Program-made: the position numbers and the translations under genes
Source: Saprospiraceae bacterium
GTDB lineage: Bacteria; Bacteroidota; Bacteroidia; Chitinophagales; Saprospiraceae
Reading direction: 5' to 3'
DNA: 64,000 nucleotides
NCBI GenBank assembly: GCA_020629035.1
Contig: JAHDEC010000006.1
Location: 1 to 64,000 of the forward strand
Shown here: positions 1-64,000 of the stretch, piece after piece
Layout of the letters: each line of letters starts with the position of its first letter
Numbering within the stretch: the stretch's first letter is position 1
The notes under the pieces: generated by a model
Databases searched by the model: none
Told to the model about the DNA's origin: nothing
Seen by the model: only the letters and a program-made list of their open reading frames with translations

Positions 1-322
1 TATCTTAACCAAACAACTACACCATTATGCGGCCAAGACTGAGGAACCTATCTTAACTATAAGACGCATCAGATTGTTTTTTCTCCTAATAATGATGGCT
101 TAAATGATGAGTTTAAAATTTATGCTGAAAACCTTGATAGTTACTACTTAATCATTGCAGACCGTTGGGGAGAGGTTGTTTATAAATCATTTGATATTAG
201 AATGCTGGGACGGAAGTTATAAAAATGTAGCTTTGAATCCTGATGTTTATGGCTATTATCTTATGATAGCCTGTGGCGATAATATGATAGAAAGAAGGGG
301 CAACATAACCCTGTTAAAATAA
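1..322 (+). pseudogene. Remnant of a T9SS type-B (gliding motility-associated C-terminal domain) protein
   Basis: This is the broken 3' end of a protein whose start lies before the window. From about 61 the frame reads a typical CHU_C/type-B sorting domain: FSPNNDGLND, then DRWGEVVYKS. That frame runs into TAA at 220-222. The rest of the domain (WDGSYKN, then PDVYGYY, ending GNITLLK) continues in another frame from about 203 to the TAA at 320-322, so there is an indel near 200-206. An in-frame TGA also lies at 40-42. Type-B domains target very large adhesins or gliding-related proteins for T9SS export. Either the gene is decayed or the assembly has errors here; the sequence alone cannot tell. 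The domain identity is clear, and the rest of the protein cannot be seen. Confidence 0.7.
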
Positions 323-327
323 TAATA

Positions 328-1449
328 ATGAAAAAGTTTACTCACTTTCTTGCATTAATTCAAGGTTTATTCTTGCTGCTCTTTGCGGGCTTACAGACGC
401 TAAATGCGCAGATCTTGAATGATGCTTCTCATGTTTCAAAACAAAAATATTTTAACCAGGAGACCAATGGAGAACTGTCTTTGCCTTTATCGAACGATGC
501 TGATTTTGATCTTAATTTTCAAAATCCAAGTGCTGAATGTGAACGCGTTTTCTGGACAGTAGATAATAGTAATCAAATAAAAGAATGGTTTATTGATGAC
601 CATGAAATTTCGGGAGGAGAAGTGATTAATACTTCTATTGGCTTTGGCTTAGCCTTTTGTGGTGTGGGAGAAAAAGCGAGTTTTTATAGCGATAATTTTC
701 CGAATCATGGGGTTGCCTATTTTGACAAAGAAGAGGGTTGGACGATTATTCCCAATGACAAACCCTTACTTAATAATGGTGGTAATGGAGATGATCAATA
801 CTTTCAAGGACTTTATGATGGTTCTGGTACTGCTTTATACCATTTTGATGGAGAAAATTTTACACTTATTTATTACTTAGAGGATTCTATATTTAGTGTT
901 GCCGATGTGGCTGTGGACAGTGCTGGTCACGCTTGGGTCTTCACTGGTGTTTTGTTGGAAAATATGGATACGCTCATGGTAATTAATCCTGAGGGTGAAA
1001 TTTTAAGAGAGTATGCAATGGACCAAGACCCAAATACTTGTTACGGCAGTTTCTTTTTAGAAGACCAATTATATGTTGGTAAGGAAGATTCGATTTTTCA
1101 AGTAATTACTGAAGGTGATACGGCCTATTTTGCGAACCCCATTTCATTTCCTTATGAAGCCTATACGGACTTAGCCTCTTGTCACTCCAATACAACCATA
1201 GTTGCTACTAAAGAAACAGCCATTAACTCGGATATTAATATTTATCCTAATCCTACGACTAGCTGGCTAAGCATTGAAAGTATTCATGATATTATTTCGG
1301 TCCAATGTTATGATATGTATGGAAAAAAGATCCAACTGCCGAAGACAGGTGAATATTACATAACTAAACACCTAGCACCTGCATGTTATACTTTATTAAT
1401 TTATACAGATCAAGGATGGTCTAATCACACATTTATCAAGCAATTATGA
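328..1449 (+). CDS. T9SS type A sorting domain-containing secreted protein, function unknown
   Basis: A 373-residue exported protein. It starts with a signal peptide (MKK, hydrophobic core at about 9-24, cleavage after LNAQ near 28). It ends with a type-A Por sorting tail at about residues 300-373 (YPNPTTSWLSI, then YDMYGKK, final FIKQL), the signal for T9SS export and surface attachment or release. The middle has short strand-rich blocks (HFDGENFTLI, AVDSAGHAWVFTG) that suggest a beta-propeller-like fold, but I recognise no specific family. Its stop overlaps the start of the following lipoprotein gene by four bases (ATGA), so the two are probably translationally coupled. The start lies 5 bases after the upstream remnant's stop. 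Confidence 0.8.
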   Translation: MKKFTHFLALIQGLFLLLFAGLQTLNAQILNDASHVSKQKYFNQETNGELSLPLSNDADFDLNFQNPSAECERVFWTVDNSNQIKEWFIDDHEISGGEVINTSIGFGLAFCGVGEKASFYSDNFPNHGVAYFDKEEGWTIIPNDKPLLNNGGNGDDQYFQGLYDGSGTALYHFDGENFTLIYYLEDSIFSVADVAVDSAGHAWVFTGVLLENMDTLMVINPEGEILREYAMDQDPNTCYGSFFLEDQLYVGKEDSIFQVITEGDTAYFANPISFPYEAYTDLASCHSNTTIVATKETAINSDINIYPNPTTSWLSIESIHDIISVQCYDMYGKKIQLPKTGEYYITKHLAPACYTLLIYTDQGWSNHTFIKQL

Positions 1450-2147
1450 TTAAGGAAATTCGCCGTTTAGCCAAGCTTTCATTTATTCTTTGTGTAGTTA
1501 TATTTCTAGCCGCTTGTTCGAGCAGCAAACAAGAGCTTTTAGACGTATATCAAGACCTTTTAGGTCATTTAGAGTTACAAGCTTACGATAAAGTTTATAA
1601 CTACCTTGATAAGCCCAGCAAAGCTTATGTGGAATTTATGTGTGATCCGAAAAATAGAAACTTTGACAGCATGAATACCTTTGGAAAGCAACATAATAAA
1701 CAACTAACTACCTTGGGATTTTACCAAGACATGCAGGAACTTGGGACCGTTAACAATAGTGATTCATTTATCAAAATGTTGCGATTTTCAGATTTACCAC
1801 TCCTTAGTGTTTTGCCAAAGCCCACATTAGTACCTGAGCAAACCAGTTTTGGAAAAGAAAATTACGTTGTGATAGCTTATCCATTTCAAGATTTAGAGAC
1901 CCTTGAAACCCAATATTTGACATCCCAAGTTAAATTTAATAAGGACGATAATGGAGAATGGAAAGTGGATATATTTCCACTTTTTAGACGAAATGAAGCC
2001 CTTGTAAAACAAAAATTTCTTCGATTTCAAAATAGGCAAAAGTATAAGCAACTAAGTAATGACTCAATCCTTAAATTGTTTTTCGAAGACCCTGCAGGTT
2101 TTAAGAAAACTCAAGACACGTTTAGTATGCAAAAATATTATCGCTAA
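1446..2147 (+). CDS. Lipoprotein of unknown function
   Basis: A 233-residue protein with a lipoprotein signal: positively charged start, hydrophobic stretch at about 10-22, and lipobox LAAC with the Cys at 24 followed by SSSK. It should be lipidated and anchored in the envelope. The mature part is mixed alpha/beta with a charged C-terminus and no motif I recognise; fold and function are unknown. Its ATG overlaps the stop of the preceding T9SS protein gene (ATGA), so the two are co-transcribed and may act together, for example as a secreted protein with its envelope partner. A perfect inverted repeat follows 3 bases after the stop. Confidence 0.75.
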   Translation: MIKEIRRLAKLSFILCVVIFLAACSSSKQELLDVYQDLLGHLELQAYDKVYNYLDKPSKAYVEFMCDPKNRNFDSMNTFGKQHNKQLTTLGFYQDMQELGTVNNSDSFIKMLRFSDLPLLSVLPKPTLVPEQTSFGKENYVVIAYPFQDLETLETQYLTSQVKFNKDDNGEWKVDIFPLFRRNEALVKQKFLRFQNRQKYKQLSNDSILKLFFEDPAGFKKTQDTFSMQKYYR

Positions 2148-2150
2148 AAT

Positions 2151-2176
2151 AAACTTTCAATATTATTTGAAAGTTT
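2151..2176. promoter_or_regulatory. Perfect inverted repeat upstream of the GbsR/MarR-type regulator gene
   Basis: A perfect 10-bp inverted repeat (arms 2151-2160 and 2167-2176) surrounds a 6-base AT spacer, 26 bases before the regulator start at 2202. A second, weaker 6-bp pair (CTTTAA/TTAAAG, 2182-2200) lies between it and the ATG. MarR-superfamily dimers bind palindromes of this size and often repress their own promoter, so an operator is the natural reading. It could instead fold as a 3' hairpin of the upstream lipoprotein mRNA, but no T-run follows it, which argues against an intrinsic terminator. Confidence 0.45.
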
Positions 2177-2201
2177 AAAAACTTTAATCTAACTTTAAAG
2201 T

Positions 2202-2708
2202 ATGAACATACAAGAGGCTAGATTATCGTTTATACAAACTTGGGGAGCATTAGGGAGTGCATGGGGAATCCCAAGATCAATGGCGCAAATTCACGCCTTG
2301 CTACTCACCACCCATAAAGACCTAAGCACCGAAGAAGTGATGGAAGAAATACAACTTTCTAGAGGAAATGTCAATATAAATATGCGGGAGTTAATCAATT
2401 GGAATCTTGTAAAGAAGCAGCACAAATTAGGAGAACGTAAAGAGTTCTTTACTGCAGATAAGAACATTTGGAGTATTGCACAAAACATAGTTACGGAAAG
2501 AAAACGAAGAGAATTAGTGCCCGTTCATGATATGATAAAAGATCTCAAGCAGACAAAGATTGAAGGACCAATAGAAGAAGTAAAACACTTCCAAACGCTC
2601 ATAGACGACTTAGAAGAGTTTGTTGTCCAGATGGATAAACTATCTGAAATGGCTATCAAATTGAACAAAAACGTACTTTTTAAAAATATGATGAAAATGC
2701 TATCCTAA
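2202..2708 (+). CDS. GbsR/MarR family transcriptional regulator
   Basis: A 168-residue cytoplasmic protein with a winged helix at about residues 10-95. It carries family signatures WGALGSAWGIPRSMAQIHALL, the recognition-helix region SRGNVNINMREL, and the wing around KLGERKEFFTAD. GbsR proteins are MarR-like dimers that repress neighbouring genes. It is first in a plus-strand run with a small membrane protein, a DCC-family protein and a TIGR01777 epimerase, and it is preceded by a perfect palindrome. Autoregulation and control of these three genes is the likely role; the ligand is unknown. Confidence 0.85.
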   Translation: MNIQEARLSFIQTWGALGSAWGIPRSMAQIHALLLTTHKDLSTEEVMEEIQLSRGNVNINMRELINWNLVKKQHKLGERKEFFTADKNIWSIAQNIVTERKRRELVPVHDMIKDLKQTKIEGPIEEVKHFQTLIDDLEEFVVQMDKLSEMAIKLNKNVLFKNMMKMLS

Positions 2709-2760
2709 AAAAATTTGACTACAACTTTCATTATTTTCTAAAACTTCTAAACTTACAGAT

Positions 2761-3030
2761 ATGGTATTGTTCTTCTTATACGGATTGTTGTTTCTTGGCC
2801 CCTTCCAAGTACTCAGTTTGATCATTCGATTATGCACCATGTGCAACAAACCTGAAGCATATAGAAAAAACCTGATTAAATACGCCATGGCTGTTCCGCT
2901 TTTTCTATGTTTCTATTTCGGTAGTCTTGGCTGGTTTGAAGGGATAAACCGAGAATATTATATGCTAGTCACTCCCTACCCTATGGCTTGTATATACACT
3001 TATATTATCTACAAGCCATATTCTAAATAA
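2761..3030 (+). CDS. Small integral membrane protein
   Basis: An 89-residue protein with about three hydrophobic helices (roughly 3-23, 40-58, 68-83) and a short cytoplasmic loop with two Cys (CTMC) and several Lys/Arg. No family is recognised. It sits 52 bases after the GbsR-type regulator and 24 bases before the DCC protein, all on one strand, so it is probably in that operon. The ATG at 2761 is the only reasonable start, and the open frame is intact between two well-supported genes. Confidence 0.6.
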   Translation: MVLFFLYGLLFLGPFQVLSLIIRLCTMCNKPEAYRKNLIKYAMAVPLFLCFYFGSLGWFEGINREYYMLVTPYPMACIYTYIIYKPYSK

Positions 3031-3054
3031 ATATAAAATCTTAAAAACTAAATT

Positions 3055-3879
3055 ATGCTTAAGCAAGCTAAACTACTCATCGATCAGGATTGTCCAATGT
3101 GCAAAGCATATGGCAAAGGCTTTATTAAAGCAAAATTAATAGATAGCCATACACTCAGTCCTTACCAATCTTCATCTACAGCAATAACAAGTAAAGTAAA
3201 TATGGATAGAGCTAGAAACGAAATTGCCTTGGTGATGGAAGACGAAACGGTTTATGGCATAGATGCATTAATCAAGATTCTTACTCAAAACAACACACTT
3301 TTTTATAAAGTATTAAATCTCAAATGGATTTATAAAGTGCTCAATTTTTTCTATCACTTTATTTCTTACAATCGCAAAGTAATATACCCAGTTGCACAAT
3401 CGAGTCAAGATAAATATACTTGTACTCCAGATATGCATAAAGGCTTTAGATGGGCCTACATCCTATTTGTAGCCCTAGTCACCGGACTGATATTGAATTA
3501 CTTTAGCTCCGCAGTATTTGCGCAAATGGGGCTGAGTCATTCTCCCTATATAGAATGGATAATGTGTTTTGGCCAGATTATTTGGCAAGCCATGCTTATT
3601 ACAATGCTACAAAAGGATAAAACCTTAGATTATTTAGGTAACATGTCTACTGTATCTCTTATTGGCGGCATATTAGTATCCATAGTGCTACTCGCAAATT
3701 ATTTAATAACTATGAATGCTATACTCTTACTAACTGCATTTGGAGCTATTGTTTGCCTTATGTTATACGAGCACATCCGTCGTTGTTCGATCATGGGTTT
3801 GAGTTTTTGTATGACCATTAGCTGGGTGCTTTATCGAACTATATTCTTAATCTTACTTATCTACATTCACTTAATATGA
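3055..3879 (+). CDS. DCC-family thiol-disulfide oxidoreductase-like protein with C-terminal membrane domain
   Basis: A 274-residue protein. The first ~115 residues are a DCC/DUF393-type thioredoxin-like domain: a strand leading into DQDCPMC (Cys13/Cys16, a CXXC redox pair), then a helix and the YGIDALIKIL block typical of the family. The rest holds about five membrane helices (near 134-155, 167-186, 196-217, 221-240, 245-272). Members are thought to be redox-active, but their substrates are not known. The gene overlaps the next one (TIGR01777 epimerase) by four bases (ATGA), a pairing that suggests joint action. Redox function is inferred from the CXXC motif only. Confidence 0.75.
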   Translation: MLKQAKLLIDQDCPMCKAYGKGFIKAKLIDSHTLSPYQSSSTAITSKVNMDRARNEIALVMEDETVYGIDALIKILTQNNTLFYKVLNLKWIYKVLNFFYHFISYNRKVIYPVAQSSQDKYTCTPDMHKGFRWAYILFVALVTGLILNYFSSAVFAQMGLSHSPYIEWIMCFGQIIWQAMLITMLQKDKTLDYLGNMSTVSLIGGILVSIVLLANYLITMNAILLLTAFGAIVCLMLYEHIRRCSIMGLSFCMTISWVLYRTIFLILLIYIHLI

Positions 3880-4781
3880 AATATACAATAGTTATAGCTG
3901 GAGGTACAGGTTTTATTGGACAAGCTTTGGAGAGTCATTTTCTTGAGGCAGGTCATACCGTCCACATTCTTACAAGAAAACCAAAAGCAAAGAACCATAT
4001 CTTTTGGGATGCAAAGACAGCAGGAAACTGGGTTACTAAGCTAAACGACAGCGATATTCTGATAAATCTTACAGGTAAATCCGTTGATTGTCGTTACACT
4101 AAAAAAAATAAAAAAACCATTCTTGAGTCAAGACTTCAAAGCACTCGAGTGCTTAACGAATCGATACATAAAAATAGTAGACTAAAACTCTTTTTAAACG
4201 CATCCAGTGCAACTATTTACGAGCACAGCATTGATCATCAAAACAATGAACAAACAGGTAAAATCGGTAATGATTTTTCAATGAATGTTGTTAAAGCTTG
4301 GGAAGCATGTTTTTACGAACCTGCCAAGAAAAAATTGAGAAAAGTTGCCCTTAGAATGTCTATAGTTTTAGGAAAGAATGGTGGAGCTTTACCGGCCTTA
4401 AAACAAATTACGAAATTGGGTTTAGGTGGTCACCAAGGAAATGGTGAGCAATGGATTAGTTGGATTCATTTAGATGATCTCCTTGCGGCTATCGATCACA
4501 TCATACAAAGAAAAACGTATACAGGAAGCATAAATATTACTTCTCCGAAGCCTGTAAAGAATCGAGCATTTATGGTGGACTTAAGAAAAACACTGAACAT
4601 CCCATTTGGTCTAAGCCAGCCAGAACCTTTACTTGCTCTGGGGGCATTTATTATGCGAACAGAAACGGAACTGCTATTAAAAAGCCGAAATGTCTATCCT
4701 AGCATTTTACTGGAGCAAGGCTTTAGATTCAAGTTCGATAATGCTCAGAAAGCGCTGAAAAACCTATTGGATGCAAAATGA
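3876..4781 (+). CDS. TIGR01777 family NAD(P)-dependent epimerase (YfcH/SDR39U1-like)
   Basis: A 301-residue soluble extended SDR protein. The N-terminal Rossmann motif is AGGTGFIGQAL (GXXGXXG, about residues 8-16), followed by LTRKP. INLTGKSVDCRYT and the C-terminal block GALPALKQITKLGLGG through WISWIHLDDL are diagnostic of the TIGR01777 family, whose C-terminal region here continues as NITSPKPVKNRAFM. The substrate is unknown for the whole family. Translation is coupled to the upstream DCC protein. It converges on the Omp28-like gene with a 12-base gap. Confidence 0.88.
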   Translation: MKYTIVIAGGTGFIGQALESHFLEAGHTVHILTRKPKAKNHIFWDAKTAGNWVTKLNDSDILINLTGKSVDCRYTKKNKKTILESRLQSTRVLNESIHKNSRLKLFLNASSATIYEHSIDHQNNEQTGKIGNDFSMNVVKAWEACFYEPAKKKLRKVALRMSIVLGKNGGALPALKQITKLGLGGHQGNGEQWISWIHLDDLLAAIDHIIQRKTYTGSINITSPKPVKNRAFMVDLRKTLNIPFGLSQPEPLLALGAFIMRTETELLLKSRNVYPSILLEQGFRFKFDNAQKALKNLLDAK

Positions 4782-4793
4782 TTAGGCCTTAGT

Positions 4794-5903
4794 TTAGATT
4801 TTCACGATCTGAGTAATTGCCATCTGATCTTGCTTATTAATTAATCGGACAAAATAATTTCCGCTTACTAAATGCTCAATATTTACAGAGCTATGATTCG
4901 AAATCATTTCGGTTGCATAAACCACCTTTCCAGATGGATTCACAATTTCGAGGACGAGTGGATTTAATGGAGAGGCATCTCTACTTCTTATACTTAACCA
5001 ATCACTCGCTGGATTAGGAGAAATGCTAATATCTAGAAAATGGGTCTCATCCTCTACATCTACAATCCCTGCCAGTAAATCTATTTGGCTAGCATTCACA
5101 ATCGCGTGCTTGGTAAAATCTGTTTCATCATAATAATTCACCCAGCCAACTAACTTGATTAGTTCTGCATTCCATTCCTCAGGAATCAGATAAGAATAAC
5201 TATGCGACAGTACATCACCATTTTGAGGACCTTCTGGGATAATCCCTTCCGTACCCCAAGTTTCGCCTAACATATCTCTTAGCACATGACGATGGTCATA
5301 GCCCACAATCGGATCACCTAAGCCAAACATTGGATGCCCTGTTGCTTCGTTGTAGTAATTAGTCTGATCATAACCAGGTCCCATACCTACCACACTATCT
5401 TCCACAATCGACAGGTTAAATCTTAAATCACCAGGTTCCATATCATCAAATACTAAGCATAATAGATCTACATTTAATGTTCTTGTTGCTGGGTTGTAAT
5501 TGGGTGTTACCACTATTTTAGCTGGAGACGGTTTAAGTGATTCAGCTGTTATTACACTATCCCATCGCTGTCTGCTCCAAACCATTCCAGTGGCGTTTAA
5601 ATAAACCGTAGATCCTTCAAAATAGGTCCGATTAATAGCTGCAGTAGGAGCTCCATTAGTATAGCCAGAAGATAAAATGGGGCTTTCTTCAATGGTCATT
5701 GAATCAACTCCAAAACCTGAGTGATGAGTAATTACAATAAGGTTGTCATGCTTCTCAAGCAATTCGTCTGCAACCACTCTTCCATCTGGACAAGCTCCGC
5801 AGGGAGCTGTTGAAAACTCTTCCAGGACAATATTTCTATTTACTTGAGCTTGAAGTGAACTGCATAAAATAAAAAGGGATACCAATGGGATGATATGTTT
5901 CAT
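4794..5903 (-). CDS. Omp28-related outer membrane/secreted protein with T9SS tail
   Basis: A protein of about 369 residues. I place the start at the ATG at 5903 because it gives a clean signal peptide (MKHIIPLVSLFIL, cleavage near LQAQ); an upstream in-frame ATG at 5936 would put 11 polar residues in front. Mature residues begin with the Omp28 signature LEEFSTAPCGACPDG, a thioredoxin-like CXXC, followed by the HHSGFG region. The C-terminus has a type-A sorting tail (SPNPASDWLSI, NPSGKVVY, final QIVKI). Omp28 proteins are surface proteins of unclear biochemical role. It converges on the epimerase gene. Confidence 0.85.
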   Translation of the reverse strand: MKHIIPLVSLFILCSSLQAQVNRNIVLEEFSTAPCGACPDGRVVADELLEKHDNLIVITHHSGFGVDSMTIEESPILSSGYTNGAPTAAINRTYFEGSTVYLNATGMVWSRQRWDSVITAESLKPSPAKIVVTPNYNPATRTLNVDLLCLVFDDMEPGDLRFNLSIVEDSVVGMGPGYDQTNYYNEATGHPMFGLGDPIVGYDHRHVLRDMLGETWGTEGIIPEGPQNGDVLSHSYSYLIPEEWNAELIKLVGWVNYYDETDFTKHAIVNASQIDLLAGIVDVEDETHFLDISISPNPASDWLSIRSRDASPLNPLVLEIVNPSGKVVYATEMISNHSSVNIEHLVSGNYFVRLINKQDQMAITQIVKI

Positions 5904-6056
5904 AGCGATGTTGTTTTGTTGTAAAAGTTGATCCAACTAAATATAAAGAATAAATAAAGTTATAAAGCAAGTAATTATTGATGATTTCAATTTATCTTAA
6001 TGAACGTAATGAAAGCTAGTACCAACGGTCTTTCTCAAACGAAAATCTGCAAAAAA

Positions 6057-6956
6057 ATGAAACAAATATTCATCAGTATAGGCTTAGTTCATTTGCTGTG
6101 GTTCAATGCCGCTTCTCAAAATATGTTAGATATCGGAAATCAATGGATTTTCGAATTAAACACAAGCATTGGACCGGATGAATACCTGCAATCAATGGAG
6201 CAAATAGAAGTTACGAGGGATACGCTAATTAATGGTACCACTTATAAAATTGTGGAAAGCACTGAAAGGCATCCATGTGACATCTTTAGCTACTATGAAA
6301 TCCTCAGAGAAGACGGTCCACATGTATATAGATACTACCCAGAAGCTCAGGCGGACATTCAATTCATTGACTTTGAAGAAATGTTTAATTTCGAATTTTT
6401 GTATAACAGCCCTGCTTCAGGACAAACAGAATTAGCCATTGCACTCATTGATTCCTTTGGGGTGGAAACAACCGCTGATGGAACATCTATTAACACCCAG
6501 TATCTAAGAATCATCAATAATATGTCTTATGATGACGAAACGAAGTATACCATTTATAAGGGCGTAGGCTATTATCCATTAGGTATCTTATTTCCAGATT
6601 TAGGTACTGGATTATGTGATGTCAATCAATGGGTAGAACTTCGATGTTTTGTGTCTGATCAAGACACCATACACTTTAAATCTTTTGATTGCTTCGAATC
6701 TTCTATCCAGAGTAAAACAATAAATCATTACCCTCCGGAGCTTAGCTTGCAGCCAAATCCAACCAGCCAGTTTTTAGACCTACCACTTGGCTATGAAGTC
6801 CTTAATATATATGATATGAATGGTAAAAAGCAATTAATTGCTCAAAATGGAGATCAACTTGAATGCCAATCTTTACTCGAAGGAATATATTTCCTAATGC
6901 TTCAAAACAAGGAAACTGATATAATTTATAAGGCTAGATTCGTAAAGATTGATTAG
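6057..6956 (+). CDS. T9SS type A sorting domain-containing protein, function unknown
   Basis: A secreted protein of about 299 residues. The start is taken at 6057, where MKQIFISIGLVHLLWF begins a signal peptide ending near AASQ; the frame is open further up to an ATG at 6000 but that extension is polar. The body begins with a strand block (LDIGNQWIFEL) common in Bacteroidota exported proteins with T9SS tails. The tail (LQPNPTSQFLDLP, IYDMNGKKQL, final KARFVKID) marks it for T9SS export. No enzyme motif is visible. It runs in the same direction as the esterase gene at 7080, 123 bases away. Confidence 0.75.
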   Translation: MKQIFISIGLVHLLWFNAASQNMLDIGNQWIFELNTSIGPDEYLQSMEQIEVTRDTLINGTTYKIVESTERHPCDIFSYYEILREDGPHVYRYYPEAQADIQFIDFEEMFNFEFLYNSPASGQTELAIALIDSFGVETTADGTSINTQYLRIINNMSYDDETKYTIYKGVGYYPLGILFPDLGTGLCDVNQWVELRCFVSDQDTIHFKSFDCFESSIQSKTINHYPPELSLQPNPTSQFLDLPLGYEVLNIYDMNGKKQLIAQNGDQLECQSLLEGIYFLMLQNKETDIIYKARFVKID

Positions 6957-7079
6957 CTATTGGCTTTATAATTTATCACCTTAGCCTTAGAGTCCAAATT
7001 CAAAACCTTTATAGATATTACTTGATTTTATAGATTATTGTACTGACAAGAATTATCTTAGAAGTATAATAAATCTACC

Positions 7080-8183
7080 ATGCTAAACTTGCGTTCGTTT
7101 GTACAAATTATATTGATTTGCTTGATTTCTAGCCTACACTTAAGTGGTCAAGAAAACCTATTCTACGATTATGAGGGTGTGGAACGAGAATACATTTTCC
7201 AAATGCCTTCTGAGTTATCTAGCAATGCTCCTTTGGTATTTGTGTTACATGGATACACAAGTAATAATGAATTTATAAGTCAATATTCAGGCTTCCTAGA
7301 ACTTGGAGAGCAAGAGGGCTTTGCAGTTTGCTTTCCAAGAGGTTTAGCAGATGCGGCAGGTAATACACATTGGAACGCAAATCTTAATATATCAAATGTA
7401 GATGATATTGGTTTCCTCAGTAGTTTAGCTAGCTATTTGCAGGACGAACATGGTTTAAACCCTGCAAACACCTTTAGCTGTGGCATGTCTAATGGCGGTT
7501 TTATGAGTTACACGCTAGCCTGTGAAGCTCCCGACGTTTTTAAAGCCATTGCTTCTGTGACTGGCACCATGAGTGGATATGATTGGAATAATTGCCAATC
7601 TGAAAATCCAATCCCCGTCATGCAAATTAGTGGTACTATCGATGAGGTTGTCCCCATGGATGGCTCCATCACTACCTTTGGTGGTTGGGGCGGAGCACCT
7701 GATATTTATAATGTGATCGACTCATGGGTAGTAAAAAATAATTGCACAGAATTAGCAGTGGACTCGACATCTACAACAATGCCCACAAAAATGCATTACC
7801 ACCGAGGCGCCGGTAATCAGCATGAAGTTTGGCAGTATGTAATTACTGGCATGGATCATACCTGGCCAGGATTTTGGGTAGACACAGGCATTGATGGAAC
7901 TGAAGAAATTTGGAAGTTCTTTAGTCGTTATATGGAAATAGAATCCAGTGCCAATGATCTGGCTAAAGAAGCAAATACGAACTTCTACCCTAACCCTGTT
8001 AGTAGCCACTTAAATGTAGAATCTTCGAATCAAGATCAACTAACTATCTATAATAATCTTGGCCAAATCTTACTAAAATCCACGCTAAGTATAGGAGTAA
8101 ACAACATCGATGTTAGTCACCTGGAAGCTGGTAGTTATACACTTAAAGTTGGTGAAAATATCGACAAATTCGTAAAAGAGTAG
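7080..8183 (+). CDS. Secreted PHB depolymerase/esterase family (LpqC, CE1-like) hydrolase with T9SS tail
   Basis: A 367-residue secreted alpha/beta hydrolase. After the signal peptide (to about residue 22) come the oxyanion region VLHGYTSN, then PRGLAD and the nucleophile elbow CGMSNGG with Ser137 (GXSXG). The late Asp and His lie in SGTIDEVVP and GMDHTWPG. This matches the polyhydroxybutyrate depolymerase/feruloyl esterase-like family, which cleaves ester bonds in polymers or in side groups of plant or algal polysaccharide. The C-terminus is a T9SS type-A tail (YPNPVSSHLNVES, LGQILLKS, final IDKFVKE). Substrate choice cannot be read from sequence. Confidence 0.87.
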   Translation: MLNLRSFVQIILICLISSLHLSGQENLFYDYEGVEREYIFQMPSELSSNAPLVFVLHGYTSNNEFISQYSGFLELGEQEGFAVCFPRGLADAAGNTHWNANLNISNVDDIGFLSSLASYLQDEHGLNPANTFSCGMSNGGFMSYTLACEAPDVFKAIASVTGTMSGYDWNNCQSENPIPVMQISGTIDEVVPMDGSITTFGGWGGAPDIYNVIDSWVVKNNCTELAVDSTSTTMPTKMHYHRGAGNQHEVWQYVITGMDHTWPGFWVDTGIDGTEEIWKFFSRYMEIESSANDLAKEANTNFYPNPVSSHLNVESSNQDQLTIYNNLGQILLKSTLSIGVNNIDVSHLEAGSYTLKVGENIDKFVKE

Positions 8184-8231
8184 AGCTCAAGTATAGGGTA
8201 TTTTAGGCTAGGAATAATTAGTAATTTAATA

Positions 8232-8879
8232 CTAGATATACTTCTTTAACTCACTAAAATGATCGATCACGTAATCCGCATTTGTTAGCTTTTGATCGGT
8301 ACACATTGGATTTTTATATCCATATACAAAAATACCTGCATCATTAGCTGCTTTGATTCCATTATCTGAATCTTCAATAACCACGCAATTTTCCTTAGGA
8401 GTTGCTCCTTTTAAGGCAGCTTTTTCAAAAATTTCTGGATGTGGTTTAGAAGCTGCTAAATCAGCTCCACTAATCTTTGCCGTAAAGTATTGGTTTAAAT
8501 TAAATCGATCAAAAACTCGGTCAATATTGGGCATAGAGCTGGAGGAGGCTAAAATTAATGTGATTCCTTTATTATAGAAATACTTAATGATGTCCTCTAC
8601 CCCATCCACTAAATGCAAACTAGGATCTTCCTCAAAGTAATTTACATAGCGAGACCGCTTTTGTAAAACTAAATCCTCAGGATCATCATTCAAATTAAAA
8701 TGATCCACTAGGCGCTGAAAAACATTTATGGTAGATGATCCAGTAATGGTTTTGTACAAGGAGTCTGAAACATCCAAACCTAAGGATATAAATGTCTCAT
8801 AATAGGCACGTTTGTGCAAAAACTCAGAATCAATGATGACTCCATCCATATCAAATATGACACATTCGATTTTCTTCAA
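8232..8879 (-). CDS. HAD-IA family phosphatase (beta-phosphoglucomutase-like)
   Basis: A 215-residue cytoplasmic HAD hydrolase. Motif I is FDMDGVIIDS (nucleophile Asp10, Asp12), motif II is the LILASSSS region, the Lys of motif III lies in AASKPHPEIF, and motif IV is VIEDSDNGIKAA. The helical cap between motifs I and II is typical of the beta-phosphoglucomutase/phosphatase subgroup, so it acts on a sugar phosphate or similar small phosphorylated metabolite. Upstream on the same strand lies a gene-free stretch with a strong hairpin at 8997-9046. Converges on the esterase gene. Confidence 0.85.
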   Translation of the reverse strand: MKKIECVIFDMDGVIIDSEFLHKRAYYETFISLGLDVSDSLYKTITGSSTINVFQRLVDHFNLNDDPEDLVLQKRSRYVNYFEEDPSLHLVDGVEDIIKYFYNKGITLILASSSSMPNIDRVFDRFNLNQYFTAKISGADLAASKPHPEIFEKAALKGATPKENCVVIEDSDNGIKAANDAGIFVYGYKNPMCTDQKLTNADYVIDHFSELKKYI

Positions 8880-8985
8880 ACTCTGTAAATATTTATTGCA
8901 ATTAGATTATCAAACAAGGTTTTGCTAAACATGGCACAAATATGATAAATTCATTAAAATTAAGCATCTTTTCTAGCTTGAGGGA

Positions 8986-9046
8986 TAAATAAAAATACCC
9001 GTAGCACCAATCACTCTTTGGGAATGACTAGCTTGCTGCTACGGGT
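8986..9046 (-). terminator. Extended hairpin followed by a T-rich tract (minus strand)
   Basis: Read on the minus strand, the arms ACCCGTAGCA (9046-9037) and TGCTACGGGT (9006-8997) pair perfectly. Inside them a second stem (AGTCATTC/GAGTGATT, with two G-T pairs) closes a small loop. The outer stem is followed at once by ATTTTTATTTA. This is the form of an intrinsic terminator for the desaturase transcript, for a small RNA, or for an attenuated leader of the HAD gene. On the plus strand no U-run follows the stem, so the minus direction is favoured. Confidence 0.6.
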
Positions 9047-9291
9047 AAACTGATATATATATAGGGGGTTAATATGTCTTTCGAATAGCACTATAAACTA
9101 GCGGTTTTCGACTTTCCATTTACGGCAATAAATCCGGAGAGAATCTATTGGTAAAAATCTGTGTTTTTCGTTTCGTTTTGATTTTCAATGACATAAATAT
9201 ATCAATTAATAAATATCTAAGTTAATCTAGAGCTTACTAATCTAAAATAATTCAATATTTAACAATTTGCCTGTGCTTCTATTTATTGAAT
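9047..9291 (-). other. Gene-free stretch with two short tandem leader-like reading frames
   Basis: This is part of the 412-base gap between the desaturase and HAD genes. On the minus strand a 24-codon frame (ATG at 9194, TAA at 9122-9120) is followed immediately by a 16-codon frame (ATG at 9119, TAA at 9071-9069), which ends 22 bases before the hairpin at 9046. The layout of short ORFs, then a terminator, then a gene resembles an attenuator or a small structured RNA. At this length the frames may be chance. The rest of the gap (8880-8985 and 9195-9291) is AT-rich with nothing I can identify. Confidence 0.25.
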
Positions 9292-10230
9292 TTATTTCAA
9301 CTTTCGTGTTACTACCTTCGTGTGAAAATCTAGATGGCTATCCTTATCATTTACTAAGGCTGGTTTTAGCTGTTTGTTCAATGCTGGTAATTGGTAAAAA
9401 GGGACGGCTGGATAGGCATGGTGTTCTGCATGGTATGGCATATTCCACATCCACCACTTTAACCACCTGGGAGCTCTTATACTTCTTGTTTTTTCTAAAA
9501 TATCACCATCATGCGGAAGACCATTATGCTCCATAGCTAAATAATAAGCTAGTAAACTATGCCCCACTAATTGTCCTATAAATAAACTGTAAAAAGCGGC
9601 ATCTATAAAAATGGCCAAGTAGCCGATAACTGAGTAAATCAATAAGACAACCCAACTCTCAATAAAGATCTTTTTAATATTCCGTCGCTTAATAAATGGA
9701 AAAACATGCTTTCTTATAATAGTTGGCGAACCCAAAGCTCCGGTAACAAGAAGCATTACTTTAAATAAAAACAGTGGCAAACCACTTAACCAGGCCAAAT
9801 AAGATGGCAATAAGCTAATGATCGAAGGCACGGGTCTATTCCCTAAGGAAATTTCAGGGTCCTTACCTGGAATATGAGTATAACTATGATGCTCAAAATG
9901 AAAATCCTTAAACATCGATGAGGGGTACAAATAAGCAATTCCTGCAAAAAAAGCAACCAGTCTATTAAGGCGATTACTGGCAAAAGCTGTCTTATGGATC
10001 GTTTCGTGTTCGCAAGCAAACATAGCACAAACAATACAGGCATAAAGGACATAAAACACTAAAGAAATCCAAAAGCGACCATCCCATGTCACTACTAAAC
10101 CCACTGAAGCCAAAATAAATAAGAAATACTGAATAGCAAATCGACTACTTGCTGGATGATTTGAGCGAATAGTTAGTTGAGCTAAAACTTTCTTATCAAC
10201 CAAATCTGTGGTATGGAATTGTGCTTGCAT
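9292..10230 (-). CDS. Membrane fatty acid desaturase family protein
   Basis: A 312-residue integral membrane protein with the three histidine clusters of the FA_desaturase family: HETIH (75-79), HFEHH (111-115) and HAEHH (267-271). These bind the di-iron centre that inserts double bonds or hydroxyl groups into acyl chains, or acts on carotenoid- or sphingolipid-like substrates. Hydrophobic segments flank the boxes (about 33-72, 90-104, 135-170, 190-232). It stands alone on the minus strand, with a divergent FG-GAP gene upstream. The precise substrate cannot be decided. Confidence 0.87.
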   Translation of the reverse strand: MQAQFHTTDLVDKKVLAQLTIRSNHPASSRFAIQYFLFILASVGLVVTWDGRFWISLVFYVLYACIVCAMFACEHETIHKTAFASNRLNRLVAFFAGIAYLYPSSMFKDFHFEHHSYTHIPGKDPEISLGNRPVPSIISLLPSYLAWLSGLPLFLFKVMLLVTGALGSPTIIRKHVFPFIKRRNIKKIFIESWVVLLIYSVIGYLAIFIDAAFYSLFIGQLVGHSLLAYYLAMEHNGLPHDGDILEKTRSIRAPRWLKWWMWNMPYHAEHHAYPAVPFYQLPALNKQLKPALVNDKDSHLDFHTKVVTRKLK

Positions 10231-10393
10231 TGTACTAAAAATACAACATTGAACAAAAAAGAAAAAATCTTCTCAATATCCGTTAGTCTCCTTAGCTAAT
10301 TTAAGCTAGTCTTAAAAATTAACGGTAGTGCTTTAGTAGCATAGAAATACTTGTTATATCTTGAGGATTAGCAATTTACAGCAATCATTAAAC

Positions 10394-11509
10394 ATGAAAT
10401 TATTATTCATACAAATTAGTCTTTCATTATTATCTGTCCCACTTCTTGCCCAAGATGTTACTTTCTTCAACTATAATGGCTTCTTGTCTATCGGAACTCA
10501 AACCAATAGAACGGCAGGAACTACGCTTGTTGACATTGACAAAGATGGAGATTTAGATGCTTTAATTGCCAATGGTAGGCATTGGGCTGAACAAAACTAT
10601 ATTTATTTCAATAATGGGAAAGGAGCTTTTAAGACTGCTACTCCGTTAGGAAAATATTTAGATGCTTCCTATGCGCTAAAAAGTGCTGATTTTAATCAAG
10701 ATGGGCATTTGGATATTGTGGTGGCTAATGATAATACCCCAAATAAAATCTACTTGGCTAATGAAGATCTTGAATTTAAATACTATGCTTCTTTTGGGAA
10801 TGAGCTTTTACCATCTAGAAACTTAGCCATTGCTGATATGGACAATGATGGTGATATCGACATCGTTATTTCAAATAGAAAAGCATCCAATGAAATTTGC
10901 CTAAATGATGGGAATGGTAATTTTAGCACAACCAAGCTTTTTGGATCTAAGGATAAACAAACTATTCAAACCCAAATATTCGATATCAATCAGGATGGTT
11001 TCCTAGACCTAATCACTGCTAATCGAAAATCAAAAAACGAAATATTTCTGAACGATGGAAACATGGGATTTGAAACCATCATCGAGTTTGGAGAAGCATC
11101 AGATGTTAGTCGATCACTGGATCTTGCAGATTTCGATAAGGATGGCTTGGTCGATATTTTAACCGGAAATATTGGCGGGAAGAACACGATTACTTATGGT
11201 GATAAGGATATGAAATTCAGTCGGGTTTTTGAAATGGAAGAAGAAAATGCTACCACTTCCATTCGAGCCGCAGATCTAAATAATGATGGTTATATGGATA
11301 TAATCGAAGGAAATGATGAAGAGTCAACTTTTGTCTATCTAGGCAATGCTAATGAGGAATTCACCAAAATCGAACTGGGCGAACAAATTTACTTTGACAC
11401 TTACCATATCGAAATCGGTGATCTAAACAATGACGGATATTTAGATATTATTGAATCAAATTCTGGAGAACTAAATATCTATTATTTAACCAAACCTATT
11501 GATAAATAA
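10394..11509 (+). CDS. FG-GAP/VCBS repeat secreted protein
   Basis: An exported protein of about 371 residues, with the start taken at 10394 because MKLLFIQISLSLLSVP is a signal peptide ending near LLAQ; the ATG at 10361 only adds polar residues. It contains seven calcium-binding-like repeats of the form DxDxDGxxD, each followed by a hydrophobic strand: DIDKDGDLD, DFNQDGHLD, DMDNDGDID, DINQDGFLD, DFDKDGLVD, DLNNDGYMD, DLNNDGYLD. These form an integrin-alpha-like seven-bladed propeller. There is no T9SS tail, unlike most such neighbours, so it may stay periplasmic. Ligand unknown. Confidence 0.85.
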   Translation: MKLLFIQISLSLLSVPLLAQDVTFFNYNGFLSIGTQTNRTAGTTLVDIDKDGDLDALIANGRHWAEQNYIYFNNGKGAFKTATPLGKYLDASYALKSADFNQDGHLDIVVANDNTPNKIYLANEDLEFKYYASFGNELLPSRNLAIADMDNDGDIDIVISNRKASNEICLNDGNGNFSTTKLFGSKDKQTIQTQIFDINQDGFLDLITANRKSKNEIFLNDGNMGFETIIEFGEASDVSRSLDLADFDKDGLVDILTGNIGGKNTITYGDKDMKFSRVFEMEEENATTSIRAADLNNDGYMDIIEGNDEESTFVYLGNANEEFTKIELGEQIYFDTYHIEIGDLNNDGYLDIIESNSGELNIYYLTKPIDK

Positions 11510-11586
11510 TACCTTTGGAATAGCTTAAATCATTATGTTTTTAATGTAAAAAATCAACCCTTTTTAGAGGAATTAAACAGATCAAA

Positions 11587-12615
11587 ATGCACATTAGTAA
11601 AGCCATTAAATACCTAGCTCTGTGCGTCATACTTCCAGTGATTGTCTATGCATGTATACCCAACAACAACCGTGAAAGTTTTGGCGAGTTTCCAGACACA
11701 CCCACAAACTTAACCGAGTTTAATACTGAATATGATGATTACAACTCGACAGGTCCCAGTTTTGGCGAAACTTTTCCTTTTTGCTTCTCCTCAAATAGAA
11801 AAAGTAATGGAGATCACTATGACATTATCTATAAACTGATGTCCATTGAATTTTCTAAAGATGATCGTGAACTCAGGATTTTTAATAACACCAGTGGAAA
11901 TCTGAGTGTTGTCATCGAAAACAACAATATAGCCAATGCCATGAATAAAATAAATACATCCTCAGACGAATTTGGGCCTTACTTAATTCCTAGAGGTTTA
12001 GTAAGTGGATCATCGAATCCAAATAATCGATATGAATCATATATTCTAATGTATTCGAGTGAACATGATGGCAATCAAGATATTTTGTACACACACAATC
12101 TTGATGATGAAAGCTACCTTGAACCTATCAAAATAGATTTTCTAAATTCACCTTTCGATGATGCATATCCAAGTCTAAACATGGATAATTCAACCGTATT
12201 TTTTAGCTCTAATAGAGCAGGTGAGTATAATATATATTCACACGAAATGGACAGTTCACAAGACATTCTAGACCTCTTAGTAAGCAATAATGCTGAGTCA
12301 AGATTGGATACGGTTTTATCCTCAGCTTTTGATGACCAATGTCCTTTTATCAATGAAAAAATACTGGTCTTTTCTTCGAACCGAGAAGGAGGTTTTGGTG
12401 GATACGATTTATACTATGCTCTGTGGGAAGACAACGAATGGTCAGCACCGATAAATTTTGGTGAAAAAATTAATACAGAACATGATGAGTTTAGACCTAT
12501 TGTTAGACAACAATGGGATTTTAATAATGACATCATGATTTTCTCATCTAATCAACCAGGCGGTATGGGAGGTTTTGATTTGTACTATGTGGGGATCTTA
12601 GAGCTTAGGGAATAG
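11587..12615 (+). CDS. PD40 (WD40-like) beta-propeller lipoprotein
   Basis: A 342-residue protein with a lipoprotein-like signal (hydrophobic stretch ending IVYAC, Cys at about 23). Repeated PD40 blades are visible: CFSSNRKSNGD, FFSSNRAGEYNIY, FSSNREGGFGGYDLYYA and FSSNQPGGMGGFDLYYV. The GGFDLYY form is the same as in PorE/OmpA-linked propellers of the T9SS apparatus and gliding proteins, but no OmpA domain is present here. It is likely an envelope-bound sensor or scaffold. It follows the FG-GAP gene by 77 bases on the same strand. Confidence 0.78.
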   Translation: MHISKAIKYLALCVILPVIVYACIPNNNRESFGEFPDTPTNLTEFNTEYDDYNSTGPSFGETFPFCFSSNRKSNGDHYDIIYKLMSIEFSKDDRELRIFNNTSGNLSVVIENNNIANAMNKINTSSDEFGPYLIPRGLVSGSSNPNNRYESYILMYSSEHDGNQDILYTHNLDDESYLEPIKIDFLNSPFDDAYPSLNMDNSTVFFSSNRAGEYNIYSHEMDSSQDILDLLVSNNAESRLDTVLSSAFDDQCPFINEKILVFSSNREGGFGGYDLYYALWEDNEWSAPINFGEKINTEHDEFRPIVRQQWDFNNDIMIFSSNQPGGMGGFDLYYVGILELRE

Positions 12616-12763
12616 CAAAGTAACACCCAAAGACTACAAATGATCCCCATACCATCTAACAGTCATTAACATACTAAACCTTTCCAAAGGAACAGCTACA
12701 AAAGGTAAGATTTATGGCTTAAGACTCAAACCAGTTTAGTTATTAAACCAACATTGGACCACC

Positions 12764-13600
12764 CTATTCTATCACTACATCCATCGACGTTTTTATGCCT
12801 ACCATAAAGAAACCAAGAGCACTATCTCCACTAATATTTGTCCCAACATTAGCTGGAGGAGGACTAAACAAACCTGCTTGTCCGTAGACTGCTTGATCTA
12901 CGCTCGAAATATAATTAAACGCTGCTTTAGAAAGACCGTAAGCCTCCACGACCACTGTATCTCCTGCAGCATATGTTCCGTCTGCAATCACAAAATCCTC
13001 AAACAGAACACCATCTACCATCTCATCATTTACACTGAACATATAATCCAAGGTCAATTCTTCAGTTAGCTGTTTAGGCACAATAGAAAAAAGAAAGAAA
13101 TCTCCTGGACCGGCCGGCTCCTGGATACTCGTAAAAATGCTATAAATAGGACGTTCTACAATCTCGCCAGTTTCACCATCCTGTTCTTCAATATAGGAAG
13201 TAATAGCAGCATAAGCATCTAGTAATTCTAGTGATCGATTTGCCACATCACTAGCCTGACTTACTTTATCATTGTACAAAATTTCGATGCTAACACTATC
13301 ACCATCTTTTAAGGGCATTGGTTCAGCAAACTCATACCGTCCTTCATCTGTTTCGACAAGATTGTATGTCAAATCTCCATTGGTAATGCTTACTTCCGCA
13401 CCAGTGGCAAACTCCTTAGCATCAGCACCTAAATAATTATTGCTGAGCGATAAAATGACATACTGATCATCGGGATCGTCGGTTATGAGTCCATCAACTA
13501 CCAGCTTAAGATTATCACCATTATTCAGATCAAGATCTGCAGGTTCTTCACAGGCAAAAGCAAGGCTTATTATTGCTAAAAAAATTAATAGGTTTTTCAT
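12764..13600 (-). CDS. DUF4249 domain lipoprotein (TonB receptor partner)
   Basis: A 278-residue lipoprotein (lipobox LAFAC, Cys17, followed by EEPADLDL). The start of the mature part, LVVDGLITDDPDDQYVILS, followed by ATGAEVSITNGD, is the DUF4249 pattern: an Ig-like carboxypeptidase-type domain that accompanies TonB receptors in Bacteroidota. DUF4249 proteins are thought to be surface lipoproteins helping nutrient capture, as SusD-like proteins do for other receptors, but the ligand is unknown. At 278 residues it seems shorter than many family members. The TonB receptor gene ends only 3 bases upstream, so the two form one unit. Confidence 0.85.
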   Translation of the reverse strand: MKNLLIFLAIISLAFACEEPADLDLNNGDNLKLVVDGLITDDPDDQYVILSLSNNYLGADAKEFATGAEVSITNGDLTYNLVETDEGRYEFAEPMPLKDGDSVSIEILYNDKVSQASDVANRSLELLDAYAAITSYIEEQDGETGEIVERPIYSIFTSIQEPAGPGDFFLFSIVPKQLTEELTLDYMFSVNDEMVDGVLFEDFVIADGTYAAGDTVVVEAYGLSKAAFNYISSVDQAVYGQAGLFSPPPANVGTNISGDSALGFFMVGIKTSMDVVIE

Positions 13601-13603
13601 AGA

Positions 13604-15928
13604 TTAGAATTTTAAATTGTAAGTAAATGCTGGAATAATAGAAAACAAATAAATTTTGGTCGCGCTTGAAATTTCAGGATTTTGTGCGTCTTGGCTAAAC
13701 TCAAAACTGAAAGCATTTTTTCTAGCATATGCATTATAAACACTAATATTTAAGCTCTGATCAATTTTACCAAATAGCTTTTTTGTAGGATTATAAGTCG
13801 CTGCAAGATCCAGTCGATGATAAGCTGGCATACGTTCCCCATTTCTATCTGAATAGATAGGAATCGGCTTACCAAACTGATAATATTTGCCAGTCGGGAA
13901 GGTTACCGCATTACCGGTCTGATATACCCAGTTACCAGAAATATTCCATTTCTTCGTCAAATCATAGGAGGCAATAATCGCTAAATCATGCGTTCGATCA
14001 TACTTCGCGCTGTACCAACCTCCATTATTAATTTCATCTATTTTCTTCTGTGTTTTCCCTAAAGTATAAGCTATCCAACCGGTTAACTTTCCAGTATTCT
14101 TTTGCAGCAATAATTCGAGTCCCATAGATCTAGCCTTACCAATCCTCAACTCACCTTCTAAGCGTTGGTTTAGCAAAAGTTGGGCATAATCTTTAAAGTC
14201 TACTGCGTTGTAAAATTGTTTATAATAAACTTCTGCTGATAGCTCATAATCATTACCTTCTATGTTTTTAAAGTAACCCAAGGCCCACTGATCAGCAGTT
14301 TGTGGTTTAATATTAGGGCTGCTTAGAAACCAAACATCCAGCGGAGATGCAGTCGTTGTATTACTGGCAAGGTGGATGTATTGACTGGTTCGGTTGTAGC
14401 TAAATTTTAGGGAATTTGAAGTATTTAATCGATATCTCATACCAAATCTAGGTTCTAGATTCGCATAACTTTGATAGACCTCGTTTTTCTCATAATCTGT
14501 GGAATCCACATATTCGTAATCCTCATTATAATTATAAACTGTCTGCTTCCCAAGATTCAATAAATTCGAAACTCGAAGTCCGTAATTAATCTTGATGGCA
14601 TCGTTTACTTCTAATTCATGAGAAACATAGACTCCATTCTCTAAGGCTCTTCCTCGTTGAATTTCAAGAATATCAAAAATAGACTCACCAGTTCCTTTCG
14701 CGGTTCCTGGGTCTAAGGTGTGCAGGGTAGATGCTAGGCCATATCGTAGCGTGTTTTTAGGGTTTAGATAATGTACCAAATCATACTTGACACCGTAATC
14801 AATCAACTGTGAGGTCCATTCAAACCCTTCAACACCACCCGTCTGATTTAAGGCATAATCGTAATCACTAGCATAAATACTTAGATTAGAAAACAACTTA
14901 GGACTAAACAAATGATTCCATCTTAAAGTGGCTGTTCTATTGCCATAATTAATCGCAAACTCCTCTCCCTGCCCCATTAAATCATTACCTGTGTAAAGGG
15001 ATAAAAACAAACGGTCTTTTTCACCTAAATCAAAATTTACCTTACCATTCAGATCATAGAAATACAATCGATTATCGTGTATAGTAGTATCTCTTGATAA
15101 GGGTAAAAATAGGTCAGCATAAGTCCTTCTTGCTGCAAACATAGCCGAACCTTTCTTGCCTATCGGGCTCTCAAGATTCAGTCTACTTGAAATTAATCCG
15201 ATACCTGCTGAACCACTAAATTTCTTGGAATTTCCATCCTTCATACGTACATCAACTACTGAAGAAAGTCGACCTCCATATCTTGCGGGCATAGCTCCCT
15301 TGTAGAACTGGACATCCTTGATTGCATCAGCATTGAACACAGAAAAGAAACCCAACAAATGGGAAGCATTGTATACTGGTGCTTCGTCTAAGAGGATTAA
15401 GTTCTGGTCTACATTTCCACCTCGCACGTAAAAACCGCTACTACCCTCACCTGCCGTGGCAACACCAGGCAAAAACTGAATGCCTTTAATAATGTCTACC
15501 TCGCCCATCAGTGCTGGCATTTTTTTCAATGCTGCAATATCTACATTCACCTTACTCATCTGCACTTCTTCGACTCGTTCATTTTCAGCCTTGGCTGAGA
15601 TTACAAGCTCTTCCATAAACAAACCTGCCGTGCTTAACTCGATGTCCATCACTGTATTTTCTTGCAGGGAAAGTTGTTTACTTTCATCCGCATATCCGAC
15701 ATACGAGAAGTTAATGTCGTACTCTCCCTTTTCTACGGTAATCGAATAAAAACCATAGACATTACTCACCGTTCCCTCCTGAATATTGGGAATATAAAGA
15801 CTGGCATTAATGAGCTCCTCACCTGAGGAAGCATCCCTAATGTGGCCGCTCAATGTCACTTTTTCTTGTGAAAAGCCCATCATGCTGTAAAGCATCATCA
15901 TCAAAAATATAATACTTGTTTGCTTCAT
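13604..15928 (-). CDS. TonB-dependent receptor with N-terminal carboxypeptidase-like domain
   Basis: A 774-residue outer-membrane receptor. A signal peptide (to about 20) leads into a CarboxypepD-like domain (LSGHIRDASSGEELINASLYI, about 24-105). The plug domain (about 120-230) includes VDIIKGIQFLPGVATAGEGSSG, FYVRGGNVDQNLILLDEAPV and ARYGGRLSSVVDVRMKDG, and a 22-strand-type barrel ends in an aromatic residue (FTYNLKF). It imports an unknown ligand using TonB energy. There is no N-terminal signalling (STN) domain, so it is not a classical FecA-type sigma regulator. It sits downstream of an ECF sigma/barrel cassette and 3 bases ahead of a DUF4249 lipoprotein. Confidence 0.92.
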   Translation of the reverse strand: MKQTSIIFLMMMLYSMMGFSQEKVTLSGHIRDASSGEELINASLYIPNIQEGTVSNVYGFYSITVEKGEYDINFSYVGYADESKQLSLQENTVMDIELSTAGLFMEELVISAKAENERVEEVQMSKVNVDIAALKKMPALMGEVDIIKGIQFLPGVATAGEGSSGFYVRGGNVDQNLILLDEAPVYNASHLLGFFSVFNADAIKDVQFYKGAMPARYGGRLSSVVDVRMKDGNSKKFSGSAGIGLISSRLNLESPIGKKGSAMFAARRTYADLFLPLSRDTTIHDNRLYFYDLNGKVNFDLGEKDRLFLSLYTGNDLMGQGEEFAINYGNRTATLRWNHLFSPKLFSNLSIYASDYDYALNQTGGVEGFEWTSQLIDYGVKYDLVHYLNPKNTLRYGLASTLHTLDPGTAKGTGESIFDILEIQRGRALENGVYVSHELEVNDAIKINYGLRVSNLLNLGKQTVYNYNEDYEYVDSTDYEKNEVYQSYANLEPRFGMRYRLNTSNSLKFSYNRTSQYIHLASNTTTASPLDVWFLSSPNIKPQTADQWALGYFKNIEGNDYELSAEVYYKQFYNAVDFKDYAQLLLNQRLEGELRIGKARSMGLELLLQKNTGKLTGWIAYTLGKTQKKIDEINNGGWYSAKYDRTHDLAIIASYDLTKKWNISGNWVYQTGNAVTFPTGKYYQFGKPIPIYSDRNGERMPAYHRLDLAATYNPTKKLFGKIDQSLNISVYNAYARKNAFSFEFSQDAQNPEISSATKIYLFSIIPAFTYNLKF

Positions 15929-16007
15929 TGTTTTGTTTTATTTGGGCATAGGAATGGCTGGTAATACTTATGTAAAACATATGTCGACCCTTATGCTTTG
16001 TTGTTAT

Positions 16008-17477
16008 TTAAATCCTCTTATACACACCGAAATCGGCCCTGAGGTATTGTCTTGGAAGTACTAAACGCTTGTCTAAATTCAGCGATATTCCAATGTTTGT
16101 TTGATTATTTAAATGATATTTAAAACCTGTCCCGGCGTAAACTGCAAATTCTGGCAGTGGAAAAGTAAAGCTTTGGTCTGCTTCTGGATCAAAAGCACCC
16201 ACTTCTACACCTTGGTTATAAACATAAATATTTGGTTCGGATAGCCTTATGAGTTGAACACCAAGTGTGAGCCCTACACCGGCATACCATTCGAACTGTT
16301 TAAGGCGTAAACGATAATTTAATCCAATAGGTAAACGAACCGAACTCACGGCAAATCGAATGGTTCCACTACCCTCGATTAAATCACCTGTTTTAAGATC
16401 AGCATCATCGTAAAATTTAATGATCAATGAATCACTATTTACACTGCTTGAAGATCTTAGTGTAGAAGACGAACCATCTTGATATTCGAATGCTAATCCA
16501 AGATCTACATCCATATTCTGAACCGTATACATTAATCCAGAATTGAAACCTAAGCCATTATCATATAGGCGATTTGTCTTGACATGTAAGCCATATTGCT
16601 TATTGTTTTTAGCATTGATAGAGCTAATGCCATCTATGATCGTTGGATTCATCTCATCATATGGTTTAAACCCTACATAAGTGCTGTAGGCGATACCATA
16701 CTCAAATGGCTTAATAATCGGGCTAACATGCATTGTTGGTGAAGCTTCTTGTGCTAAACGTAGGGCTGCACGATTATGGATTAAGTTGTTCAATGCTGCT
16801 GGTTCTAGCAAAGCAATTTCGAATAATTGCTGAGTAGCAAGTCCAATAGCTGCATGTTGTGATTGACTAGTTATGCTCGGTTGATGCTTGCTTGTTGGTG
16901 GAGTATTCGCCTCAGAAACCTTAGGGAAACCTATTTGATTTATATTACTTGTGATTTGCTTAGTTTGCACTGGATTGCTTTCTACAGCTTTAGTCTTTGC
17001 CAGTGGTGATTTTATTTTCGGCCTTGAAGCGGTGGTTAGACCTGAGTTCGTTTTAGTTTTGGACGATTGAACTGGTTTACTAATAGTCTTTTTGTTGGTT
17101 TTGTCCAATGTTGTTTTTCTTGCCGGAGTTTTTGGTTCTTTAGAAACTATAGGCTGTGTGAGTGCTTGCTTTGTGCTTTGTTCCTGTTTAGTTGTTTCTT
17201 GTTCATTTGACTGCTCGGCCAGGTTTATCGAGGTATTACTGATTAATGCTTGTGTTTCTTTATGTTGCTCATTGCCTGCAAACCACCATGTGCTTGCAGC
17301 TATTCCAATGAGTAAAAAAGCGAGTGAAAACCACATAAAAAACGGTTTCTTTTCTCTTTTGGGAAAGCTTGGTTTGGCTTTGTCCCAAAGTTCTTCAGAA
17401 GGCACGTTCCAGCCATCTTCTGCAGGTGTATATTCTTCTAACCTTTTCTTAAAAAAATCATCCATTTTATTATTCAT
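16008..17477 (-). CDS. Single-TM protein with long polar linker and C-terminal outer-membrane-type beta-barrel; candidate anti-sigma partner
   Basis: A 489-residue protein in four visible parts. The short charged head (1-45) holds DDFFKKRLEEYTPAEDGW and a Trp-rich SEELWDKAKP motif. One transmembrane helix follows at about 46-66 (FFMWFSLAFLLIGIAASTWW). Then comes a ~180-residue Lys/Thr/Ser/Gln-rich linker, and from about 255 a C-terminal domain of alternating strands typical of the outer-membrane beta-barrel (OMP_b-brl) fold. The start overlaps the upstream ECF sigma gene by 8 bases, the usual place for an anti-sigma factor. An anti-sigma role for the head is inference; no ZAS or FecR motif is seen. 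A second copy of this design lies at 52923-54458. Confidence 0.75.
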   Translation of the reverse strand: MNNKMDDFFKKRLEEYTPAEDGWNVPSEELWDKAKPSFPKREKKPFFMWFSLAFLLIGIAASTWWFAGNEQHKETQALISNTSINLAEQSNEQETTKQEQSTKQALTQPIVSKEPKTPARKTTLDKTNKKTISKPVQSSKTKTNSGLTTASRPKIKSPLAKTKAVESNPVQTKQITSNINQIGFPKVSEANTPPTSKHQPSITSQSQHAAIGLATQQLFEIALLEPAALNNLIHNRAALRLAQEASPTMHVSPIIKPFEYGIAYSTYVGFKPYDEMNPTIIDGISSINAKNNKQYGLHVKTNRLYDNGLGFNSGLMYTVQNMDVDLGLAFEYQDGSSSTLRSSSSVNSDSLIIKFYDDADLKTGDLIEGSGTIRFAVSSVRLPIGLNYRLRLKQFEWYAGVGLTLGVQLIRLSEPNIYVYNQGVEVGAFDPEADQSFTFPLPEFAVYAGTGFKYHLNNQTNIGISLNLDKRLVLPRQYLRADFGVYKRI

Positions 17478-18021
17478 GGCTGTTAGTGATTAAAAGGTTT
17501 TCTAATTGTTTTTTCAATGTTCTTCGTGCTTTAGATAACTGAGATTTGGAAGTTCCTTCACTGATTCCCAGTTCTTTTGCAATTTCTTTATGTGTATAGC
17601 CTTCGATAACTGACATATTAAATACAATCCTATAACCTAAGGGTAATTGTTGCACTAGCATGGTCAGTTCTTTAGTGGCTAATTTATCGTAGATCGTTTC
17701 TGATTCGTCTGCATAGTAATTTGATTCTTCCTGATCAGACAAGGTGTTTACCCAGTTATGTTTTTTTAGGTATTTCAATGCTGCATTAACTAAGACTCTG
17801 CATGACCAAGTGGTAAAAGCACTTCTTGTAATATCAAATTGGTGTAGGTCTCTAAAAATCTGAACTAATCCTTCCTGAAATATATCATCTGCCTGAGATG
17901 AATTTTTAGCGTATCGCAAGCTCAACATATACCATCTTGTCCGGTATTCGTCATATAGCATTCGCTGTTCTTTTTCGTGACCAGCAACTGCCTTTTTTAT
18001 GATATGTTGAATCTTTTCCAA
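17470..18021 (-). CDS. RNA polymerase sigma factor, ECF/sigma-70 family
   Basis: A 183-residue ECF sigma factor. Region 2 spans about 22-90 (LYDEYRTRWYMLSLRYAKN, ADDIFQEGLVQIF, then FTTWSCRVLVN). Region 4 spans about 125-175 with the helix-turn-helix HKEIAKELGISEGTSKSQLS. It directs RNA polymerase to a small regulon, typically envelope functions. Its 3' end overlaps by 8 bases the membrane-anchored barrel gene, which should be its partner or controller. The TonB receptor and DUF4249 genes follow on the same strand and are candidate targets. Confidence 0.92.
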   Translation of the reverse strand: MEKIQHIIKKAVAGHEKEQRMLYDEYRTRWYMLSLRYAKNSSQADDIFQEGLVQIFRDLHQFDITRSAFTTWSCRVLVNAALKYLKKHNWVNTLSDQEESNYYADESETIYDKLATKELTMLVQQLPLGYRIVFNMSVIEGYTHKEIAKELGISEGTSKSQLSKARRTLKKQLENLLITNSHE

Positions 18022-18142
18022 ATCCTAATTACATACTTTATATCTACTTATGGGACAAAATAGTAAAAAGGGTTGCCTGAGGGTTAAAAAAAAAATGATA
18101 TGAAAGTTCTATGAGCTATACTAAGTCCTTGCCCTTTTACTA

Positions 18143-18550
18143 TTAGGCTAGCAATAAACTGCCCCAATAAAGCAATCCACTTAGGACGAAGCACAAAATC
18201 CATTGACCCAACTTAAGGTAGTTTTTGGGAAATTTTTTAGATATGCCTATACCGATTAACCAAGCAAGTCCGTAGCATAAGAAATAGGATGACAAAATCT
18301 TCAAAAGGTATGCTTCGTGCTGTAAATATTCAGTAAAATTAATGAGCGCTAAGCCTATACTCGCCAGTAATAAATCGACAGAAACCCAATGCCAGCCACT
18401 TCGAGCCATCGTCCACTTTTCTTGCTTGACATATCCATCATCTTTATCGGTAACTGGCTCAAACATCCTTATTTCCTTATCACCAATAAATGCGTGTAGC
18501 ATAAAGGCTAATAAGGTCAGGACATTTGCGACAAGAATAGGGATACTCAT
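18143..18550 (-). CDS. Four-helix membrane protein of unknown function
   Basis: A 135-residue integral membrane protein with four hydrophobic helices (about 3-22, 52-70, 82-104, 112-134). The loop between helices 1 and 2 is charged (DKEIRMFEPVTDKDDGYVKQEKW). I do not recognise the family. It lies on the minus strand, 33 bases downstream of the large T9SS protein and 121 bases upstream of the sigma factor, so co-transcription with either is uncertain. Confidence 0.65.
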   Translation of the reverse strand: MSIPILVANVLTLLAFMLHAFIGDKEIRMFEPVTDKDDGYVKQEKWTMARSGWHWVSVDLLLASIGLALINFTEYLQHEAYLLKILSSYFLCYGLAWLIGIGISKKFPKNYLKLGQWILCFVLSGLLYWGSLLLA

Positions 18551-18583
18551 AATTTCAACTATTAAAACATTTTCGAACTCACG

Positions 18584-20851
18584 CTAATAAATGATCAATT
18601 TTTGCGAAGTTATGATTTCATTACTTTGTAAATCCTTTACAATTAACACATAAAGTCCTGATGGTTTATTTAACTGAATTTCAGCGTTTGGATGAACCAA
18701 CAGTTGACTTGATATTTTACTGCCAGCAAGATCAAATATTGCTAATTGATATTGATGGTTAGTAGGTTCTTTTAATTGTATGGTGAAGTTACCTGTATTC
18801 GGGTTTGGGAAAATATCTACTAAATTTAATGGTTCTTCAATATCTAAAGGATTTAATTCAGAGACGTAAATTGAAGTAGTTAAATTGGTAACAATGGGTG
18901 GGTTATTATCAAAATAAATATTTGCACCATTACGAACAGTTGTTTCTTCAGCTAAATCCGGCAATGGATCTAATCTAAAGCGAACAAAGCCATGACTTTC
19001 CGGTTCATTACTTTCTGCATCGGGAAGATATATATCCCATTCGAAAACTATGGTATTACCATAAATTTTGTAACTGCCATCGTGGCTACTGCCTAAGTAT
19101 TTGAAGCTGTTCAAATCCATATATTCACTAATAACATCAACAATCCTTACTCGACTAGCTGGGAAATTTCCAGTATTTTGGAAACGTATTGTATATTCTA
19201 ATGGAGTCTCAAAAAGCACTCGATGACTACTGAGATCTGGTTTTACCAGCTTATCATTTGGATCGTAGGAACAGAGCACTTTTTGGGATACAGTGTCCGC
19301 CTTTAATATACCTGAGTGTATATCTTCAAAGGATTGGATGATTTCTATTTGTTCGCCAATATCTTCTTCTGTTGCATTGTTTATGTTGAACCAAACATTC
19401 CATTTTTCACCAGGTTGTAAATCCTCTGTAAGCAGCCAACTTAACTTGTTTTCTTCTATTTGATCTGGAGTAATGCTTGCTTGACCTGAGTAAGAAATTA
19501 GTTTATCTAAAGAGCACGATAGTAAGCCACGAATGGGCATAGTTCCTCTATTTTCTATTTCAAGCCAAACTTTTGTAATCTCATTACAGATGGTCAATTG
19601 ACTATTTGAACTGAGTTCAAAAATGGTCGTTTCAAGCGCAGGTAGAAATCCAACATTCTTTATATAATAGTCGCCAATAGTTGTTACAGAAACATCAGCA
19701 TGCGTGCTTATTTCCCAAGAGTTTTCTCCACCCAAAGAGAGACTATATTCTCCTATACCTACATTAAAAGCAAACGAAGCATCAGCGCTCTGTAGTTCTT
19801 CGAAATAAAATGGTTCAACAATTAAATCAAGAAAAGGCAAGGTTTGATCGATTAATGTATCATACATTTCATTTCCATTTTTATCCCAATAACTAAGCCC
19901 CTTAATAACTGAGGAATTAGCTACTCCAATGACAGCGATGGTATAATCTAGTATTTGCTTACTTAATAAAATTCCGTTTCTATATTCATCGATGCACAAA
20001 CCATAATTGTAAAGACCAAATTGAGAAAAAGTTACATCCATTGATAAATCATCTTGGTTGATGCTTTGCGTATTAGTCAAACCAAATGGCTTTTGAGAAC
20101 TATATTGACCTTCTATAAATACAACATCATCAAATGGAGGCAAACAGACCTCTGGCCAAGGTGAAACACCATTGCATGCATTAGCATTTCCCGGAGTAAT
20201 CCAACCAAGTGTTCCTCCAGCTGATTTTATTTCACAAAAGTTAACAACTAATTCATCACCTTCTTCCTCCATAATATTTAATGGCACCTGAATATTCTCT
20301 CCGTTTGGTAAAACGGATGGAGGTATGTCGCTAAAATAAGGGGAACGATTACATACTGCTAGACCTTCTCCATAAATATATAGTTCTATAGCAATTCCAG
20401 TTTCTAGCGGATTGATTGTATTTATTGTTGAAGGCACTCGACAACATCGCTGATAAGCCAATAAAAAATCAGAACCATCAGTCGGTAAACTAACTGAAAA
20501 AGAATATTCCGCAGATTCAAATTCAGTTATTTCATCACCAACAATGAAAGGATCATCCAAATAGCTAAAGTCTTTGATACTAGAATAAGGTATTTCGTTA
20601 ACACTAGTAAATAGCGTATAACTACCATCATTTTCAAATCTATAAACCCCAATAGATGCAAACTCATCAAAACCAGCTCCATTTCCGAACTTGTCCCTAT
20701 ACATAGCCATAGTGACATTTAATTCCGCCTCTCCGGCTGATATTCCAGCACAACTATACACCATATAGCCTCCCATTATATGCTCTGCTTGGAGTATGGA
20801 ACAACTGAGGAAGATAAGTACACCACTGATGACTAATCGAAAATTCTGCAC
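18584..20851 (-). CDS. Large secreted protein with DUF7619-type repeat-domain and T9SS tail
   Basis: A 755-residue exported protein. The signal peptide ends near residue 22 (ILQAEH). The N-terminal half begins with EHIMGGYMVYSCAG, a block seen at the start of many Bacteroidota gliding/PKD-type surface proteins. Residues of about 530-670 hold the conserved region SYDPNDKLVKP, LEYTIRFQNTGNFPASRVRI, then IYFDNNPPIVTN, the DUF7619/DUF11-like 'conserved repeat' module found in large surface proteins. The T9SS type-A tail covers about 680-755 (FPNPNTGNFTIQL, FDLAGSKIS, final KLIIY). It is probably an extracellular adhesin-like or structural protein. Confidence 0.82.
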   Translation of the reverse strand: MQNFRLVISGVLIFLSCSILQAEHIMGGYMVYSCAGISAGEAELNVTMAMYRDKFGNGAGFDEFASIGVYRFENDGSYTLFTSVNEIPYSSIKDFSYLDDPFIVGDEITEFESAEYSFSVSLPTDGSDFLLAYQRCCRVPSTINTINPLETGIAIELYIYGEGLAVCNRSPYFSDIPPSVLPNGENIQVPLNIMEEEGDELVVNFCEIKSAGGTLGWITPGNANACNGVSPWPEVCLPPFDDVVFIEGQYSSQKPFGLTNTQSINQDDLSMDVTFSQFGLYNYGLCIDEYRNGILLSKQILDYTIAVIGVANSSVIKGLSYWDKNGNEMYDTLIDQTLPFLDLIVEPFYFEELQSADASFAFNVGIGEYSLSLGGENSWEISTHADVSVTTIGDYYIKNVGFLPALETTIFELSSNSQLTICNEITKVWLEIENRGTMPIRGLLSCSLDKLISYSGQASITPDQIEENKLSWLLTEDLQPGEKWNVWFNINNATEEDIGEQIEIIQSFEDIHSGILKADTVSQKVLCSYDPNDKLVKPDLSSHRVLFETPLEYTIRFQNTGNFPASRVRIVDVISEYMDLNSFKYLGSSHDGSYKIYGNTIVFEWDIYLPDAESNEPESHGFVRFRLDPLPDLAEETTVRNGANIYFDNNPPIVTNLTTSIYVSELNPLDIEEPLNLVDIFPNPNTGNFTIQLKEPTNHQYQLAIFDLAGSKISSQLLVHPNAEIQLNKPSGLYVLIVKDLQSNEIITSQKLIIY

Positions 20852-20942
20852 AACCTTCTATGTTTGATTAATTAAAAAATACGAATAAATTCTAAAACCA
20901 CCTACAAATCAAACACTTATCAAGTAAACTGCTTAATTTAAT

Positions 20943-20970
20943 AAAGTGGAGCCACCTAGAACTCCACTTT
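20943..20970 (-). terminator. Hairpin downstream of the thioredoxin gene
   Basis: Perfect 9-bp arms AAAGTGGAG (20943-20951) and CTCCACTTT (20962-20970) surround a 10-base loop. On the minus strand it begins 10 bases after the thioredoxin stop and is followed by ATTAAATTAAG, only weakly T-rich. It probably ends the thioredoxin transcript before the downstream T9SS gene. Confidence 0.5.
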
Positions 20971-20979
20971 CATCCTAGT

Positions 20980-21498
20980 CTATTGTATTGCTTTCGCTAT
21001 TAATGATTGAAAGCTTGGAGCATCTTTAAAACCTCGTATGATATCAAGCTTTTCTAATGACTCATCCAAAATGGCAAAAGATGGATAAGATAGTCTACCA
21101 TCTAATAGCGAAGCAGCTAATTGGTGATGACCTCGTCGTACACCTTTTACAAAATCATACTTTGCATTCTTAAATTGGATACTACTCGCTTGCTCTGCAT
21201 TAAGCTTAACAAAATAAAACTCATCACCTGCGAATTCAATAAATTCAGGATTTTGAAAAGTTTCCTTATCCATAACCTTGCACCATTTACACCAATCGGT
21301 ATAAACATCTACCACCACTTTTTTTGGATTTTGAATCATCAATGCCTCCAAATCTTCCATAGAATGCCAAGTTAAACCTGGGGCTTTAGTTTTAGTAGCT
21401 ACTGGTTTTTCAGCACTAACTTCTGAAATACAGCTAACTGCAAAACCTCCAAAAAACAACAAGAATAAGGCTAGTCCAACTACATTTAATTTTTTCAT
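20980..21498 (-). CDS. Exported thioredoxin-family protein
   Basis: A protein of about 172 residues. The start is placed at 21498 (MKKLNVVGLALFLLFFGG), which gives a proper export signal; an upstream ATG at 21519 adds only seven residues. The signal ends near a Cys (VSCISE), so it could be a lipoprotein. The mature part has a thioredoxin-like fold of the DUF255/thioredoxin_7 kind with the redox site VDVYTDWCKWCKVMDKETF (CXXC with Trp-Cys-Lys-Trp-Cys) and the cis-Pro region SYPSFAIL. It is likely a periplasmic thiol-disulfide reductase or chaperone, followed by its own hairpin. Confidence 0.85.
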   Translation of the reverse strand: MKKLNVVGLALFLLFFGGFAVSCISEVSAEKPVATKTKAPGLTWHSMEDLEALMIQNPKKVVVDVYTDWCKWCKVMDKETFQNPEFIEFAGDEFYFVKLNAEQASSIQFKNAKYDFVKGVRRGHHQLAASLLDGRLSYPSFAILDESLEKLDIIRGFKDAPSFQSLIAKAIQ

Positions 21499-21736
21499 TT
21501 CTACAATTTTAATTAACAATTAATAACCCTGCAAATATGATCTAGTGGCAAGTCTGTCAAAAGAAAACAAGGTTGGATAAATGATAAATAAAGGGTTGAA
21601 TTTAGGACTACAACCCATAATAACTCAATAAAATAGGCAACTTCACCTTAACTTGCCTTGCAAATTAAATGCACAACAAACCATTAGAATATTCCGAATT
21701 CAAATAACTTATTGCATTAATAAAGCACATTTGGCT

Positions 21737-22843
21737 ATGCTAAACCACCTAAAACTTATCCACTCTCTTTTTTTTCTTAGCAGCTTATTCATTAGTCAAA
21801 CAACATTGGCCCAAGAACTACAATTGCTTACTGCTTTAGAAGAGGATATAACAGAATCGTCGGGACTGATTTATTTGGATGATCGACTTATAACACACGA
21901 AGATGGTGGTACCTCCGGGCCGTTTATCCTAGAGATTGATCCAACCACAGGAGAAACCAGCCGGCTTGTGGTTATAAACGATGCCAATAATAGAGACTGG
22001 GAAGCGATGTGCTATGATGATGAGTTTATTTACATTGGGGATTTCGGTAACAATCTCGGTAATCGAACTGACCTAGGCATTTATAAAATCTCTATAGATG
22101 ACTATTTAAATAACAATACCGTCGATGCATCATTTATTAGTTTCCAATATAGTGATCAAACAGAATTTGAAGCCAATAGCAACCACAATTTTGATGCTGA
22201 AGCATTTATAGCATATGGTGATAGTCTCTACATTTTCACTAAAAATAGACTTGATTATCAGACAAATGTTTATGCAGTTTCTAAAACACCAGGAGCATAT
22301 AGTATCCACAAAAACGGAACTTTAAAGGCAGATTGCCTAGTAACAGATGCTACCTATGACTCACAAAATCAGCGACTAAGTCTAATTGGTTACTTTACAG
22401 TTGTTCCCATTTTTATGAACATTGAAAATATAACTGATGCTCGTTTTTCTAGCTATGATTTAGAGCGTTTGGAACTTAACGTGATCAGTGGTTATTCACA
22501 CCAAATCGAAGGGCTAACTCATAGAGAGAATGATCAATTTTACATTACATCTGAAAAAAATGCACTAGCCGATCAAGCGCTGTATGATTTAGATCTCATT
22601 TCTTCAAATCTCGGTGTTTCTTCCTCTAATTCAAATTTGATTTACCCAAACCCCACACTTCATCAGTTTAGCATTAGTGGTGATGTAGAATATTTTTCCT
22701 TGTTTGATAGTAATGGCCAAGAAGTCATAAAAGGAAAACAACAAAATGTTTACCTACATGACTTTCCTAGCGGATGCTATACATTGAAGATCAAATTTGC
22801 AAACCAAGAAAAACTACATACTGAGCAAATAATAAAATTATAA
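21737..22843 (+). CDS. T9SS type A sorting domain protein with beta-propeller-like body
   Basis: A protein of about 368 residues from the ATG at 21737, chosen because the next residues form a signal peptide (LIHSLFFLSSLFISQTTLAQ); the frame is open 28 codons further up with no signal-like sequence. The body has recurring short strand motifs (LIYLDDRLITHEDGGTSGP, RDWEAMCYDDEFIYIGDFGN, FDAEAFIAYGDSLYIFTKN, QIEGLTHRENDQFYITSEK), resembling SdiA/esterase-like propellers, but I assign no enzyme. It ends with a T9SS type-A tail (IYPNPTLHQFSISG, FDSNGQEVIKG, final EQIIKL). Its stop overlaps the convergent LuxR gene by 6 bases. Confidence 0.8.
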   Translation: MLNHLKLIHSLFFLSSLFISQTTLAQELQLLTALEEDITESSGLIYLDDRLITHEDGGTSGPFILEIDPTTGETSRLVVINDANNRDWEAMCYDDEFIYIGDFGNNLGNRTDLGIYKISIDDYLNNNTVDASFISFQYSDQTEFEANSNHNFDAEAFIAYGDSLYIFTKNRLDYQTNVYAVSKTPGAYSIHKNGTLKADCLVTDATYDSQNQRLSLIGYFTVVPIFMNIENITDARFSSYDLERLELNVISGYSHQIEGLTHRENDQFYITSEKNALADQALYDLDLISSNLGVSSSNSNLIYPNPTLHQFSISGDVEYFSLFDSNGQEVIKGKQQNVYLHDFPSGCYTLKIKFANQEKLHTEQIIKL

Positions 22844-23899
22844 GAGTTGGTAAGATTTTGCTTTAAGCATGGCTTCTCCTCTATTCTTTACATCCATTTT
22901 AGCATACAATTTATTGATATGAGACTTAACCGTGCTTAATTCAATAAATAAATTAGCAGCAATTTCTTTATTAGAATGTCCTTCTGAAATTAACTGCAAA
23001 ATCTTCATTTCTTGAGGTGTAAATGGTGGTTGTTTCACGGGAGTTTCGGGCTGAATCCTTTGTAAACTTCTCCGAAGCTGAATATTTTGAAACCATAAAA
23101 TCAGTAATCCCAGCCCAGCTAATCCGAATAAATACCAAGGCAAATAACTTGTCTTCTCGCTTGAAAAATCTCCATAATACCTCATTTTACGGAAGTAGTC
23201 TTTAGTATATGGGTGATCCTTTAGCTCATTTTGTAAGCGCTTTCCCATTTGTTTATAGCGCTCATTTTCTGCTTGAAAGTATTTGTCATAATCCGTATTA
23301 TTTAATGCTGCTAATGCCACTAAAGAGTGGGCGCAGGTGTCTGCAAAATGAAACAAATCACGATTAAGCTTATCTTCAGAAAACTGCAAGGCCGAAGGAA
23401 ATTTAATCTCGTAAAATATATAGCTTGGGTAGACTAAAGAACTCAATGCTTTCATTCCGTGGTTAGCCTTATCCCCCTTAATGGTATAGTCTCCAAAGGG
23501 AGCAAAAGTGTCCTCGCCATGTTTAATGCTCACCTCTGTTTCGTTTTCTAATAATAGATGAATAAAATTGTGTTCTTCTCCACCTACAAACAAGCAAGCA
23601 TTAAATTCTGAATGCTCTTCTTTTATTAAATAAAGTCTATAATATTGGGGACTCTCGGGTAAGTTTTCTCCACTAATTGAAAAATGTCCGTGTTCGTCTA
23701 TGATTCCCGTATTAATCACTGAAGAAGCACTCGTCCCATAATAATCATCTAGCTTATCAATCGTCGCTAAATAAATTTGATATTGCCAATCACCCTGCAT
23801 ATTGACCGATCCAGAAATCACATAAGCTTGCAGGGGTAAAACCCAACAAATGACTTGTAAAGCGAGCAAGTATTTAAGACTGGCCATCGACATTGGCAC
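22838..23899 (-). CDS. Membrane-tethered one-component regulator with C-terminal LuxR-type HTH
   Basis: A 353-residue protein. A signal peptide or N-terminal helix (about 8-26) is followed by a ~230-residue periplasmic part that begins ISGSVNMQGDWQYQIYLATI, then GHFSISGENLPESPQYYRLY, resembling the DUF4369-type Ig-like domain. One TM helix lies at about 256-273 (YLFGLAGLGLLILW), then a cytoplasmic LuxR/GerE HTH at about 288-350 (FTPQEMKILQLISEGHSNKEIA and TVKSHINKLYAKMDV). No kinase or receiver domain is present, so it likely couples an envelope signal directly to DNA binding. Targets unknown. Confidence 0.82.
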   Translation of the reverse strand: MPMSMASLKYLLALQVICWVLPLQAYVISGSVNMQGDWQYQIYLATIDKLDDYYGTSASSVINTGIIDEHGHFSISGENLPESPQYYRLYLIKEEHSEFNACLFVGGEEHNFIHLLLENETEVSIKHGEDTFAPFGDYTIKGDKANHGMKALSSLVYPSYIFYEIKFPSALQFSEDKLNRDLFHFADTCAHSLVALAALNNTDYDKYFQAENERYKQMGKRLQNELKDHPYTKDYFRKMRYYGDFSSEKTSYLPWYLFGLAGLGLLILWFQNIQLRRSLQRIQPETPVKQPPFTPQEMKILQLISEGHSNKEIAANLFIELSTVKSHINKLYAKMDVKNRGEAMLKAKSYQLL

Positions 23900-23961
23900 A
23901 AATTAAAAAAGTAGCCATCATGAGCTTAACTTTTTGCCTTCCTTTAAGATTACATTAACGG

Positions 23962-25971
23962 CTAGAGTATATCCTCATCTACTAAATTAGGTAAGGTCAC
24001 TTTAAGCTTTGGATTTGATTCCATAGCTCGTTTTATGGTGGATATTGCGTGTGGGTTTCTTGCCCAAGATCTACGAGCTATACCATTGTTTACATCCCAA
24101 TGCAGCATGGAAGCAATATTGTTTGCTGCTTGTTTACTACCATCGATTAACATCCCGAATCCTCCATTTACTACTTCTCCCCAGCCTACACCGCCTCCGT
24201 TGTGAAGCGAAACCCAGGTGGCGCCTCTAAAACTATCACCGATCACATTATGCACCGCCATATCAGCAGTAAACTTAGAACCATCATATATATTGGATGT
24301 TTCTCTGTATGGAGAGTCTGTTCCTGATACATCATGATGATCTCGACCCAAAACTATTGGAGCCTTTATCTCACCAGATTTTATAGCTTCATTAAAAGCC
24401 AAAGCAATTTTAATTCGACCCTCTGCATCCGCATACAGGATTCTGGATTTAGAACCCACAACAGGAATATTCTCCTCGGCTCCTTCAATCCAAATTAAGT
24501 TGTCATTTAATTGACTTTCAATTTCTGCAGGTGCATTTTGCTGAATTTCTTTAATAATCTTTGCAGCAATTAAGTCACTTGTTTTAAGATCTTCTAAATC
24601 ACCTGACGTGCAAACCCACCGGAAAGGACCAAAACCGTAATCAAAGCACATTGGTCCCATGATATCCTCTACATAAGATGGATATTTAAAGAGTCCTTTG
24701 CTTTGATCTTTCCAGACATCAGCACCAGCTTCTCCAGCTTCTTTTAGAAAAGCATTTCCATAATCCCAGAAATACATTCCTTTAGCATTTAAGGTGTTTA
24801 TCGCATCGACATGACGACAAAGGGTCGATCTAATTTCCTCCATAAATTTAGCCTTATTCGCGAGTAATAAAGCCTTAGCTTGATCAAAACTGTATCCGAT
24901 CGGACAATAGCCTAAATCATCAATATTATGCAGGGATGTTTGGTCCGAACCAAGGTCAATATGGATGTCTTGCGCCACAAATGCTTCCCATAACTCCACT
25001 ATATTTCCATGATAAATTATAGCACAAGCCTCTAAATTCTCTTGCTTTTTTAGCATGGTTTTTATCAATGCTGTAGCATCCGTAAAAACGTCTTCTTCTT
25101 TAATATATCCATCGGTAATTCGCTGATCTATAGCATCTCGATCAACCTCCGCAAGCACACCTACAGCTCCAGTAATAATGGCTGCTAATGCCTGAGCTCC
25201 GCTCATTCCTCCTAATCCTGATGTCACAAATATTTTCCCACGAAGGTCTTTCTCTCCCAAATTATTTAACCTGCCCGCGTTTAATAAAGTAATTGTTGTT
25301 CCATGCACAATACCTTGAGGACCGATATACATAAAAGATCCAGCTGTCATTTGCCCATAAGAGGTAACTCCCATGGCGTTATACTTATTCCAGTCGTTTT
25401 TACTCGAATAATTAGGTATCATCATGCCATTAGTTACAATAACTCCAGGAGCATTATTATTTGAAGGAAATAGACCTAAAGGATGACCAGAATAGAGCAC
25501 TAATGTCTGGTCTTCTTCCATCTCAGACAGGTACTGCATGGTTAATAAATACTGGGCCCAATTCTGAAATACTGCACCATTACCACCATAAGTTATTAAC
25601 TCATGTGGATGCTTCGCAACCGTAGGATCTAGATTATTTTGTATCATCAGCATAATCCCCGCTGCTGACTTAGTCTTGGCTGGATATTCATGAATGCCTC
25701 TAGGATACATATCATATTCAGGTCTAAATCTGTGCATATAAATTCTACCTAAATCTCTCAATTCTTGTTCAAATTCAGCCGCCAAAACAGCGTGCCATTC
25801 AGACGGAAAATAACGCAAAGCATTATGGATAGCTAGTGTCCATTCGTCCTTGGAAAGAACTCCTTCTAATCTTCTTACTGGTGCATGACTTACGGATGGA
25901 TCTAATGGTCTTGCATCTGGTAGTTGGGAAGGTATTCCTTGTTTAATGGATTCTTTGAATGTGTCACTCAT
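23962..25971 (-). CDS. hutU: Urocanate hydratase
   Basis: A 669-residue cytoplasmic enzyme that adds water to urocanate, the second step of histidine breakdown, using tightly bound NAD+. Family landmarks are HELITYGGNGAVFQNWAQY, VTSGLGGMSGAQ and CPIGYSFDQA near the middle, and GRDHHDVSGTDSPYRET with NGGGVGWGEVVNGGFG near the end. Compared with classical ~550-residue enzymes it is longer, and the usual active-site Cys block reads GPMCFDYGFGPFRWVCTSGD, a divergent form that I associate with the Bacteroidota type. hutH, hutI and a formiminoglutamase are not in this window. It follows the acylphosphatase gene by 11 bases. Confidence 0.93.
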   Translation of the reverse strand: MSDTFKESIKQGIPSQLPDARPLDPSVSHAPVRRLEGVLSKDEWTLAIHNALRYFPSEWHAVLAAEFEQELRDLGRIYMHRFRPEYDMYPRGIHEYPAKTKSAAGIMLMIQNNLDPTVAKHPHELITYGGNGAVFQNWAQYLLTMQYLSEMEEDQTLVLYSGHPLGLFPSNNNAPGVIVTNGMMIPNYSSKNDWNKYNAMGVTSYGQMTAGSFMYIGPQGIVHGTTITLLNAGRLNNLGEKDLRGKIFVTSGLGGMSGAQALAAIITGAVGVLAEVDRDAIDQRITDGYIKEEDVFTDATALIKTMLKKQENLEACAIIYHGNIVELWEAFVAQDIHIDLGSDQTSLHNIDDLGYCPIGYSFDQAKALLLANKAKFMEEIRSTLCRHVDAINTLNAKGMYFWDYGNAFLKEAGEAGADVWKDQSKGLFKYPSYVEDIMGPMCFDYGFGPFRWVCTSGDLEDLKTSDLIAAKIIKEIQQNAPAEIESQLNDNLIWIEGAEENIPVVGSKSRILYADAEGRIKIALAFNEAIKSGEIKAPIVLGRDHHDVSGTDSPYRETSNIYDGSKFTADMAVHNVIGDSFRGATWVSLHNGGGVGWGEVVNGGFGMLIDGSKQAANNIASMLHWDVNNGIARRSWARNPHAISTIKRAMESNPKLKVTLPNLVDEDIL

Positions 25972-25982
25972 GTAGCTAAAAT

Positions 25983-26252
25983 CTATCGTATTATTTCAAA
26001 AGTAGTCGCGGCGAAGATAGGTATTTCGTGGTAGTTTAATTGGTCTACTCTAGAAGTTTTAGGTCCATTATGTAACCACTTTATGAAGCTCAGCACATCA
26101 TCTTCTGGACCAGCTACCTGTATCGATACAGATCCATCGGCCATATTTCTTACATTGCCAATTAAATTTAGTCGTCTAGCTTCTTGACAACTATAAAACC
26201 TAAACCCTACACCTTGCACTACGCCGATGACTTTAATGGTATACGCTTTCAT
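25983..26252 (-). CDS. acyP: Acylphosphatase
   Basis: An 89-residue cytoplasmic enzyme that hydrolyses acyl phosphates such as 1,3-bisphosphoglycerate or carbamoyl phosphate. The loop GVVQGVGFRFY carries the phosphate-binding Arg (Arg18), and the catalytic Asn is in GNVRNMADGSV, the two signatures of the family. Length is typical (about 90). It lies directly upstream of hutU on the same strand, so it is probably the first gene of a two-gene unit. Confidence 0.93.
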   Translation of the reverse strand: MKAYTIKVIGVVQGVGFRFYSCQEARRLNLIGNVRNMADGSVSIQVAGPEDDVLSFIKWLHNGPKTSRVDQLNYHEIPIFAATTFEIIR

Positions 26253-26272
26253 TGCTTTTGTTCAATATTGGG

Positions 26273-26300
26273 CAAAAAAAAAGCCCAGGAAACCTGAGCT
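26273..26300 (-). terminator. Rho-independent terminator downstream of the Cys/Lys-rich repeat gene
   Basis: On the minus strand, AGCTCAGG (26300-26293) pairs with CCTGGGCT (26289-26282) around a 3-base loop, followed by nine T residues. This is a strong intrinsic terminator 25 bases after the stop at 26326, so the Cys/Lys protein is transcribed separately from acyP-hutU. Confidence 0.85.
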
Positions 26301-26325
26301 TTCTATTTCTTGAATGCTTAAGATA

Positions 26326-26823
26326 TTAAGCACCTTTCTTTGCAGCACATTTTTTAGCGCAAGCAGCTTTTTCAGCCTTTGTACACTTCTTAGCACATGC
26401 AGCTTTTTCAGCTTTTGTACAGCTTGTTTTAGCAGATACTGGAGTTGGAGCTTCATCCAATGACTTAATCATCGGCTGAGTACCTGCTTCCATTGATGCA
26501 GCTTTTACAAACGTTTTTGATGCACCATCAAAATTTACAGCAGAGTAGCTCACTTTACCTGATTGAGAACAAACAGACTTCTCGTGGAAGCTTACTTTTC
26601 CTGATTGAGAACATACTCTCTTCTCGATATTTTCATTTTGCTCTGCAGCTAATTCAGCTTCTGCTAATGCAGATGCTACAACTGTAGTTCCGTCTAATGA
26701 CTGAACCTGAGCTGATGCTGTTTTAATACAAGCTTTCTTTCCTTTACAACATGCTTTTTTAGTCTGACCGAAAGCCATTCCTGACATGAATACTAGTGTG
26801 CAAACAAATAAAATCTTCTTCAT
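26326..26823 (-). CDS. Secreted Cys/Lys/Ala-rich repeat protein, function unknown
   Basis: A 165-residue exported protein with a clear signal peptide (MKKILFVCTLVFMSG, cleavage near AFGQ). The mature chain begins TKKACCKGKKACIK. It then has two copies of CSQSGKVSF/Y separated by six residues, and ends in two copies of CTKAEKAACAKK plus a shorter CAAKKGA. It holds about fourteen cysteines in evenly spaced, Lys-flanked positions but no known enzyme domain. Regularly spaced Cys suggest metal binding or disulfide crosslinking, and Lys/Ala richness suggests binding to anionic polymer; both are inference. It is a single gene with its own terminator, divergent from the lipoprotein/M4 protease pair. 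Confidence 0.75.
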   Translation of the reverse strand: MKKILFVCTLVFMSGMAFGQTKKACCKGKKACIKTASAQVQSLDGTTVVASALAEAELAAEQNENIEKRVCSQSGKVSFHEKSVCSQSGKVSYSAVNFDGASKTFVKAASMEAGTQPMIKSLDEAPTPVSAKTSCTKAEKAACAKKCTKAEKAACAKKCAAKKGA

Positions 26824-27035
26824 GGAATTTTAAATTAAAATATTTGAAATAAATTAAACATTATAAATAAATACAATATACAATTGAATGAATTACAATT
26901 CGTCGTATTTTGTTCCTTAAATGTACGAATTTTCTTAGTCACTTATTTTTCATTAAATAATTTTTAACAACTCGTGACCCAAATACACTTTACATTCGTC
27001 ATAAAATAGACAAACTAATTTAATAAACATTATCT

Positions 27036-27476
27036 ATGAAACAATTAAACCTTGCTATTTTGCTTTCTCTACTATGTATTATTTCCTGTAAAACTCAAAA
27101 AGAGTCCTTAGATACTTACGAAGGGATGATTCTAGAATTTGGTAATTCTGGTGGATTTACCGGAGCCATAGATTGCTACAGAATGATGGAGAATGGTCAA
27201 TTATTTAAAAGTAATGACGGTAAAAATTTCACGGAAATTACCAGTATGGATAAAAAAGTTGCCGAGCAAATGTTTGAAAATTTCGAAACACTTGGTTTTA
27301 ATGAAATGAGGATTAACGATCCAGGAAACATGACCTTTTATGTATCCCTCGGGCAAGGCAAAAGGGTGCAAACCTTAAAATGGGGAGGAACATCTCAAAT
27401 CCCAGATCCGAATCTAAAACGTTTTTACACTAATCTTTTTAAGCTTGCTTCGCAGGCAAAAAATCCAGTTAAATAG
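27036..27476 (+). CDS. Lipoprotein upstream of M4 peptidase; emfourin-like candidate
   Basis: A 146-residue lipoprotein (lipobox IISC, Cys18). The mature part starts with MILEFGNSGGFTGAIDCYRM, then GFNEMRINDPGNMTFYVSL and TLKWGG. The early 'strand-GGFTG-strand' block, the acidic helix and the late strands resemble, from memory, emfourin-type protein inhibitors of M4 metallopeptidases, which are encoded beside protealysin-type proteases. The gene ends 14 bases before an M4 peptidase gene on the same strand, which fits. A lipid anchor would place it in the envelope, guarding the cell from its own protease before secretion. The family assignment is a hypothesis; only the lipoprotein call is firm. 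Confidence 0.7.
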   Translation: MKQLNLAILLSLLCIISCKTQKESLDTYEGMILEFGNSGGFTGAIDCYRMMENGQLFKSNDGKNFTEITSMDKKVAEQMFENFETLGFNEMRINDPGNMTFYVSLGQGKRVQTLKWGGTSQIPDPNLKRFYTNLFKLASQAKNPVK

Positions 27477-27490
27477 AATAATTTAAAATT

Positions 27491-30400
27491 ATGAAACATA
27501 TACTATCGCTTCTAATTGTTCTGTTGGTTTCAGCTCAAGGTTTTGCTCAGTTTAAACAAGCAGCGCCTAGCCAGAAAAAAATCAATACAGACAACTTAAA
27601 AATTAATAAGATTAACAAAGTAGTAAAGCCTTCCAACGATCATGAGGGTTTTCGCTATCATGAATCTATAAACTTTAAAAATCGAGATCAGCGTAATGTT
27701 GCGCAATCAGCTGTTTCTTTAAACAGAACAAACAATGAATTTGGAGTGCCACAATTAATTGAGGTCCATACTCAAGTTAAAAAGAGCAACTTCGCTAGAG
27801 CTGATTTTTATCAATTGTTGGAAAGCCAACGAGAAGTGCTACAACAAACTGAAATCGTACAATCTTTCAGACCTATCAATGAGAAGATGGAAGACATTGG
27901 ACAATATCATGTTAAAGCAAATCAATACGCAAATGATGTAAGAGTTTATGATGGTCAAATTAGCACACACTTCTATCAGGATGGAAAACGACTAATTATG
28001 GGGAGAGTGATTCCTGCAGAAATGTTCGAAGGACTAGCGCATCAAGCTAGCACTACTAAAGATCAAGCATTTGAGACTATTCAATCAAATTTTACACATT
28101 ATCAAACAGTGGAATGGTTTGAAAAAGATTTTAATCAGTGGTCTGCGGAACTAGTTTATTACAACCACCATGATCATTATCACTTAGCCTGGTATGTAGA
28201 TGTCTACGAAAATTTAGCCGATAGACACAATTACTTTGTTGATGCAGTGAGTGGTGAAATACTAAATACGTATGGCACTATTTGCAAATTTCATGACCAT
28301 GGAAATCTAGCCCCACCAGATGGACCAACCACCGCGACAAATCAAGATTTGTTAGGAATTAATAGAACCATTAACACTTATGAAGTTGGTAGTACTTTCT
28401 TTATGCTTGATGCATCTAGATCTATGTTCAATGCAGGAGCTTCTGAATTACCAGATGATCCTGTAGGTGGAATTTTGACGCTAGATGCAAAAAACACAGC
28501 ACCTCAGAATAGTGACTTCCAAGTGGAACACGTCACTTCTTCTAATAATAATTGGGGAAATAATCCCACAGGTGTTTCTGCCCATTATAATGCAGGTCAA
28601 TCGTACGAATATTTTAGAAATACACATAACAGAAACTCTATTAATGGAGAAGGTGGATCAGTGTATTCACTCATCAACGTTGCCAACGAAAATGGAAGCT
28701 CTATGGGTAATGCATTCTGGAATGGAATAGCTATGTTTTATGGCAATGGTGATAGTGCATTTTTTCCACTAGCCAGAGCACTTGATGTTGCAGGTCATGA
28801 GATCAGCCATGGTGTGGTACAAAATACAGCAAACTTAGAATACCAAGGAGAATCTGGAGCTATGAACGAATCATTTGCAGATATTTTTGGAGCCATGATC
28901 GACAGAGATGATTGGAAAATTGGTGAGGATGTGGCAAAATCTAATGTATTTCCAGGAGGAGCATTAAGAGATATGCAGGATCCTCATAATAATGCATCCA
29001 CAAATGATTACGGCAGTGGATGGCAACCAAAACATGTAAACGAACAATTTACTGGTTCTCAAGACAATGGAGGTGTACACATAAATAGTGGTATACCAAA
29101 CCATGCTTTCTATCTATTTGCCACAGAAATCAACAAGGACAGAGCAGAGAAAGTATTTTACCGAGCACTGGATGTTTATTTGACAAAGTCTTCGAGATTT
29201 GTGGATTTAAGAAATGCTGTTGTTCAAGCAGCAGATGATCTTTACGGTACTGCTGAAGTAGACGCTGCAAAAAATGCATTTTCGGCAGTAGGAATTGGTG
29301 AGGGAAGTGGAACCACTACCCAAGAAGATGCGGGTGTAAATCCAGGTGATGATTTAATAGCCTTTTTTAATTTGGCTAAAGATGAACTAAACATTGTCGA
29401 TGAAACAGTGAACACAACTTTCTTAGGAAACCCTGTCGTTAGTGGTGGTCTTTTATCCAGAATTAGTGTTACCGATGATGGATCTGAAATGGTCGTTATT
29501 GGTCAAGATCGTTTGATGTATTATATAACGGTAAATTGGGATTCAGGAGATGTGAATGTAAGCGTTTTGAGTAGTGATCCTATTTGGAGAAATGTAGTCA
29601 TTTCCAAAGATGGAGAACACATAGCTGCTTTGTTTGATGATGAAACACCTCGTATTTGGGTTTATAATTTTGCCTCACAGAATCAACGAGAATATGAACT
29701 ATATAACCCGACTTTCTCAGAGGGAGTCTCGACTGGTGATGTACTTTTTGCAGATGCTATGGAGTTCGATATTACAGGACAATATGTAGTATATGACGCC
29801 TCTAATGAGATACCTAGTGGAACTGGAGTTTCTATAGAATATTGGGATATTGGCTTCTTACACTGTTGGGATAGATCAACTAATAATTTTACCTCTAACA
29901 CCAATAATAACTACATTTCAAAGTTATTCTCGGCTTTGCCTGAAGGTGTTAGTGCTGGTAATCCAACCTTTGCTAAAAACTCACCTTTTATCGTAGCCTT
30001 TGATTTGCTAGAAGGTAACAATTACGATTTATTAGGTGCCAATTTAGAAACAGGTGATATAGGAACCCTTTATCAAAATACAGGCTTATCATGGCCAAAT
30101 TACTCTCGAACAGATAATCAAATCATCTATAATTTATCCACCCTTTTTGGAGATGATATTGGGATTACCAATGTAAATGGAGATAAAATTTCACCTGTGC
30201 CTAATTCAGATGATTTCTTAATTATAGGAGCACAATTAGGTGTTTGGTTTGCCAATGGCGATCGAAATCTGTATGTAAATACCGATGATGTAGCCTTGGT
30301 GGAAAGTAATATAAGTCTATTTCCTAACCCTGCTTCTACTCTATTAAACATAGAAGTAAAAGAAGGTAGTTTTGACAATTATTCGGTATATGACTTGAAA

Positions 30401-30529
30401 GGAGCAATCCTTCAAAGTGGCAACCTTCAAAACAATCGAGTAGACATATCTGACTTACCATCTGGACAATACATGATAAAATTAGCGAATCCATTAAACT
30501 GGACTATCAAATCATTTGTAAAGGAGTAA
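27491..30529 (+). CDS. M4 family (thermolysin-like) metallopeptidase with propeller region and T9SS tail
   Basis: A 1012-residue secreted zinc protease. After the signal peptide (to about 20) comes a propeptide with FTP/PepSY-like sequence (about 60-255). The catalytic domain follows (about 285-610) with HEISH (His436, Glu437, His440), the third ligand Glu460 in GAMNESFADIFGAMID exactly 20 residues after His440 as in thermolysin, and HINSGIPNHAFYLFA, the equivalent of the thermolysin His231 region. Residues of about 620-925 form a repeat-rich beta-propeller-like stretch. A type-A T9SS tail follows (LFPNPASTLLNIEV, final IKSFVKE). The lipoprotein gene sits 14 bases upstream. It likely digests extracellular protein. 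Confidence 0.93.
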   Translation: MKHILSLLIVLLVSAQGFAQFKQAAPSQKKINTDNLKINKINKVVKPSNDHEGFRYHESINFKNRDQRNVAQSAVSLNRTNNEFGVPQLIEVHTQVKKSNFARADFYQLLESQREVLQQTEIVQSFRPINEKMEDIGQYHVKANQYANDVRVYDGQISTHFYQDGKRLIMGRVIPAEMFEGLAHQASTTKDQAFETIQSNFTHYQTVEWFEKDFNQWSAELVYYNHHDHYHLAWYVDVYENLADRHNYFVDAVSGEILNTYGTICKFHDHGNLAPPDGPTTATNQDLLGINRTINTYEVGSTFFMLDASRSMFNAGASELPDDPVGGILTLDAKNTAPQNSDFQVEHVTSSNNNWGNNPTGVSAHYNAGQSYEYFRNTHNRNSINGEGGSVYSLINVANENGSSMGNAFWNGIAMFYGNGDSAFFPLARALDVAGHEISHGVVQNTANLEYQGESGAMNESFADIFGAMIDRDDWKIGEDVAKSNVFPGGALRDMQDPHNNASTNDYGSGWQPKHVNEQFTGSQDNGGVHINSGIPNHAFYLFATEINKDRAEKVFYRALDVYLTKSSRFVDLRNAVVQAADDLYGTAEVDAAKNAFSAVGIGEGSGTTTQEDAGVNPGDDLIAFFNLAKDELNIVDETVNTTFLGNPVVSGGLLSRISVTDDGSEMVVIGQDRLMYYITVNWDSGDVNVSVLSSDPIWRNVVISKDGEHIAALFDDETPRIWVYNFASQNQREYELYNPTFSEGVSTGDVLFADAMEFDITGQYVVYDASNEIPSGTGVSIEYWDIGFLHCWDRSTNNFTSNTNNNYISKLFSALPEGVSAGNPTFAKNSPFIVAFDLLEGNNYDLLGANLETGDIGTLYQNTGLSWPNYSRTDNQIIYNLSTLFGDDIGITNVNGDKISPVPNSDDFLIIGAQLGVWFANGDRNLYVNTDDVALVESNISLFPNPASTLLNIEVKEGSFDNYSVYDLKGAILQSGNLQNNRVDISDLPSGQYMIKLANPLNWTIKSFVKE

Positions 30530-30555
30530 CATCGTCTAAACGAGATATAAAGAAA

Positions 30556-30583
30556 GGTAGAATCATTGGTTCTGCCTTTTTTT
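30556..30583 (+). terminator. Rho-independent terminator after the M4 peptidase gene
   Basis: GGTAGAA (30556-30562) pairs with TTCTGCC (30570-30576) around a 7-base loop and is followed by seven T residues. It ends the lipoprotein/M4 transcript about 50 bases before the next gene. Confidence 0.8.
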
Positions 30584-30632
30584 GTATTTATACCCAAACA
30601 AGTCTAAAAAATATATTCCTTAATTTGGCTTT

Positions 30633-31625
30633 ATGGCTGAGAAGAAGAAAATCCTGATTATTCGCTTTAGCTCGATCGGTGATATAGTGCTAACAACACC
30701 CATCATTCGTGCCGTCAAAACTCAATTGGACGCCGAGCTCCACTTCTTAACTAAGCAATCATTTAAAAACCTATTAGCTAATAACCCATACATCGATAAA
30801 ATATGGACCATAGAGAAAAAAGTGGACGAATTAAAAGACCGTTTACAAGCTGTGGGTTATGATCAAATTATAGACTTACATAAAAATCTAAGATCTAAGG
30901 CAATCAAACGGATGTTGAAGGTGCCTTATGTCGACTTTAATAAGATAAACATCCAAAAATGGTTAGCGGTCAATACGCCCATTAATAGACTTCCGGACAA
31001 GCATATTGTGGACAGGTATTTTGAAGCAATAACTGCCCTTAATGTAACTAATGATCAGCAGGGTTTAGATTTCACGCTGCCTACTGATTCAGATACAACA
31101 TTGAACAACATAAAAAAACTGTATGAGATTAATCTCCCTTACGTCTGTATCGCCATTGGAGCAAGCTATCTTACGAAGCGAATGCCTAATGAGCTCGTTA
31201 TTGAGTGCATCGATAGGCTCAAGGTTCCATGTGTATTAATAGGAGGACCAGCAGAAAAAGAAGATGCTAAATTGATTCAAGAAAAAACGGCTTGTGTAAA
31301 TACTGTAGGTGCTCTTAGTATCGATGAGAGTGCAACACTAATAAAACACGCGGCCTGTCTATTAACTCCAGATACAGGAATGATGCATATCGCCGCTGCT
31401 TTAAATACACCTCAGGTTACCGTTTGGGGAAATACCATTCCAGCCTTTGGTATGTATCCTTATCAGTCTAAAGAACATTATCGCATCATTGAAAATAAAG
31501 AACTTTCCTGTCGACCCTGCTCCAAACTAGGTCACCAATCTTGTCCAAAAGGGCATTTTAAATGCATGCAGCAATTAGATTCTGAAAAAATAATCGAAGG
31601 AATTAATGCATTCATCGATAAATGA
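30633..31625 (+). CDS. Glycosyltransferase family 9 (LPS heptosyltransferase-like)
   Basis: A 330-residue GT-B enzyme. The N-terminus KILIIRFSSIGDIVLTTPII is the GT9 signature, and the C-terminal nucleotide-sugar site is seen in ALSIDESATLIKHAACLLTPDTGMMHIAAALNTP (PDTGMMHIA is the key part). A Cys-rich end (CRPCSKLGHQSCPKGHFKCM) is common in this family. It adds a heptose or related sugar to the lipid A-core region at the inner membrane. No other lipopolysaccharide gene is adjacent. It is followed 51 bases later by a prohibitin-like gene. Confidence 0.9.
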   Translation: MAEKKKILIIRFSSIGDIVLTTPIIRAVKTQLDAELHFLTKQSFKNLLANNPYIDKIWTIEKKVDELKDRLQAVGYDQIIDLHKNLRSKAIKRMLKVPYVDFNKINIQKWLAVNTPINRLPDKHIVDRYFEAITALNVTNDQQGLDFTLPTDSDTTLNNIKKLYEINLPYVCIAIGASYLTKRMPNELVIECIDRLKVPCVLIGGPAEKEDAKLIQEKTACVNTVGALSIDESATLIKHAACLLTPDTGMMHIAAALNTPQVTVWGNTIPAFGMYPYQSKEHYRIIENKELSCRPCSKLGHQSCPKGHFKCMQQLDSEKIIEGINAFIDK

Positions 31626-31676
31626 AAATCATTATTGATTAAATTGTGTTGAATAAACTAAATAAAACCAATAAAC

Positions 31677-32525
31677 ATGGCTCAGCGACAACGTCAAAAT
31701 GTAGAAATCCCAAGCAGTTTTGTTAAATATATTTTTCTTGGAATTTTTGCACTAATCCTAATTTCCATTCTAACAAGAACCACCTTTGTAACCATCCCAC
31801 CCGGTAAAAAAGGTATAGTATTTAAGCGTTTTGCCGGTGGTATAGATAAAGAAGCACCACCGAAAGGTCAGGGATTTCATGTGATAGCACCATGGAATGA
31901 ATTAATTCAATACGATGTGAGGATTAATGAAGATTTCGAAAAAATGGAAGTCCTATCTAAAAACGGTTTATCGATTATGGTAGAGATGTCCTATAGATAT
32001 CAACCTATTTCCGATAAAATAGGATATTTACATGGTGAAATTGGGTCTAACTATAAAGCAAGAATCCTGATACCAGAAATAAGATCGGCCACACGGGAGA
32101 TAATAGGTAAATACCTTCCAGAAGAGCTATACTCAACTCAAAGAGAAGCTATTCAAGGTGAAATTCTAAACCGAGTAAAGACAGCCGTTTCACCAAAATA
32201 TATAAATATTGATGCCATTCTTATACGTTCCGTTATCCTTCCGCCAAAATTAAAAGCAGCGATCGAAACGAAACTTGAGGAAGAGCAGTTGTCTTTCCAG
32301 TATGAATTTAAACTTGATAGAGAGAGAAAAGAAGCCGAACGAAAAATCATTGAAGCCCAAGCAAAAGCTGATGCGAACAGAATTTTGAATGCATCGCTTA
32401 CCGATAAAATCCTACGGGATAAAGGTATTGAAGCAACCTTAGAGTTGGCCGAATCACCGAATTCAAAGGTAGTCATTATCGGCAGTGGAGAAGATGGGCT
32501 ACCACTTATATTAGGTAACCAATAG
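31677..32525 (+). CDS. SPFH/prohibitin-family membrane protein
   Basis: A 282-residue protein with one N-terminal TM helix (about 15-36) and an SPFH/band 7 domain (about 40-210). It starts with TFVTIPPGKKGIVFKRFAGG, has the middle motif DVRINEDFEKMEVLSKNGLS, and continues with a coiled coil rich in Glu/Lys/Arg/Ala (about 205-250). The pattern is closest to prohibitins. Such proteins form large ring-like assemblies in the inner membrane that regulate proteases or organise microdomains. A strong terminator follows 17 bases after the stop. Confidence 0.88.
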   Translation: MAQRQRQNVEIPSSFVKYIFLGIFALILISILTRTTFVTIPPGKKGIVFKRFAGGIDKEAPPKGQGFHVIAPWNELIQYDVRINEDFEKMEVLSKNGLSIMVEMSYRYQPISDKIGYLHGEIGSNYKARILIPEIRSATREIIGKYLPEELYSTQREAIQGEILNRVKTAVSPKYINIDAILIRSVILPPKLKAAIETKLEEEQLSFQYEFKLDRERKEAERKIIEAQAKADANRILNASLTDKILRDKGIEATLELAESPNSKVVIIGSGEDGLPLILGNQ

Positions 32526-32542
32526 AAAATATACAAAGCTTG

Positions 32543-32569
32543 AAAGCGCTCAATTTGAGCGCTTTTTTT
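32543..32569 (+). terminator. Rho-independent terminator after the prohibitin-like gene
   Basis: Perfect 11-bp arms AAAGCGCTCAA (32543-32553) and TTGAGCGCTTT (32555-32565) are followed by more T residues to 32569. It ends the plus-strand transcript; its T-tract overlaps the stop codon of the convergent hydrolase gene. In the minus direction the T-run is short, so it is mainly a plus-strand signal. Confidence 0.88.
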
Positions 32570-33527
32570 ATGTCTTATTTTCAGCTCTAAAAAAATCAGC
32601 GATTAGTTTTTCATGCCAGAAAACCTTCCCCTTAGTATAAAAGCCTACGTGGCCTCCATGCTTAGGAGCAACTAATTCAAAATATGGGTGCTCGTCGGAA
32701 AATCGGTAGGGATAACAGTCAGCTGATAAGAAAGGATCATCTTGGGCATTTATGAGCATCAAAGGAATTTGAGTTTTTGCTAAGAACTGAAGCGAACTAC
32801 AGCTTTCGTAATAATGTTCTGCTCCATCATAACCATGCATGGGGCCTGTAAAAAACTCATCAATGTGCCACAAGGTTTTGACCTCATCCAACTTCTCTAT
32901 GGGTACCTCCTTAGGAAATTGCTTATGCTTTAACTTGAGCTTACTAATCAGGCTTCGCTTAAACATTTTGTCATACATTTTATTCTTGGGCTTGATGATT
33001 TCTTGTAAACAATTTGAGAGATGGATAGGTACTGAAACCCCAACTACCCTTTTTACTTTAGGACTTTGTGGGTAAATACCGTCATTAATGTATTTCAATA
33101 CTATATTTCCTCCCAAAGAAAAACCTACAATAAAAATTGCTTCATACGTAGTTTCGTTTTCAGTCACCAATTGGTGTAAGTCATTGGTAAAACCACTGTT
33201 GTACATCGTCTTAAGTCGGTTCATTTCTCCGCTGCAAGAACGATGATTTACGGCTATAACATCAAATTGGTTTTCAGACAAGAAACTTGATAAACCTATC
33301 ATATATTGAGAACTCGTGGAACCTTCTAAACCATGTAAAATGATGACTAATTGACGGTTGTTTTGTAAAATCTGATCAGTGTCAAAAAAATCTCCATCAG
33401 GTGTTTCTATCCTCACTCGAGACCAAATAGGAGTCTCAGGTTTTCTAAATAGTGCTGTGTAAATGGTATTAAATTGACCATTTCTAAAAAATATAGAAGG
33501 TTTATAGTTTAGGTACTTATCAGTCAT
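32568..33527 (-). CDS. YheT-family alpha/beta hydrolase
   Basis: A 319-residue alpha/beta hydrolase. The oxyanion segment is VIILHGLEGSTSSQYM, then VAVNHRSCSGEMNR, the nucleophile elbow GFSLGGN (Ser in GXSXG), and the late Asp and His in INAQDDPFLS and PKHGGHVGF. NHRSCSGE and the GGHVGF end are typical of the YheT/Eli1-type carboxylesterase-like family (human ABHD1/3 relatives). It is likely cytoplasmic; the substrate is unknown. The last codon overlaps the terminator of the convergent prohibitin gene. Confidence 0.88.
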   Translation of the reverse strand: MTDKYLNYKPSIFFRNGQFNTIYTALFRKPETPIWSRVRIETPDGDFFDTDQILQNNRQLVIILHGLEGSTSSQYMIGLSSFLSENQFDVIAVNHRSCSGEMNRLKTMYNSGFTNDLHQLVTENETTYEAIFIVGFSLGGNIVLKYINDGIYPQSPKVKRVVGVSVPIHLSNCLQEIIKPKNKMYDKMFKRSLISKLKLKHKQFPKEVPIEKLDEVKTLWHIDEFFTGPMHGYDGAEHYYESCSSLQFLAKTQIPLMLINAQDDPFLSADCYPYRFSDEHPYFELVAPKHGGHVGFYTKGKVFWHEKLIADFFRAENKT

Positions 33528-33618
33528 ATTAATACTGATTCTAATTAAGGATTCTCAGATTAGAAACATTCAACTTAATTTCACATTTATGTGTAATTTA
33601 TAATAAATATATTACACT

Positions 33619-34326
33619 ATGCTAGCTATTAGTTATATCCTTCTTTCAGTCATAATGACCATACTTATTTTATCAGGTATATGGTATTCCTTAGTCAAGT
33701 TTTACGATACAAAACAAGCAGCAAAAAGACCTTTTATAAAATCTGTAGCTGTTCTTCTTGGGTGGCATATTTATCTAGTGCTGATAAGTCAAACTGATTT
33801 AATAAAGGATATTTCTCTACCTCCCAAGCTTCCGATCTTAATCTTCGGTCCGATCATTCTTATGGTAGTTATTGCTTGGACTAAATACAAAAATGATCCT
33901 CGCCTAGATGCTTTGCCGCAAAGCTGGCCTATCTATTATCAGACCTTTAGAATAGCGGTAGAAACCATGATCCATTTCACTTTTATAGCCGCCATTTTAC
34001 CTAAATCAGCATCCTTCAATGGATATAACTTTGATATAATGATGGGAATATTAGCACCCTTTGTTGCCTATTTTTTAGTCAAGAACAATAAACAAAAACC
34101 ATTGGTAAAATATTGGAACATGCTGGGCATCATTATGGTGCTTTTTGTAGCCTTTATTGTAGCTAGTTCGATATACAATCCTTCTATTTGGGGTTCTGAA
34201 ACTATATTGGTGGATCTTAAATTCGTGGAAATGCCTTATTTATTGTTAGCGGGTTTCCTAGCTCCTTCCGCTATTATTATTCACATTATTTCCCTCATGC
34301 AAGGTAGAAAATCTAAGCTAACTTAA
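33619..34326 (+). CDS. Seven-helix membrane protein of unknown function
   Basis: A 235-residue integral membrane protein with about seven hydrophobic helices (roughly 3-23, 43-58, 72-87, 113-128, 141-155, 168-186, 209-228) and short polar loops. I see no enzyme motif or known family. It stands between the divergent YheT hydrolase and the acyl-CoA dehydrogenase (82 bases downstream, same strand). It might be co-expressed with the latter, but its role is unknown. Confidence 0.65.
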   Translation: MLAISYILLSVIMTILILSGIWYSLVKFYDTKQAAKRPFIKSVAVLLGWHIYLVLISQTDLIKDISLPPKLPILIFGPIILMVVIAWTKYKNDPRLDALPQSWPIYYQTFRIAVETMIHFTFIAAILPKSASFNGYNFDIMMGILAPFVAYFLVKNNKQKPLVKYWNMLGIIMVLFVAFIVASSIYNPSIWGSETILVDLKFVEMPYLLLAGFLAPSAIIIHIISLMQGRKSKLT

Positions 34327-34408
34327 CTCTGAGTATAATTTTTATTCTAATAATTGATTAAATACCATATTTTACTTAACTTAGACTATACTTAAAGTTA
34401 ATTTAACC

Positions 34409-36199
34409 ATGGAGATAACACAGGCAATATTAAGAAAAGGTGGTGATTTTTTAACCACAGAAAACGAAGAAGGAGCAATCTACTCACCGGAGAATTTTAC
34501 TGAGGAACATCAAATGATAAAATCATCAGTAGACGAATTTGTGGAAACGCAAATATTCCCAAATGCTGAGAAGATTGAAAAAATGGAAAATAATATTGCT
34601 GCAGACATGTTAGAGATGTGCGGTGATCTAGGCTTCTTAGGTGCTCACATGCCAGAGGAATACAATGGAATGGATCTAGATTTTATCAGCAATGCTCTAA
34701 TCGCAGAAGGCATAGGTTGTGCTGGATCGTTTTCAGTTCCAGTAAATGCCCATGTGGGTATAGGTATGTTGCCCGTTTATTATTTTGGTACTCCTGAGCA
34801 GAAAAGTAAATACTTGACCGGCTTATCAACGGGTCAACTAAAAGCAGCCTACTGCCTAACTGAACCAGGTGCCGGTAGTGATGCCTTATCGGGCAAAACC
34901 CGAGCTATTCTAAATGACAGCAAGACTCATTATATAATTAATGGACAAAAGATGTGGATTTCCAATGCTGGTTTTGCTGATCTTTTTACCGTATTTGCTC
35001 AAGTTGATGGCGATAAGTTTACCGCATTTTTAGTTGAAAAAGGAACACCTGGCTTAAGCTTAGGTGAGGAAGAAAGAAAAATGGGTATTAAAGGTTCTTC
35101 TACCAGAATGGTGTTTTTAGAAAATGTAGAAGTACCTGTTGAGAATGTATTGGGTGACATAGGAAAAGGACATTTAATTGCTTTTAATTCACTCAACATT
35201 GGAAGATATAAACTAGGTATCTCTTGTTTGGGTGGTGCTAAAAAAGTAACAACCAAAAGTATAGAATACGCCAATGAGCGTATCCAATTTGGTGTGCCAA
35301 TTGCAAGTTTTGGAGCGATTAAATCTAAGATTGCTCAACAGTCCATAAAATGCTTTGCCACAGAATCTGTAAGCTATCGGATAGCTAAATGGATGAATGA
35401 TGAAATAGAAAATCAATTAGAAAAAGGAGAAACTAAATCTCAAGCTAAATTAAAAGCAGCAGATGAATTTGCCTTAGAATGTTCAATATTGAAAATCCTA
35501 GGTAGTGAAATTTTAGATTATGTAGTTGATGAAAATGTGCAAATCCATGGTGGGATGGGTTTTTCCGAGGAAGGAACCGCTGCAAGAGCTTACAGAGATT
35601 CTAGAATTAATAGAATTTTCGAAGGCACCAATGAGATTAATCGTCTACTTATGATTAATCGCTACTTCAAAAAAGTACTCGGTGGTGATATTGATTTGGC
35701 TAAGGCTGCATTGAATGTTCAGGCCGAGTTACAAAATGGCACCAAAAAAGACTATAGCAACTTTGCATATTCAGCTGAAAGAGCGGCTGTAGATAATCTT
35801 AAAAAACTGAATCTAATGTTCTTAGGATTTGCTGGGCAATTATCCATGCAAAAGACTATTAACCTTAAAGAAGAGCAAGAAATATTAATGGCATTATCCG
35901 ATTTAATGAATGACGCTTACACATTGGAGTCTACTTTATTACGTGTAGAAAAACTGAATAAAGCCGCTAAAGATTCTATGGATGTATATGAGTCTATACT
36001 CAAAGCATTATGTCAAGAAAGCATGTTTAAAAGCTACACAAATGCAATGAATTTGTGTTCCATGATTTGCCCTGAAGAAATGACTGGTTTATTTGTACGT
36101 GGTATTAAGACGCTAACTAAATATCCTTTACAAAATCAAAAGACCCATTATAGAAAAGTGGCCGATCACATGATTGCACTTAACGAATATAAGCTGTAA
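34409..36199 (+). CDS. Acyl-CoA dehydrogenase (very-long-chain type)
   Basis: A 596-residue FAD enzyme that oxidises acyl-CoA to trans-2-enoyl-CoA, the first step of beta-oxidation. The three-domain core is at about 25-420: AYCLTEPGAGSDA (FAD and substrate binding), WISNAGFADLFTVFA, ALAECSILK-like middle region, and NVQIHGGMGFSEE. RDSRINRIFEGTNEINRLL carries the catalytic Glu in the FEGTNEI position, as in VLCAD/ACAD9. An extra C-terminal helical region (about 430-596) also fits the VLCAD-like group. It faces an acyl-CoA thioesterase on the opposite strand, 3 bases away. Confidence 0.92.
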   Translation: MEITQAILRKGGDFLTTENEEGAIYSPENFTEEHQMIKSSVDEFVETQIFPNAEKIEKMENNIAADMLEMCGDLGFLGAHMPEEYNGMDLDFISNALIAEGIGCAGSFSVPVNAHVGIGMLPVYYFGTPEQKSKYLTGLSTGQLKAAYCLTEPGAGSDALSGKTRAILNDSKTHYIINGQKMWISNAGFADLFTVFAQVDGDKFTAFLVEKGTPGLSLGEEERKMGIKGSSTRMVFLENVEVPVENVLGDIGKGHLIAFNSLNIGRYKLGISCLGGAKKVTTKSIEYANERIQFGVPIASFGAIKSKIAQQSIKCFATESVSYRIAKWMNDEIENQLEKGETKSQAKLKAADEFALECSILKILGSEILDYVVDENVQIHGGMGFSEEGTAARAYRDSRINRIFEGTNEINRLLMINRYFKKVLGGDIDLAKAALNVQAELQNGTKKDYSNFAYSAERAAVDNLKKLNLMFLGFAGQLSMQKTINLKEEQEILMALSDLMNDAYTLESTLLRVEKLNKAAKDSMDVYESILKALCQESMFKSYTNAMNLCSMICPEEMTGLFVRGIKTLTKYPLQNQKTHYRKVADHMIALNEYKL

Positions 36200-36202
36200 G
36201 TC

Positions 36203-37078
36203 TTATTTCTTTATTATTCTTAGAAGTCCTTCTTGAGCCACACTTGCTACAAGGTTACCACTTCTATCGAAAATCGAACCTGTACAAAATCCGGTGGAAT
36301 TTGCCATTGTAGGACTATTAACTGCATACAATAACCAATCGTCAGCCTTTATCGGTCTATGAAACCACATAGCATGATCTATACTTGCCAAATGCATTGG
36401 AGTAGTAAATAAGGACACATCATGTGGAAATAATGCTGTAATCAAAAGACTAAAATCCGAAGCATAAGCAGTAACGGCTTCATGTATTCTTCGATCCGCC
36501 GGCAATGTTCCATTTGCCTTAAACCAAACATGACTTAAGGGCGGGCGCTTTCCAGGATGGAAGGGATCAAATTTTTCCAAAGGATGGAAAATTAACGGAC
36601 TTTCTTTAGCATAAAGCCCTTTAGGCTTAATATCAAATCGCTCTGCAAACTGCGCAAAGTTATCAGCAAAAGAAGATAGTGATTCGGCATCAGCAACATT
36701 TAATGCAGGTTTTTGATGTTCTAAAGGAGAATCTTCCTGGATGTGAAACGAAGCAGCAAGAATAAAAATCATTTTTTCATCCTGAAATGCCGTAACTCTT
36801 CTAGTAGAAAACGATTTTCCGTCTCGAATAATAGCCACTCGATACTTAATGGTTTTACTATTATCCCCTCTCCTTAAAAAGTAACTGTGAAGTGAATGGA
36901 TGCATCGTTCCTTATCCACCGTCTGATAAGCAGCAGTGATGGCTTGTGATAGCACTTGCCCACCATACACCGAAAAACTTCCGATATCTAAATTGGAAGC
37001 ATCGAATTCACATTCATCAACTTTCTTTAGTGCTAAGATGTCTAATAAATCAGGGAGCAAACTATTTTTCATGGCCAA
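36203..37078 (-). CDS. tesB: Acyl-CoA thioesterase II
   Basis: A 291-residue double hot-dog enzyme that hydrolyses acyl-CoA to free acid and CoA. Landmarks are SVYGGQVLSQAITAAY, SLHSYFLRRGDN and SFSTRRVTAFQ in the first half, and DHAMWFHRPIKADDWLLYAV, then GSIFDRSGNLVASVAQEGLLR in the second, all typical of TesB. Length matches E. coli TesB (286). Its start overlaps the 3' end of the upstream membrane protein gene by 17 bases, so those two are coupled. With the neighbouring acyl-CoA dehydrogenase it suggests a fatty-acid oxidation locus. Confidence 0.92.
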   Translation of the reverse strand: MAMKNSLLPDLLDILALKKVDECEFDASNLDIGSFSVYGGQVLSQAITAAYQTVDKERCIHSLHSYFLRRGDNSKTIKYRVAIIRDGKSFSTRRVTAFQDEKMIFILAASFHIQEDSPLEHQKPALNVADAESLSSFADNFAQFAERFDIKPKGLYAKESPLIFHPLEKFDPFHPGKRPPLSHVWFKANGTLPADRRIHEAVTAYASDFSLLITALFPHDVSLFTTPMHLASIDHAMWFHRPIKADDWLLYAVNSPTMANSTGFCTGSIFDRSGNLVASVAQEGLLRIIKK

Positions 37079-37436
37079 ATCGATCTAAATCTTTAAAATA
37101 AAACAATCCAAAAACGGCCACTAAAACCAAATGGACAATCCAAGGTCCTTTATGAGTTAATGTACCCGTCTGTAACATACCGTGTAAATGAAATACCACA
37201 AATACTTGAAAGGCTAACAAGATTAAATAAATCTGTTTAAACATTCCTCGATATTCAAAATGCTTCCATAGCACAAGCGACAGCGCTCCTACAGCAGCTG
37301 CAAGTAAGCCATACATTCTGATTAAATGTAGACTCTCATCCGTATACTCCTTTAGGAATAAAAACTCAGGTTTAGCTAACAAAATAATAGCCCCCAAAAG
37401 TTCGATTATTCCATGTATTAATAATGCTTTATTCAT
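37062..37436 (-). CDS. Four-helix membrane protein of unknown function
   Basis: A 124-residue integral membrane protein with four hydrophobic segments (about 4-22, 40-60, 68-86, 100-117) and a C-terminal basic tail (KDLDRFGHEK). It has no recognised family, though the shape resembles small DoxX-like or DUF-type inner membrane proteins. Its 3' end overlaps the tesB start by 17 bases, indicating co-translation. The divergent TetR-type regulator starts 104 bases upstream on the other strand and may control this pair. Confidence 0.65.
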   Translation of the reverse strand: MNKALLIHGIIELLGAIILLAKPEFLFLKEYTDESLHLIRMYGLLAAAVGALSLVLWKHFEYRGMFKQIYLILLAFQVFVVFHLHGMLQTGTLTHKGPWIVHLVLVAVFGLFYFKDLDRFGHEK

Positions 37437-37540
37437 CAGTTATGTATTCTCCAAAGGTACATATTACTGAAAGACAAATTGCTAATAGATTGTCGAAAAC
37501 GAATCATTATTAATCATTACTTTTATAGCTCGACATCACG

Positions 37541-38215
37541 ATGAATAATACAAAGAGAACAGAAAAAGAGCAGAACATTCTAAAAGCGGCAGAGCACGTT
37601 TTTGGTGAGGTGGGTTTTCGAAACGCAAAAATGGAGGATGTTGCGGCAGAAGCAGGAATCACCAAAGTAACCCTATACAGTTATTTCAAGAGTAAGGAGA
37701 ACTTATACCTTGGCGTCACCTATAAAGCCTTAATGTTGTTAATCGATTTATATTATGAAACGATTAACAAGCATCGAAACAAGCAAGGAATCGATGGTTC
37801 GATCGCCTTAATGGAAGCCTTTATGACTTTTTGTGAGTCGAATTATCTTTATTCTGAAACCTTATTAGATTATTTTTCAATGGTGCGTTCAACTTCTCAA
37901 GGGAAGGATGAAAGTAAATTAACTACAGCCATAAAGGATAGTTTATACTATACTAAGCTCCAAGACATCCAAAATCGTCCCTTTAAACTTTCTGCTCAAG
38001 AAATAAAAAGAGGTCAAGATGATGGGAGCATCTTAGCTAAATATGACCCCATGTTATTAACCCTTCAGGGTTGGACAGTTTGTTTAGGATACATAAAATT
38101 GATTGCATCAAATGGCAATAATGCTTCACCTATTTTTAATGTGCAGCTATCAGATCTTAAAAAAATGCAACTAGACCTAAACCGGGAGTTACTGTCTAAT
38201 CGCAGTATTATGTAG
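37541..38215 (+). CDS. TetR/AcrR family transcriptional regulator
   Basis: A 224-residue repressor-type protein. The N-terminal HTH domain (about 8-55) reads EKEQNILKAAEHVFGEVGF, KMEDVAAEAGITKVTLYSYF, KSKENLYLGV, the classic TetR pattern. The C-terminal half is a helical ligand-binding domain with no family motif I recognise. It is divergent from the membrane protein/tesB pair and is followed 6 bases later by a LytS-type kinase on the same strand. Its ligand could be an acyl-CoA, as in FadR-type TetR proteins, but that is inferred only from neighbours. Confidence 0.9.
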   Translation: MNNTKRTEKEQNILKAAEHVFGEVGFRNAKMEDVAAEAGITKVTLYSYFKSKENLYLGVTYKALMLLIDLYYETINKHRNKQGIDGSIALMEAFMTFCESNYLYSETLLDYFSMVRSTSQGKDESKLTTAIKDSLYYTKLQDIQNRPFKLSAQEIKRGQDDGSILAKYDPMLLTLQGWTVCLGYIKLIASNGNNASPIFNVQLSDLKKMQLDLNRELLSNRSIM

Positions 38216-38221
38216 CACTTT

Positions 38222-40174
38222 ATGCTGATTAGATTGAAGAGATATCTTTTTCCAATTTGCATATACTCACTGCTATGCTTCACATTTTTGCCCAGTACTC
38301 TTTCGTGCCAATCAAGCTTTAGCATACCCTTTCCGAAACTAAAAGACTTAGCGGTTGATTCGCTTAATAGACTGCTAGTGCTGGATGACAATCATCAGTT
38401 ATTTTTACTCCAAGGAATCGATAAAACCCCGCTTGAAAACCCTCACCAATTAAGAGGGTTTAGTCAAACAAAGCAAAGCATATTTGGATATAATGATGTT
38501 CAGATTTTTCAATGGCGCTCAAGTCTTAAAAACTGGCAACTAATCCACACATATGAGGACCAAAAAATCGAATCTTTACACAGTGCTCAGCAGTCCCCAA
38601 TGCTTAGCATCCACGATGAGTATATTTGCATAGATCACGAGGTTTGCTTTCGAAAGACTGATGACCAGTCTGCATTAATGGACTACAGCTATCAGTATAT
38701 GAACGGCCAATGGTACGCATATAATGATGACCACTTAATGAAAATATGTGATGAAATAGGACATTACTATTTACCAGATTCTATACTTAGTATAATGCCC
38801 ACTCAGGCAGGTCTAGCCGTACTTTCAGTCAGTGGTCTTTATGAGGTAAATGACAGCTACTTAAACAAGATTAATCTTGGACAAGATAGCAGTTGGTATC
38901 CGCTTAAGCATGCATTAGCCTTAGACAATCAATTACTGGTGAGTAATGGCACAAAATCCTATACTATCAATCATTTATACCAAGTCACGAAATTGGACTA
39001 CCACATAAATGATGTAAAGAAGTCTGTGTATCAGGACCAGCAACTCTTTGCAGTAAACAATCAAACCATAGAAATATATCATGCTATGGCTAATCCTCCT
39101 ATTTGGCCATCAATTATCAAGCATAAAGGCTCAAGTCTAAAACCAACAAAAAAGCTTGCTTTATCAAAAGGTGATCAATCACTTATTGTGCAGCTTTCAA
39201 CTACAGACTGGCAGAACAAACAACAAATTTATACTTACCAACTAGAAGGAATACACTCAAATTGGAAGTCATTTAATATTAATGAAGCCCTTGTCATTCC
39301 ACTCAATGGAACCAACGACATCAAACTGCATGTGAAGCGACAAATTGGTGATCAGCAATTTACGCAACGAGATATTTTAAATATTGACTTGGACATTAAT
39401 GAAATGCCAAGCTGGATTAAATATATGGCTACGGGTTTATTATTGGCTTTATTAATCAGCCTTTTTTCCTATTTGAGTTTACAAAATTACAAGCGAAAGT
39501 TTAGCCTATTAAAAGAACAGCTAAGGATGCAACAAACGCTGCAGGAGGAGCAAAATAAAGTACGCCAACTGCAAATGAATCCTCACTTTCTCTACAATGC
39601 CTTAAATAGCATTAATGGACTCATTGCATTGAACGAAAATAAAAAAGCCAGAAAATATCTGAATGAGTTTAGCCAGTTGATGCGGGCACAATTAAATCAA
39701 AAAGCATCCTCTTCAGTATCCATAGAACATGAAGTTAATCTGCTAAAAAAATATTTGTCTTTAGAGCAACTTTGTCATCAAGATAAGTTTGATTTCGAGA
39801 TTGACTATTCAACTGAAATAGCGAAAAACACCATGATCCCAGGGATGTTAGTACAACCATTTGCAGAGAATGCGGTCAAACATGGTATGCGATGGAAAGA
39901 AGATAAAGGACGGATAAATATTAGCTTTAAACCAGAAGGAAATCATTTAGTATGTACCATCGAAGATGATGGTGTGGGTCGCAAAATATCCCAATCAAAA
40001 AAAGATGATGCACATGAATCTGTAGCGATTAATTTTATTAAAGAACGATTAGCTAATTACTTCAGATTCAAATCAGAAAACGAAATTATTTCATTTGAAG
40101 ACAAAGAAAAAAATGGTGCGCCTACGGGTACCATTGTTCGAATCTTATTACCTATATTAGGGTCTAATGAATAA
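38222..40174 (+). CDS. LytS-type sensor histidine kinase with periplasmic propeller-like domain
   Basis: A 650-residue membrane kinase. A signal or TM segment (about 10-30) precedes a ~360-residue periplasmic part rich in short strands (LAVDSLNRLLVLDDNHQLFLL). That part ends in a Y_Y_Y-like domain (IYTYQLEGIHSNWKSF). One TM helix lies at about 394-415, then a coiled coil and the His_kinase domain with the phospho-acceptor His455 in QMNPHFLYNALNSI. An HATPase follows (LVQPFAENAVKHGM, DDGVGRK). Its stop overlaps the LytTR response regulator gene by 8 bases, so this is its cognate partner. The ligand is unknown. Confidence 0.9.
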   Translation: MLIRLKRYLFPICIYSLLCFTFLPSTLSCQSSFSIPFPKLKDLAVDSLNRLLVLDDNHQLFLLQGIDKTPLENPHQLRGFSQTKQSIFGYNDVQIFQWRSSLKNWQLIHTYEDQKIESLHSAQQSPMLSIHDEYICIDHEVCFRKTDDQSALMDYSYQYMNGQWYAYNDDHLMKICDEIGHYYLPDSILSIMPTQAGLAVLSVSGLYEVNDSYLNKINLGQDSSWYPLKHALALDNQLLVSNGTKSYTINHLYQVTKLDYHINDVKKSVYQDQQLFAVNNQTIEIYHAMANPPIWPSIIKHKGSSLKPTKKLALSKGDQSLIVQLSTTDWQNKQQIYTYQLEGIHSNWKSFNINEALVIPLNGTNDIKLHVKRQIGDQQFTQRDILNIDLDINEMPSWIKYMATGLLLALLISLFSYLSLQNYKRKFSLLKEQLRMQQTLQEEQNKVRQLQMNPHFLYNALNSINGLIALNENKKARKYLNEFSQLMRAQLNQKASSSVSIEHEVNLLKKYLSLEQLCHQDKFDFEIDYSTEIAKNTMIPGMLVQPFAENAVKHGMRWKEDKGRINISFKPEGNHLVCTIEDDGVGRKISQSKKDDAHESVAINFIKERLANYFRFKSENEIISFEDKEKNGAPTGTIVRILLPILGSNE

Positions 40175-40907
40175 CATCTTATCCGCCATTATCGTTGACG
40201 ATATGCCTCTGGCTATAGCTAGTTTAAAAGCAGAACTAGAAGACCATTGTCCCAATATTAAGGTCATTAATACGGCAAACGGAGTTTTAGAAGCCGCAAG
40301 ATTATTAAAAAACGTCCAACCAGATATCCTTTTTTTAGACATTCAGATGAATGATGGAGATGGATTCGACTTACTAGATATTATAGATCACAGTTGGATC
40401 AAAGTGATTTTTACAACGGGTTCGAAAGAATATGCGATTAAAGCTTTTCAATATACGGCACTGGATTATCTACTTAAACCGATCGACCCAGACAGACTAA
40501 AAGAAGCGGTAGATAAGGCTAATAAAACCGAGGAACAACCAAAGGAAATTATTAAGCTACAGGATGGCTTGGCACCAGTAAGAAAAACCATCATTCTACA
40601 TACTCAGGAAGAAGTAAGGATTGTAAAAATAGACCAAATTGTAAGATGTGAATCGTCCAACAATTATACTGTTTTTTATTTCGATGATGACACCAAACTA
40701 CTGGTTTCAAAAACACTTAAAGAGTATGAAAAGATGTTGCCAAATACCTTTTTAAGAGTCCATCAATCACACCTGGTCAATATCCAATTTATCAAGTCAT
40801 TTGTGAAGAGTGAAGGTGGCTACATCTTACTAAAAAATACCCAGCATGTCCCAGTTTCAGTTAGAAAACGTGCGGAACTTATGGAGGCATTAGATAAATT
40901 AAATTAA
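40167..40907 (+). CDS. LytTR-type response regulator
   Basis: A 246-residue two-domain regulator. The receiver (about 6-122) has acidic residues VDDMP, phospho-acceptor Asp58 in LFLDIQMNDGDG, and KPIDPDRL with the conserved Lys. The LytTR DNA-binding domain (about 145-245) reads IRCESSNNYTVFYF, LKEYEKMLPNTFLRVHQSHLVN. LytTR proteins bind promoter direct repeats. It is overlapped by the kinase gene upstream and followed 16 bases later by a gene for an unknown exported protein, a likely target or co-regulated output. Confidence 0.93.
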   Translation: MNNILSAIIVDDMPLAIASLKAELEDHCPNIKVINTANGVLEAARLLKNVQPDILFLDIQMNDGDGFDLLDIIDHSWIKVIFTTGSKEYAIKAFQYTALDYLLKPIDPDRLKEAVDKANKTEEQPKEIIKLQDGLAPVRKTIILHTQEEVRIVKIDQIVRCESSNNYTVFYFDDDTKLLVSKTLKEYEKMLPNTFLRVHQSHLVNIQFIKSFVKSEGGYILLKNTQHVPVSVRKRAELMEALDKLN

Positions 40908-40923
40908 AGAACAAAAAATATTT

Positions 40924-42681
40924 ATGAAACAACTATTCATCTTGATCTTGATGATCAGCAATACAAATGTATTTTGTCAATCATACTTTGCGGAAAAACA
41001 TACAAATGTTGAATATCTTGGTTTTGGGCAAAAGGAATTTTTAAGCAAATACACATCCTTTAGTGTCAAAGTAAAAGATGATGTAAACATTGATCAGCAG
41101 AATATTTCAACAGCAGAAGAATCTTACATTTCCTCAGCTATCCAAATTGAAGGTCTTGAACAAGTAGCAAATGGAGGAGACTTAAGCTTTCTGATTGAGT
41201 TTAAAAAGTTGAAAATTGATCATTCTACAAAATTAAAAGATGAGAGCTATGATTATTTCGACCAATTAGTTTCGGAGTTTATCATTCAATATAATAGCCA
41301 ATTTGATTATAAGTACTCCATTATTGACAATAAAACAGATAAAACCATTGTCAAAGGAAAACCAAGTTATGCTGGAACTTTCCGTAAACAAGAAGTAGGA
41401 CCATTTCAGGGTGGGGATAATTGTCAGTGGTGGCTAGATACATTTCATGATAATCATATGCATAGTGTGGTTGAAGATGCCTATAACTTCGCGATCAGAG
41501 ACATCCAATTAGACTTATTAAAACGTGAAGGCTATACATTAAAGAGTGATTATGCTACCTTTTATTATGCTCCAAAAGAACAAAAACAAAGCTACCCAAG
41601 ATGGACAGAAGCCCTTGATTTAGCTGAAAAAGTTGCCGAAAATATTTCTTATCAATCCTTGGATTATGCAAAAGAATTGGCAGCAAAACCAATAGCTATT
41701 TGGGAAGATTTACTAGCAAATACACCTTCTACAGAGAAAGCCATAAGGTATCACTTACTAGACAATTTAACAACTATACATTTCTGGCTAGAAAACTTTG
41801 AAACATCGAAGTCATATGCCCTAAAAATTGTTGAAAATGGTTACAAAAACAAAAAGGGAAAAGATTGGTTGCTCAAAATTTCCGAAATAACCACAGACTT
41901 AAAACTAGGAAAAATTAGCAGCAATCACTCTGATAAAATTTTAGCCAATAATACAATTTTTGAATGGCTACCCAAAAGCAAAGAAAGAGAAGAAGCCATT
42001 GCTAACAACGAACTGACACAACTTGTCGAGTTTAATCAGTTTACCAACAAAAAAGAACATACGCAATTTACTGAAGGGACCATAGTTTTTGAAGATGGCA
42101 GAAAACAAAGCGGATTATTCGCTTATTTTTCTCCGAGATCCAACGGAAACCATCCTCTATTTTTCGGGAAAAATAAATTAAAATTATGCCTTATGAAACG
42201 TGGATTAGTCTATACAATAAAACCTAATTACGAAGTGATAGATTCTATCTTTATTGGTGATAAATCATATGCTAAAAAAAACATCTCTATTGGTCCATGG
42301 ACCGCTTACAATGCAATAACCTTTTTAGAGCATAGCACTGAAAAAAGTGATTTAATTAGCTATTTCACTAAAGATGAAGAATACAACATTGCGTTTACTC
42401 ATTTAGATGATATTGCAAATCTCGTTTCTGATATAGATGAAACTTTGACAGGAGAAGATAATATTAACGCAGTCTTAAAATATCTTATTTATCATCATGA
42501 AAACGAGAGATATTACAGATTAGAAGAGAACCCTGGAACGAGTAAACGTTTTGCTATTGCTTATCCATTTGAAGATTGCGAAACCTTGTATGAAGAAATT
42601 ACATCATCTGACTTAACTAATGTAAATATTAGAGATTACTTAATTTCCAAAATCAACGAATATCAAGCTTGTAAAGAATAA
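40924..42681 (+). CDS. Exported protein of unknown function in a LytS/LytTR operon
   Basis: A 585-residue protein with a signal peptide (MKQLFILILMISNTNVFCQ, cleavage near 19). The N-terminal third is strand-rich, with an acidic/aromatic patch (GPFQGGDNCQWWLDTF) at about 160-175. The middle (about 230-330) is helical with TPR-like periodicity (ALDLAEKVAENISYQSLDYAK), and the C-terminal third is mixed alpha/beta (EGTIVFEDGRKQSGLFAYF). No known domain is recognised. It is the last gene of the TetR-kinase-regulator run, 16 bases after the regulator, and ends at a strong bidirectional terminator. Confidence 0.72.
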   Translation: MKQLFILILMISNTNVFCQSYFAEKHTNVEYLGFGQKEFLSKYTSFSVKVKDDVNIDQQNISTAEESYISSAIQIEGLEQVANGGDLSFLIEFKKLKIDHSTKLKDESYDYFDQLVSEFIIQYNSQFDYKYSIIDNKTDKTIVKGKPSYAGTFRKQEVGPFQGGDNCQWWLDTFHDNHMHSVVEDAYNFAIRDIQLDLLKREGYTLKSDYATFYYAPKEQKQSYPRWTEALDLAEKVAENISYQSLDYAKELAAKPIAIWEDLLANTPSTEKAIRYHLLDNLTTIHFWLENFETSKSYALKIVENGYKNKKGKDWLLKISEITTDLKLGKISSNHSDKILANNTIFEWLPKSKEREEAIANNELTQLVEFNQFTNKKEHTQFTEGTIVFEDGRKQSGLFAYFSPRSNGNHPLFFGKNKLKLCLMKRGLVYTIKPNYEVIDSIFIGDKSYAKKNISIGPWTAYNAITFLEHSTEKSDLISYFTKDEEYNIAFTHLDDIANLVSDIDETLTGEDNINAVLKYLIYHHENERYYRLEENPGTSKRFAIAYPFEDCETLYEEITSSDLTNVNIRDYLISKINEYQACKE

Positions 42682-42714
42682 AAAAAAAGAGCAGGTAGGT
42701 AACCTGCTCTTTCT
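42681..42714. terminator. Bidirectional Rho-independent terminator
   Basis: AGAGCAGGT (42688-42696) pairs with ACCTGCTCT (42702-42710) around a 5-base loop. In the minus direction an eight-T tract follows; in the plus direction TTTCT follows. It separates two convergent genes, the unknown exported protein (plus) and the SH3-domain protein (minus), and probably stops both. Confidence 0.82.
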
Positions 42715-42728
42715 GCTTTGATAAAACA

Positions 42729-43469
42729 CTATATGGTACAGCCGCTTTTATAAGTTAGTACTTTAACAGCGACCGTTTGATTAGGCATCCTAGTGATGTA
42801 CACTGGAAAATCAACATCTACCTTTACTTTTCTAATTCTCCCAAATTCATCTTCAACAAAGGTGGATTGATTTAAGAAGCTTACTTTTTCTGGCTTACTA
42901 CTTAACATATTGAGTAGTATTTGATAAACTTCCATCACTTCAGTTCCTTGTAGTTCAGCTAAAACTTCAAACTGGAATTGCTTATCTTTTTCTTTAAAAG
43001 TGTGCCCTTCCGTAAATTTCTGAACTACTCCTACTGTAGTAGACCCCATAATCGTATCAGGTGCTGCCTGACTTGTAAAATTATTTTTCATCCATGACTC
43101 TAAAGGATAAGAAATGTCAATATCCTCACATGTAAATTCGTCTATTTCATCTGGCAATGGAAGGTCAGTTAGGAAGCCATTAAAGACATACCCTATCTCT
43201 CCATCGTGCTCAATTAATATCCATCTTCCATCTATCCAATCTACTCTTTCTTCATACCCAAGTTCATTTTCATCATTGACTAACATCACTTGTTCTCCAA
43301 AGGGTATGGTTTTAATAACTTGGCCTTGTCCTCCAGGTACTGTCCGCATATTGAGTCCTGAAGTAGCAGAAACGTTTAGAAAACTTTGTGGGTTATTAGC
43401 AAATGCTATACTTCCTGTTAAAAATAAACTTAGCATCATTAAGCTTTTGAATGTCGTTTTCATAATCAA
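42729..43469 (-). CDS. Exported SH3-domain protein
   Basis: A 246-residue protein with a signal peptide (about 1-25, ending AFANN). A bacterial SH3 domain (about 31-98) reads LNMRTVPGGQGQVIKTIPFG, then WILIEHDGEIGYVFNGFL, the fold that binds cell-wall peptides. The C-terminal ~130 residues (from DEFTCEDIDISYPLES) are not recognised. It is probably periplasmic, maybe recognising peptidoglycan. It lies on the minus strand, 110 bases after the Nudix gene, whose transcript could continue into it; an imperfect inverted repeat (43522-43548) without a T-run lies in between. Confidence 0.78.
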   Translation of the reverse strand: MIMKTTFKSLMMLSLFLTGSIAFANNPQSFLNVSATSGLNMRTVPGGQGQVIKTIPFGEQVMLVNDENELGYEERVDWIDGRWILIEHDGEIGYVFNGFLTDLPLPDEIDEFTCEDIDISYPLESWMKNNFTSQAAPDTIMGSTTVGVVQKFTEGHTFKEKDKQFQFEVLAELQGTEVMEVYQILLNMLSSKPEKVSFLNQSTFVEDEFGRIRKVKVDVDFPVYITRMPNQTVAVKVLTYKSGCTI

Positions 43470-43579
43470 AGGTTTTAATAGTTGAATAATTATTATACCT
43501 CAAAGTTGCGACACCAAACAGCCGAATGCCCAGTGGATAGGCATTGGGATAGTATGACTTAGAATTTGATAGTTTTTAA

Positions 43580-44227
43580 CTAGAATTTGATGTTAAGGGC
43601 TTTTGTCAATTGTTCAAATTCGGAAGTAATCATAGCCGTTGCACCCCATAACACTTCATTTTTTAAGGCATAATATGGGCTATCCTTAAATTTCATTCCT
43701 CGAATACTAAAATCTCTAATCGATTTGGAAAGAAACAATTCGGATAGTGGAACATCAATCACATAATCCACTTCAGAAGGATCTGGATTCAATGTAGGAA
43801 GGTGTGGAATATAGGCAATGTAAGGATAGATTATAAATCCACTAACAAAAACATACAATGGACTTAAAGCTCCTAATAGTTTAATGTGCTTAGGATCAAT
43901 GCCGATTTCTTCTTCACACTCTCTAATAGCGCAAGCTGCGCTATTTAAATCTGTAGGTTCTTGCTTTCCACCAGGAAAACTGATTTGACCTTTATGCTTG
44001 TCACCTTCATACTTAGAAGCCCGCTTGATGTAAAGAGTGGACCAATTACCTAGCTCATTTTTATATAGAGTCAGTAATATAGCGGAAGGTGTTGCTTCTT
44101 CAGGTACTGCTCTGTACTTTTCGGAAAACATGGGTGACATCAGCTTTTGTGCTTCCCAGCCAGGTAAAGACTTAGTAACTAAAGCCGCTTGAATGAGTTG
44201 TATTTCTTTAGGGTAGGTTTTATCCAT
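43580..44227 (-). CDS. CoA pyrophosphatase (NudL-type Nudix hydrolase)
   Basis: A 215-residue Nudix enzyme. The box reads GQISFPGGKQEPTDLNSAA, then REC and EEEIGI (Arg, Glu, Glu-Glu of the catalytic set). The preceding stretch LLTLYKNELGNWSTLYIKR and GQISFPGG are the UPF0035/NudL signature, specific for hydrolysing CoA and its derivatives into 4'-phosphopantetheine and 3',5'-ADP. Cytoplasmic. It lies 14 bases downstream of the hemD-type gene, so hemD and this gene may be one operon. Confidence 0.88.
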   Translation of the reverse strand: MDKTYPKEIQLIQAALVTKSLPGWEAQKLMSPMFSEKYRAVPEEATPSAILLTLYKNELGNWSTLYIKRASKYEGDKHKGQISFPGGKQEPTDLNSAACAIRECEEEIGIDPKHIKLLGALSPLYVFVSGFIIYPYIAYIPHLPTLNPDPSEVDYVIDVPLSELFLSKSIRDFSIRGMKFKDSPYYALKNEVLWGATAMITSEFEQLTKALNIKF

Positions 44228-44241
44228 TAATTAGACAATCC

Positions 44242-45021
44242 CTACTTGTTAGATTTGTTTAGGTAGTTTTCAATGGCCATAGACATTGAAGGTACACCTT
44301 CAGCAGGGGCTGCTATGTTAATGGTTAAGCCACGATCCAATACTTCCTTACTGGTTGTTTTCCCATAAATCGCCATACGCGTTTTATTTTGCTTAAAATC
44401 TGGGAAATTCTCGTACAGTGAAGTAATACCTAAAGGACTAAAGAAAACTAGAATATCATAGGTGATATCCTTTAAATCAGACAAATCAGAACTTACTGTT
44501 TTGTACATCATTAATTCTTTAAAATCAATGTCGTTTTCTGATAAATACTTCACAACATTTTTTGCTCCAAGATTGGAACAAGGAAGAAGAAACTTCTCAG
44601 CTTCTTTATGTTTCTGAAAAGAAGCATGCAGATCTTCGATTTTTCGCTGACCCACAAATACCTTTCGCTTTCGATAAACTATAAACTTTTGAAGGTAATT
44701 TGCTATGGTCTCTGTGAGGCAAAAATACTTGGTCGACTGAGACATTTGTACTCTCATTTCTTTTGTGAGACGAAAGAAATGTTCAATAGCATTTTTAGAA
44801 GTAAAAATAATAGAAGTGAATTCGTCAGGACGTGTCCTGTTACGTCTAAACTCTTTTTCTGTAACACCCTCTACATGTATAAAAGGCCTCCAATCGATCT
44901 TAATATTCCACTTTTTTTCAAGCTCAAAATAAACTGATCGCTCTGGTTTAGGTTGAGAGATGAGAATAGACTCTATCTTATCATAACTCTCTTTGTGCTC
45001 ACTTTTCGTACTTGTAGCCAT
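44242..45021 (-). CDS. hemD: Uroporphyrinogen-III synthase
   Basis: A 259-residue enzyme that closes and inverts ring D of hydroxymethylbilane to make uroporphyrinogen III for haem and related tetrapyrroles. It has the two-lobed HemD pattern: ILISQPKPERSVYFELEKKWNIK and FTSIIFTSKNAIEHFF in the first lobe, KFLLPCSNLGAKNVVKYL and ILVFFSPLGITSLYENF in the second, and TRMAIYGKTTSKEV near the end. Overall identity is low in this family, but the order of blocks fits. It is followed by a Nudix gene and preceded by the DUF4271 gene, a pairing seen across Bacteroidota. Confidence 0.87.
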   Translation of the reverse strand: MATSTKSEHKESYDKIESILISQPKPERSVYFELEKKWNIKIDWRPFIHVEGVTEKEFRRNRTRPDEFTSIIFTSKNAIEHFFRLTKEMRVQMSQSTKYFCLTETIANYLQKFIVYRKRKVFVGQRKIEDLHASFQKHKEAEKFLLPCSNLGAKNVVKYLSENDIDFKELMMYKTVSSDLSDLKDITYDILVFFSPLGITSLYENFPDFKQNKTRMAIYGKTTSKEVLDRGLTINIAAPAEGVPSMSMAIENYLNKSNK

Positions 45022-45035
45022 ATAATATCCTATTA

Positions 45036-45995
45036 TCAGAAATTTAAATGATCAACTACAACCTTATATATTATAATTACAGGTGCTATTTCAGTCGCGC
45101 AAAGATACAATAAAAAAAAGAATACGTTATTTGAGAACAAATAGGTATGAGACAAAATGGTTCTTCCATACCTAAAAACATAGGATAAACTTATGATTAT
45201 CAAGGCTGTAACGAGGAAGACTGTTCTGATAAAATCTGGGCCGTAATGGATAAAAAAATTAAATATCGTTAGTACTATTCCAATCATACCAAGGATGGAT
45301 ATACTTAAGGTCAGGTAGAAATTTATGATTTTCTTTAAACTTGGATATACCCATTTTATAAAGCTTAAAAGACAGTACTTTAATACGTACAAGCCAGCCA
45401 TCACCAGAAAAAGCAGTATAAAATTTAAAAACGTTTGTTGGCTTGCCTCCGTCTGCGCACTTAAAACAAGTAGCGAAAAATTGAAAATACAATTACAAAC
45501 TAAAAGTAAGCTAGCCGGTGATAATCCTTCTCGCTCATCTCGATGAAAAATAAGTAAATGGTTATCGTTAATCAGCGCTCTAAACTTCTTACCGATTATA
45601 TCACGATTTATACCTAAAGCAATAGCAATCAAGGCCACCATCAGTATAATCGCCCATAAACCCAAGTGCTTTCTAAAAAAATCTAAGGGCGTCTCATCCG
45701 AATCGGTAATACTTTTATCGACAAGTTGATTCTTTCGAATAGGTATGTGATTTACTTCAAATGGATTTTCTTCATCCAATTCTGATGCTGCTTCCGCAAC
45801 ACTTAAATTAGCCAGATCTTCTTCTTGACCATAATCAGAAGGCACAATATTTAAGCTATCACCATCAGTTCTGTATACATCAAAAACATTATTAAGTAGC
45901 CGCTGATTAAGACTATCCTGAGCTACTCCTGTGTTTAAAATACTCAACCAGGAGATGAGAATAAATAATGCTTGCTTTGAGCGCTTTCTGTACAT
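45036..45995 (-). CDS. DUF4271 membrane protein
   Basis: A protein of about 319 residues from the ATG at 45995, chosen because the next residues form a signal/hydrophobic segment (ALFILISWLSIL, to about 25). The open frame reaches 46085, but that extension starts with unrelated sequence. A polar region (about 30-110) is followed by multiple TM helices (about 116-135 and five more after 160). HLGLWAIILMV-type start and the FLLYLCATEIAPVIIIYKVV end are consistent with DUF4271. These proteins sit next to hemD in many Bacteroidota; their biochemical role is unknown. The gene ends 14 bases before hemD. Confidence 0.8.
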   Translation of the reverse strand: MYRKRSKQALFILISWLSILNTGVAQDSLNQRLLNNVFDVYRTDGDSLNIVPSDYGQEEDLANLSVAEAASELDEENPFEVNHIPIRKNQLVDKSITDSDETPLDFFRKHLGLWAIILMVALIAIALGINRDIIGKKFRALINDNHLLIFHRDEREGLSPASLLLVCNCIFNFSLLVLSAQTEASQQTFLNFILLFLVMAGLYVLKYCLLSFIKWVYPSLKKIINFYLTLSISILGMIGIVLTIFNFFIHYGPDFIRTVFLVTALIIISLSYVFRYGRTILSHTYLFSNNVFFFLLYLCATEIAPVIIIYKVVVDHLNF

Positions 45996-46130
45996 CGCCA
46001 CAAAGCTACAACTAATGATGAATTCACCATGATAAGTTGAAACACAATTGATTCCTAAATGAGCTGTTAATGCACTGTTAATCAAAAAAACAATAATTTA
46101 CTCCCACCATTTATTATCGTAATTTTAGGT

Positions 46131-47393
46131 ATGTCCAACAGTACAATTAGAAGAATATTGGTCTTAGGAGGTCTTGCCATTGTAGGGATTATCTTTATCC
46201 AATCCTATCTATTTTACAAGACCTGGAATCAAAAACAACAGGAATTAAATCAAACTATAAACATTGCTTTACGTAAAGTAGCTACTCAAATTGCCAACTA
46301 CAACGGAGCAAAATTGCCCAAACAAAACCTAATCCAACGACGAGCTTCAAATTTTTACTCGGTTAATATTAATACAGCCATAGATGCAAATGTGTTAGAA
46401 GAATACCTAACACAAACCTTTAATGAATACTCAATCAATTCTGATTTTGAATATGGAGTATATGACTGTGCCACAGATGATATGGTTTATGGTAGTTATT
46501 GCAGCATGGGCGATGAGGATCGAAAGTCAGCGAGCACCACCCTTCCAAAATTCGATGACCTTATTTATTACTTTGTAGTCTCATTCCCGAACCAAGAGGG
46601 CTATGTGATGTCAACTATGAAGCAAACCATTTGGTTTAGTCTTATAGCCTTACTATCCGTGCTCTTTTTTATCTATGCTATTTATGTCATCCTTAGACAA
46701 AAGCAACTTACTGACCTCCAAAAGGATTTTATAAATAATATGACGCATGAATTTAAAACACCTATTTCTTCGATAAAAATAGCTTCCGAATTTTTAGCTA
46801 GAAATGAGCATATAAAGGATGATAATAAAATGAAACAATACACGCAAATCATCCGAGATCAGAATGAAAGACTCAATAATCAAGTAGAAAAAGTCCTCAA
46901 CATTGCTAGAGTTGAAGTCGATAATTTTAAACTGAATAAGGAAGAAATTAAACTGAATGAGTTTATCCAAAAAATAATCCAACAAGAAAAAATACAATTC
47001 GAAAAACTAGATGGTGCTCTCGTCTTTAAGCCTCTTCCTAACGAGACCACCATCCATGCAGATAGTTTACATTTTGCCAATGTCATTTCGAACATGTTAG
47101 ATAATGCCAGAAAATACACTACAACTAATCCTCAAGCCACTGTTTCGTTAGAGATAAACAACAAAATGATTAATTTATCTATCAGCGATAATGGTATTGG
47201 GATAAGTAAAGAAGAACAAAAAAAGTTGTTTAATAAATTTTATCGAGTACCCACTGGCAATGTACATAATGTCAAAGGTTTCGGTCTAGGATTATTCTAC
47301 GTACAAAACATTTGTACTTCGCATGGCTGGTCGATCACGGTACAATCTGAGCAAGAAAAAGGATCTCGTTTCACTTTACAAATACCAAATTAA
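46131..47393 (+). CDS. Sensor histidine kinase
   Basis: A 420-residue membrane kinase. Two TM helices (about 9-28 and 165-187) bracket a ~135-residue periplasmic sensor of no known family. HisKA follows with His206 in NNMTHEFKTPISSIKIASEF. The HATPase_c has the N-box NMLDNARKYT, G1 DNGIGIS and GFGLGLFYVQ. It pairs with the OmpR-type regulator that starts 2 bases after its stop. No PAS or HAMP domain is seen. It stands opposite the third ECF cassette, whose genes converge on it. Confidence 0.92.
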   Translation: MSNSTIRRILVLGGLAIVGIIFIQSYLFYKTWNQKQQELNQTINIALRKVATQIANYNGAKLPKQNLIQRRASNFYSVNINTAIDANVLEEYLTQTFNEYSINSDFEYGVYDCATDDMVYGSYCSMGDEDRKSASTTLPKFDDLIYYFVVSFPNQEGYVMSTMKQTIWFSLIALLSVLFFIYAIYVILRQKQLTDLQKDFINNMTHEFKTPISSIKIASEFLARNEHIKDDNKMKQYTQIIRDQNERLNNQVEKVLNIARVEVDNFKLNKEEIKLNEFIQKIIQQEKIQFEKLDGALVFKPLPNETTIHADSLHFANVISNMLDNARKYTTTNPQATVSLEINNKMINLSISDNGIGISKEEQKKLFNKFYRVPTGNVHNVKGFGLGLFYVQNICTSHGWSITVQSEQEKGSRFTLQIPN

Positions 47394-47395
47394 TT

Positions 47396-48091
47396 ATGGA
47401 TTCAAAAGCACACATATTATACATTGAAGATGATGAAGTTTTAGGTTTTGTAACTCGAGACAATCTTGAAATGAATCAATATACCGTCCATCACTGCCAA
47501 GATGGTGAGGAAGGATTAGCTGCTTTCCAAAAGGGTAAATATGATCTTTGTATCGTGGATGTCATGCTGCCTAAAATGGATGGCTTTAGCTTAGCAACAG
47601 AAATAAGAAAGCGAAATCAATCCATTCCTATTCTATTTTTAACGGCTAAATCTTTAAAAGAAGATAGAATTAAAGGACTGCAATTAGGCGCCGATGATTA
47701 CATCGTAAAACCGTTTTCCATAGAAGAACTAATATTGAAAATAGAAATATTTTTAAAGCGTAAATCTGTGGAAATTAGTAGTCCTCAGGAAACCTTTCAG
47801 ATCAGTGAATTCAGTTTTGATTTTGCTAACCTACAACTAACGAGAGGAGAAACTGTGCATAATCTTACACAGCGGGAAGCAGAATTACTAAAAATGCTTT
47901 GCGCTAATAAGCCGAACATTATAAAAAGAGAACATATCCTAGAACAAATTTGGGGAGAAAACGACTACTTTCTAGGTCGAAGTATGGATGTCTTTATCAG
48001 CAGATTACGAAAGTATATGAAATCTGACCCACGCATTAAACTTGAAAATGTGCATGGTGTAGGCTTCCGATTACTGGAAGAAAATGCTTAG
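47396..48091 (+). CDS. OmpR/PhoB-family response regulator
   Basis: A 231-residue regulator. The receiver domain (about 5-120) has EDDEV, phospho-acceptor Asp55 in CIVDVMLPKMDG, the switch Thr/Lys in LFLTAKS and VKPFS, and FSIEELILKI. The winged-helix C-terminal domain (about 135-228) has LTQREAELLKML, IIKREHILEQIWGE, SMDVFISRLRKYMKSDPRI and VHGVGFRLLE. It is the cognate partner of the kinase gene 2 bases upstream. The regulon is unknown. Confidence 0.94.
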   Translation: MDSKAHILYIEDDEVLGFVTRDNLEMNQYTVHHCQDGEEGLAAFQKGKYDLCIVDVMLPKMDGFSLATEIRKRNQSIPILFLTAKSLKEDRIKGLQLGADDYIVKPFSIEELILKIEIFLKRKSVEISSPQETFQISEFSFDFANLQLTRGETVHNLTQREAELLKMLCANKPNIIKREHILEQIWGENDYFLGRSMDVFISRLRKYMKSDPRIKLENVHGVGFRLLEENA

Positions 48092-48132
48092 TGCTGAAGC
48101 TTGTCATCTGAGAAGAAAATTGATCATGATAA

Positions 48133-48609
48133 CTAATGTCTTGGTGGTGGACCTTTCTTATGCTTTCCACGAGTTGATTCACCTTGTACTAGATGATGTA
48201 TAAATCGCTCAAGTTGTTTTTCCTTTCCTGATGTAACCAACTGTCTCAACTCACTCAAATGCTGACTATTTGCAAGATATATTTGTTCGCTCACTTCCAT
48301 GATCGAATCAAGTAGACTATCCCTTAATGGTTCCAAAGTAGTTTGATAATATTGACTACTCAAGTCCTTTAAATCCTGATTTAATTTAGCTGTAACTTCT
48401 ATGTGTTTAGCCTTAGATGCTTTAAACTTGCTAAAGTCTTCTTCATTTAATTCAAAAACCTTTTGGATGTGAGCTTCATCATTGGGTTTATGATGTCCTT
48501 TCCCTTTATGACCAAAACCACCTTTTCCCATAAACATACTCATCATTAAACCGAGATTTAGCAAAATCAATAGACCCACAAGCCAGGCTAAAAGTTTTAC
48601 TTTATTCAT
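48133..48609 (-). CDS. Membrane-anchored Spy/CpxP/CnrX-like periplasmic protein, His-rich
   Basis: A 158-residue protein with a signal-anchor helix (about 7-28), then a His/Lys/Gly-rich N-terminal stretch (GKGGFGHKGKGHHKPND). A helical hairpin core follows (about 45-135; FELNEEDFSKFKASKAKHIEV, SLLDSIMEVSEQIYLANS, HLSELRQLV), and the end is His-rich (GKHKKGPPPRH). The helices have the Spy/CpxP 'heavy-metal resistance' feel, and CnrX is 148 residues. Its start overlaps the previous gene by 8 bases, and together with the sigma factor it forms a set like cnrYXH (order differs). Metal sensing is inference from His clusters and context. Confidence 0.75.
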   Translation of the reverse strand: MNKVKLLAWLVGLLILLNLGLMMSMFMGKGGFGHKGKGHHKPNDEAHIQKVFELNEEDFSKFKASKAKHIEVTAKLNQDLKDLSSQYYQTTLEPLRDSLLDSIMEVSEQIYLANSQHLSELRQLVTSGKEKQLERFIHHLVQGESTRGKHKKGPPPRH

Positions 48610-48892
48610 GATAGAGTGCTTTTGTAGGTATTAATTGATAACTAGATGCCATTTGCTCAGCGCTTATCTCTGAACGAGCATTAGACATACCAATTAGAAC
48701 AACATTGGCCGTTAATAAAACTAAAAATGAAGCCGCAATCCCAATCACCATGGCTTTAGAAAAACGCTTGTTTTTCTGAATAGTCGACAATGCAACCTGC
48801 TCCATTTTTTTAAATAAAGCACCTGGGGCTTTGACAACATGTGCGTTCTCAAGGGCTGTTAATAATTCATTGGTAAAGTTATTTGTATTCAT
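48602..48892 (-). CDS. Small single-TM protein, candidate anti-sigma factor
   Basis: A 96-residue protein. The cytoplasmic N-terminus (about 1-45) has an amphipathic start (TNNFTNELLTALENAHVV) and a KAPGALFKKMEQVA motif. One TM helix is at about 47-68 (AMVIGIAASFLVLLTANVVL), and a short periplasmic tail follows. No ZAS/FecR motif is seen, but the length and topology match CnrY-type anti-sigma factors (95 residues). Its start overlaps the sigma gene stop (ATGA), and its end overlaps the Spy-like gene by 8 bases, so the three form one tightly coupled unit. Confidence 0.72.
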   Translation of the reverse strand: MNTNNFTNELLTALENAHVVKAPGALFKKMEQVALSTIQKNKRFSKAMVIGIAASFLVLLTANVVLIGMSNARSEISAEQMASSYQLIPTKALYHE

Positions 48893-49422
48893 ATGCCTTT
48901 TTTCATTAAGTAAATTCCCTCAGTATCGAGATATTTCTTTAAGTTTTGACGTGATCTAAGTAATAAACTTTCCACTGCTTTATAGCTTAACTCCATAATA
49001 TCTGCTATTTCTTGGATCTTTAGATGCTCCAATTTATTAAGGATTAATGCTTTCTTCTGATTTGCAGGTAGCTCATTAATAGCTCTAAAAATGATGTCCA
49101 ATTTTTCTTTGCTTTCCATTTGTAAACCTGGGTGCCAAAAATCTGCAGGCTCATAATCCGCACCATCATTTAACTCATTGCGGTGCAGTGAAATTACTTT
49201 GCCAGCTCTCTTTTGTCGATGTTTGTATTTTAAAAAATCCTTTGATTTATTGATAGCAATTCGATAGACCCAAGTTTTTATCGATGCTTGATTCCTAAAA
49301 TTTTCAATGCCAGAAATAGTGGCTAACAATGTATCCTGTATAATCTCTTCAGCATCTTGCTCATCTCTAACATAGCTCATTACCACCGAATAGGTCCAGT
49401 CGACAACCAAATGCGAAAGCAA
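48889..49422 (-). CDS. RNA polymerase sigma factor, ECF type; start codon uncertain
   Basis: At least 177 residues. Region 2 is visible in YSVVMSYVRDEQDAEEIIQDTLLATI and IKTWVYRIAINKSKDFL, and region 4 in KLEHLKIQEIADIMELSYKAVESLLLRS. The TTG at 49422 is the first conventional start, but it removes part of region 2.1; the frame stays open upstream to a TAA at 49512-49510 and encodes a plausible region-2.1 sequence (SELKLLSHL). No ATG, GTG or TTG lies in that extension; ATA at 49497-49495 and CTG at 49452-49450 are the only near-starts. It is the head of a cassette with a small membrane protein and a Spy-like protein. Confidence 0.88.
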   Translation of the reverse strand: MLSHLVVDWTYSVVMSYVRDEQDAEEIIQDTLLATISGIENFRNQASIKTWVYRIAINKSKDFLKYKHRQKRAGKVISLHRNELNDGADYEPADFWHPGLQMESKEKLDIIFRAINELPANQKKALILNKLEHLKIQEIADIMELSYKAVESLLLRSRQNLKKYLDTEGIYLMKKGI

Positions 49423-49589
49423 CTTTAGCTCACTTGGCTTTTGCTTTTTCAGCCGATCTATATTTAGTAATTCCTGGATATTTAGTGGTTTAAGTATTGA
49501 ATATATTGCTTAGTCTACAAAAATGGCGAATTCCCTCGCCTTCTAGCTAATTTTATTTTCCTGCCTAATTTTCGATGAGCATAAAAGTA

Positions 49590-49622
49590 AACTGCCCCAT
49601 CATCTAAGATAATGGGGCAGTT
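49590..49622 (-). terminator. Strong hairpin downstream of the haloperoxidase-like gene
   Basis: On the minus strand AACTGCCCCATTATC (49622-49608) pairs with GATGATGGGGCAGTT (49604-49590) with one G-T pair, a very stable stem 11 bases after the stop at 49634. It is followed by TACTTTTATG, moderately T-rich. It probably ends the haloperoxidase transcript before the sigma cassette, and would also insulate that cassette. Confidence 0.75.
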
Positions 49623-49633
49623 CTAATAAAACT

Positions 49634-51073
49634 TTATTTATGTCCTCTTCGTAAATCAAATTTATTGACTGCATCTGAAATTTCGTAACCTAGTCTTAAG
49701 CCTTCGGTACAATCCATGCGGATATGGACACCTAGGGGTACTCTAGAAAACGCATTTTCGCTCGCCATGTCTTCTATGGTGCTAAAAGTTCTCGGCTCTC
49801 CTAAAAACTCTGTTCTTCCTTCATGACTTCTATCCGTAAAATTGATATCATTTCCGAACTGGTCAATAAAAACTCCACCCGCTGCAGAGGCAAAACATGA
49901 GTGTCCTGATGGATATCCTGGGAAAGAAGGATTAGGCCAGTAAACCAATCTAAACAAGTTGGTTTGGAAGCTCGGATCGATGAACGCACGTATATAATTA
50001 CTTGGTCGCATGACCATATGCTCGTACTTATCAGCCCAAGTCGAAACGGCAGCATCATTCAAAGCAAATCCTAACCTGAGGAATAGTACTAAAGTCTCTT
50101 GCAAGTTTAAATCTGCTTGTTCTGTGAGTTGTTTGGCCAATGATACTTGTCTTCCCGGAGGACTCATCATCAAACCTTCCACATCATCTGACCAAAATTC
50201 AGCAATCCATAAATCTTCATTTTGTTCTTCCTTAGCGGTATTGTTAACTTCAAGTACTTCTTGCATCTGAGCATAGTAATTACTATTAGGATTTACACTA
50301 TACTGAACTGGCGCTACACTGGTAGTTTTCTCAGAAGAAATAACAAAGGTTCTTACCTTTCCCCAGTATGGAAATAACGCACGCTCAGGCTCAGCACTGT
50401 ATGTCCAATATCCATCACCAGTCGGTGGTTCATAACTACTAGGTTGTGGTTCTAGTATTTGTTCTTCAGCTTCTTCGTCTGTCTGACTAAAGGCAATTAT
50501 TTGCTCAGCAACATAAGCTCCCCAAGCGGTGGAATTCTGTACTTCTTCAGTGCTCAAATCTTCTTGAAATTCGTTTTGTAAGCTTGCTTCCAAAGTAGCT
50601 ATGCCTGCCTTTGCACCGTTATCGACATTGGTCATAAAGTGATCTAAAACATCGGCATAAACCGCATTAAGCGCAACTTCAATATCAATCTTTTTTCGAG
50701 CTCTCCGCTGATCAATTTTTAAATCTTGAAACTTTCTAGAGGTGGTCTCATACGATCGCATAAAAGGAGCCGCAGTCTCATACGCAGCTAGATTTATGTA
50801 AGCTATCGCTCTAGCCGTTGCATTTGGTCTCATCCCATAGGCATAACGATCCACCGTAAGGAACAAATCTGCCCACTCAGTGCTGACCTCATGGGTCAGA
50901 TCAGTTAATTCTATATCTCCTTGGTTTGCTCCGCCAGGACCTCCATTTCCTCCACCTCTTAAGGCTAAAGCATCTTCTGATATTAAGTCAGTTTCTAATT
51001 CGTCTGAACAAGATTGTGCAGTAAATAGTAGAACAACTAAAAGGAGCGCCCAATATTTTCTCGTAATCATCAT
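49634..51073 (-). CDS. Vanadium-dependent haloperoxidase/PAP2-superfamily lipoprotein
   Basis: A 479-residue protein with a lipoprotein signal (LLFTAQSC, Cys22). The C-terminal half carries the complete vanadate/phosphate-binding set: KX6RP with Lys349, Arg356-Pro357 (ADKYEHMVMRPSNY), PSGH at 388-391, and SRX5HX3D with Arg444, His450, Asp454 (SRVPLGVHIRMD). These motifs are shared by vanadium haloperoxidases and PAP2-type phosphatases; the long helical N-terminus and the spacing favour the bacterial haloperoxidase-like group. Halide specificity, or phosphatase activity instead, cannot be read from sequence. It should be envelope-bound, and a strong hairpin follows. Confidence 0.87.
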   Translation of the reverse strand: MMITRKYWALLLVVLLFTAQSCSDELETDLISEDALALRGGGNGGPGGANQGDIELTDLTHEVSTEWADLFLTVDRYAYGMRPNATARAIAYINLAAYETAAPFMRSYETTSRKFQDLKIDQRRARKKIDIEVALNAVYADVLDHFMTNVDNGAKAGIATLEASLQNEFQEDLSTEEVQNSTAWGAYVAEQIIAFSQTDEEAEEQILEPQPSSYEPPTGDGYWTYSAEPERALFPYWGKVRTFVISSEKTTSVAPVQYSVNPNSNYYAQMQEVLEVNNTAKEEQNEDLWIAEFWSDDVEGLMMSPPGRQVSLAKQLTEQADLNLQETLVLFLRLGFALNDAAVSTWADKYEHMVMRPSNYIRAFIDPSFQTNLFRLVYWPNPSFPGYPSGHSCFASAAGGVFIDQFGNDINFTDRSHEGRTEFLGEPRTFSTIEDMASENAFSRVPLGVHIRMDCTEGLRLGYEISDAVNKFDLRRGHK

Positions 51074-51384
51074 ATTTATTTGTTTTAATGGTTAAATAAT
51101 AATTAACTCTGGTTCATGCCCAAGCATGAGCCTAATAGGATTTTCTATTCATTATTCGGCCGAATAACTATAAGTATGATATAAATGTTTCGAAAAGGCT
51201 TCGCGAATTATCGCGATTAAATACTTAGTAGATTAGTTTTTGTATTTCCCTCGCTGACATTAAATATTTTTGTTTTTTTATTCAATTTCGTTTAAAATCC
51301 ATAGCTTAAAATCTTGAGGATATTGCCTTTCTTTGCCAACACTAATTTGTAAGAAGCCTATATTTACCAAATAAATGAGCAAAT
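51074..51384. promoter_or_regulatory. 311-base divergent intergenic region with three inverted repeats
   Basis: The region separates the divergent haloperoxidase (minus) and pepD (plus) genes, so it must hold both promoters. Inverted repeats are seen at 51111-51132 (GGTTCATGC, 4-base loop, GCATGAGCC), at 51152-51167 (a perfect 16-bp palindrome, TTATTCGGCCGAATAA) and at 51201-51216 (TCGCGA repeated around ATTA). The palindromes could be operator sites or small hairpins. I cannot identify a promoter with confidence, and there is no gene-like frame. Confidence 0.4.
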
Positions 51385-52845
51385 ATGTCTAACACTATAA
51401 TCAAGCAAGAACCCATATCACTTTGGAAAAATTTTTCTGATCTAAATGCCGTACCAAGAGCTTCTAAAAAAGAAGAGCGTGTTATCGCTTTTATGATGAA
51501 CTATGGAATGCAATTAGGCCTAGAAACCACGAAAGACAGTGTTGGGAATGTGATTATAAAAAAGCCTGCTAGTGATGGAATGGAAAACAGACAAACCATC
51601 GTGATGCAAAGCCATCTAGATATGGTACATCAGAAAAATGGTGATACTGTATTTGACTTTGATACTGAAGGAATAAAAATGATTATCAAAGACGATTGGG
51701 TGCATGCAGAAGGTACTACCCTCGGTGCTGATAACGGAATAGGTGTCGCAACCATTATGGCGCTTTTGGAATCTTCAGACATAGCACATCCTGCTATCGA
51801 AGCCTTATTTACAATCGATGAAGAAACGGGGATGACTGGAGCCCTGGGTTTAAAGGGTGGATTGCTCACAGGTTCCATACTTTTAAATCTTGATACGGAA
51901 GATGACAATGAACTTACCATAGGCTGTGCTGGAGGGATTGATTTAACAGCCAATGGAACTTACGAGGAAGTCGAAATACCTGCTGATTATACAACGTATA
52001 AAGTCATTATTAAAGGGCTAACTGGTGGACATTCAGGAATGGACATACATAAAGGCAGAGGAAACGCTAATAAGCTCATGAATCGTTTCCTCCTAAGACT
52101 TGCAAGCCATACTAATCCCATAATCACATTAATCGAAGGAGGTGGTCTTCGCAATGCTATTCCTAGAGAATCTTTCTGTTTAGTATCTGTTAGTGCTGCA
52201 GAAAAAGAACTATTAAAAAATCAAGTTGACCAATTCCAGCATATCCTACAACAAGAATATAGCACAACCGACCCGGAAATAAATATGGTTTTAAGCGAAG
52301 AATCAAAAGCTAAGTCAGGCGTAAAACCATCAGATTTGATGCAAATGCTAAGGGCCATCTATGCTTGTCCTAATGGAATTTATCGCATGAGTCCAGATAT
52401 AGCATCATTAGTCCAATCATCTAATAATCTGGCAAAGGTGAGTGTAAATAATGGACAATATGAAATGCTATGTCTAACGAGAAGCTCGGTGGATACCGAA
52501 AAAGAAGATGTAGCAAATGCCATAACATCTTCGTTCCAACTTATTGGAGCAAGTGTCCAAACAGGTGGTGCATATCCAGGCTGGACACCAAAACCTCAAG
52601 CTCCAATCATTAAATTAATGAGTGAAATTTACGAACAGCTATTCAATGAAAGTCCTCACGTAAATGCATGCCATGCTGGACTTGAATGTGGCATTATAGG
52701 AACCAACTATCCAGATATGGATATGATTTCTTTTGGTCCTAACATCAGAGGCGCCCATAGTCCAGATGAAAAAGTACAAATTAGCTCAGTACAGAAGTTT
52801 TGGAAATATTTATTGGAGGTGCTTAAAAATATTCCTGCAAAATAG
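51385..52845 (+). CDS. pepD: Aminoacyl-histidine dipeptidase (PepD, M20 family)
   Basis: A 486-residue cytoplasmic metallo-dipeptidase. The metal ligands are in MQSHLDMVHQK (His77, with catalytic Asp79), LGADNGIGVA (bridging Asp116), IDEETGMTG (Glu146/Glu147), LNLDTEDDNEL, and late GAHSPDEKV (His). The sequence follows E. coli PepD closely (485 residues), which cleaves Xaa-His and other dipeptides. The ATG at 51385 gives a natural N-terminus. It is a single gene on this strand. Confidence 0.94.
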   Translation: MSNTIIKQEPISLWKNFSDLNAVPRASKKEERVIAFMMNYGMQLGLETTKDSVGNVIIKKPASDGMENRQTIVMQSHLDMVHQKNGDTVFDFDTEGIKMIIKDDWVHAEGTTLGADNGIGVATIMALLESSDIAHPAIEALFTIDEETGMTGALGLKGGLLTGSILLNLDTEDDNELTIGCAGGIDLTANGTYEEVEIPADYTTYKVIIKGLTGGHSGMDIHKGRGNANKLMNRFLLRLASHTNPIITLIEGGGLRNAIPRESFCLVSVSAAEKELLKNQVDQFQHILQQEYSTTDPEINMVLSEESKAKSGVKPSDLMQMLRAIYACPNGIYRMSPDIASLVQSSNNLAKVSVNNGQYEMLCLTRSSVDTEKEDVANAITSSFQLIGASVQTGGAYPGWTPKPQAPIIKLMSEIYEQLFNESPHVNACHAGLECGIIGTNYPDMDMISFGPNIRGAHSPDEKVQISSVQKFWKYLLEVLKNIPAK

Positions 52846-52922
52846 CCTAAGCTCAGTGAGTACCATTCACCACATACTTGGCTCCAAATGGCTAGATAAC
52901 ATTTATTCTACTGGGTTTTGTG

Positions 52923-54458
52923 CTATCTATGGCTAGCTAAAGTAAACTGGATTCCAGCACCAAGGGACAAAGAATGATAATGTTGATTAATGATTCCACT
53001 ATGTACGTTCGGAGTCCTTTTATAATTCGCCGAAACAAACCAATGGTGCTGATGCATAATTGGCTGAAGCCATTCTAAACCTACATTTAACCCGATCCTA
53101 TCTGTTAATGTATAACTGAGTTCAGCATTGTTCTCCAAAATCTGATTATTCCCTTCTTCGTCGATGTAATTCGCTTTTCCTTGGTAGTTGTGCAGGAAGG
53201 TATAATTCACACCCACTCGTGTCACGAGCTTTGCTTTGCCTACATCAAATTGATATCCGAGCTGTACAGGAATAGTATACAATTTGTGTTTATTGTTGTG
53301 TCTTATCGTCCTTTCGTATGTATTAATCACTGTACTAGTATCCATAACAAAGGTGGTATCTTGTTTGTCGACAATAATATATCGAACCTCATCCTTTGGA
53401 AGTAGCACCGTATCCTGCCATTGTTCACTATAGTTAAAAAGTTCTTTTACTTCATGGTAGGCTAAACCGGTTTGCAATGAGATACCTGATGTGTGCTGAT
53501 AACCCAGCAAAAACTGAGTATTCGCGTGATAAATAGCGCTTTCTGTAGCTTCATTAGCTTCCAAAAGATTTAAAAAGGAAGCGTCGGGAGTTTGAAAAGT
53601 TCTATTTCTTTTCACAACACCTATGTCTCCTGCTATGGTAACATACCATGGATTTATGCCTGCTAATGTGCTCACTATTTCTTCATCTTTCTCAGTTGCT
53701 GTCGCTTTCTTTGCTAATCGATAAGTTGGCACTAGAAAAGGTCCAATTTCTAGGCCTGGTAACATAGAAATGCTCAATTTTTCGTTAAGACTTGCTCTGG
53801 CCGATCTTGGACTAGAATCCCAGGTTTTATGCTCTGCCGCTTCCTTAAGGCCTGAGCTATTAAGTTGATTTTGTGTTTGTATGGGAGGTGTTTGACGAAG
53901 CGCAAGTTGCTTGTTTTCCTCCATTAGATTAGCTTTTCCTGAAGTGCTCAGTCGATCAGACTCAATGCTTGTCTCAAGTGGCATTTCTGATTTTGTTTCT
54001 GAATTTCCTGGTACACTTAATTTAGTTTTAGTTTTAGTTTTGGTTTTGGTTTTGGTTTTGGAGTCTACTCTTTCTATTTCGTTTGCTTGTTTATTAATTG
54101 CTGGCTTAGGGATATTTACCTTATTATCTTTTACTAAGGCATCTTTAGTATTTTTTTGTGTTTGATCAATGTTGTTGCTCGCTTGATTGGCTAGTTGCTC
54201 GTTTATTATGGTTTGCTCATTATTAATGGATGTTGATTGACTAGTGGTTAGGTCTGTTGGTTTTTGATGCTGAGTATAGTTCCACCATCCCAAACCTATC
54301 AGTAGGAATAAGAGGGGAATTAAAAACCACTTCCAAACTGGCTTTTTCTTTGTCGGATTTAAATCCTGCTTTAAACCTTCTAAAAGATCCTCCTTATCCC
54401 AATCGACAGTATGATTTTTTAGTTTATTCCTGATATGTTCTTCTGAATTCATCTTCAT
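52923..54458 (-). CDS. Single-TM protein with KT-repeat linker and C-terminal outer-membrane-type beta-barrel; candidate anti-sigma partner
   Basis: A 511-residue protein of the same design as the one at 16008-17477. A short cytoplasmic head has a Trp motif (HTVDWDKEDLLEGLKQDL, about 16-34), then a TM helix at about 42-60. A ~150-residue polar linker includes six or more Lys-Thr repeats, and from about 230 a barrel-like domain of alternating strands ends in FTLASHR. The start lies 9 bases after the stop of an ECF sigma gene. The two proteins share layout rather than obvious sequence. An anti-sigma or trans-envelope role is inference. Confidence 0.75.
   Translation of the reverse strand: MKMNSEEHIRNKLKNHTVDWDKEDLLEGLKQDLNPTKKKPVWKWFLIPLLFLLIGLGWWNYTQHQKPTDLTTSQSTSINNEQTIINEQLANQASNNIDQTQKNTKDALVKDNKVNIPKPAINKQANEIERVDSKTKTKTKTKTKTKLSVPGNSETKSEMPLETSIESDRLSTSGKANLMEENKQLALRQTPPIQTQNQLNSSGLKEAAEHKTWDSSPRSARASLNEKLSISMLPGLEIGPFLVPTYRLAKKATATEKDEEIVSTLAGINPWYVTIAGDIGVVKRNRTFQTPDASFLNLLEANEATESAIYHANTQFLLGYQHTSGISLQTGLAYHEVKELFNYSEQWQDTVLLPKDEVRYIIVDKQDTTFVMDTSTVINTYERTIRHNNKHKLYTIPVQLGYQFDVGKAKLVTRVGVNYTFLHNYQGKANYIDEEGNNQILENNAELSYTLTDRIGLNVGLEWLQPIMHQHHWFVSANYKRTPNVHSGIINQHYHSLSLGAGIQFTLASHR
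54021..54062. repeat. Hexanucleotide repeat (about 7 copies) coding for Lys-Thr repeats
   Basis: Seven successive 6-base units, three TTTAGT then three TTTGGT and a final imperfect TTTGGA (plus strand). They lie in frame in the barrel gene and encode Lys-Thr dipeptides in the periplasmic linker. As six bases equal two codons, copy-number change by slippage would lengthen or shorten the linker without a frameshift. Confidence 0.85.
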
Positions 54459-54467
54459 GATATCTCC

Positions 54468-55058
54468 TTAAGTACTTAACTTGGTTTGCTTATAATATTG
54501 GTTTTCATATTGGCCCATGGATTCACTGGCAGTTATCATATTTCTTAGCATCTGCTTTGCTCTACTTAATTGTGATCGAGAAGCACTGGCTGTTATATCT
54601 AGCATCTCTCCTATTTCCTTGTGGCTGTAACCTTCTACTACCTTTAGGTTAAAGATGATTCTACAACCTTCTGGAAGTTGTTGAATAAGTTTGATAATAT
54701 CTTCTGCCTCTAATAGTTCGATCGCAGAAGTCTCTGCTGATAATTCAGCGGTTGCTATTTCATCGCCATCATAGTCCAGGCGTTTGTTTTTATGATAGAA
54801 AGCGTACGATTTATTGATTAATATTCTTCGTAGCCAGGCACCTAGTGCTCCTTTATTTTCATCATATTGATCAATCTTCTTAAAAAATATTAGAAAGGTT
54901 TCCTGGACTAAATCCTTAGCTGAATTTATATCACTTGCATACCGAATCGCGATCGACATCATTTCATCAGCAAAAAGCAGGTACAGCTCTTTTTGAGCTG
55001 CCCACTCTTGCTTTTTACAACTTGCTATTAACTTTTTTATGTTCTTTTTCTTGGTCAA
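54468..55058 (-). CDS. RNA polymerase sigma factor, ECF/sigma-70 family
   Basis: A 196-residue ECF sigma factor. Region 2 reads LYLLFADEMMSIAIRYASD, AKDLVQETFLIFF, GALGAWLRRILINKSYAFY. Region 4 reads LPEGCRIIFNLKVVEGYSHKEIGEMLDITASASRSQLSRAKQ. It is clearly related to the factor at 17470-18021 (shared EGYTHKEI/EGYSHKEI and SQLSKA/SQLSRA). The gene ends 9 bases before the barrel-protein gene, repeating the same cassette. Its regulon is unknown. Confidence 0.92.
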   Translation of the reverse strand: MTKKKNIKKLIASCKKQEWAAQKELYLLFADEMMSIAIRYASDINSAKDLVQETFLIFFKKIDQYDENKGALGAWLRRILINKSYAFYHKNKRLDYDGDEIATAELSAETSAIELLEAEDIIKLIQQLPEGCRIIFNLKVVEGYSHKEIGEMLDITASASRSQLSRAKQMLRNMITASESMGQYENQYYKQTKLST

Positions 55059-55118
55059 TGTCGGATCACCATTCGTTCATTATTTTGTATCAATACTTCG
55101 TGCCAGACGTTTAGCTAT

Positions 55119-56300
55119 CTACTGTACAATTATGTTAGTAGGTAAGCTGTAAGTCATATCGAATTTAAAAATCCTAGTATTTCTATTCTCTGGAAAAGTA
55201 GCCGGATCTTCTGGATCAAGCGCAATTCCATACACAAAGGAAAAGCTTCCGTTCTCATTAATTTTAATGTCACTCTGAACTATATTTCCTGGTATTTCGA
55301 GGGTACTTTCTAGATTTAAATCTAGATCCAAAATCGAAAAGAGCATATTTAAACCAGTTTCAGGTTCCGTTTGAATTAGACAAATTCGCTCATCATTGAT
55401 TTCCAGAAATGGCGCCCAACGTTCACCCGCATCAAATAAAAACGAATTAACCACATTCCCATCTAAATCAATTAGCGCAATATAAGTAGGTCTTTCAGGG
55501 TCAAAGAAAGTAGAAACTCTACCAGTAATATAAATACCTTGACCAGGAACATATTTAAGATCACTAACCAGATAATCATCATATTCATTAGCCCAGATAA
55601 TGTTTAAATCATTGTCTAGCAAGCTAAGATTTTTCTTGTTCGAACTTGCTGAGCAGATATACTGACCACTTTCCGTAATACTTAGATTTGTAGGAGACGT
55701 ACCATTTGTACTCAGGATTACCTCATGCATTAATCCATCAGTAAGATGTATTTTTTTCAGTGTCATGGTAACCGCATCTACATCGTATACTAACAATCCA
55801 AAAGTTTCATCATTCTCCAGTTCGGCATCATAAATTAAACCTTTGGTGTCCAATTCGTAGGCACCTAGTAAGGTGAAATCAAAGTCATAAATCTCTAATT
55901 GAACAGCTATGCTTGGATCGTAGTTTTGGAAATCGTTGTCCGTATGGAATCTGTAAATTTTATCGTTATGCATTCGGACTATACCGTAGTTGTCATCATC
56001 ATAGGAAAGCATAATCATCGCATCTAGTGTGCCATCCTTACTTACTTTTAGCATTCTATTATTAGACACAGCAATATAATCTCCGTTGTCTTGCATATAC
56101 AATTCATAATACCAACCATCCTCTTCAAAAGACTTCATATCACAAATCCATGCATCAGTAAGCATAAATTCTCCATTTACATCCTCAGTATCTATTATTT
56201 CAGTTTGATCTATGTCTCCACAACTTGCGATAATAAACAATAAACAAATCGGTACGATCAACCTTAATAAAGGGTTCACCTTATATTTTGCATTTTTCAT
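55119..56300 (-). CDS. Lipoprotein with propeller-like body, function unknown
   Basis: A protein of about 393 residues from the ATG at 56300, chosen because MKNAKYKVNPLLRLIVPICLLFIIASC is a proper lipoprotein signal (lipobox IASC, Cys near 27); the frame reaches 56381 but that extension is not signal-like. The body has repeated strand blocks (NNRMLKVSKDGTLDAMIML, QLEIYDFDFTLLGAYEL, NKKNLSLLDNDLNIIWANEY, GQGIYITGRVSTFFD), a beta-propeller-like pattern of unknown function. It ends 60 bases before the sigma gene on the same strand. Confidence 0.75.
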   Translation of the reverse strand: MKNAKYKVNPLLRLIVPICLLFIIASCGDIDQTEIIDTEDVNGEFMLTDAWICDMKSFEEDGWYYELYMQDNGDYIAVSNNRMLKVSKDGTLDAMIMLSYDDDNYGIVRMHNDKIYRFHTDNDFQNYDPSIAVQLEIYDFDFTLLGAYELDTKGLIYDAELENDETFGLLVYDVDAVTMTLKKIHLTDGLMHEVILSTNGTSPTNLSITESGQYICSASSNKKNLSLLDNDLNIIWANEYDDYLVSDLKYVPGQGIYITGRVSTFFDPERPTYIALIDLDGNVVNSFLFDAGERWAPFLEINDERICLIQTEPETGLNMLFSILDLDLNLESTLEIPGNIVQSDIKINENGSFSFVYGIALDPEDPATFPENRNTRIFKFDMTYSLPTNIIVQ

Positions 56301-56554
56301 TTTTTCTCTTTTAATTAATTCTAATAATTGTTGTTTGAAAGAAATTAGAACTTGTATACACTTTCTAAACATACTATTCACGAATTAGCTAAAACGCTTG
56401 AAAGGTTTTAAAAAAAAAGTATTTTTTCTGAGTTTAGCACGCTTTTGGGAGACAATATAGCTAAATGCTGTTTGATTAAAAGTTTTGTATCCCAAGAGAA
56501 GGACAGGCATTTTTAGGCCTAGCTCACTATAACATGATTAATTCACTAAGCCCA

Positions 56555-57115
56555 TTATACCCAGATGAGTCCTTCTTCTTGATCTCCAATAGAAACTGCT
56601 TCTTGTGCTTGATATCTAAGCCCCGAAACCAAAGCTAGACAGGCATCAAATTGGTGCCAATTGCTAATGCAATTAATTGGACATTTAAGTATTTCCTCTA
56701 GAAGTTGTATTTGTGTCGGACTTGGTTTTTCTTTTTTGTAGTTGACCAATGTTGGTAATAATTGTTGTTGGACGGCTTTCGGGTAAACCTCGATACTTGG
56801 AATCCCTAAACTATCTTTTAGTTTGATAGCTCTTGCGGTTAAACCACCAATAAACATAGGAGACATGGCTTTTAAGGCTTGATCACATGTTCGGTAAAAG
56901 TAGTTATCCGAATCGCCTTGGGTATAGACTTTAGGTAAACTTAGCGGCGCATCTATAGCCAGTAAGCTAGGTTTATACTTTATGCAAGTCTGTTGTATAA
57001 ATAGGTCGGCATCCTGCTTTTTTATAGACTGTTCTATGCATAACGCTTCTTTATGTATGAAGGCTATCGCAGTTGTACCTGCCAGCTTACTACCGTAATC
57101 TATACCGAAGACCAT
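56555..57115 (-). CDS. DUF429 family protein
   Basis: A 186-residue protein of the DUF429 family, with an RNase H-like fold. The first strand and loop read MVFGIDYGSKLAGTTAIAF, then LLAIDAPLSLP, then YRTCDQALK and GGLTARAIKLK, with IEVYPKAVQQQLL and FDACLALVSGLRYQ later. The Asp in GIDYGSK and the later Asp residues suggest a nuclease-like metal site, but activity is unproven. It overlaps the upstream SDR gene by one base. Confidence 0.8.
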   Translation of the reverse strand: MVFGIDYGSKLAGTTAIAFIHKEALCIEQSIKKQDADLFIQQTCIKYKPSLLAIDAPLSLPKVYTQGDSDNYFYRTCDQALKAMSPMFIGGLTARAIKLKDSLGIPSIEVYPKAVQQQLLPTLVNYKKEKPSPTQIQLLEEILKCPINCISNWHQFDACLALVSGLRYQAQEAVSIGDQEEGLIWV

Positions 57116-57816
57116 TAGACTCGCAAGCTTGACAAACCACCATCTACTCCTAAGATTTGACCACTAATCCAACTGGACTCCTCGCTTAATAAGAACGCTG
57201 CAGCTTGAGCCACGTCTTCTGCCATCCCTATTTTCTTTAGTGGATGTCGTTGAGCCGATCGCTCTTTGCGTTCATCATTACTCAAAATATCTGCCGCAAG
57301 AGGTGTGTCTGTTATGGACGGCGCAATACCATTTACTCTGATGGTCGGTGCCCATTCGGCAGCTAATGATCGCACTAATCCCTCGATCGCTCCTTTGGCC
57401 ATAGCGATCGAACTGTGAAACGGCATCCCTTGTTGGACAGCCACGGTGCTAAAAAGAACTACCGAAGGATTATTTCCTTTCTTGAGGGATCGATAGCACT
57501 GCTTGAGCACCTTTACAGCTCCCATGACATTGATCTCAAAATCTTCCTGAAAATGCTCTTCCTTTAAGGAATGAAATGGTTTTAATCGAATCGTTCCGGG
57601 TAGATAAGCTAAACCATCAATGCTATCTGGAAGCTTATCCATATCTAGCATATCATTATTAACATCCGTTTGTATGTAGTTTACTCCTGCTATAATTTCA
57701 CCAGGATTTCTACTTATGCAAAACACTTGGTTTTCTTTTGCAAGTAGGCTGGTTAAGGCTTCGCCTATTCCTTTAGTACCTCCTATTATCACTATATTTT
57801 TCGACATAATAATCAA
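57115..57816 (-). CDS. SDR family oxidoreductase-like protein lacking the catalytic Tyr
   Basis: A 233-residue Rossmann protein. The cofactor loop is IIGGTKGIGEAL (GXXXGXG), with LPGTIRLKP in the NNAG position and VVLFSTVAVQQGM with the catalytic Ser123. The usual YXXXK is replaced: the sequence is SSIAMAKGAIEG, with Lys141 kept but Ile at the Tyr position (137). The end IAPSITDTPLA and ISGQILGVDGG is typical of classical SDRs. The missing Tyr suggests altered chemistry or a non-enzymatic role; relatives with this same replacement seem to exist. It lies between DUF429 and aroA on the minus strand, with gaps of -1 and 48 bases. Confidence 0.82.
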   Translation of the reverse strand: MIIMSKNIVIIGGTKGIGEALTSLLAKENQVFCISRNPGEIIAGVNYIQTDVNNDMLDMDKLPDSIDGLAYLPGTIRLKPFHSLKEEHFQEDFEINVMGAVKVLKQCYRSLKKGNNPSVVLFSTVAVQQGMPFHSSIAMAKGAIEGLVRSLAAEWAPTIRVNGIAPSITDTPLAADILSNDERKERSAQRHPLKKIGMAEDVAQAAAFLLSEESSWISGQILGVDGGLSSLRV

Positions 57817-57864
57817 ACATGAATACTAGCGAATGGTTTAATGATTTGGCTAGATAAATTGGGC

Positions 57865-59121
57865 TTATGAATATTCAATGCTAAATCCTAATTGACTTAA
57901 ATCATCCCAGAAACGAGGATAGGATTTAGTAACAACATTGGGTTCCAAAATCGTGATGGTTTGCAGTTTAGCAACTTGACTCAAGGACATAGCCATTCTG
58001 TGGTCCTGATAGCTTGGAAATTCGAGGGATTCAGTCTCCTTTGCCTTGCCCTCTTGCATAAAATACTCCTTATTGGACTTAGGAGAAAAGTGAGGTGGCA
58101 TTTTATATAAGGCCACACCTAATTTAGCAATCTCAGTTTTAATGGCTTGTGTTCGATCAGTTTCTTTATGGGCCAATGTCGATAATCCAGTGTATAAACC
58201 TTGAATCCCTAATAAGGCAGTAGAAAGGGACACCGTTTGAAAAATATCTGGACAATCACTGAAATCATAATCAAGCATCGGCGCAGGACTCCCACTCTGC
58301 GTTAGCAATAATCCACCCTCTTCAAAACTTGCGTGTACACCTAATTTTTTATAAATCTTAAGGAGCGCTGCATCGCCCTGAATACTATTTTCAGATAAGC
58401 CCATAAGTACTAACTCACTCGCTGGAAAAACACTGCATAGACCAAAATAGTAGGATGCCGCACTCCAGTCCGCCTCTACGATGACATCTTTAGTGGCAAA
58501 CGATTGTGGTTTAATAGCAAATCCTGAAGCTGACCGATCAACCTGTATACCAAAGGACTCTAAAATATGTATGGTCATTTCCACATAGGATTCACTCACC
58601 AATTTACCTTTTACCTCGATGTTTAATCCTTGAGCTAAGCTTGGAGCAAGCATAAGCAAGGCAGAAATAAATTGACTACTCACCGAACCATCGATGCTTA
58701 TTTTACTAGTATTACTTGATTTAGTACTGTCAAACGATATTGGCAAACATCCATCTTCTTCCATATATTCTACTGAAGCCCCTAATGAAATTAGTGCATC
58801 TATTAGCGGTTTAATCGGTCGTTGTTTTAAGCGGTCCGAACCAGTGAGGATTTGCTTCCCCTCTTTAAAGGCAAGATAAACAGCCAGAAATCTTGAGGTT
58901 GTTCCAGCATGGTGTGCATCATAAATTTCAGCATCACTGCTCAGCAAATTGTTCAGTAGTTGAGTATCGTCACTATCAGGAAGATTTCCAATAACAAACG
59001 AGTCTTTTGCCAGTGCTCGAATCAATAAATACCGATTGGCTATTGACTTAGAGGTGGGTAATTGTATACTACCTTTTAATGGACCTTTTGGAGCCCTTAA
59101 TCTTAGCTGCTTCATGCCCAA
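57865..59121 (-). CDS. aroA: 3-phosphoshikimate 1-carboxyvinyltransferase (EPSP synthase)
   Basis: A 418-residue cytoplasmic enzyme that transfers enolpyruvate from PEP to shikimate 3-phosphate, the sixth shikimate step. Landmarks are LPTSKSIANRYLLIRALA near the start (Lys and Arg of the site), AHHAGTTSRFLAVYLA at the PEP loop where NAGTAMRPL is usual (a divergent form), DGSVSSQFISALLM, EADWSAASYYFGL, TDRTQAIKTEIAKLG and YQDHRMAMSLSQVA. The AGTTSRF variation may affect glyphosate response, but that is only a thought. It overlaps the OsmC gene upstream by 10 bases. aroB lies 2.7 kb away on the other strand. Confidence 0.92.
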   Translation of the reverse strand: MGMKQLRLRAPKGPLKGSIQLPTSKSIANRYLLIRALAKDSFVIGNLPDSDDTQLLNNLLSSDAEIYDAHHAGTTSRFLAVYLAFKEGKQILTGSDRLKQRPIKPLIDALISLGASVEYMEEDGCLPISFDSTKSSNTSKISIDGSVSSQFISALLMLAPSLAQGLNIEVKGKLVSESYVEMTIHILESFGIQVDRSASGFAIKPQSFATKDVIVEADWSAASYYFGLCSVFPASELVLMGLSENSIQGDAALLKIYKKLGVHASFEEGGLLLTQSGSPAPMLDYDFSDCPDIFQTVSLSTALLGIQGLYTGLSTLAHKETDRTQAIKTEIAKLGVALYKMPPHFSPKSNKEYFMQEGKAKETESLEFPSYQDHRMAMSLSQVAKLQTITILEPNVVTKSYPRFWDDLSQLGFSIEYS

Positions 59122-59516
59122 TGAAAGACTACATCTTGGATTAAATCACTGTGTAAACTTTTAGCCACAGGACAGGCTAAGGCCACCTTTTCGATCATTT
59201 TTTTATTGTGATCATCGTAATCCATTTCTGGCATATGCAAATGCACTTCAACCTTCTCGATGCGTCGAGGATTGGAAGCCATATGCTTTTTGATAGATAC
59301 GGTAGTACCTTCTATATTTAAACTATGCTTGTCTGCATAAATACCCATGATGGTTAGCATACAACTCCCTAAGGCTGTAGCCACCAAGTCGGTTGGAGAA
59401 AAAGCATTGCCCTGTCCATTGTTGTCTGTGGGAGCATCCGTGATAATCTCTTGCGTGGATCTCAAATGGATAGCTTCAGTGCGCAATCCTCCTTTATATT
59501 TTATGCTAGACGTCAT
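59112..59516 (-). CDS. OsmC/Ohr-family peroxiredoxin-like protein
   Basis: A protein of about 134 residues, with the start taken at the ATG at 59516 ([17 protein letters not shown]); an earlier ATG at 59555 lies deeper inside the phoH coding sequence and gives an odd basic extension. OsmC pattern: [20 protein letters not shown] with the redox Cys, and the second Cys in [15 protein letters not shown]. It detoxifies organic hydroperoxides in the cytoplasm. The start overlaps the phoH stop by 11 bases and its end overlaps the aroA start by 10, so phoH-osmC-aroA form one tightly packed unit. Confidence 0.9.
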
Positions 59517-60519
59517 CTTTTTTGGTTTTATTTTTATCAAATGCTCTGGCTTCACGTTCTAAACGTTGTACTTCTGCATATTCATCGTAACGTTTAATAA
59601 TCGCTTTTACCAATCTGTGTCTAACTACATCCTCAGCAGTCAACTTTACATGCGAAACTCCTTCAATTCCACTTACAATATCAAGTGCTAGATAGAGACC
59701 CGATTTTTGATTTCTAGGCAAATCTATCTGTGATAAATCACCAGTGATGATGCACTTAGCTGTCGGACCTAGTCTAGTTAAAAACATCTTTAATTGCGTG
59801 CCTGTCGCATTCTGGGCTTCATCTAAAATGATAAATGCATTATTTAATGTTCTACCTCTCATAAATGCTAAAGGAGCTATTTCAATCGTACGATTGCTCA
59901 TAAAATGTTCCAACTTATCACCTGGAAGCATGTCATCTAGTGCATCGTATAAAGGTCTTAAGTATGGGTCAATTTTGTCTTTCAAGTCTCCTGGTAAAAA
60001 TCCAAGATTCTCCCCTGCCTCCACAGCTGGTCTTGTTAATATTATTTTCTTGACTAGTCGATTTTTAAGGGCGCGTACCGCAAGTGCAACAGCCGTATAG
60101 GTTTTTCCAGTTCCCGCAGGACCAATAGCAAATAGAATATCATTTGCTTCACTTTGCTCAACCATCTTTTTCTGGTTGCGTGTCCTTGCTTTTATGGCTT
60201 TGCCGTTGCGACCATGTACAATGGCTTTCTCACTTATTCCATTGACTTCCTCTAAGTCTATAACGTAGTTTCCTTTTAATATGGATTTTACTTTTTCATT
60301 GCTTAATTCCTTTTCATCCTTTAGCGTCTTGACCATCCTTTCAAAGGAAGTTTTAGCTTGTTGGGTAAATTTCTTTTCACCAGTAATTTTAATATTATTA
60401 CCACGAGAGGTAATGGTGATTTCTGGGTAAGCTTCTTTAAGTAATTTTAGTTTTGAATCTTTTTCGCCTAGTAAATCCAATGGATTTACATCCTGAATAG
60501 TTAAAATAATTTCGCTCAA
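59506..60519 (-). CDS. phoH: PhoH-family ATPase
   Basis: A 337-residue cytoplasmic ATPase. A KH-like N-terminal region (about 25-65, [18 protein letters not shown]) is followed by the PhoH P-loop core: Walker A GPAGTGKT (133-140), [17 protein letters not shown], and Walker B IILDEAQN (Asp233-Glu-Ala-Gln), then [16 protein letters not shown]. It is thought to act on RNA or in phosphate-stress/RNA metabolism. It is the first gene of the phoH-osmC-aroA unit and divergent from the SAM hydrolase gene across a 191-base gap. Confidence 0.93.
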
Positions 60520-60710
60520 TAGATATGTTAGGTTTGTTAAAAATTAATGTCTGTTGTGCAAGTACAACGAAAATAAGGAATGAAAAGGTGCCATCAGGGA
60601 TTTAATATGAAATTATTAACAGCTATATATTAACTTTTTTTCAACTATGAACTACTTTAGTGCTTTGAAACATCGGAGCGCTGACTCCATCTGTATTGAA
60701 AAACTAGTTA

Positions 60711-61490
60711 ATGCAAAACATTAGTATTACTACTGACTTAGGCTTAAAGGATAACTATGCAGCTATTCTTAAAGCAAAAATAATATCAAAATCACCTGAT
60801 GTAAGGCTAATTGATATTTCTAATAATGTCAATCCTTTTGATATTCTGAGTGCAGCTAATCTGGTTAAAAACAGCTACCAACATTTTCCCGCTGGCACAG
60901 TCCATGTAATACTTGTCCATAACTACTATGATTTTAACGCAGAGTTACTTCTGTTTAAATTTGATGAGCACTATTTTATCTGTCCTAATAATGGCTTGCC
61001 AGGACTTATGTTTAACTCGATAAATGCCGATGCTTGCCAACTAATTAAGCTAGACAAAGATCGATCAACTATGCTGATCTTCGATAAAGTATCTCACGCT
61101 ATTGCTTGTTTAGTCAATAATCTGCATGAAGAAATTGGCCCCAAGGCGTCTAGCATTGAGGAGAAAATGTGGGTCCAGCCTGTAGTCACGAAAAATGAAA
61201 TCCGCGCCACTATCATAGATATCGATCGATTCGATAATGTGATTACGAATGTAGATAAATCTACCTTCGAGCGCATTGGTAAAAACAGAGGGTTTGAGCT
61301 ATATTACAAACACGATGATCCATTAGATCAAATTGCCAAAAACTATTCTGATGTCCAAATTGGTGATCCTGTTTGTTTATTTAACGAGGCTGGGCTATTA
61401 GAGATTTCCATAAATATGGGTAAGGCTGCCACCCTGTTTGGATTAAGGAAAAACGAAACCATCCAGATTCATTTTAATGAGCCTACATAA
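60711..61490 (+). CDS. SAM hydroxide adenosyltransferase (DUF62/chlorinase-fluorinase family)
   Basis: A 259-residue enzyme of the family that attacks S-adenosylmethionine with water (or halide in rare members) to give adenosine and methionine. N-terminal ITTDLGLKDNYAAILKAKI with the Asp motif, VHVILVHNYYDF, FICPNNGLPGLMF, and the C-terminal domain IDIDRFDNVITNV are typical. The halogenating members have a special extra loop that I do not see here, so hydrolase is the better call. It is first in a plus-strand run: monooxygenase, aroB, GT39. Confidence 0.87.
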   Translation: MQNISITTDLGLKDNYAAILKAKIISKSPDVRLIDISNNVNPFDILSAANLVKNSYQHFPAGTVHVILVHNYYDFNAELLLFKFDEHYFICPNNGLPGLMFNSINADACQLIKLDKDRSTMLIFDKVSHAIACLVNNLHEEIGPKASSIEEKMWVQPVVTKNEIRATIIDIDRFDNVITNVDKSTFERIGKNRGFELYYKHDDPLDQIAKNYSDVQIGDPVCLFNEAGLLEISINMGKAATLFGLRKNETIQIHFNEPT

Positions 61491-61499
61491 TACAACGCC

Positions 61500-61796
61500 A
61501 TGATTAATCGAATAGTTTGCATGAAATTTCAGCCACAACATGTGGAGGATTTTAAACAATTATTTGATGAACGAAAAGAAAAAATTAAAAACTCACCAGG
61601 CTGTCATGGCGTAAAGCTTCTACAAGATATCCATGATACTACCCTCTTCTTTACCTATAGCTTCTGGGAATCCGAAGATGATCTAAACAACTATCGACAT
61701 TCCGCTTTTTTTGCTGCCACTTGGAAAAAAACAAAAGCTATGATGGATGGGAAAGCAAAAGCTTGGTCCACCAACATTGAAAATGAAGCAAGCTAA
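61500..61796 (+). CDS. Antibiotic biosynthesis monooxygenase (ABM) family protein
   Basis: A 98-residue ferredoxin-like dimeric protein of the ABM/YgiN-like family. The start MINRIVCMKFQPQHVEDFKQL and the block SPGCHGVKLLQDIHDTTLFFTYSFWESEDDLNNYRHS are characteristic (SFWESEDDLNNYRHS is the key helix). Members act as quinol or small-molecule monooxygenases or haem-degrading-type enzymes; the substrate is not visible here. It lies 9 bases after the SAM hydrolase and 29 bases before aroB on the same strand. Confidence 0.87.
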   Translation: MINRIVCMKFQPQHVEDFKQLFDERKEKIKNSPGCHGVKLLQDIHDTTLFFTYSFWESEDDLNNYRHSAFFAATWKKTKAMMDGKAKAWSTNIENEAS

Positions 61797-61825
61797 ACAA
61801 GAATATGGTTTACATTTGTGATTAA

Positions 61826-62890
61826 ATGAGTGTTAACTATCCTATATCCGTTAGTGAAGATTGGAGTGTCTTGCAAGCACAAATTGCTCAGCTAAATCCT
61901 GATAAAATCTTTGTGCTTGTTGACGAAAACTCCCATAAAGATTGTTACCCTATTCTTAGCTCCAATCTTGCACTGGATTTTATTACCATTGTTATTCAAT
62001 CTGGAGAGACAAATAAGAACATCGATACTTGTCAAAAGATTTGGACTGCACTGCTGGAGGCTGAGGCAAGTCGCAAGTCGCTTATACTAAATCTAGGTGG
62101 TGGCGTCATAGGAGATATGGGTGGTTTTTGTGCTGCAAGCTTTAAACGAGGTATCCCCTTTATTCAGATTCCAACGACTTTACTATCTATGGTTGATGCT
62201 TCGGTAGGTAGCAAACTGGGTATCGATATGCTGGGGTTGAAAAATGTTGTCGGACTGTTCGCAGACCCTCAGGCCGTATTTGTATATAGTCCTTTTTTAA
62301 AAACCTTAGCTCACCGAGAACTCAGGAGTGGTTTTGCAGAAGTTATAAAACACGCATTAATTTTTGATGAAGACTATTGGTGCCAAATAAAATCAATCAA
62401 GACATTAAGTAAGGATATTGCTTGGGGACCCATCATCCAACGAAGTATTGATATAAAATCTAATGTGGTATCCGAGGATCCTTTAGAGAAAGGCCTTCGG
62501 AAGATATTAAACTTTGGTCATACGGTAGGACATGCTTTAGAAAGTCATTATTTAGATGCACCAAGCTCTTTATTGCATGGTGAGGCCATTGCGATTGGGA
62601 TGATAATTGAGACAAGTCTTGCTAAGGACAAAAGAATGCTGTCCGCTCCCCAATTGGAAGAAATATCCAATTTTATATGTTCGTTCTATAGTGATATAAT
62701 CAGAACACTTCCAGCGTTAAACCAACTATCAAATGCATTAAAGCAGGATAAAAAGAATGAAGGCCAAGGTCTATTGTTTTCTTTACTAACTAACATCGGA
62801 AGTTGTGATTATAATGTTTTAACTAATCTGAAAGAGCTTCAGAGCTCACTAGATTGGTTCAACAATCACTTAGTTCCGAAATTTGAATAA
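61826..62890 (+). CDS. aroB: 3-dehydroquinate synthase
   Basis: A 354-residue NAD-dependent cyclase making 3-dehydroquinate from DAHP, the second shikimate step. Motifs are SGETNKNIDTCQKIW, LGGGVIGDMGGFCAASFKRG, IPTTLLSMVDASVGSKLGID, KNVVGLFADPQAVF, HRELRSGFAEVIKHALI, EKGLRKILNFGHTVGHALES (metal-binding His), and LHGEAIAIGM. A TACATTTG at 61811-61818 matches the Bacteroidota -7 element but no -33 element is evident, so a promoter here is unproven. The next gene (GT39) starts with TTG inside the aroB end. Confidence 0.95.
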   Translation: MSVNYPISVSEDWSVLQAQIAQLNPDKIFVLVDENSHKDCYPILSSNLALDFITIVIQSGETNKNIDTCQKIWTALLEAEASRKSLILNLGGGVIGDMGGFCAASFKRGIPFIQIPTTLLSMVDASVGSKLGIDMLGLKNVVGLFADPQAVFVYSPFLKTLAHRELRSGFAEVIKHALIFDEDYWCQIKSIKTLSKDIAWGPIIQRSIDIKSNVVSEDPLEKGLRKILNFGHTVGHALESHYLDAPSSLLHGEAIAIGMIIETSLAKDKRMLSAPQLEEISNFICSFYSDIIRTLPALNQLSNALKQDKKNEGQGLLFSLLTNIGSCDYNVLTNLKELQSSLDWFNNHLVPKFE

Positions 62891-64000
62891 ACGAACAACA
62901 AATTTAGTTTTTTATCTATGCTGGATCAGTGTAGCCTGCATCCAAGCTATCTACTTTCCTCTCCTTGGTGACGAAGCTTATTATTGGGAATATTCAAGAT
63001 CATTAGATGTAGCCTATTTTGATCATCCACCCATGATCGCTTGGCTGATCGCATTGAGTAGTTCTATCTTTAAAAGTGCTTTTACTGTTCGACTTTTTGC
63101 CATGCTTTCTGTTGTCTTCAGTCTGTATCTCTTGCAAAGGATGGTTCGTCTGTCAAACACAAGTTTTTTCTTGCTAGTTGCAAGCATTCCATTACTTCAA
63201 GTAATGTCTAGCTTAGCTATTCCTGATGCACCTTTAATGCTTGCTGCAGTATGCTATTTCTTTTACTTAAAAAAGTTTATTGACAAGCCAGACATAGGGG
63301 TGAGTCTTTTGCTTTCTCTAGCGATTGCTTTGCTGATCTACAGCAAATACCATGGTATTCTGTTAATTGCATCTACCCTACTTGCCTACCCTTCACTGCT
63401 TAAATCAAAGTATTTTTATGTATGTTTTATCTCAAGTTTATTATTGCTGAGTCCTCATATTTATTGGCAAATAAGCCATAATTTTCCTTCTATTAGTTAC
63501 CATTTATATGAGCGAGACGAGCTTTCATCCAATGCTAATTTTGGGTTGTTTCTTGGTAGTCAAATACTTACCTTAGGTCCTATCTTACTCGTCTATCTCC
63601 GTTGCTTTAAAGCTATTAATTGGAGAGATGCTTGGCAACGGGTACTTCATTTTTGTATCATTGGAACAATCGGTGTTTTTAGCATTAATGCTATGAACTC
63701 CTGGTCGGAAGCTCATTGGACCATAGTGGTTGTTATCCCTATGCTTATTAGTTTGCCTCGTGATTTATCTTTTTCAATATTTGCTAGAAGATCACTATTC
63801 GCCTTAATCTTAATGCTTTTCGTTTTCCGAATAAGCCTAAGTGTGCCACTCATTCCTAAGCATTTACTGCCAGCAAAACTGCAATCTTATTATCAGAAAA
63901 ACCAACATTGGGCAAAAAGCATTCAAGATATAAGTACTGGAGATCGAACCGTCTTTATGAATAGTTATCCAGAAGCTGCACTCTATAATTTTTATACTGA
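62883..64000 (+). CDS. Glycosyltransferase family 39 protein (ArnT/dolichyl-P-mannose type), 3' end beyond window
   Basis: An open frame from TTG at 62883, overlapping the aroB stop by 8 bases, to the window edge (about 372 codons, no stop). It is a multi-helix inner-membrane enzyme. After a first TM helix comes the catalytic-loop motif GDEAYYWEYSRSLDVAYFDHP (Asp-Glu, typical of GT39 PMT/ArnT), then SLAIPDAPLMLAAVCYF and several further helices. It transfers a sugar from a polyprenyl-phosphate donor to lipid or protein at the outer face of the inner membrane. TTG is chosen because no ATG lies nearby in frame and the TTG start keeps the GDEAYYW loop after one TM helix. Partial gene. Confidence 0.8.
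   Translation, partial: MNKRTTNLVFYLCWISVACIQAIYFPLLGDEAYYWEYSRSLDVAYFDHPPMIAWLIALSSSIFKSAFTVRLFAMLSVVFSLYLLQRMVRLSNTSFFLLVASIPLLQVMSSLAIPDAPLMLAAVCYFFYLKKFIDKPDIGVSLLLSLAIALLIYSKYHGILLIASTLLAYPSLLKSKYFYVCFISSLLLLSPHIYWQISHNFPSISYHLYERDELSSNANFGLFLGSQILTLGPILLVYLRCFKAINWRDAWQRVLHFCIIGTIGVFSINAMNSWSEAHWTIVVVIPMLISLPRDLSFSIFARRSLFALILMLFVFRISLSVPLIPKHLLPAKLQSYYQKNQHWAKSIQDISTGDRTVFMNSYPEAALYNFYT

Follow-up and report, generated by a model that had tools for sequence, protein, structure and literature searches.

We begin by considering two proteins encoded in a 64,000-nucleotide stretch of a Saprospiraceae genome (below, the window), each of which directly follows the gene of an ECF sigma factor. 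The question is "what does a protein with a cytoplasmic start and a barrel-like end do next to a sigma factor?" A first-pass annotation had proposed that, at each of two loci, A and B, an ECF sigma gene is accompanied by the gene of a protein of about 490-510 residues. All four open reading frames are found at their assigned places, and the Sigma70_r2 and r4_2 regions of both sigma factors score far over the Pfam cut-offs (4.9e-14 and 1.4e-17 in sigma A). The two genes of the pair overlap by 8 nt in locus A and are 9 nt apart in locus B. While the pairing stands, these are not two-gene loci: locus A goes on with genes for a TonB-dependent receptor and for DUF4249, and a lipoprotein gene comes first in locus B. 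With a probability of roughly 0.8, we read the two partner proteins as anti-sigma factors of the Dma type. The features are collected in Table 1.

Table 1. Features of loci A and B in the window, and related proteins with a sorting domain at the outer end (G006 is a genome of another genus; L numbers are loci in other genomes).
Feature	Position	Strand	Remarks
ECF sigma factor gene A (das-like)	17470..18021	(-)	TTG start; Das clade member
Dma-like anti-sigma A (predicted), 489 aa	16008..17477	(-)	
A cytoplasmic head, residues 1-45	17343..17477	(-)	two predicted helices (4-14, 28-37)
A transmembrane helix, residues 46-66	17280..17342	(-)	hydropathy; model helix 47-82
A low-complexity linker, residues 67-252	16722..17279	(-)	pLDDT <50 over 89-224
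A 8-stranded outer-membrane barrel (predicted), residues 254-472	16062..16718	(-)	
TonB-dependent receptor, gene 3 of A module	13604..15928	(-)	Plug + CarbopepD_reg_2
DUF4249 gene, gene 4 of A module	12764..13600	(-)	PF14054 2.1e-24; same place in G006
Putative promoter element TCAGGCAACCCTT	18068..18080	(-)	about 50 nt before sigma A
ECF sigma factor gene B	54468..55058	(-)	TTG start, agrees with orthologues; Das clade member
Dma-like anti-sigma B (predicted), 511 aa	52923..54458	(-)	
B cytoplasmic head, residues 1-40	54339..54458	(-)	helices 4-14, 23-33; variant Trp position
B transmembrane helix, residues 41-63	54270..54338	(-)	hydropathy; model helix 42-63
B low-complexity linker, residues 64-266	53661..54269	(-)	pLDDT mostly <50
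B 8-stranded outer-membrane barrel (predicted), residues 268-508	52935..53657	(-)	
Lipoprotein gene, gene 1 of B module	55119..56381	(-)	lipobox IASC
Possible promoter element TTCAAGCGTTTT	56391..56402	(-)	before B module
Head-TM-linker-type IX sorting domain	L120:7542-8681, L123:8540-9511, L131:8540-9661, L137:8554-9696, L171:8540-9649		

The one membrane helix ascribed to each partner protein is confirmed both by hydropathy, with a single hydrophobic segment (residues 46-64 in A and 41-59 in B) just behind a basic stretch (KREKKP and KKKP), and by AlphaFold2 models built from 34-row alignments of the window proteins and their relatives. In front of it, the models give two short helices with moderate pLDDT (about 57-75). 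The Trp motif proposed for the heads holds for A, where the conserved family Trp is residue 31, and fails in its position for B, which has Leu at that place and its own Trp 7 residues earlier. A head HMM from whose training A was left out matches the A head at 2.7e-5, and the family head HMM gives no score for B. As a B orthologue retains the early Trp (VDWDKE), we treat the B head as a variant. Behind the membrane helix, the linkers are disordered as described (pLDDT mostly below 50) but longer than the 150-180 residues first given, about 186 in A and about 203 in B. Compared with its orthologue in G006, A has 22% identity in the linker and 56% in the head; against its congeners, B has 50-55% in the head, 38-48% in the barrel and 20-23% in the linker.

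Does the C-terminal domain form an outer-membrane barrel, as was suspected? The Pfam barrel family PF13505 matches both A and B weakly and under its cut-off, and the check by structure prediction that had been suggested decides for a barrel of eight strands (Z 16-18 against known ones). The strands of A lie at residues 255-270, 284-305, 309-331, 366-391, 396-412, 425-440, 444-455 and 459-471, mostly with pLDDT above 90, and B has eight main strands within 271-506. Aligned by Foldseek and VIA-align 2 over the full length of the domain, A matches NspA (Z 17.6) and OmpA (Z 16.6), and B matches OprF (Z 16.6) and OmpA (1qjp, Z 16.2). Because these are full-length matches to 8-stranded outer-membrane barrels, we infer that the barrels are closed, and the two domains are modeled as 8-stranded barrels of the OmpA/NspA type.

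The next question is "how often does such a pair occur in this genome, and with which sigma factors?" Sigma70_r4_2 has 45 matches in the 4.08-Mb genome, and the genes downstream of 40 of these, taken with flanks, were scanned along with both window loci. In this set, 23 sigma genes are followed by a head-TM-linker protein 340 aa or longer; 20 of the 23 proteins match a barrel HMM (E <1e-3), one looks frameshifted and two are left unassigned, while one further sigma-partner locus ends at a contig edge. The genome thus has at least 20 sigma/Dma-like pairs, and probably 23-24. At one locus (L069, C26:84969-86527), the Dma-like frame stops at 340 aa and a piece of barrel continues in another frame, which may be a frameshift or a pseudogene. 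In a tree of 41 of the genome's own ECF genes, all 23 partner-bearing sigma genes fall in one clade (support 93/99) and 0 of the 14 genes outside the clade has such a partner, so the pairing goes beyond chance. The short-head clade takes in 27 of the 41. Its 29 rows, as the Das clade, consist of the 23 sigma genes, two Das2 orthologues and four others, which are the locus truncated at the contig edge, two whose head and TM come without a barrel, and one that has no neighbour.

The pairing is not confined to this genome. A scan of named genomes gives 80 loci of sigma relatives, whose record titles are Bacteroidota except for one Treponema (MAG) and one "bacterium", and a head-bearing protein with its TM segment directly follows the sigma gene in about 75 of them, which bears out the proposed conservation of the pair across the phylum. 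The Trp is at its conserved position in 87 of 93 aligned heads. It could be argued that A and B are plain outer-membrane proteins which keep an uncleaved signal anchor and are neighbours of a sigma gene by chance. All that speaks for this is the weak Pfam barrel score; against it stands a conserved head which, throughout the phylum, goes with a single sigma clade. We find an accident of this kind hardly credible, and we reject the reading of the N-terminus as a signal anchor only, on the grounds of the one-clade pairing and of the head and TM segment found after so many of the sigma relatives.

We turn our attention to the systems already described. In the FecI/FecR/FecA system, the state of the outer membrane is relayed to an ECF sigma factor via an inner-membrane anti-sigma factor. 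The predicted route in A and B is alike in this respect; the difference is that the Fec barrel is a separate TonB receptor, whereas in A and B the barrel is fused to the anti-sigma factor. Much closer in build are the Dma proteins, which consist of a head, a TM segment, a disordered tether and a barrel and adjoin ECF21 sigma genes (PMC13088901); Dma1-3 of B. thetaiotaomicron are described in PNAS 2024 e2321910121, as cited in PMC13088901. A Dma protein represses its sigma factor and its loss increases the output of vesicles; the group is described as confined to Bacteroidota. The dma2 operon has the order das2-dma2-DUF4943-DUF4858-BT_1555, and loss of Dma2 acts via Das2 (PMC13088901). Using this published operon order (DUF4943 synteny), we picked Dma2 orthologues in two other genomes. 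They match the barrel profile of the A/B family (hhalign 99.6%, E 3e-24), the head HMM scores them at 1.5e-5 and 0.74, and the two Das2 orthologues fall inside the same clade as sigma A and sigma B. On the grounds of the barrel match and the shared sigma clade, A and B appear to be additional Dma-type proteins of a design already known from gut Bacteroides (Dma/Reo). They share with Dma a head (in A and B a putative anti-sigma domain), the single TM segment, the disordered tether, the C-terminal barrel, the adjoining ECF sigma gene, the phylum and, likely, an autoregulated operon. They differ in their neighbours (TonB receptor/DUF4249 and lipoprotein as against DUF4943/DUF4858 of Dma2), in a low sequence identity, and in number, with about 20-24 copies in this genome as against the three reported in B. 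theta.

The EcfO-Reo pair of Phocaeicola vulgatus and B. fragilis is a second relative in design: its anti-sigma factor is predicted to cross the periplasm and to end in an outer-membrane barrel, and envelope stress, a BamA inhibitor included, induces the pair in Phocaeicola (PMC9308784, PMC13114119). The likeness to A and B is in this periplasm-crossing chain with its barrel end, for which an outer-membrane stress response has been proposed in Reo; the difference is that the Reo regulon includes nigD genes, and none is present at A or B in the window. NigD-like genes follow the Dma gene at three Tannerellaceae loci tested. A single chain reaching from inner to outer membrane is therefore unusual, as the first-pass annotation said, but it is not new, having been published for Reo (PMC9308784, 2022) and, according to the citing paper (PMC13088901), for Dma1-3 in 2024.

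Which class of anti-sigma domain do the heads resemble? The class I domain (ASDI) has an average length of about 101 residues (PMC7406223); the heads of A and B have 40-45 residues and no anti-sigma family match in Pfam or NCBIfam. CnrY, a class II anti-sigma factor (PMC7406223), is similar in having a short two-helix head that could wrap a sigma factor, and the two helices predicted in the A and B heads would agree with the class II pattern of two short helices that bind sigma2 and sigma4. CnrY differs in that it has no sequence match to the A/B heads and no barrel described for it in PMC7406223. Comparison of the heads with solved anti-sigma structures gives chance-level matches only.

The outer-membrane end varies among the relatives, being a fused barrel, a neighbouring separate barrel gene or a type IX sorting domain. 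Among the head-bearing proteins after the sigma relatives, 39 have a fused barrel, 23 are without one, 5 have another tail and 8 are cut by contig ends. The gene next to the barrel-less proteins matches PF13568, a separate secreted outer-membrane barrel, over the cut-off in 9 of 15 tested, compared with 1 weak barrel match in 33 after the fused proteins, and we conclude from this separate barrel gene that head and barrel go together in the fused and split forms alike. The split form, a short anti-sigma followed by a separate gene of a secreted outer-membrane barrel, is seen at L125, L127, L141, L150, L165 and others. Its existence, and the protease-prone character of low-complexity linkers, fit a reading in which the chain is cut soon after export, leaving a barrel that is an outer-membrane protein like any other and a head and TM stub that acts as a normal anti-sigma factor. 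We consider this very unlikely: in A and B alike, the stretch scanned behind the TM segment contains no small-x-small site resembling that of a signal peptidase, and the fused form is the commonest in the sample (39/80 loci).

Other relatives are of more unusual build. Five Flavobacteriales proteins (Table 1) have a type IX secretion sorting domain instead of the barrel. In the set scanned, CHU_C is found in five members and PKD in four, and the NCBI type B sorting model scores over its cut-off in L120, L131 and L137. A paralogue in the same genome as the window (L082, C59:10100-16400) has five tandem heads before its TM segment, in repeats of ~35 residues, and a Chitinophagaceae protein (L146:8515-10542) has seven, in repeats of ~28 residues; the repeat scores of both exceed 1000 of 1000 shuffles. 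Two heads each are found in L160, L172, L180 and L190, and no report of tandem anti-sigma heads was found in the literature searched. Of 148 Bacteroidota genomes sampled, 51 contain a match (E 1e-6 or better) to a profile of the fused protein; the figure is rough, as scoring was limited to the best candidates of each genome and the barrel alone accounts for some of the matches. These relatives of unusual build (tandem heads, varied outer end) and the roughly two dozen copies in one genome are new here, together with the pairing seen across Bacteroidota and the conserved modules described next.

Are the neighbouring genes part of the system? In G006, the order sigma-Dma-TonB receptor-DUF4249 is the same four-gene order as in locus A, with identities of 55% (sigma), 25% (Dma), 52% (receptor) and 30% (DUF4249). 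In two congeners, the lipoprotein gene precedes B as in the window, with identities of 77/60% (lipoprotein), 71/66% (sigma) and 35/31% (Dma); the true start of this lipoprotein gene is likely at 56300. Both loci are thus conserved modules, A with the TonB receptor and DUF4249 and B with the lipoprotein. This conservation across species would suit a barrel that senses a ligand or partner in the manner of cell-surface signalling, where A watches the TonB receptor/DUF4249 and B its lipoprotein, each paralogue reporting on one outer-membrane client; the orthologue barrels also diverge more than their sigma factors, as receptor domains may. The neighbours may, however, be plain regulon members, and the neighbours in the Dma2 operon are induced yet dispensable for the vesicle phenotype (PMC13088901). 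We hold the partner sensor to be rather unlikely.

Upstream of the sigma genes, we find promoter-like elements. The pattern TCAGGCAACCYTT, derived from its own three sites, has 3 exact matches in the 4.08 Mb, each ~50 nt before a partner-bearing clade sigma gene, one of them sigma A, and the reversed-pattern control gives 0. Independent support for the pattern comes from CAGGCAAC, which also precedes the sigma A orthologue of G006 and, in a congener, the orthologue of the C8 paralogue. The 12-mer TTCAAGCGTTTT is identical before the lipoprotein gene in two congeners; since its genome count of 3 is not above controls, it is a weak candidate for a promoter. The GGAAC word, of the ECF -35 type, is counted 11 times ahead of the 27 clade sigma genes and 0 times ahead of the other 14; the distances are scattered, and we make no claim for it.

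We can now assemble the parts into a mechanism for A and B as Dma-type anti-sigma factors. The two-helix head would bind the ECF sigma factor encoded upstream and hold it in an inactive state at the inner membrane. With the TM helix passing through that membrane, the disordered linker through the periplasm, and the 8-stranded barrel assembled in the outer membrane, one chain would be inserted in both membranes at once. The first-pass annotation had likewise put the barrel in the outer membrane and the sigma factor on the head, with stretch or cleavage as a possible release, and the barrel fold and the conserved pairing support its reading. If the barrel fails to assemble, or outer-membrane damage disturbs it, the chain would most likely undergo a first cut in the periplasm and a second one within the membrane, and the freed sigma factor would transcribe its own operon and the neighbours (TonB receptor and DUF4249 for A, lipoprotein for B). 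The release trigger is here borrowed from other species, and we put assembly and proteolysis alone at slightly short of even odds. Our preference for it has three grounds: BamA is the target of the published inducer, the genome encodes a membrane protease of a suitable family, and the split forms do without a covalent tether. The genome has a strong family match to an M50 protease, as site-2 cleavage would need; with the family near-universal, this shows only that the step is possible. The weakest points are the binding of sigma by the head, the unusual head of B and the negative co-evolution test: sigma and head distances within the genome are uncorrelated (mirror-tree rho 0.03, with 773 of 2000 permutations as high), and the rho of 0.31 across species is confounded by shared descent.

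A different trigger would be a mechanical one, with the linker as a sensor of distance: separation of the membranes or crowding would pull on the TM segment and head and free sigma without cleavage. Linker length is broadly kept over 59 proteins (median 170 residues) while the sequence is not (about 20% identity between orthologues), as such a sensor would have it, although a range of 49-373 residues is loose for a ruler. The relatives with a separate barrel gene have no covalent tether to pull, and induction by the BamA inhibitor in Phocaeicola (PMC9308784) favours assembly over stretch. Such a sensor is clearly unlikely.

With many such pairs in one genome, a tentative picture, which we hold at somewhat less than even, is of about two dozen paralogous lines that connect, in parallel, the outer membrane with transcription, every line having a sigma factor, head and barrel to itself. 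The ends would be modular, with tandem heads on the inside and, on the outside, a fused or separate barrel or a type IX sorting domain tethering the inhibitor to the surface. Only 6% of the ECF genes in Bacteroidota come with a class I anti-sigma domain (PMC7406223), a figure that leaves the control of the remaining ones to be explained. Given this low share and the large fraction of the tree's ECF genes that lie in the clade, the short-head design may be one of the main answers in this phylum. Natural variants on which the release mechanism can be tested are available in its fused, split, multi-head and type-IX-tailed forms.

Two further observations concern the surroundings of the loci. A gene of the window at 18584-20851, which lies upstream of locus A and shares its strand, encodes a 755-aa protein that carries DUF7619 and a sorting tail for type IX secretion. 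A third ECF gene of the window (48889-49422) lies between a PAP2-family lipoprotein-like gene (49634-51073) and the gene of a small membrane protein (48133-48609) that has, by eye, a CnrX/Spy-type likeness, and this trio (48133-51073) is kept together in the congener G001.
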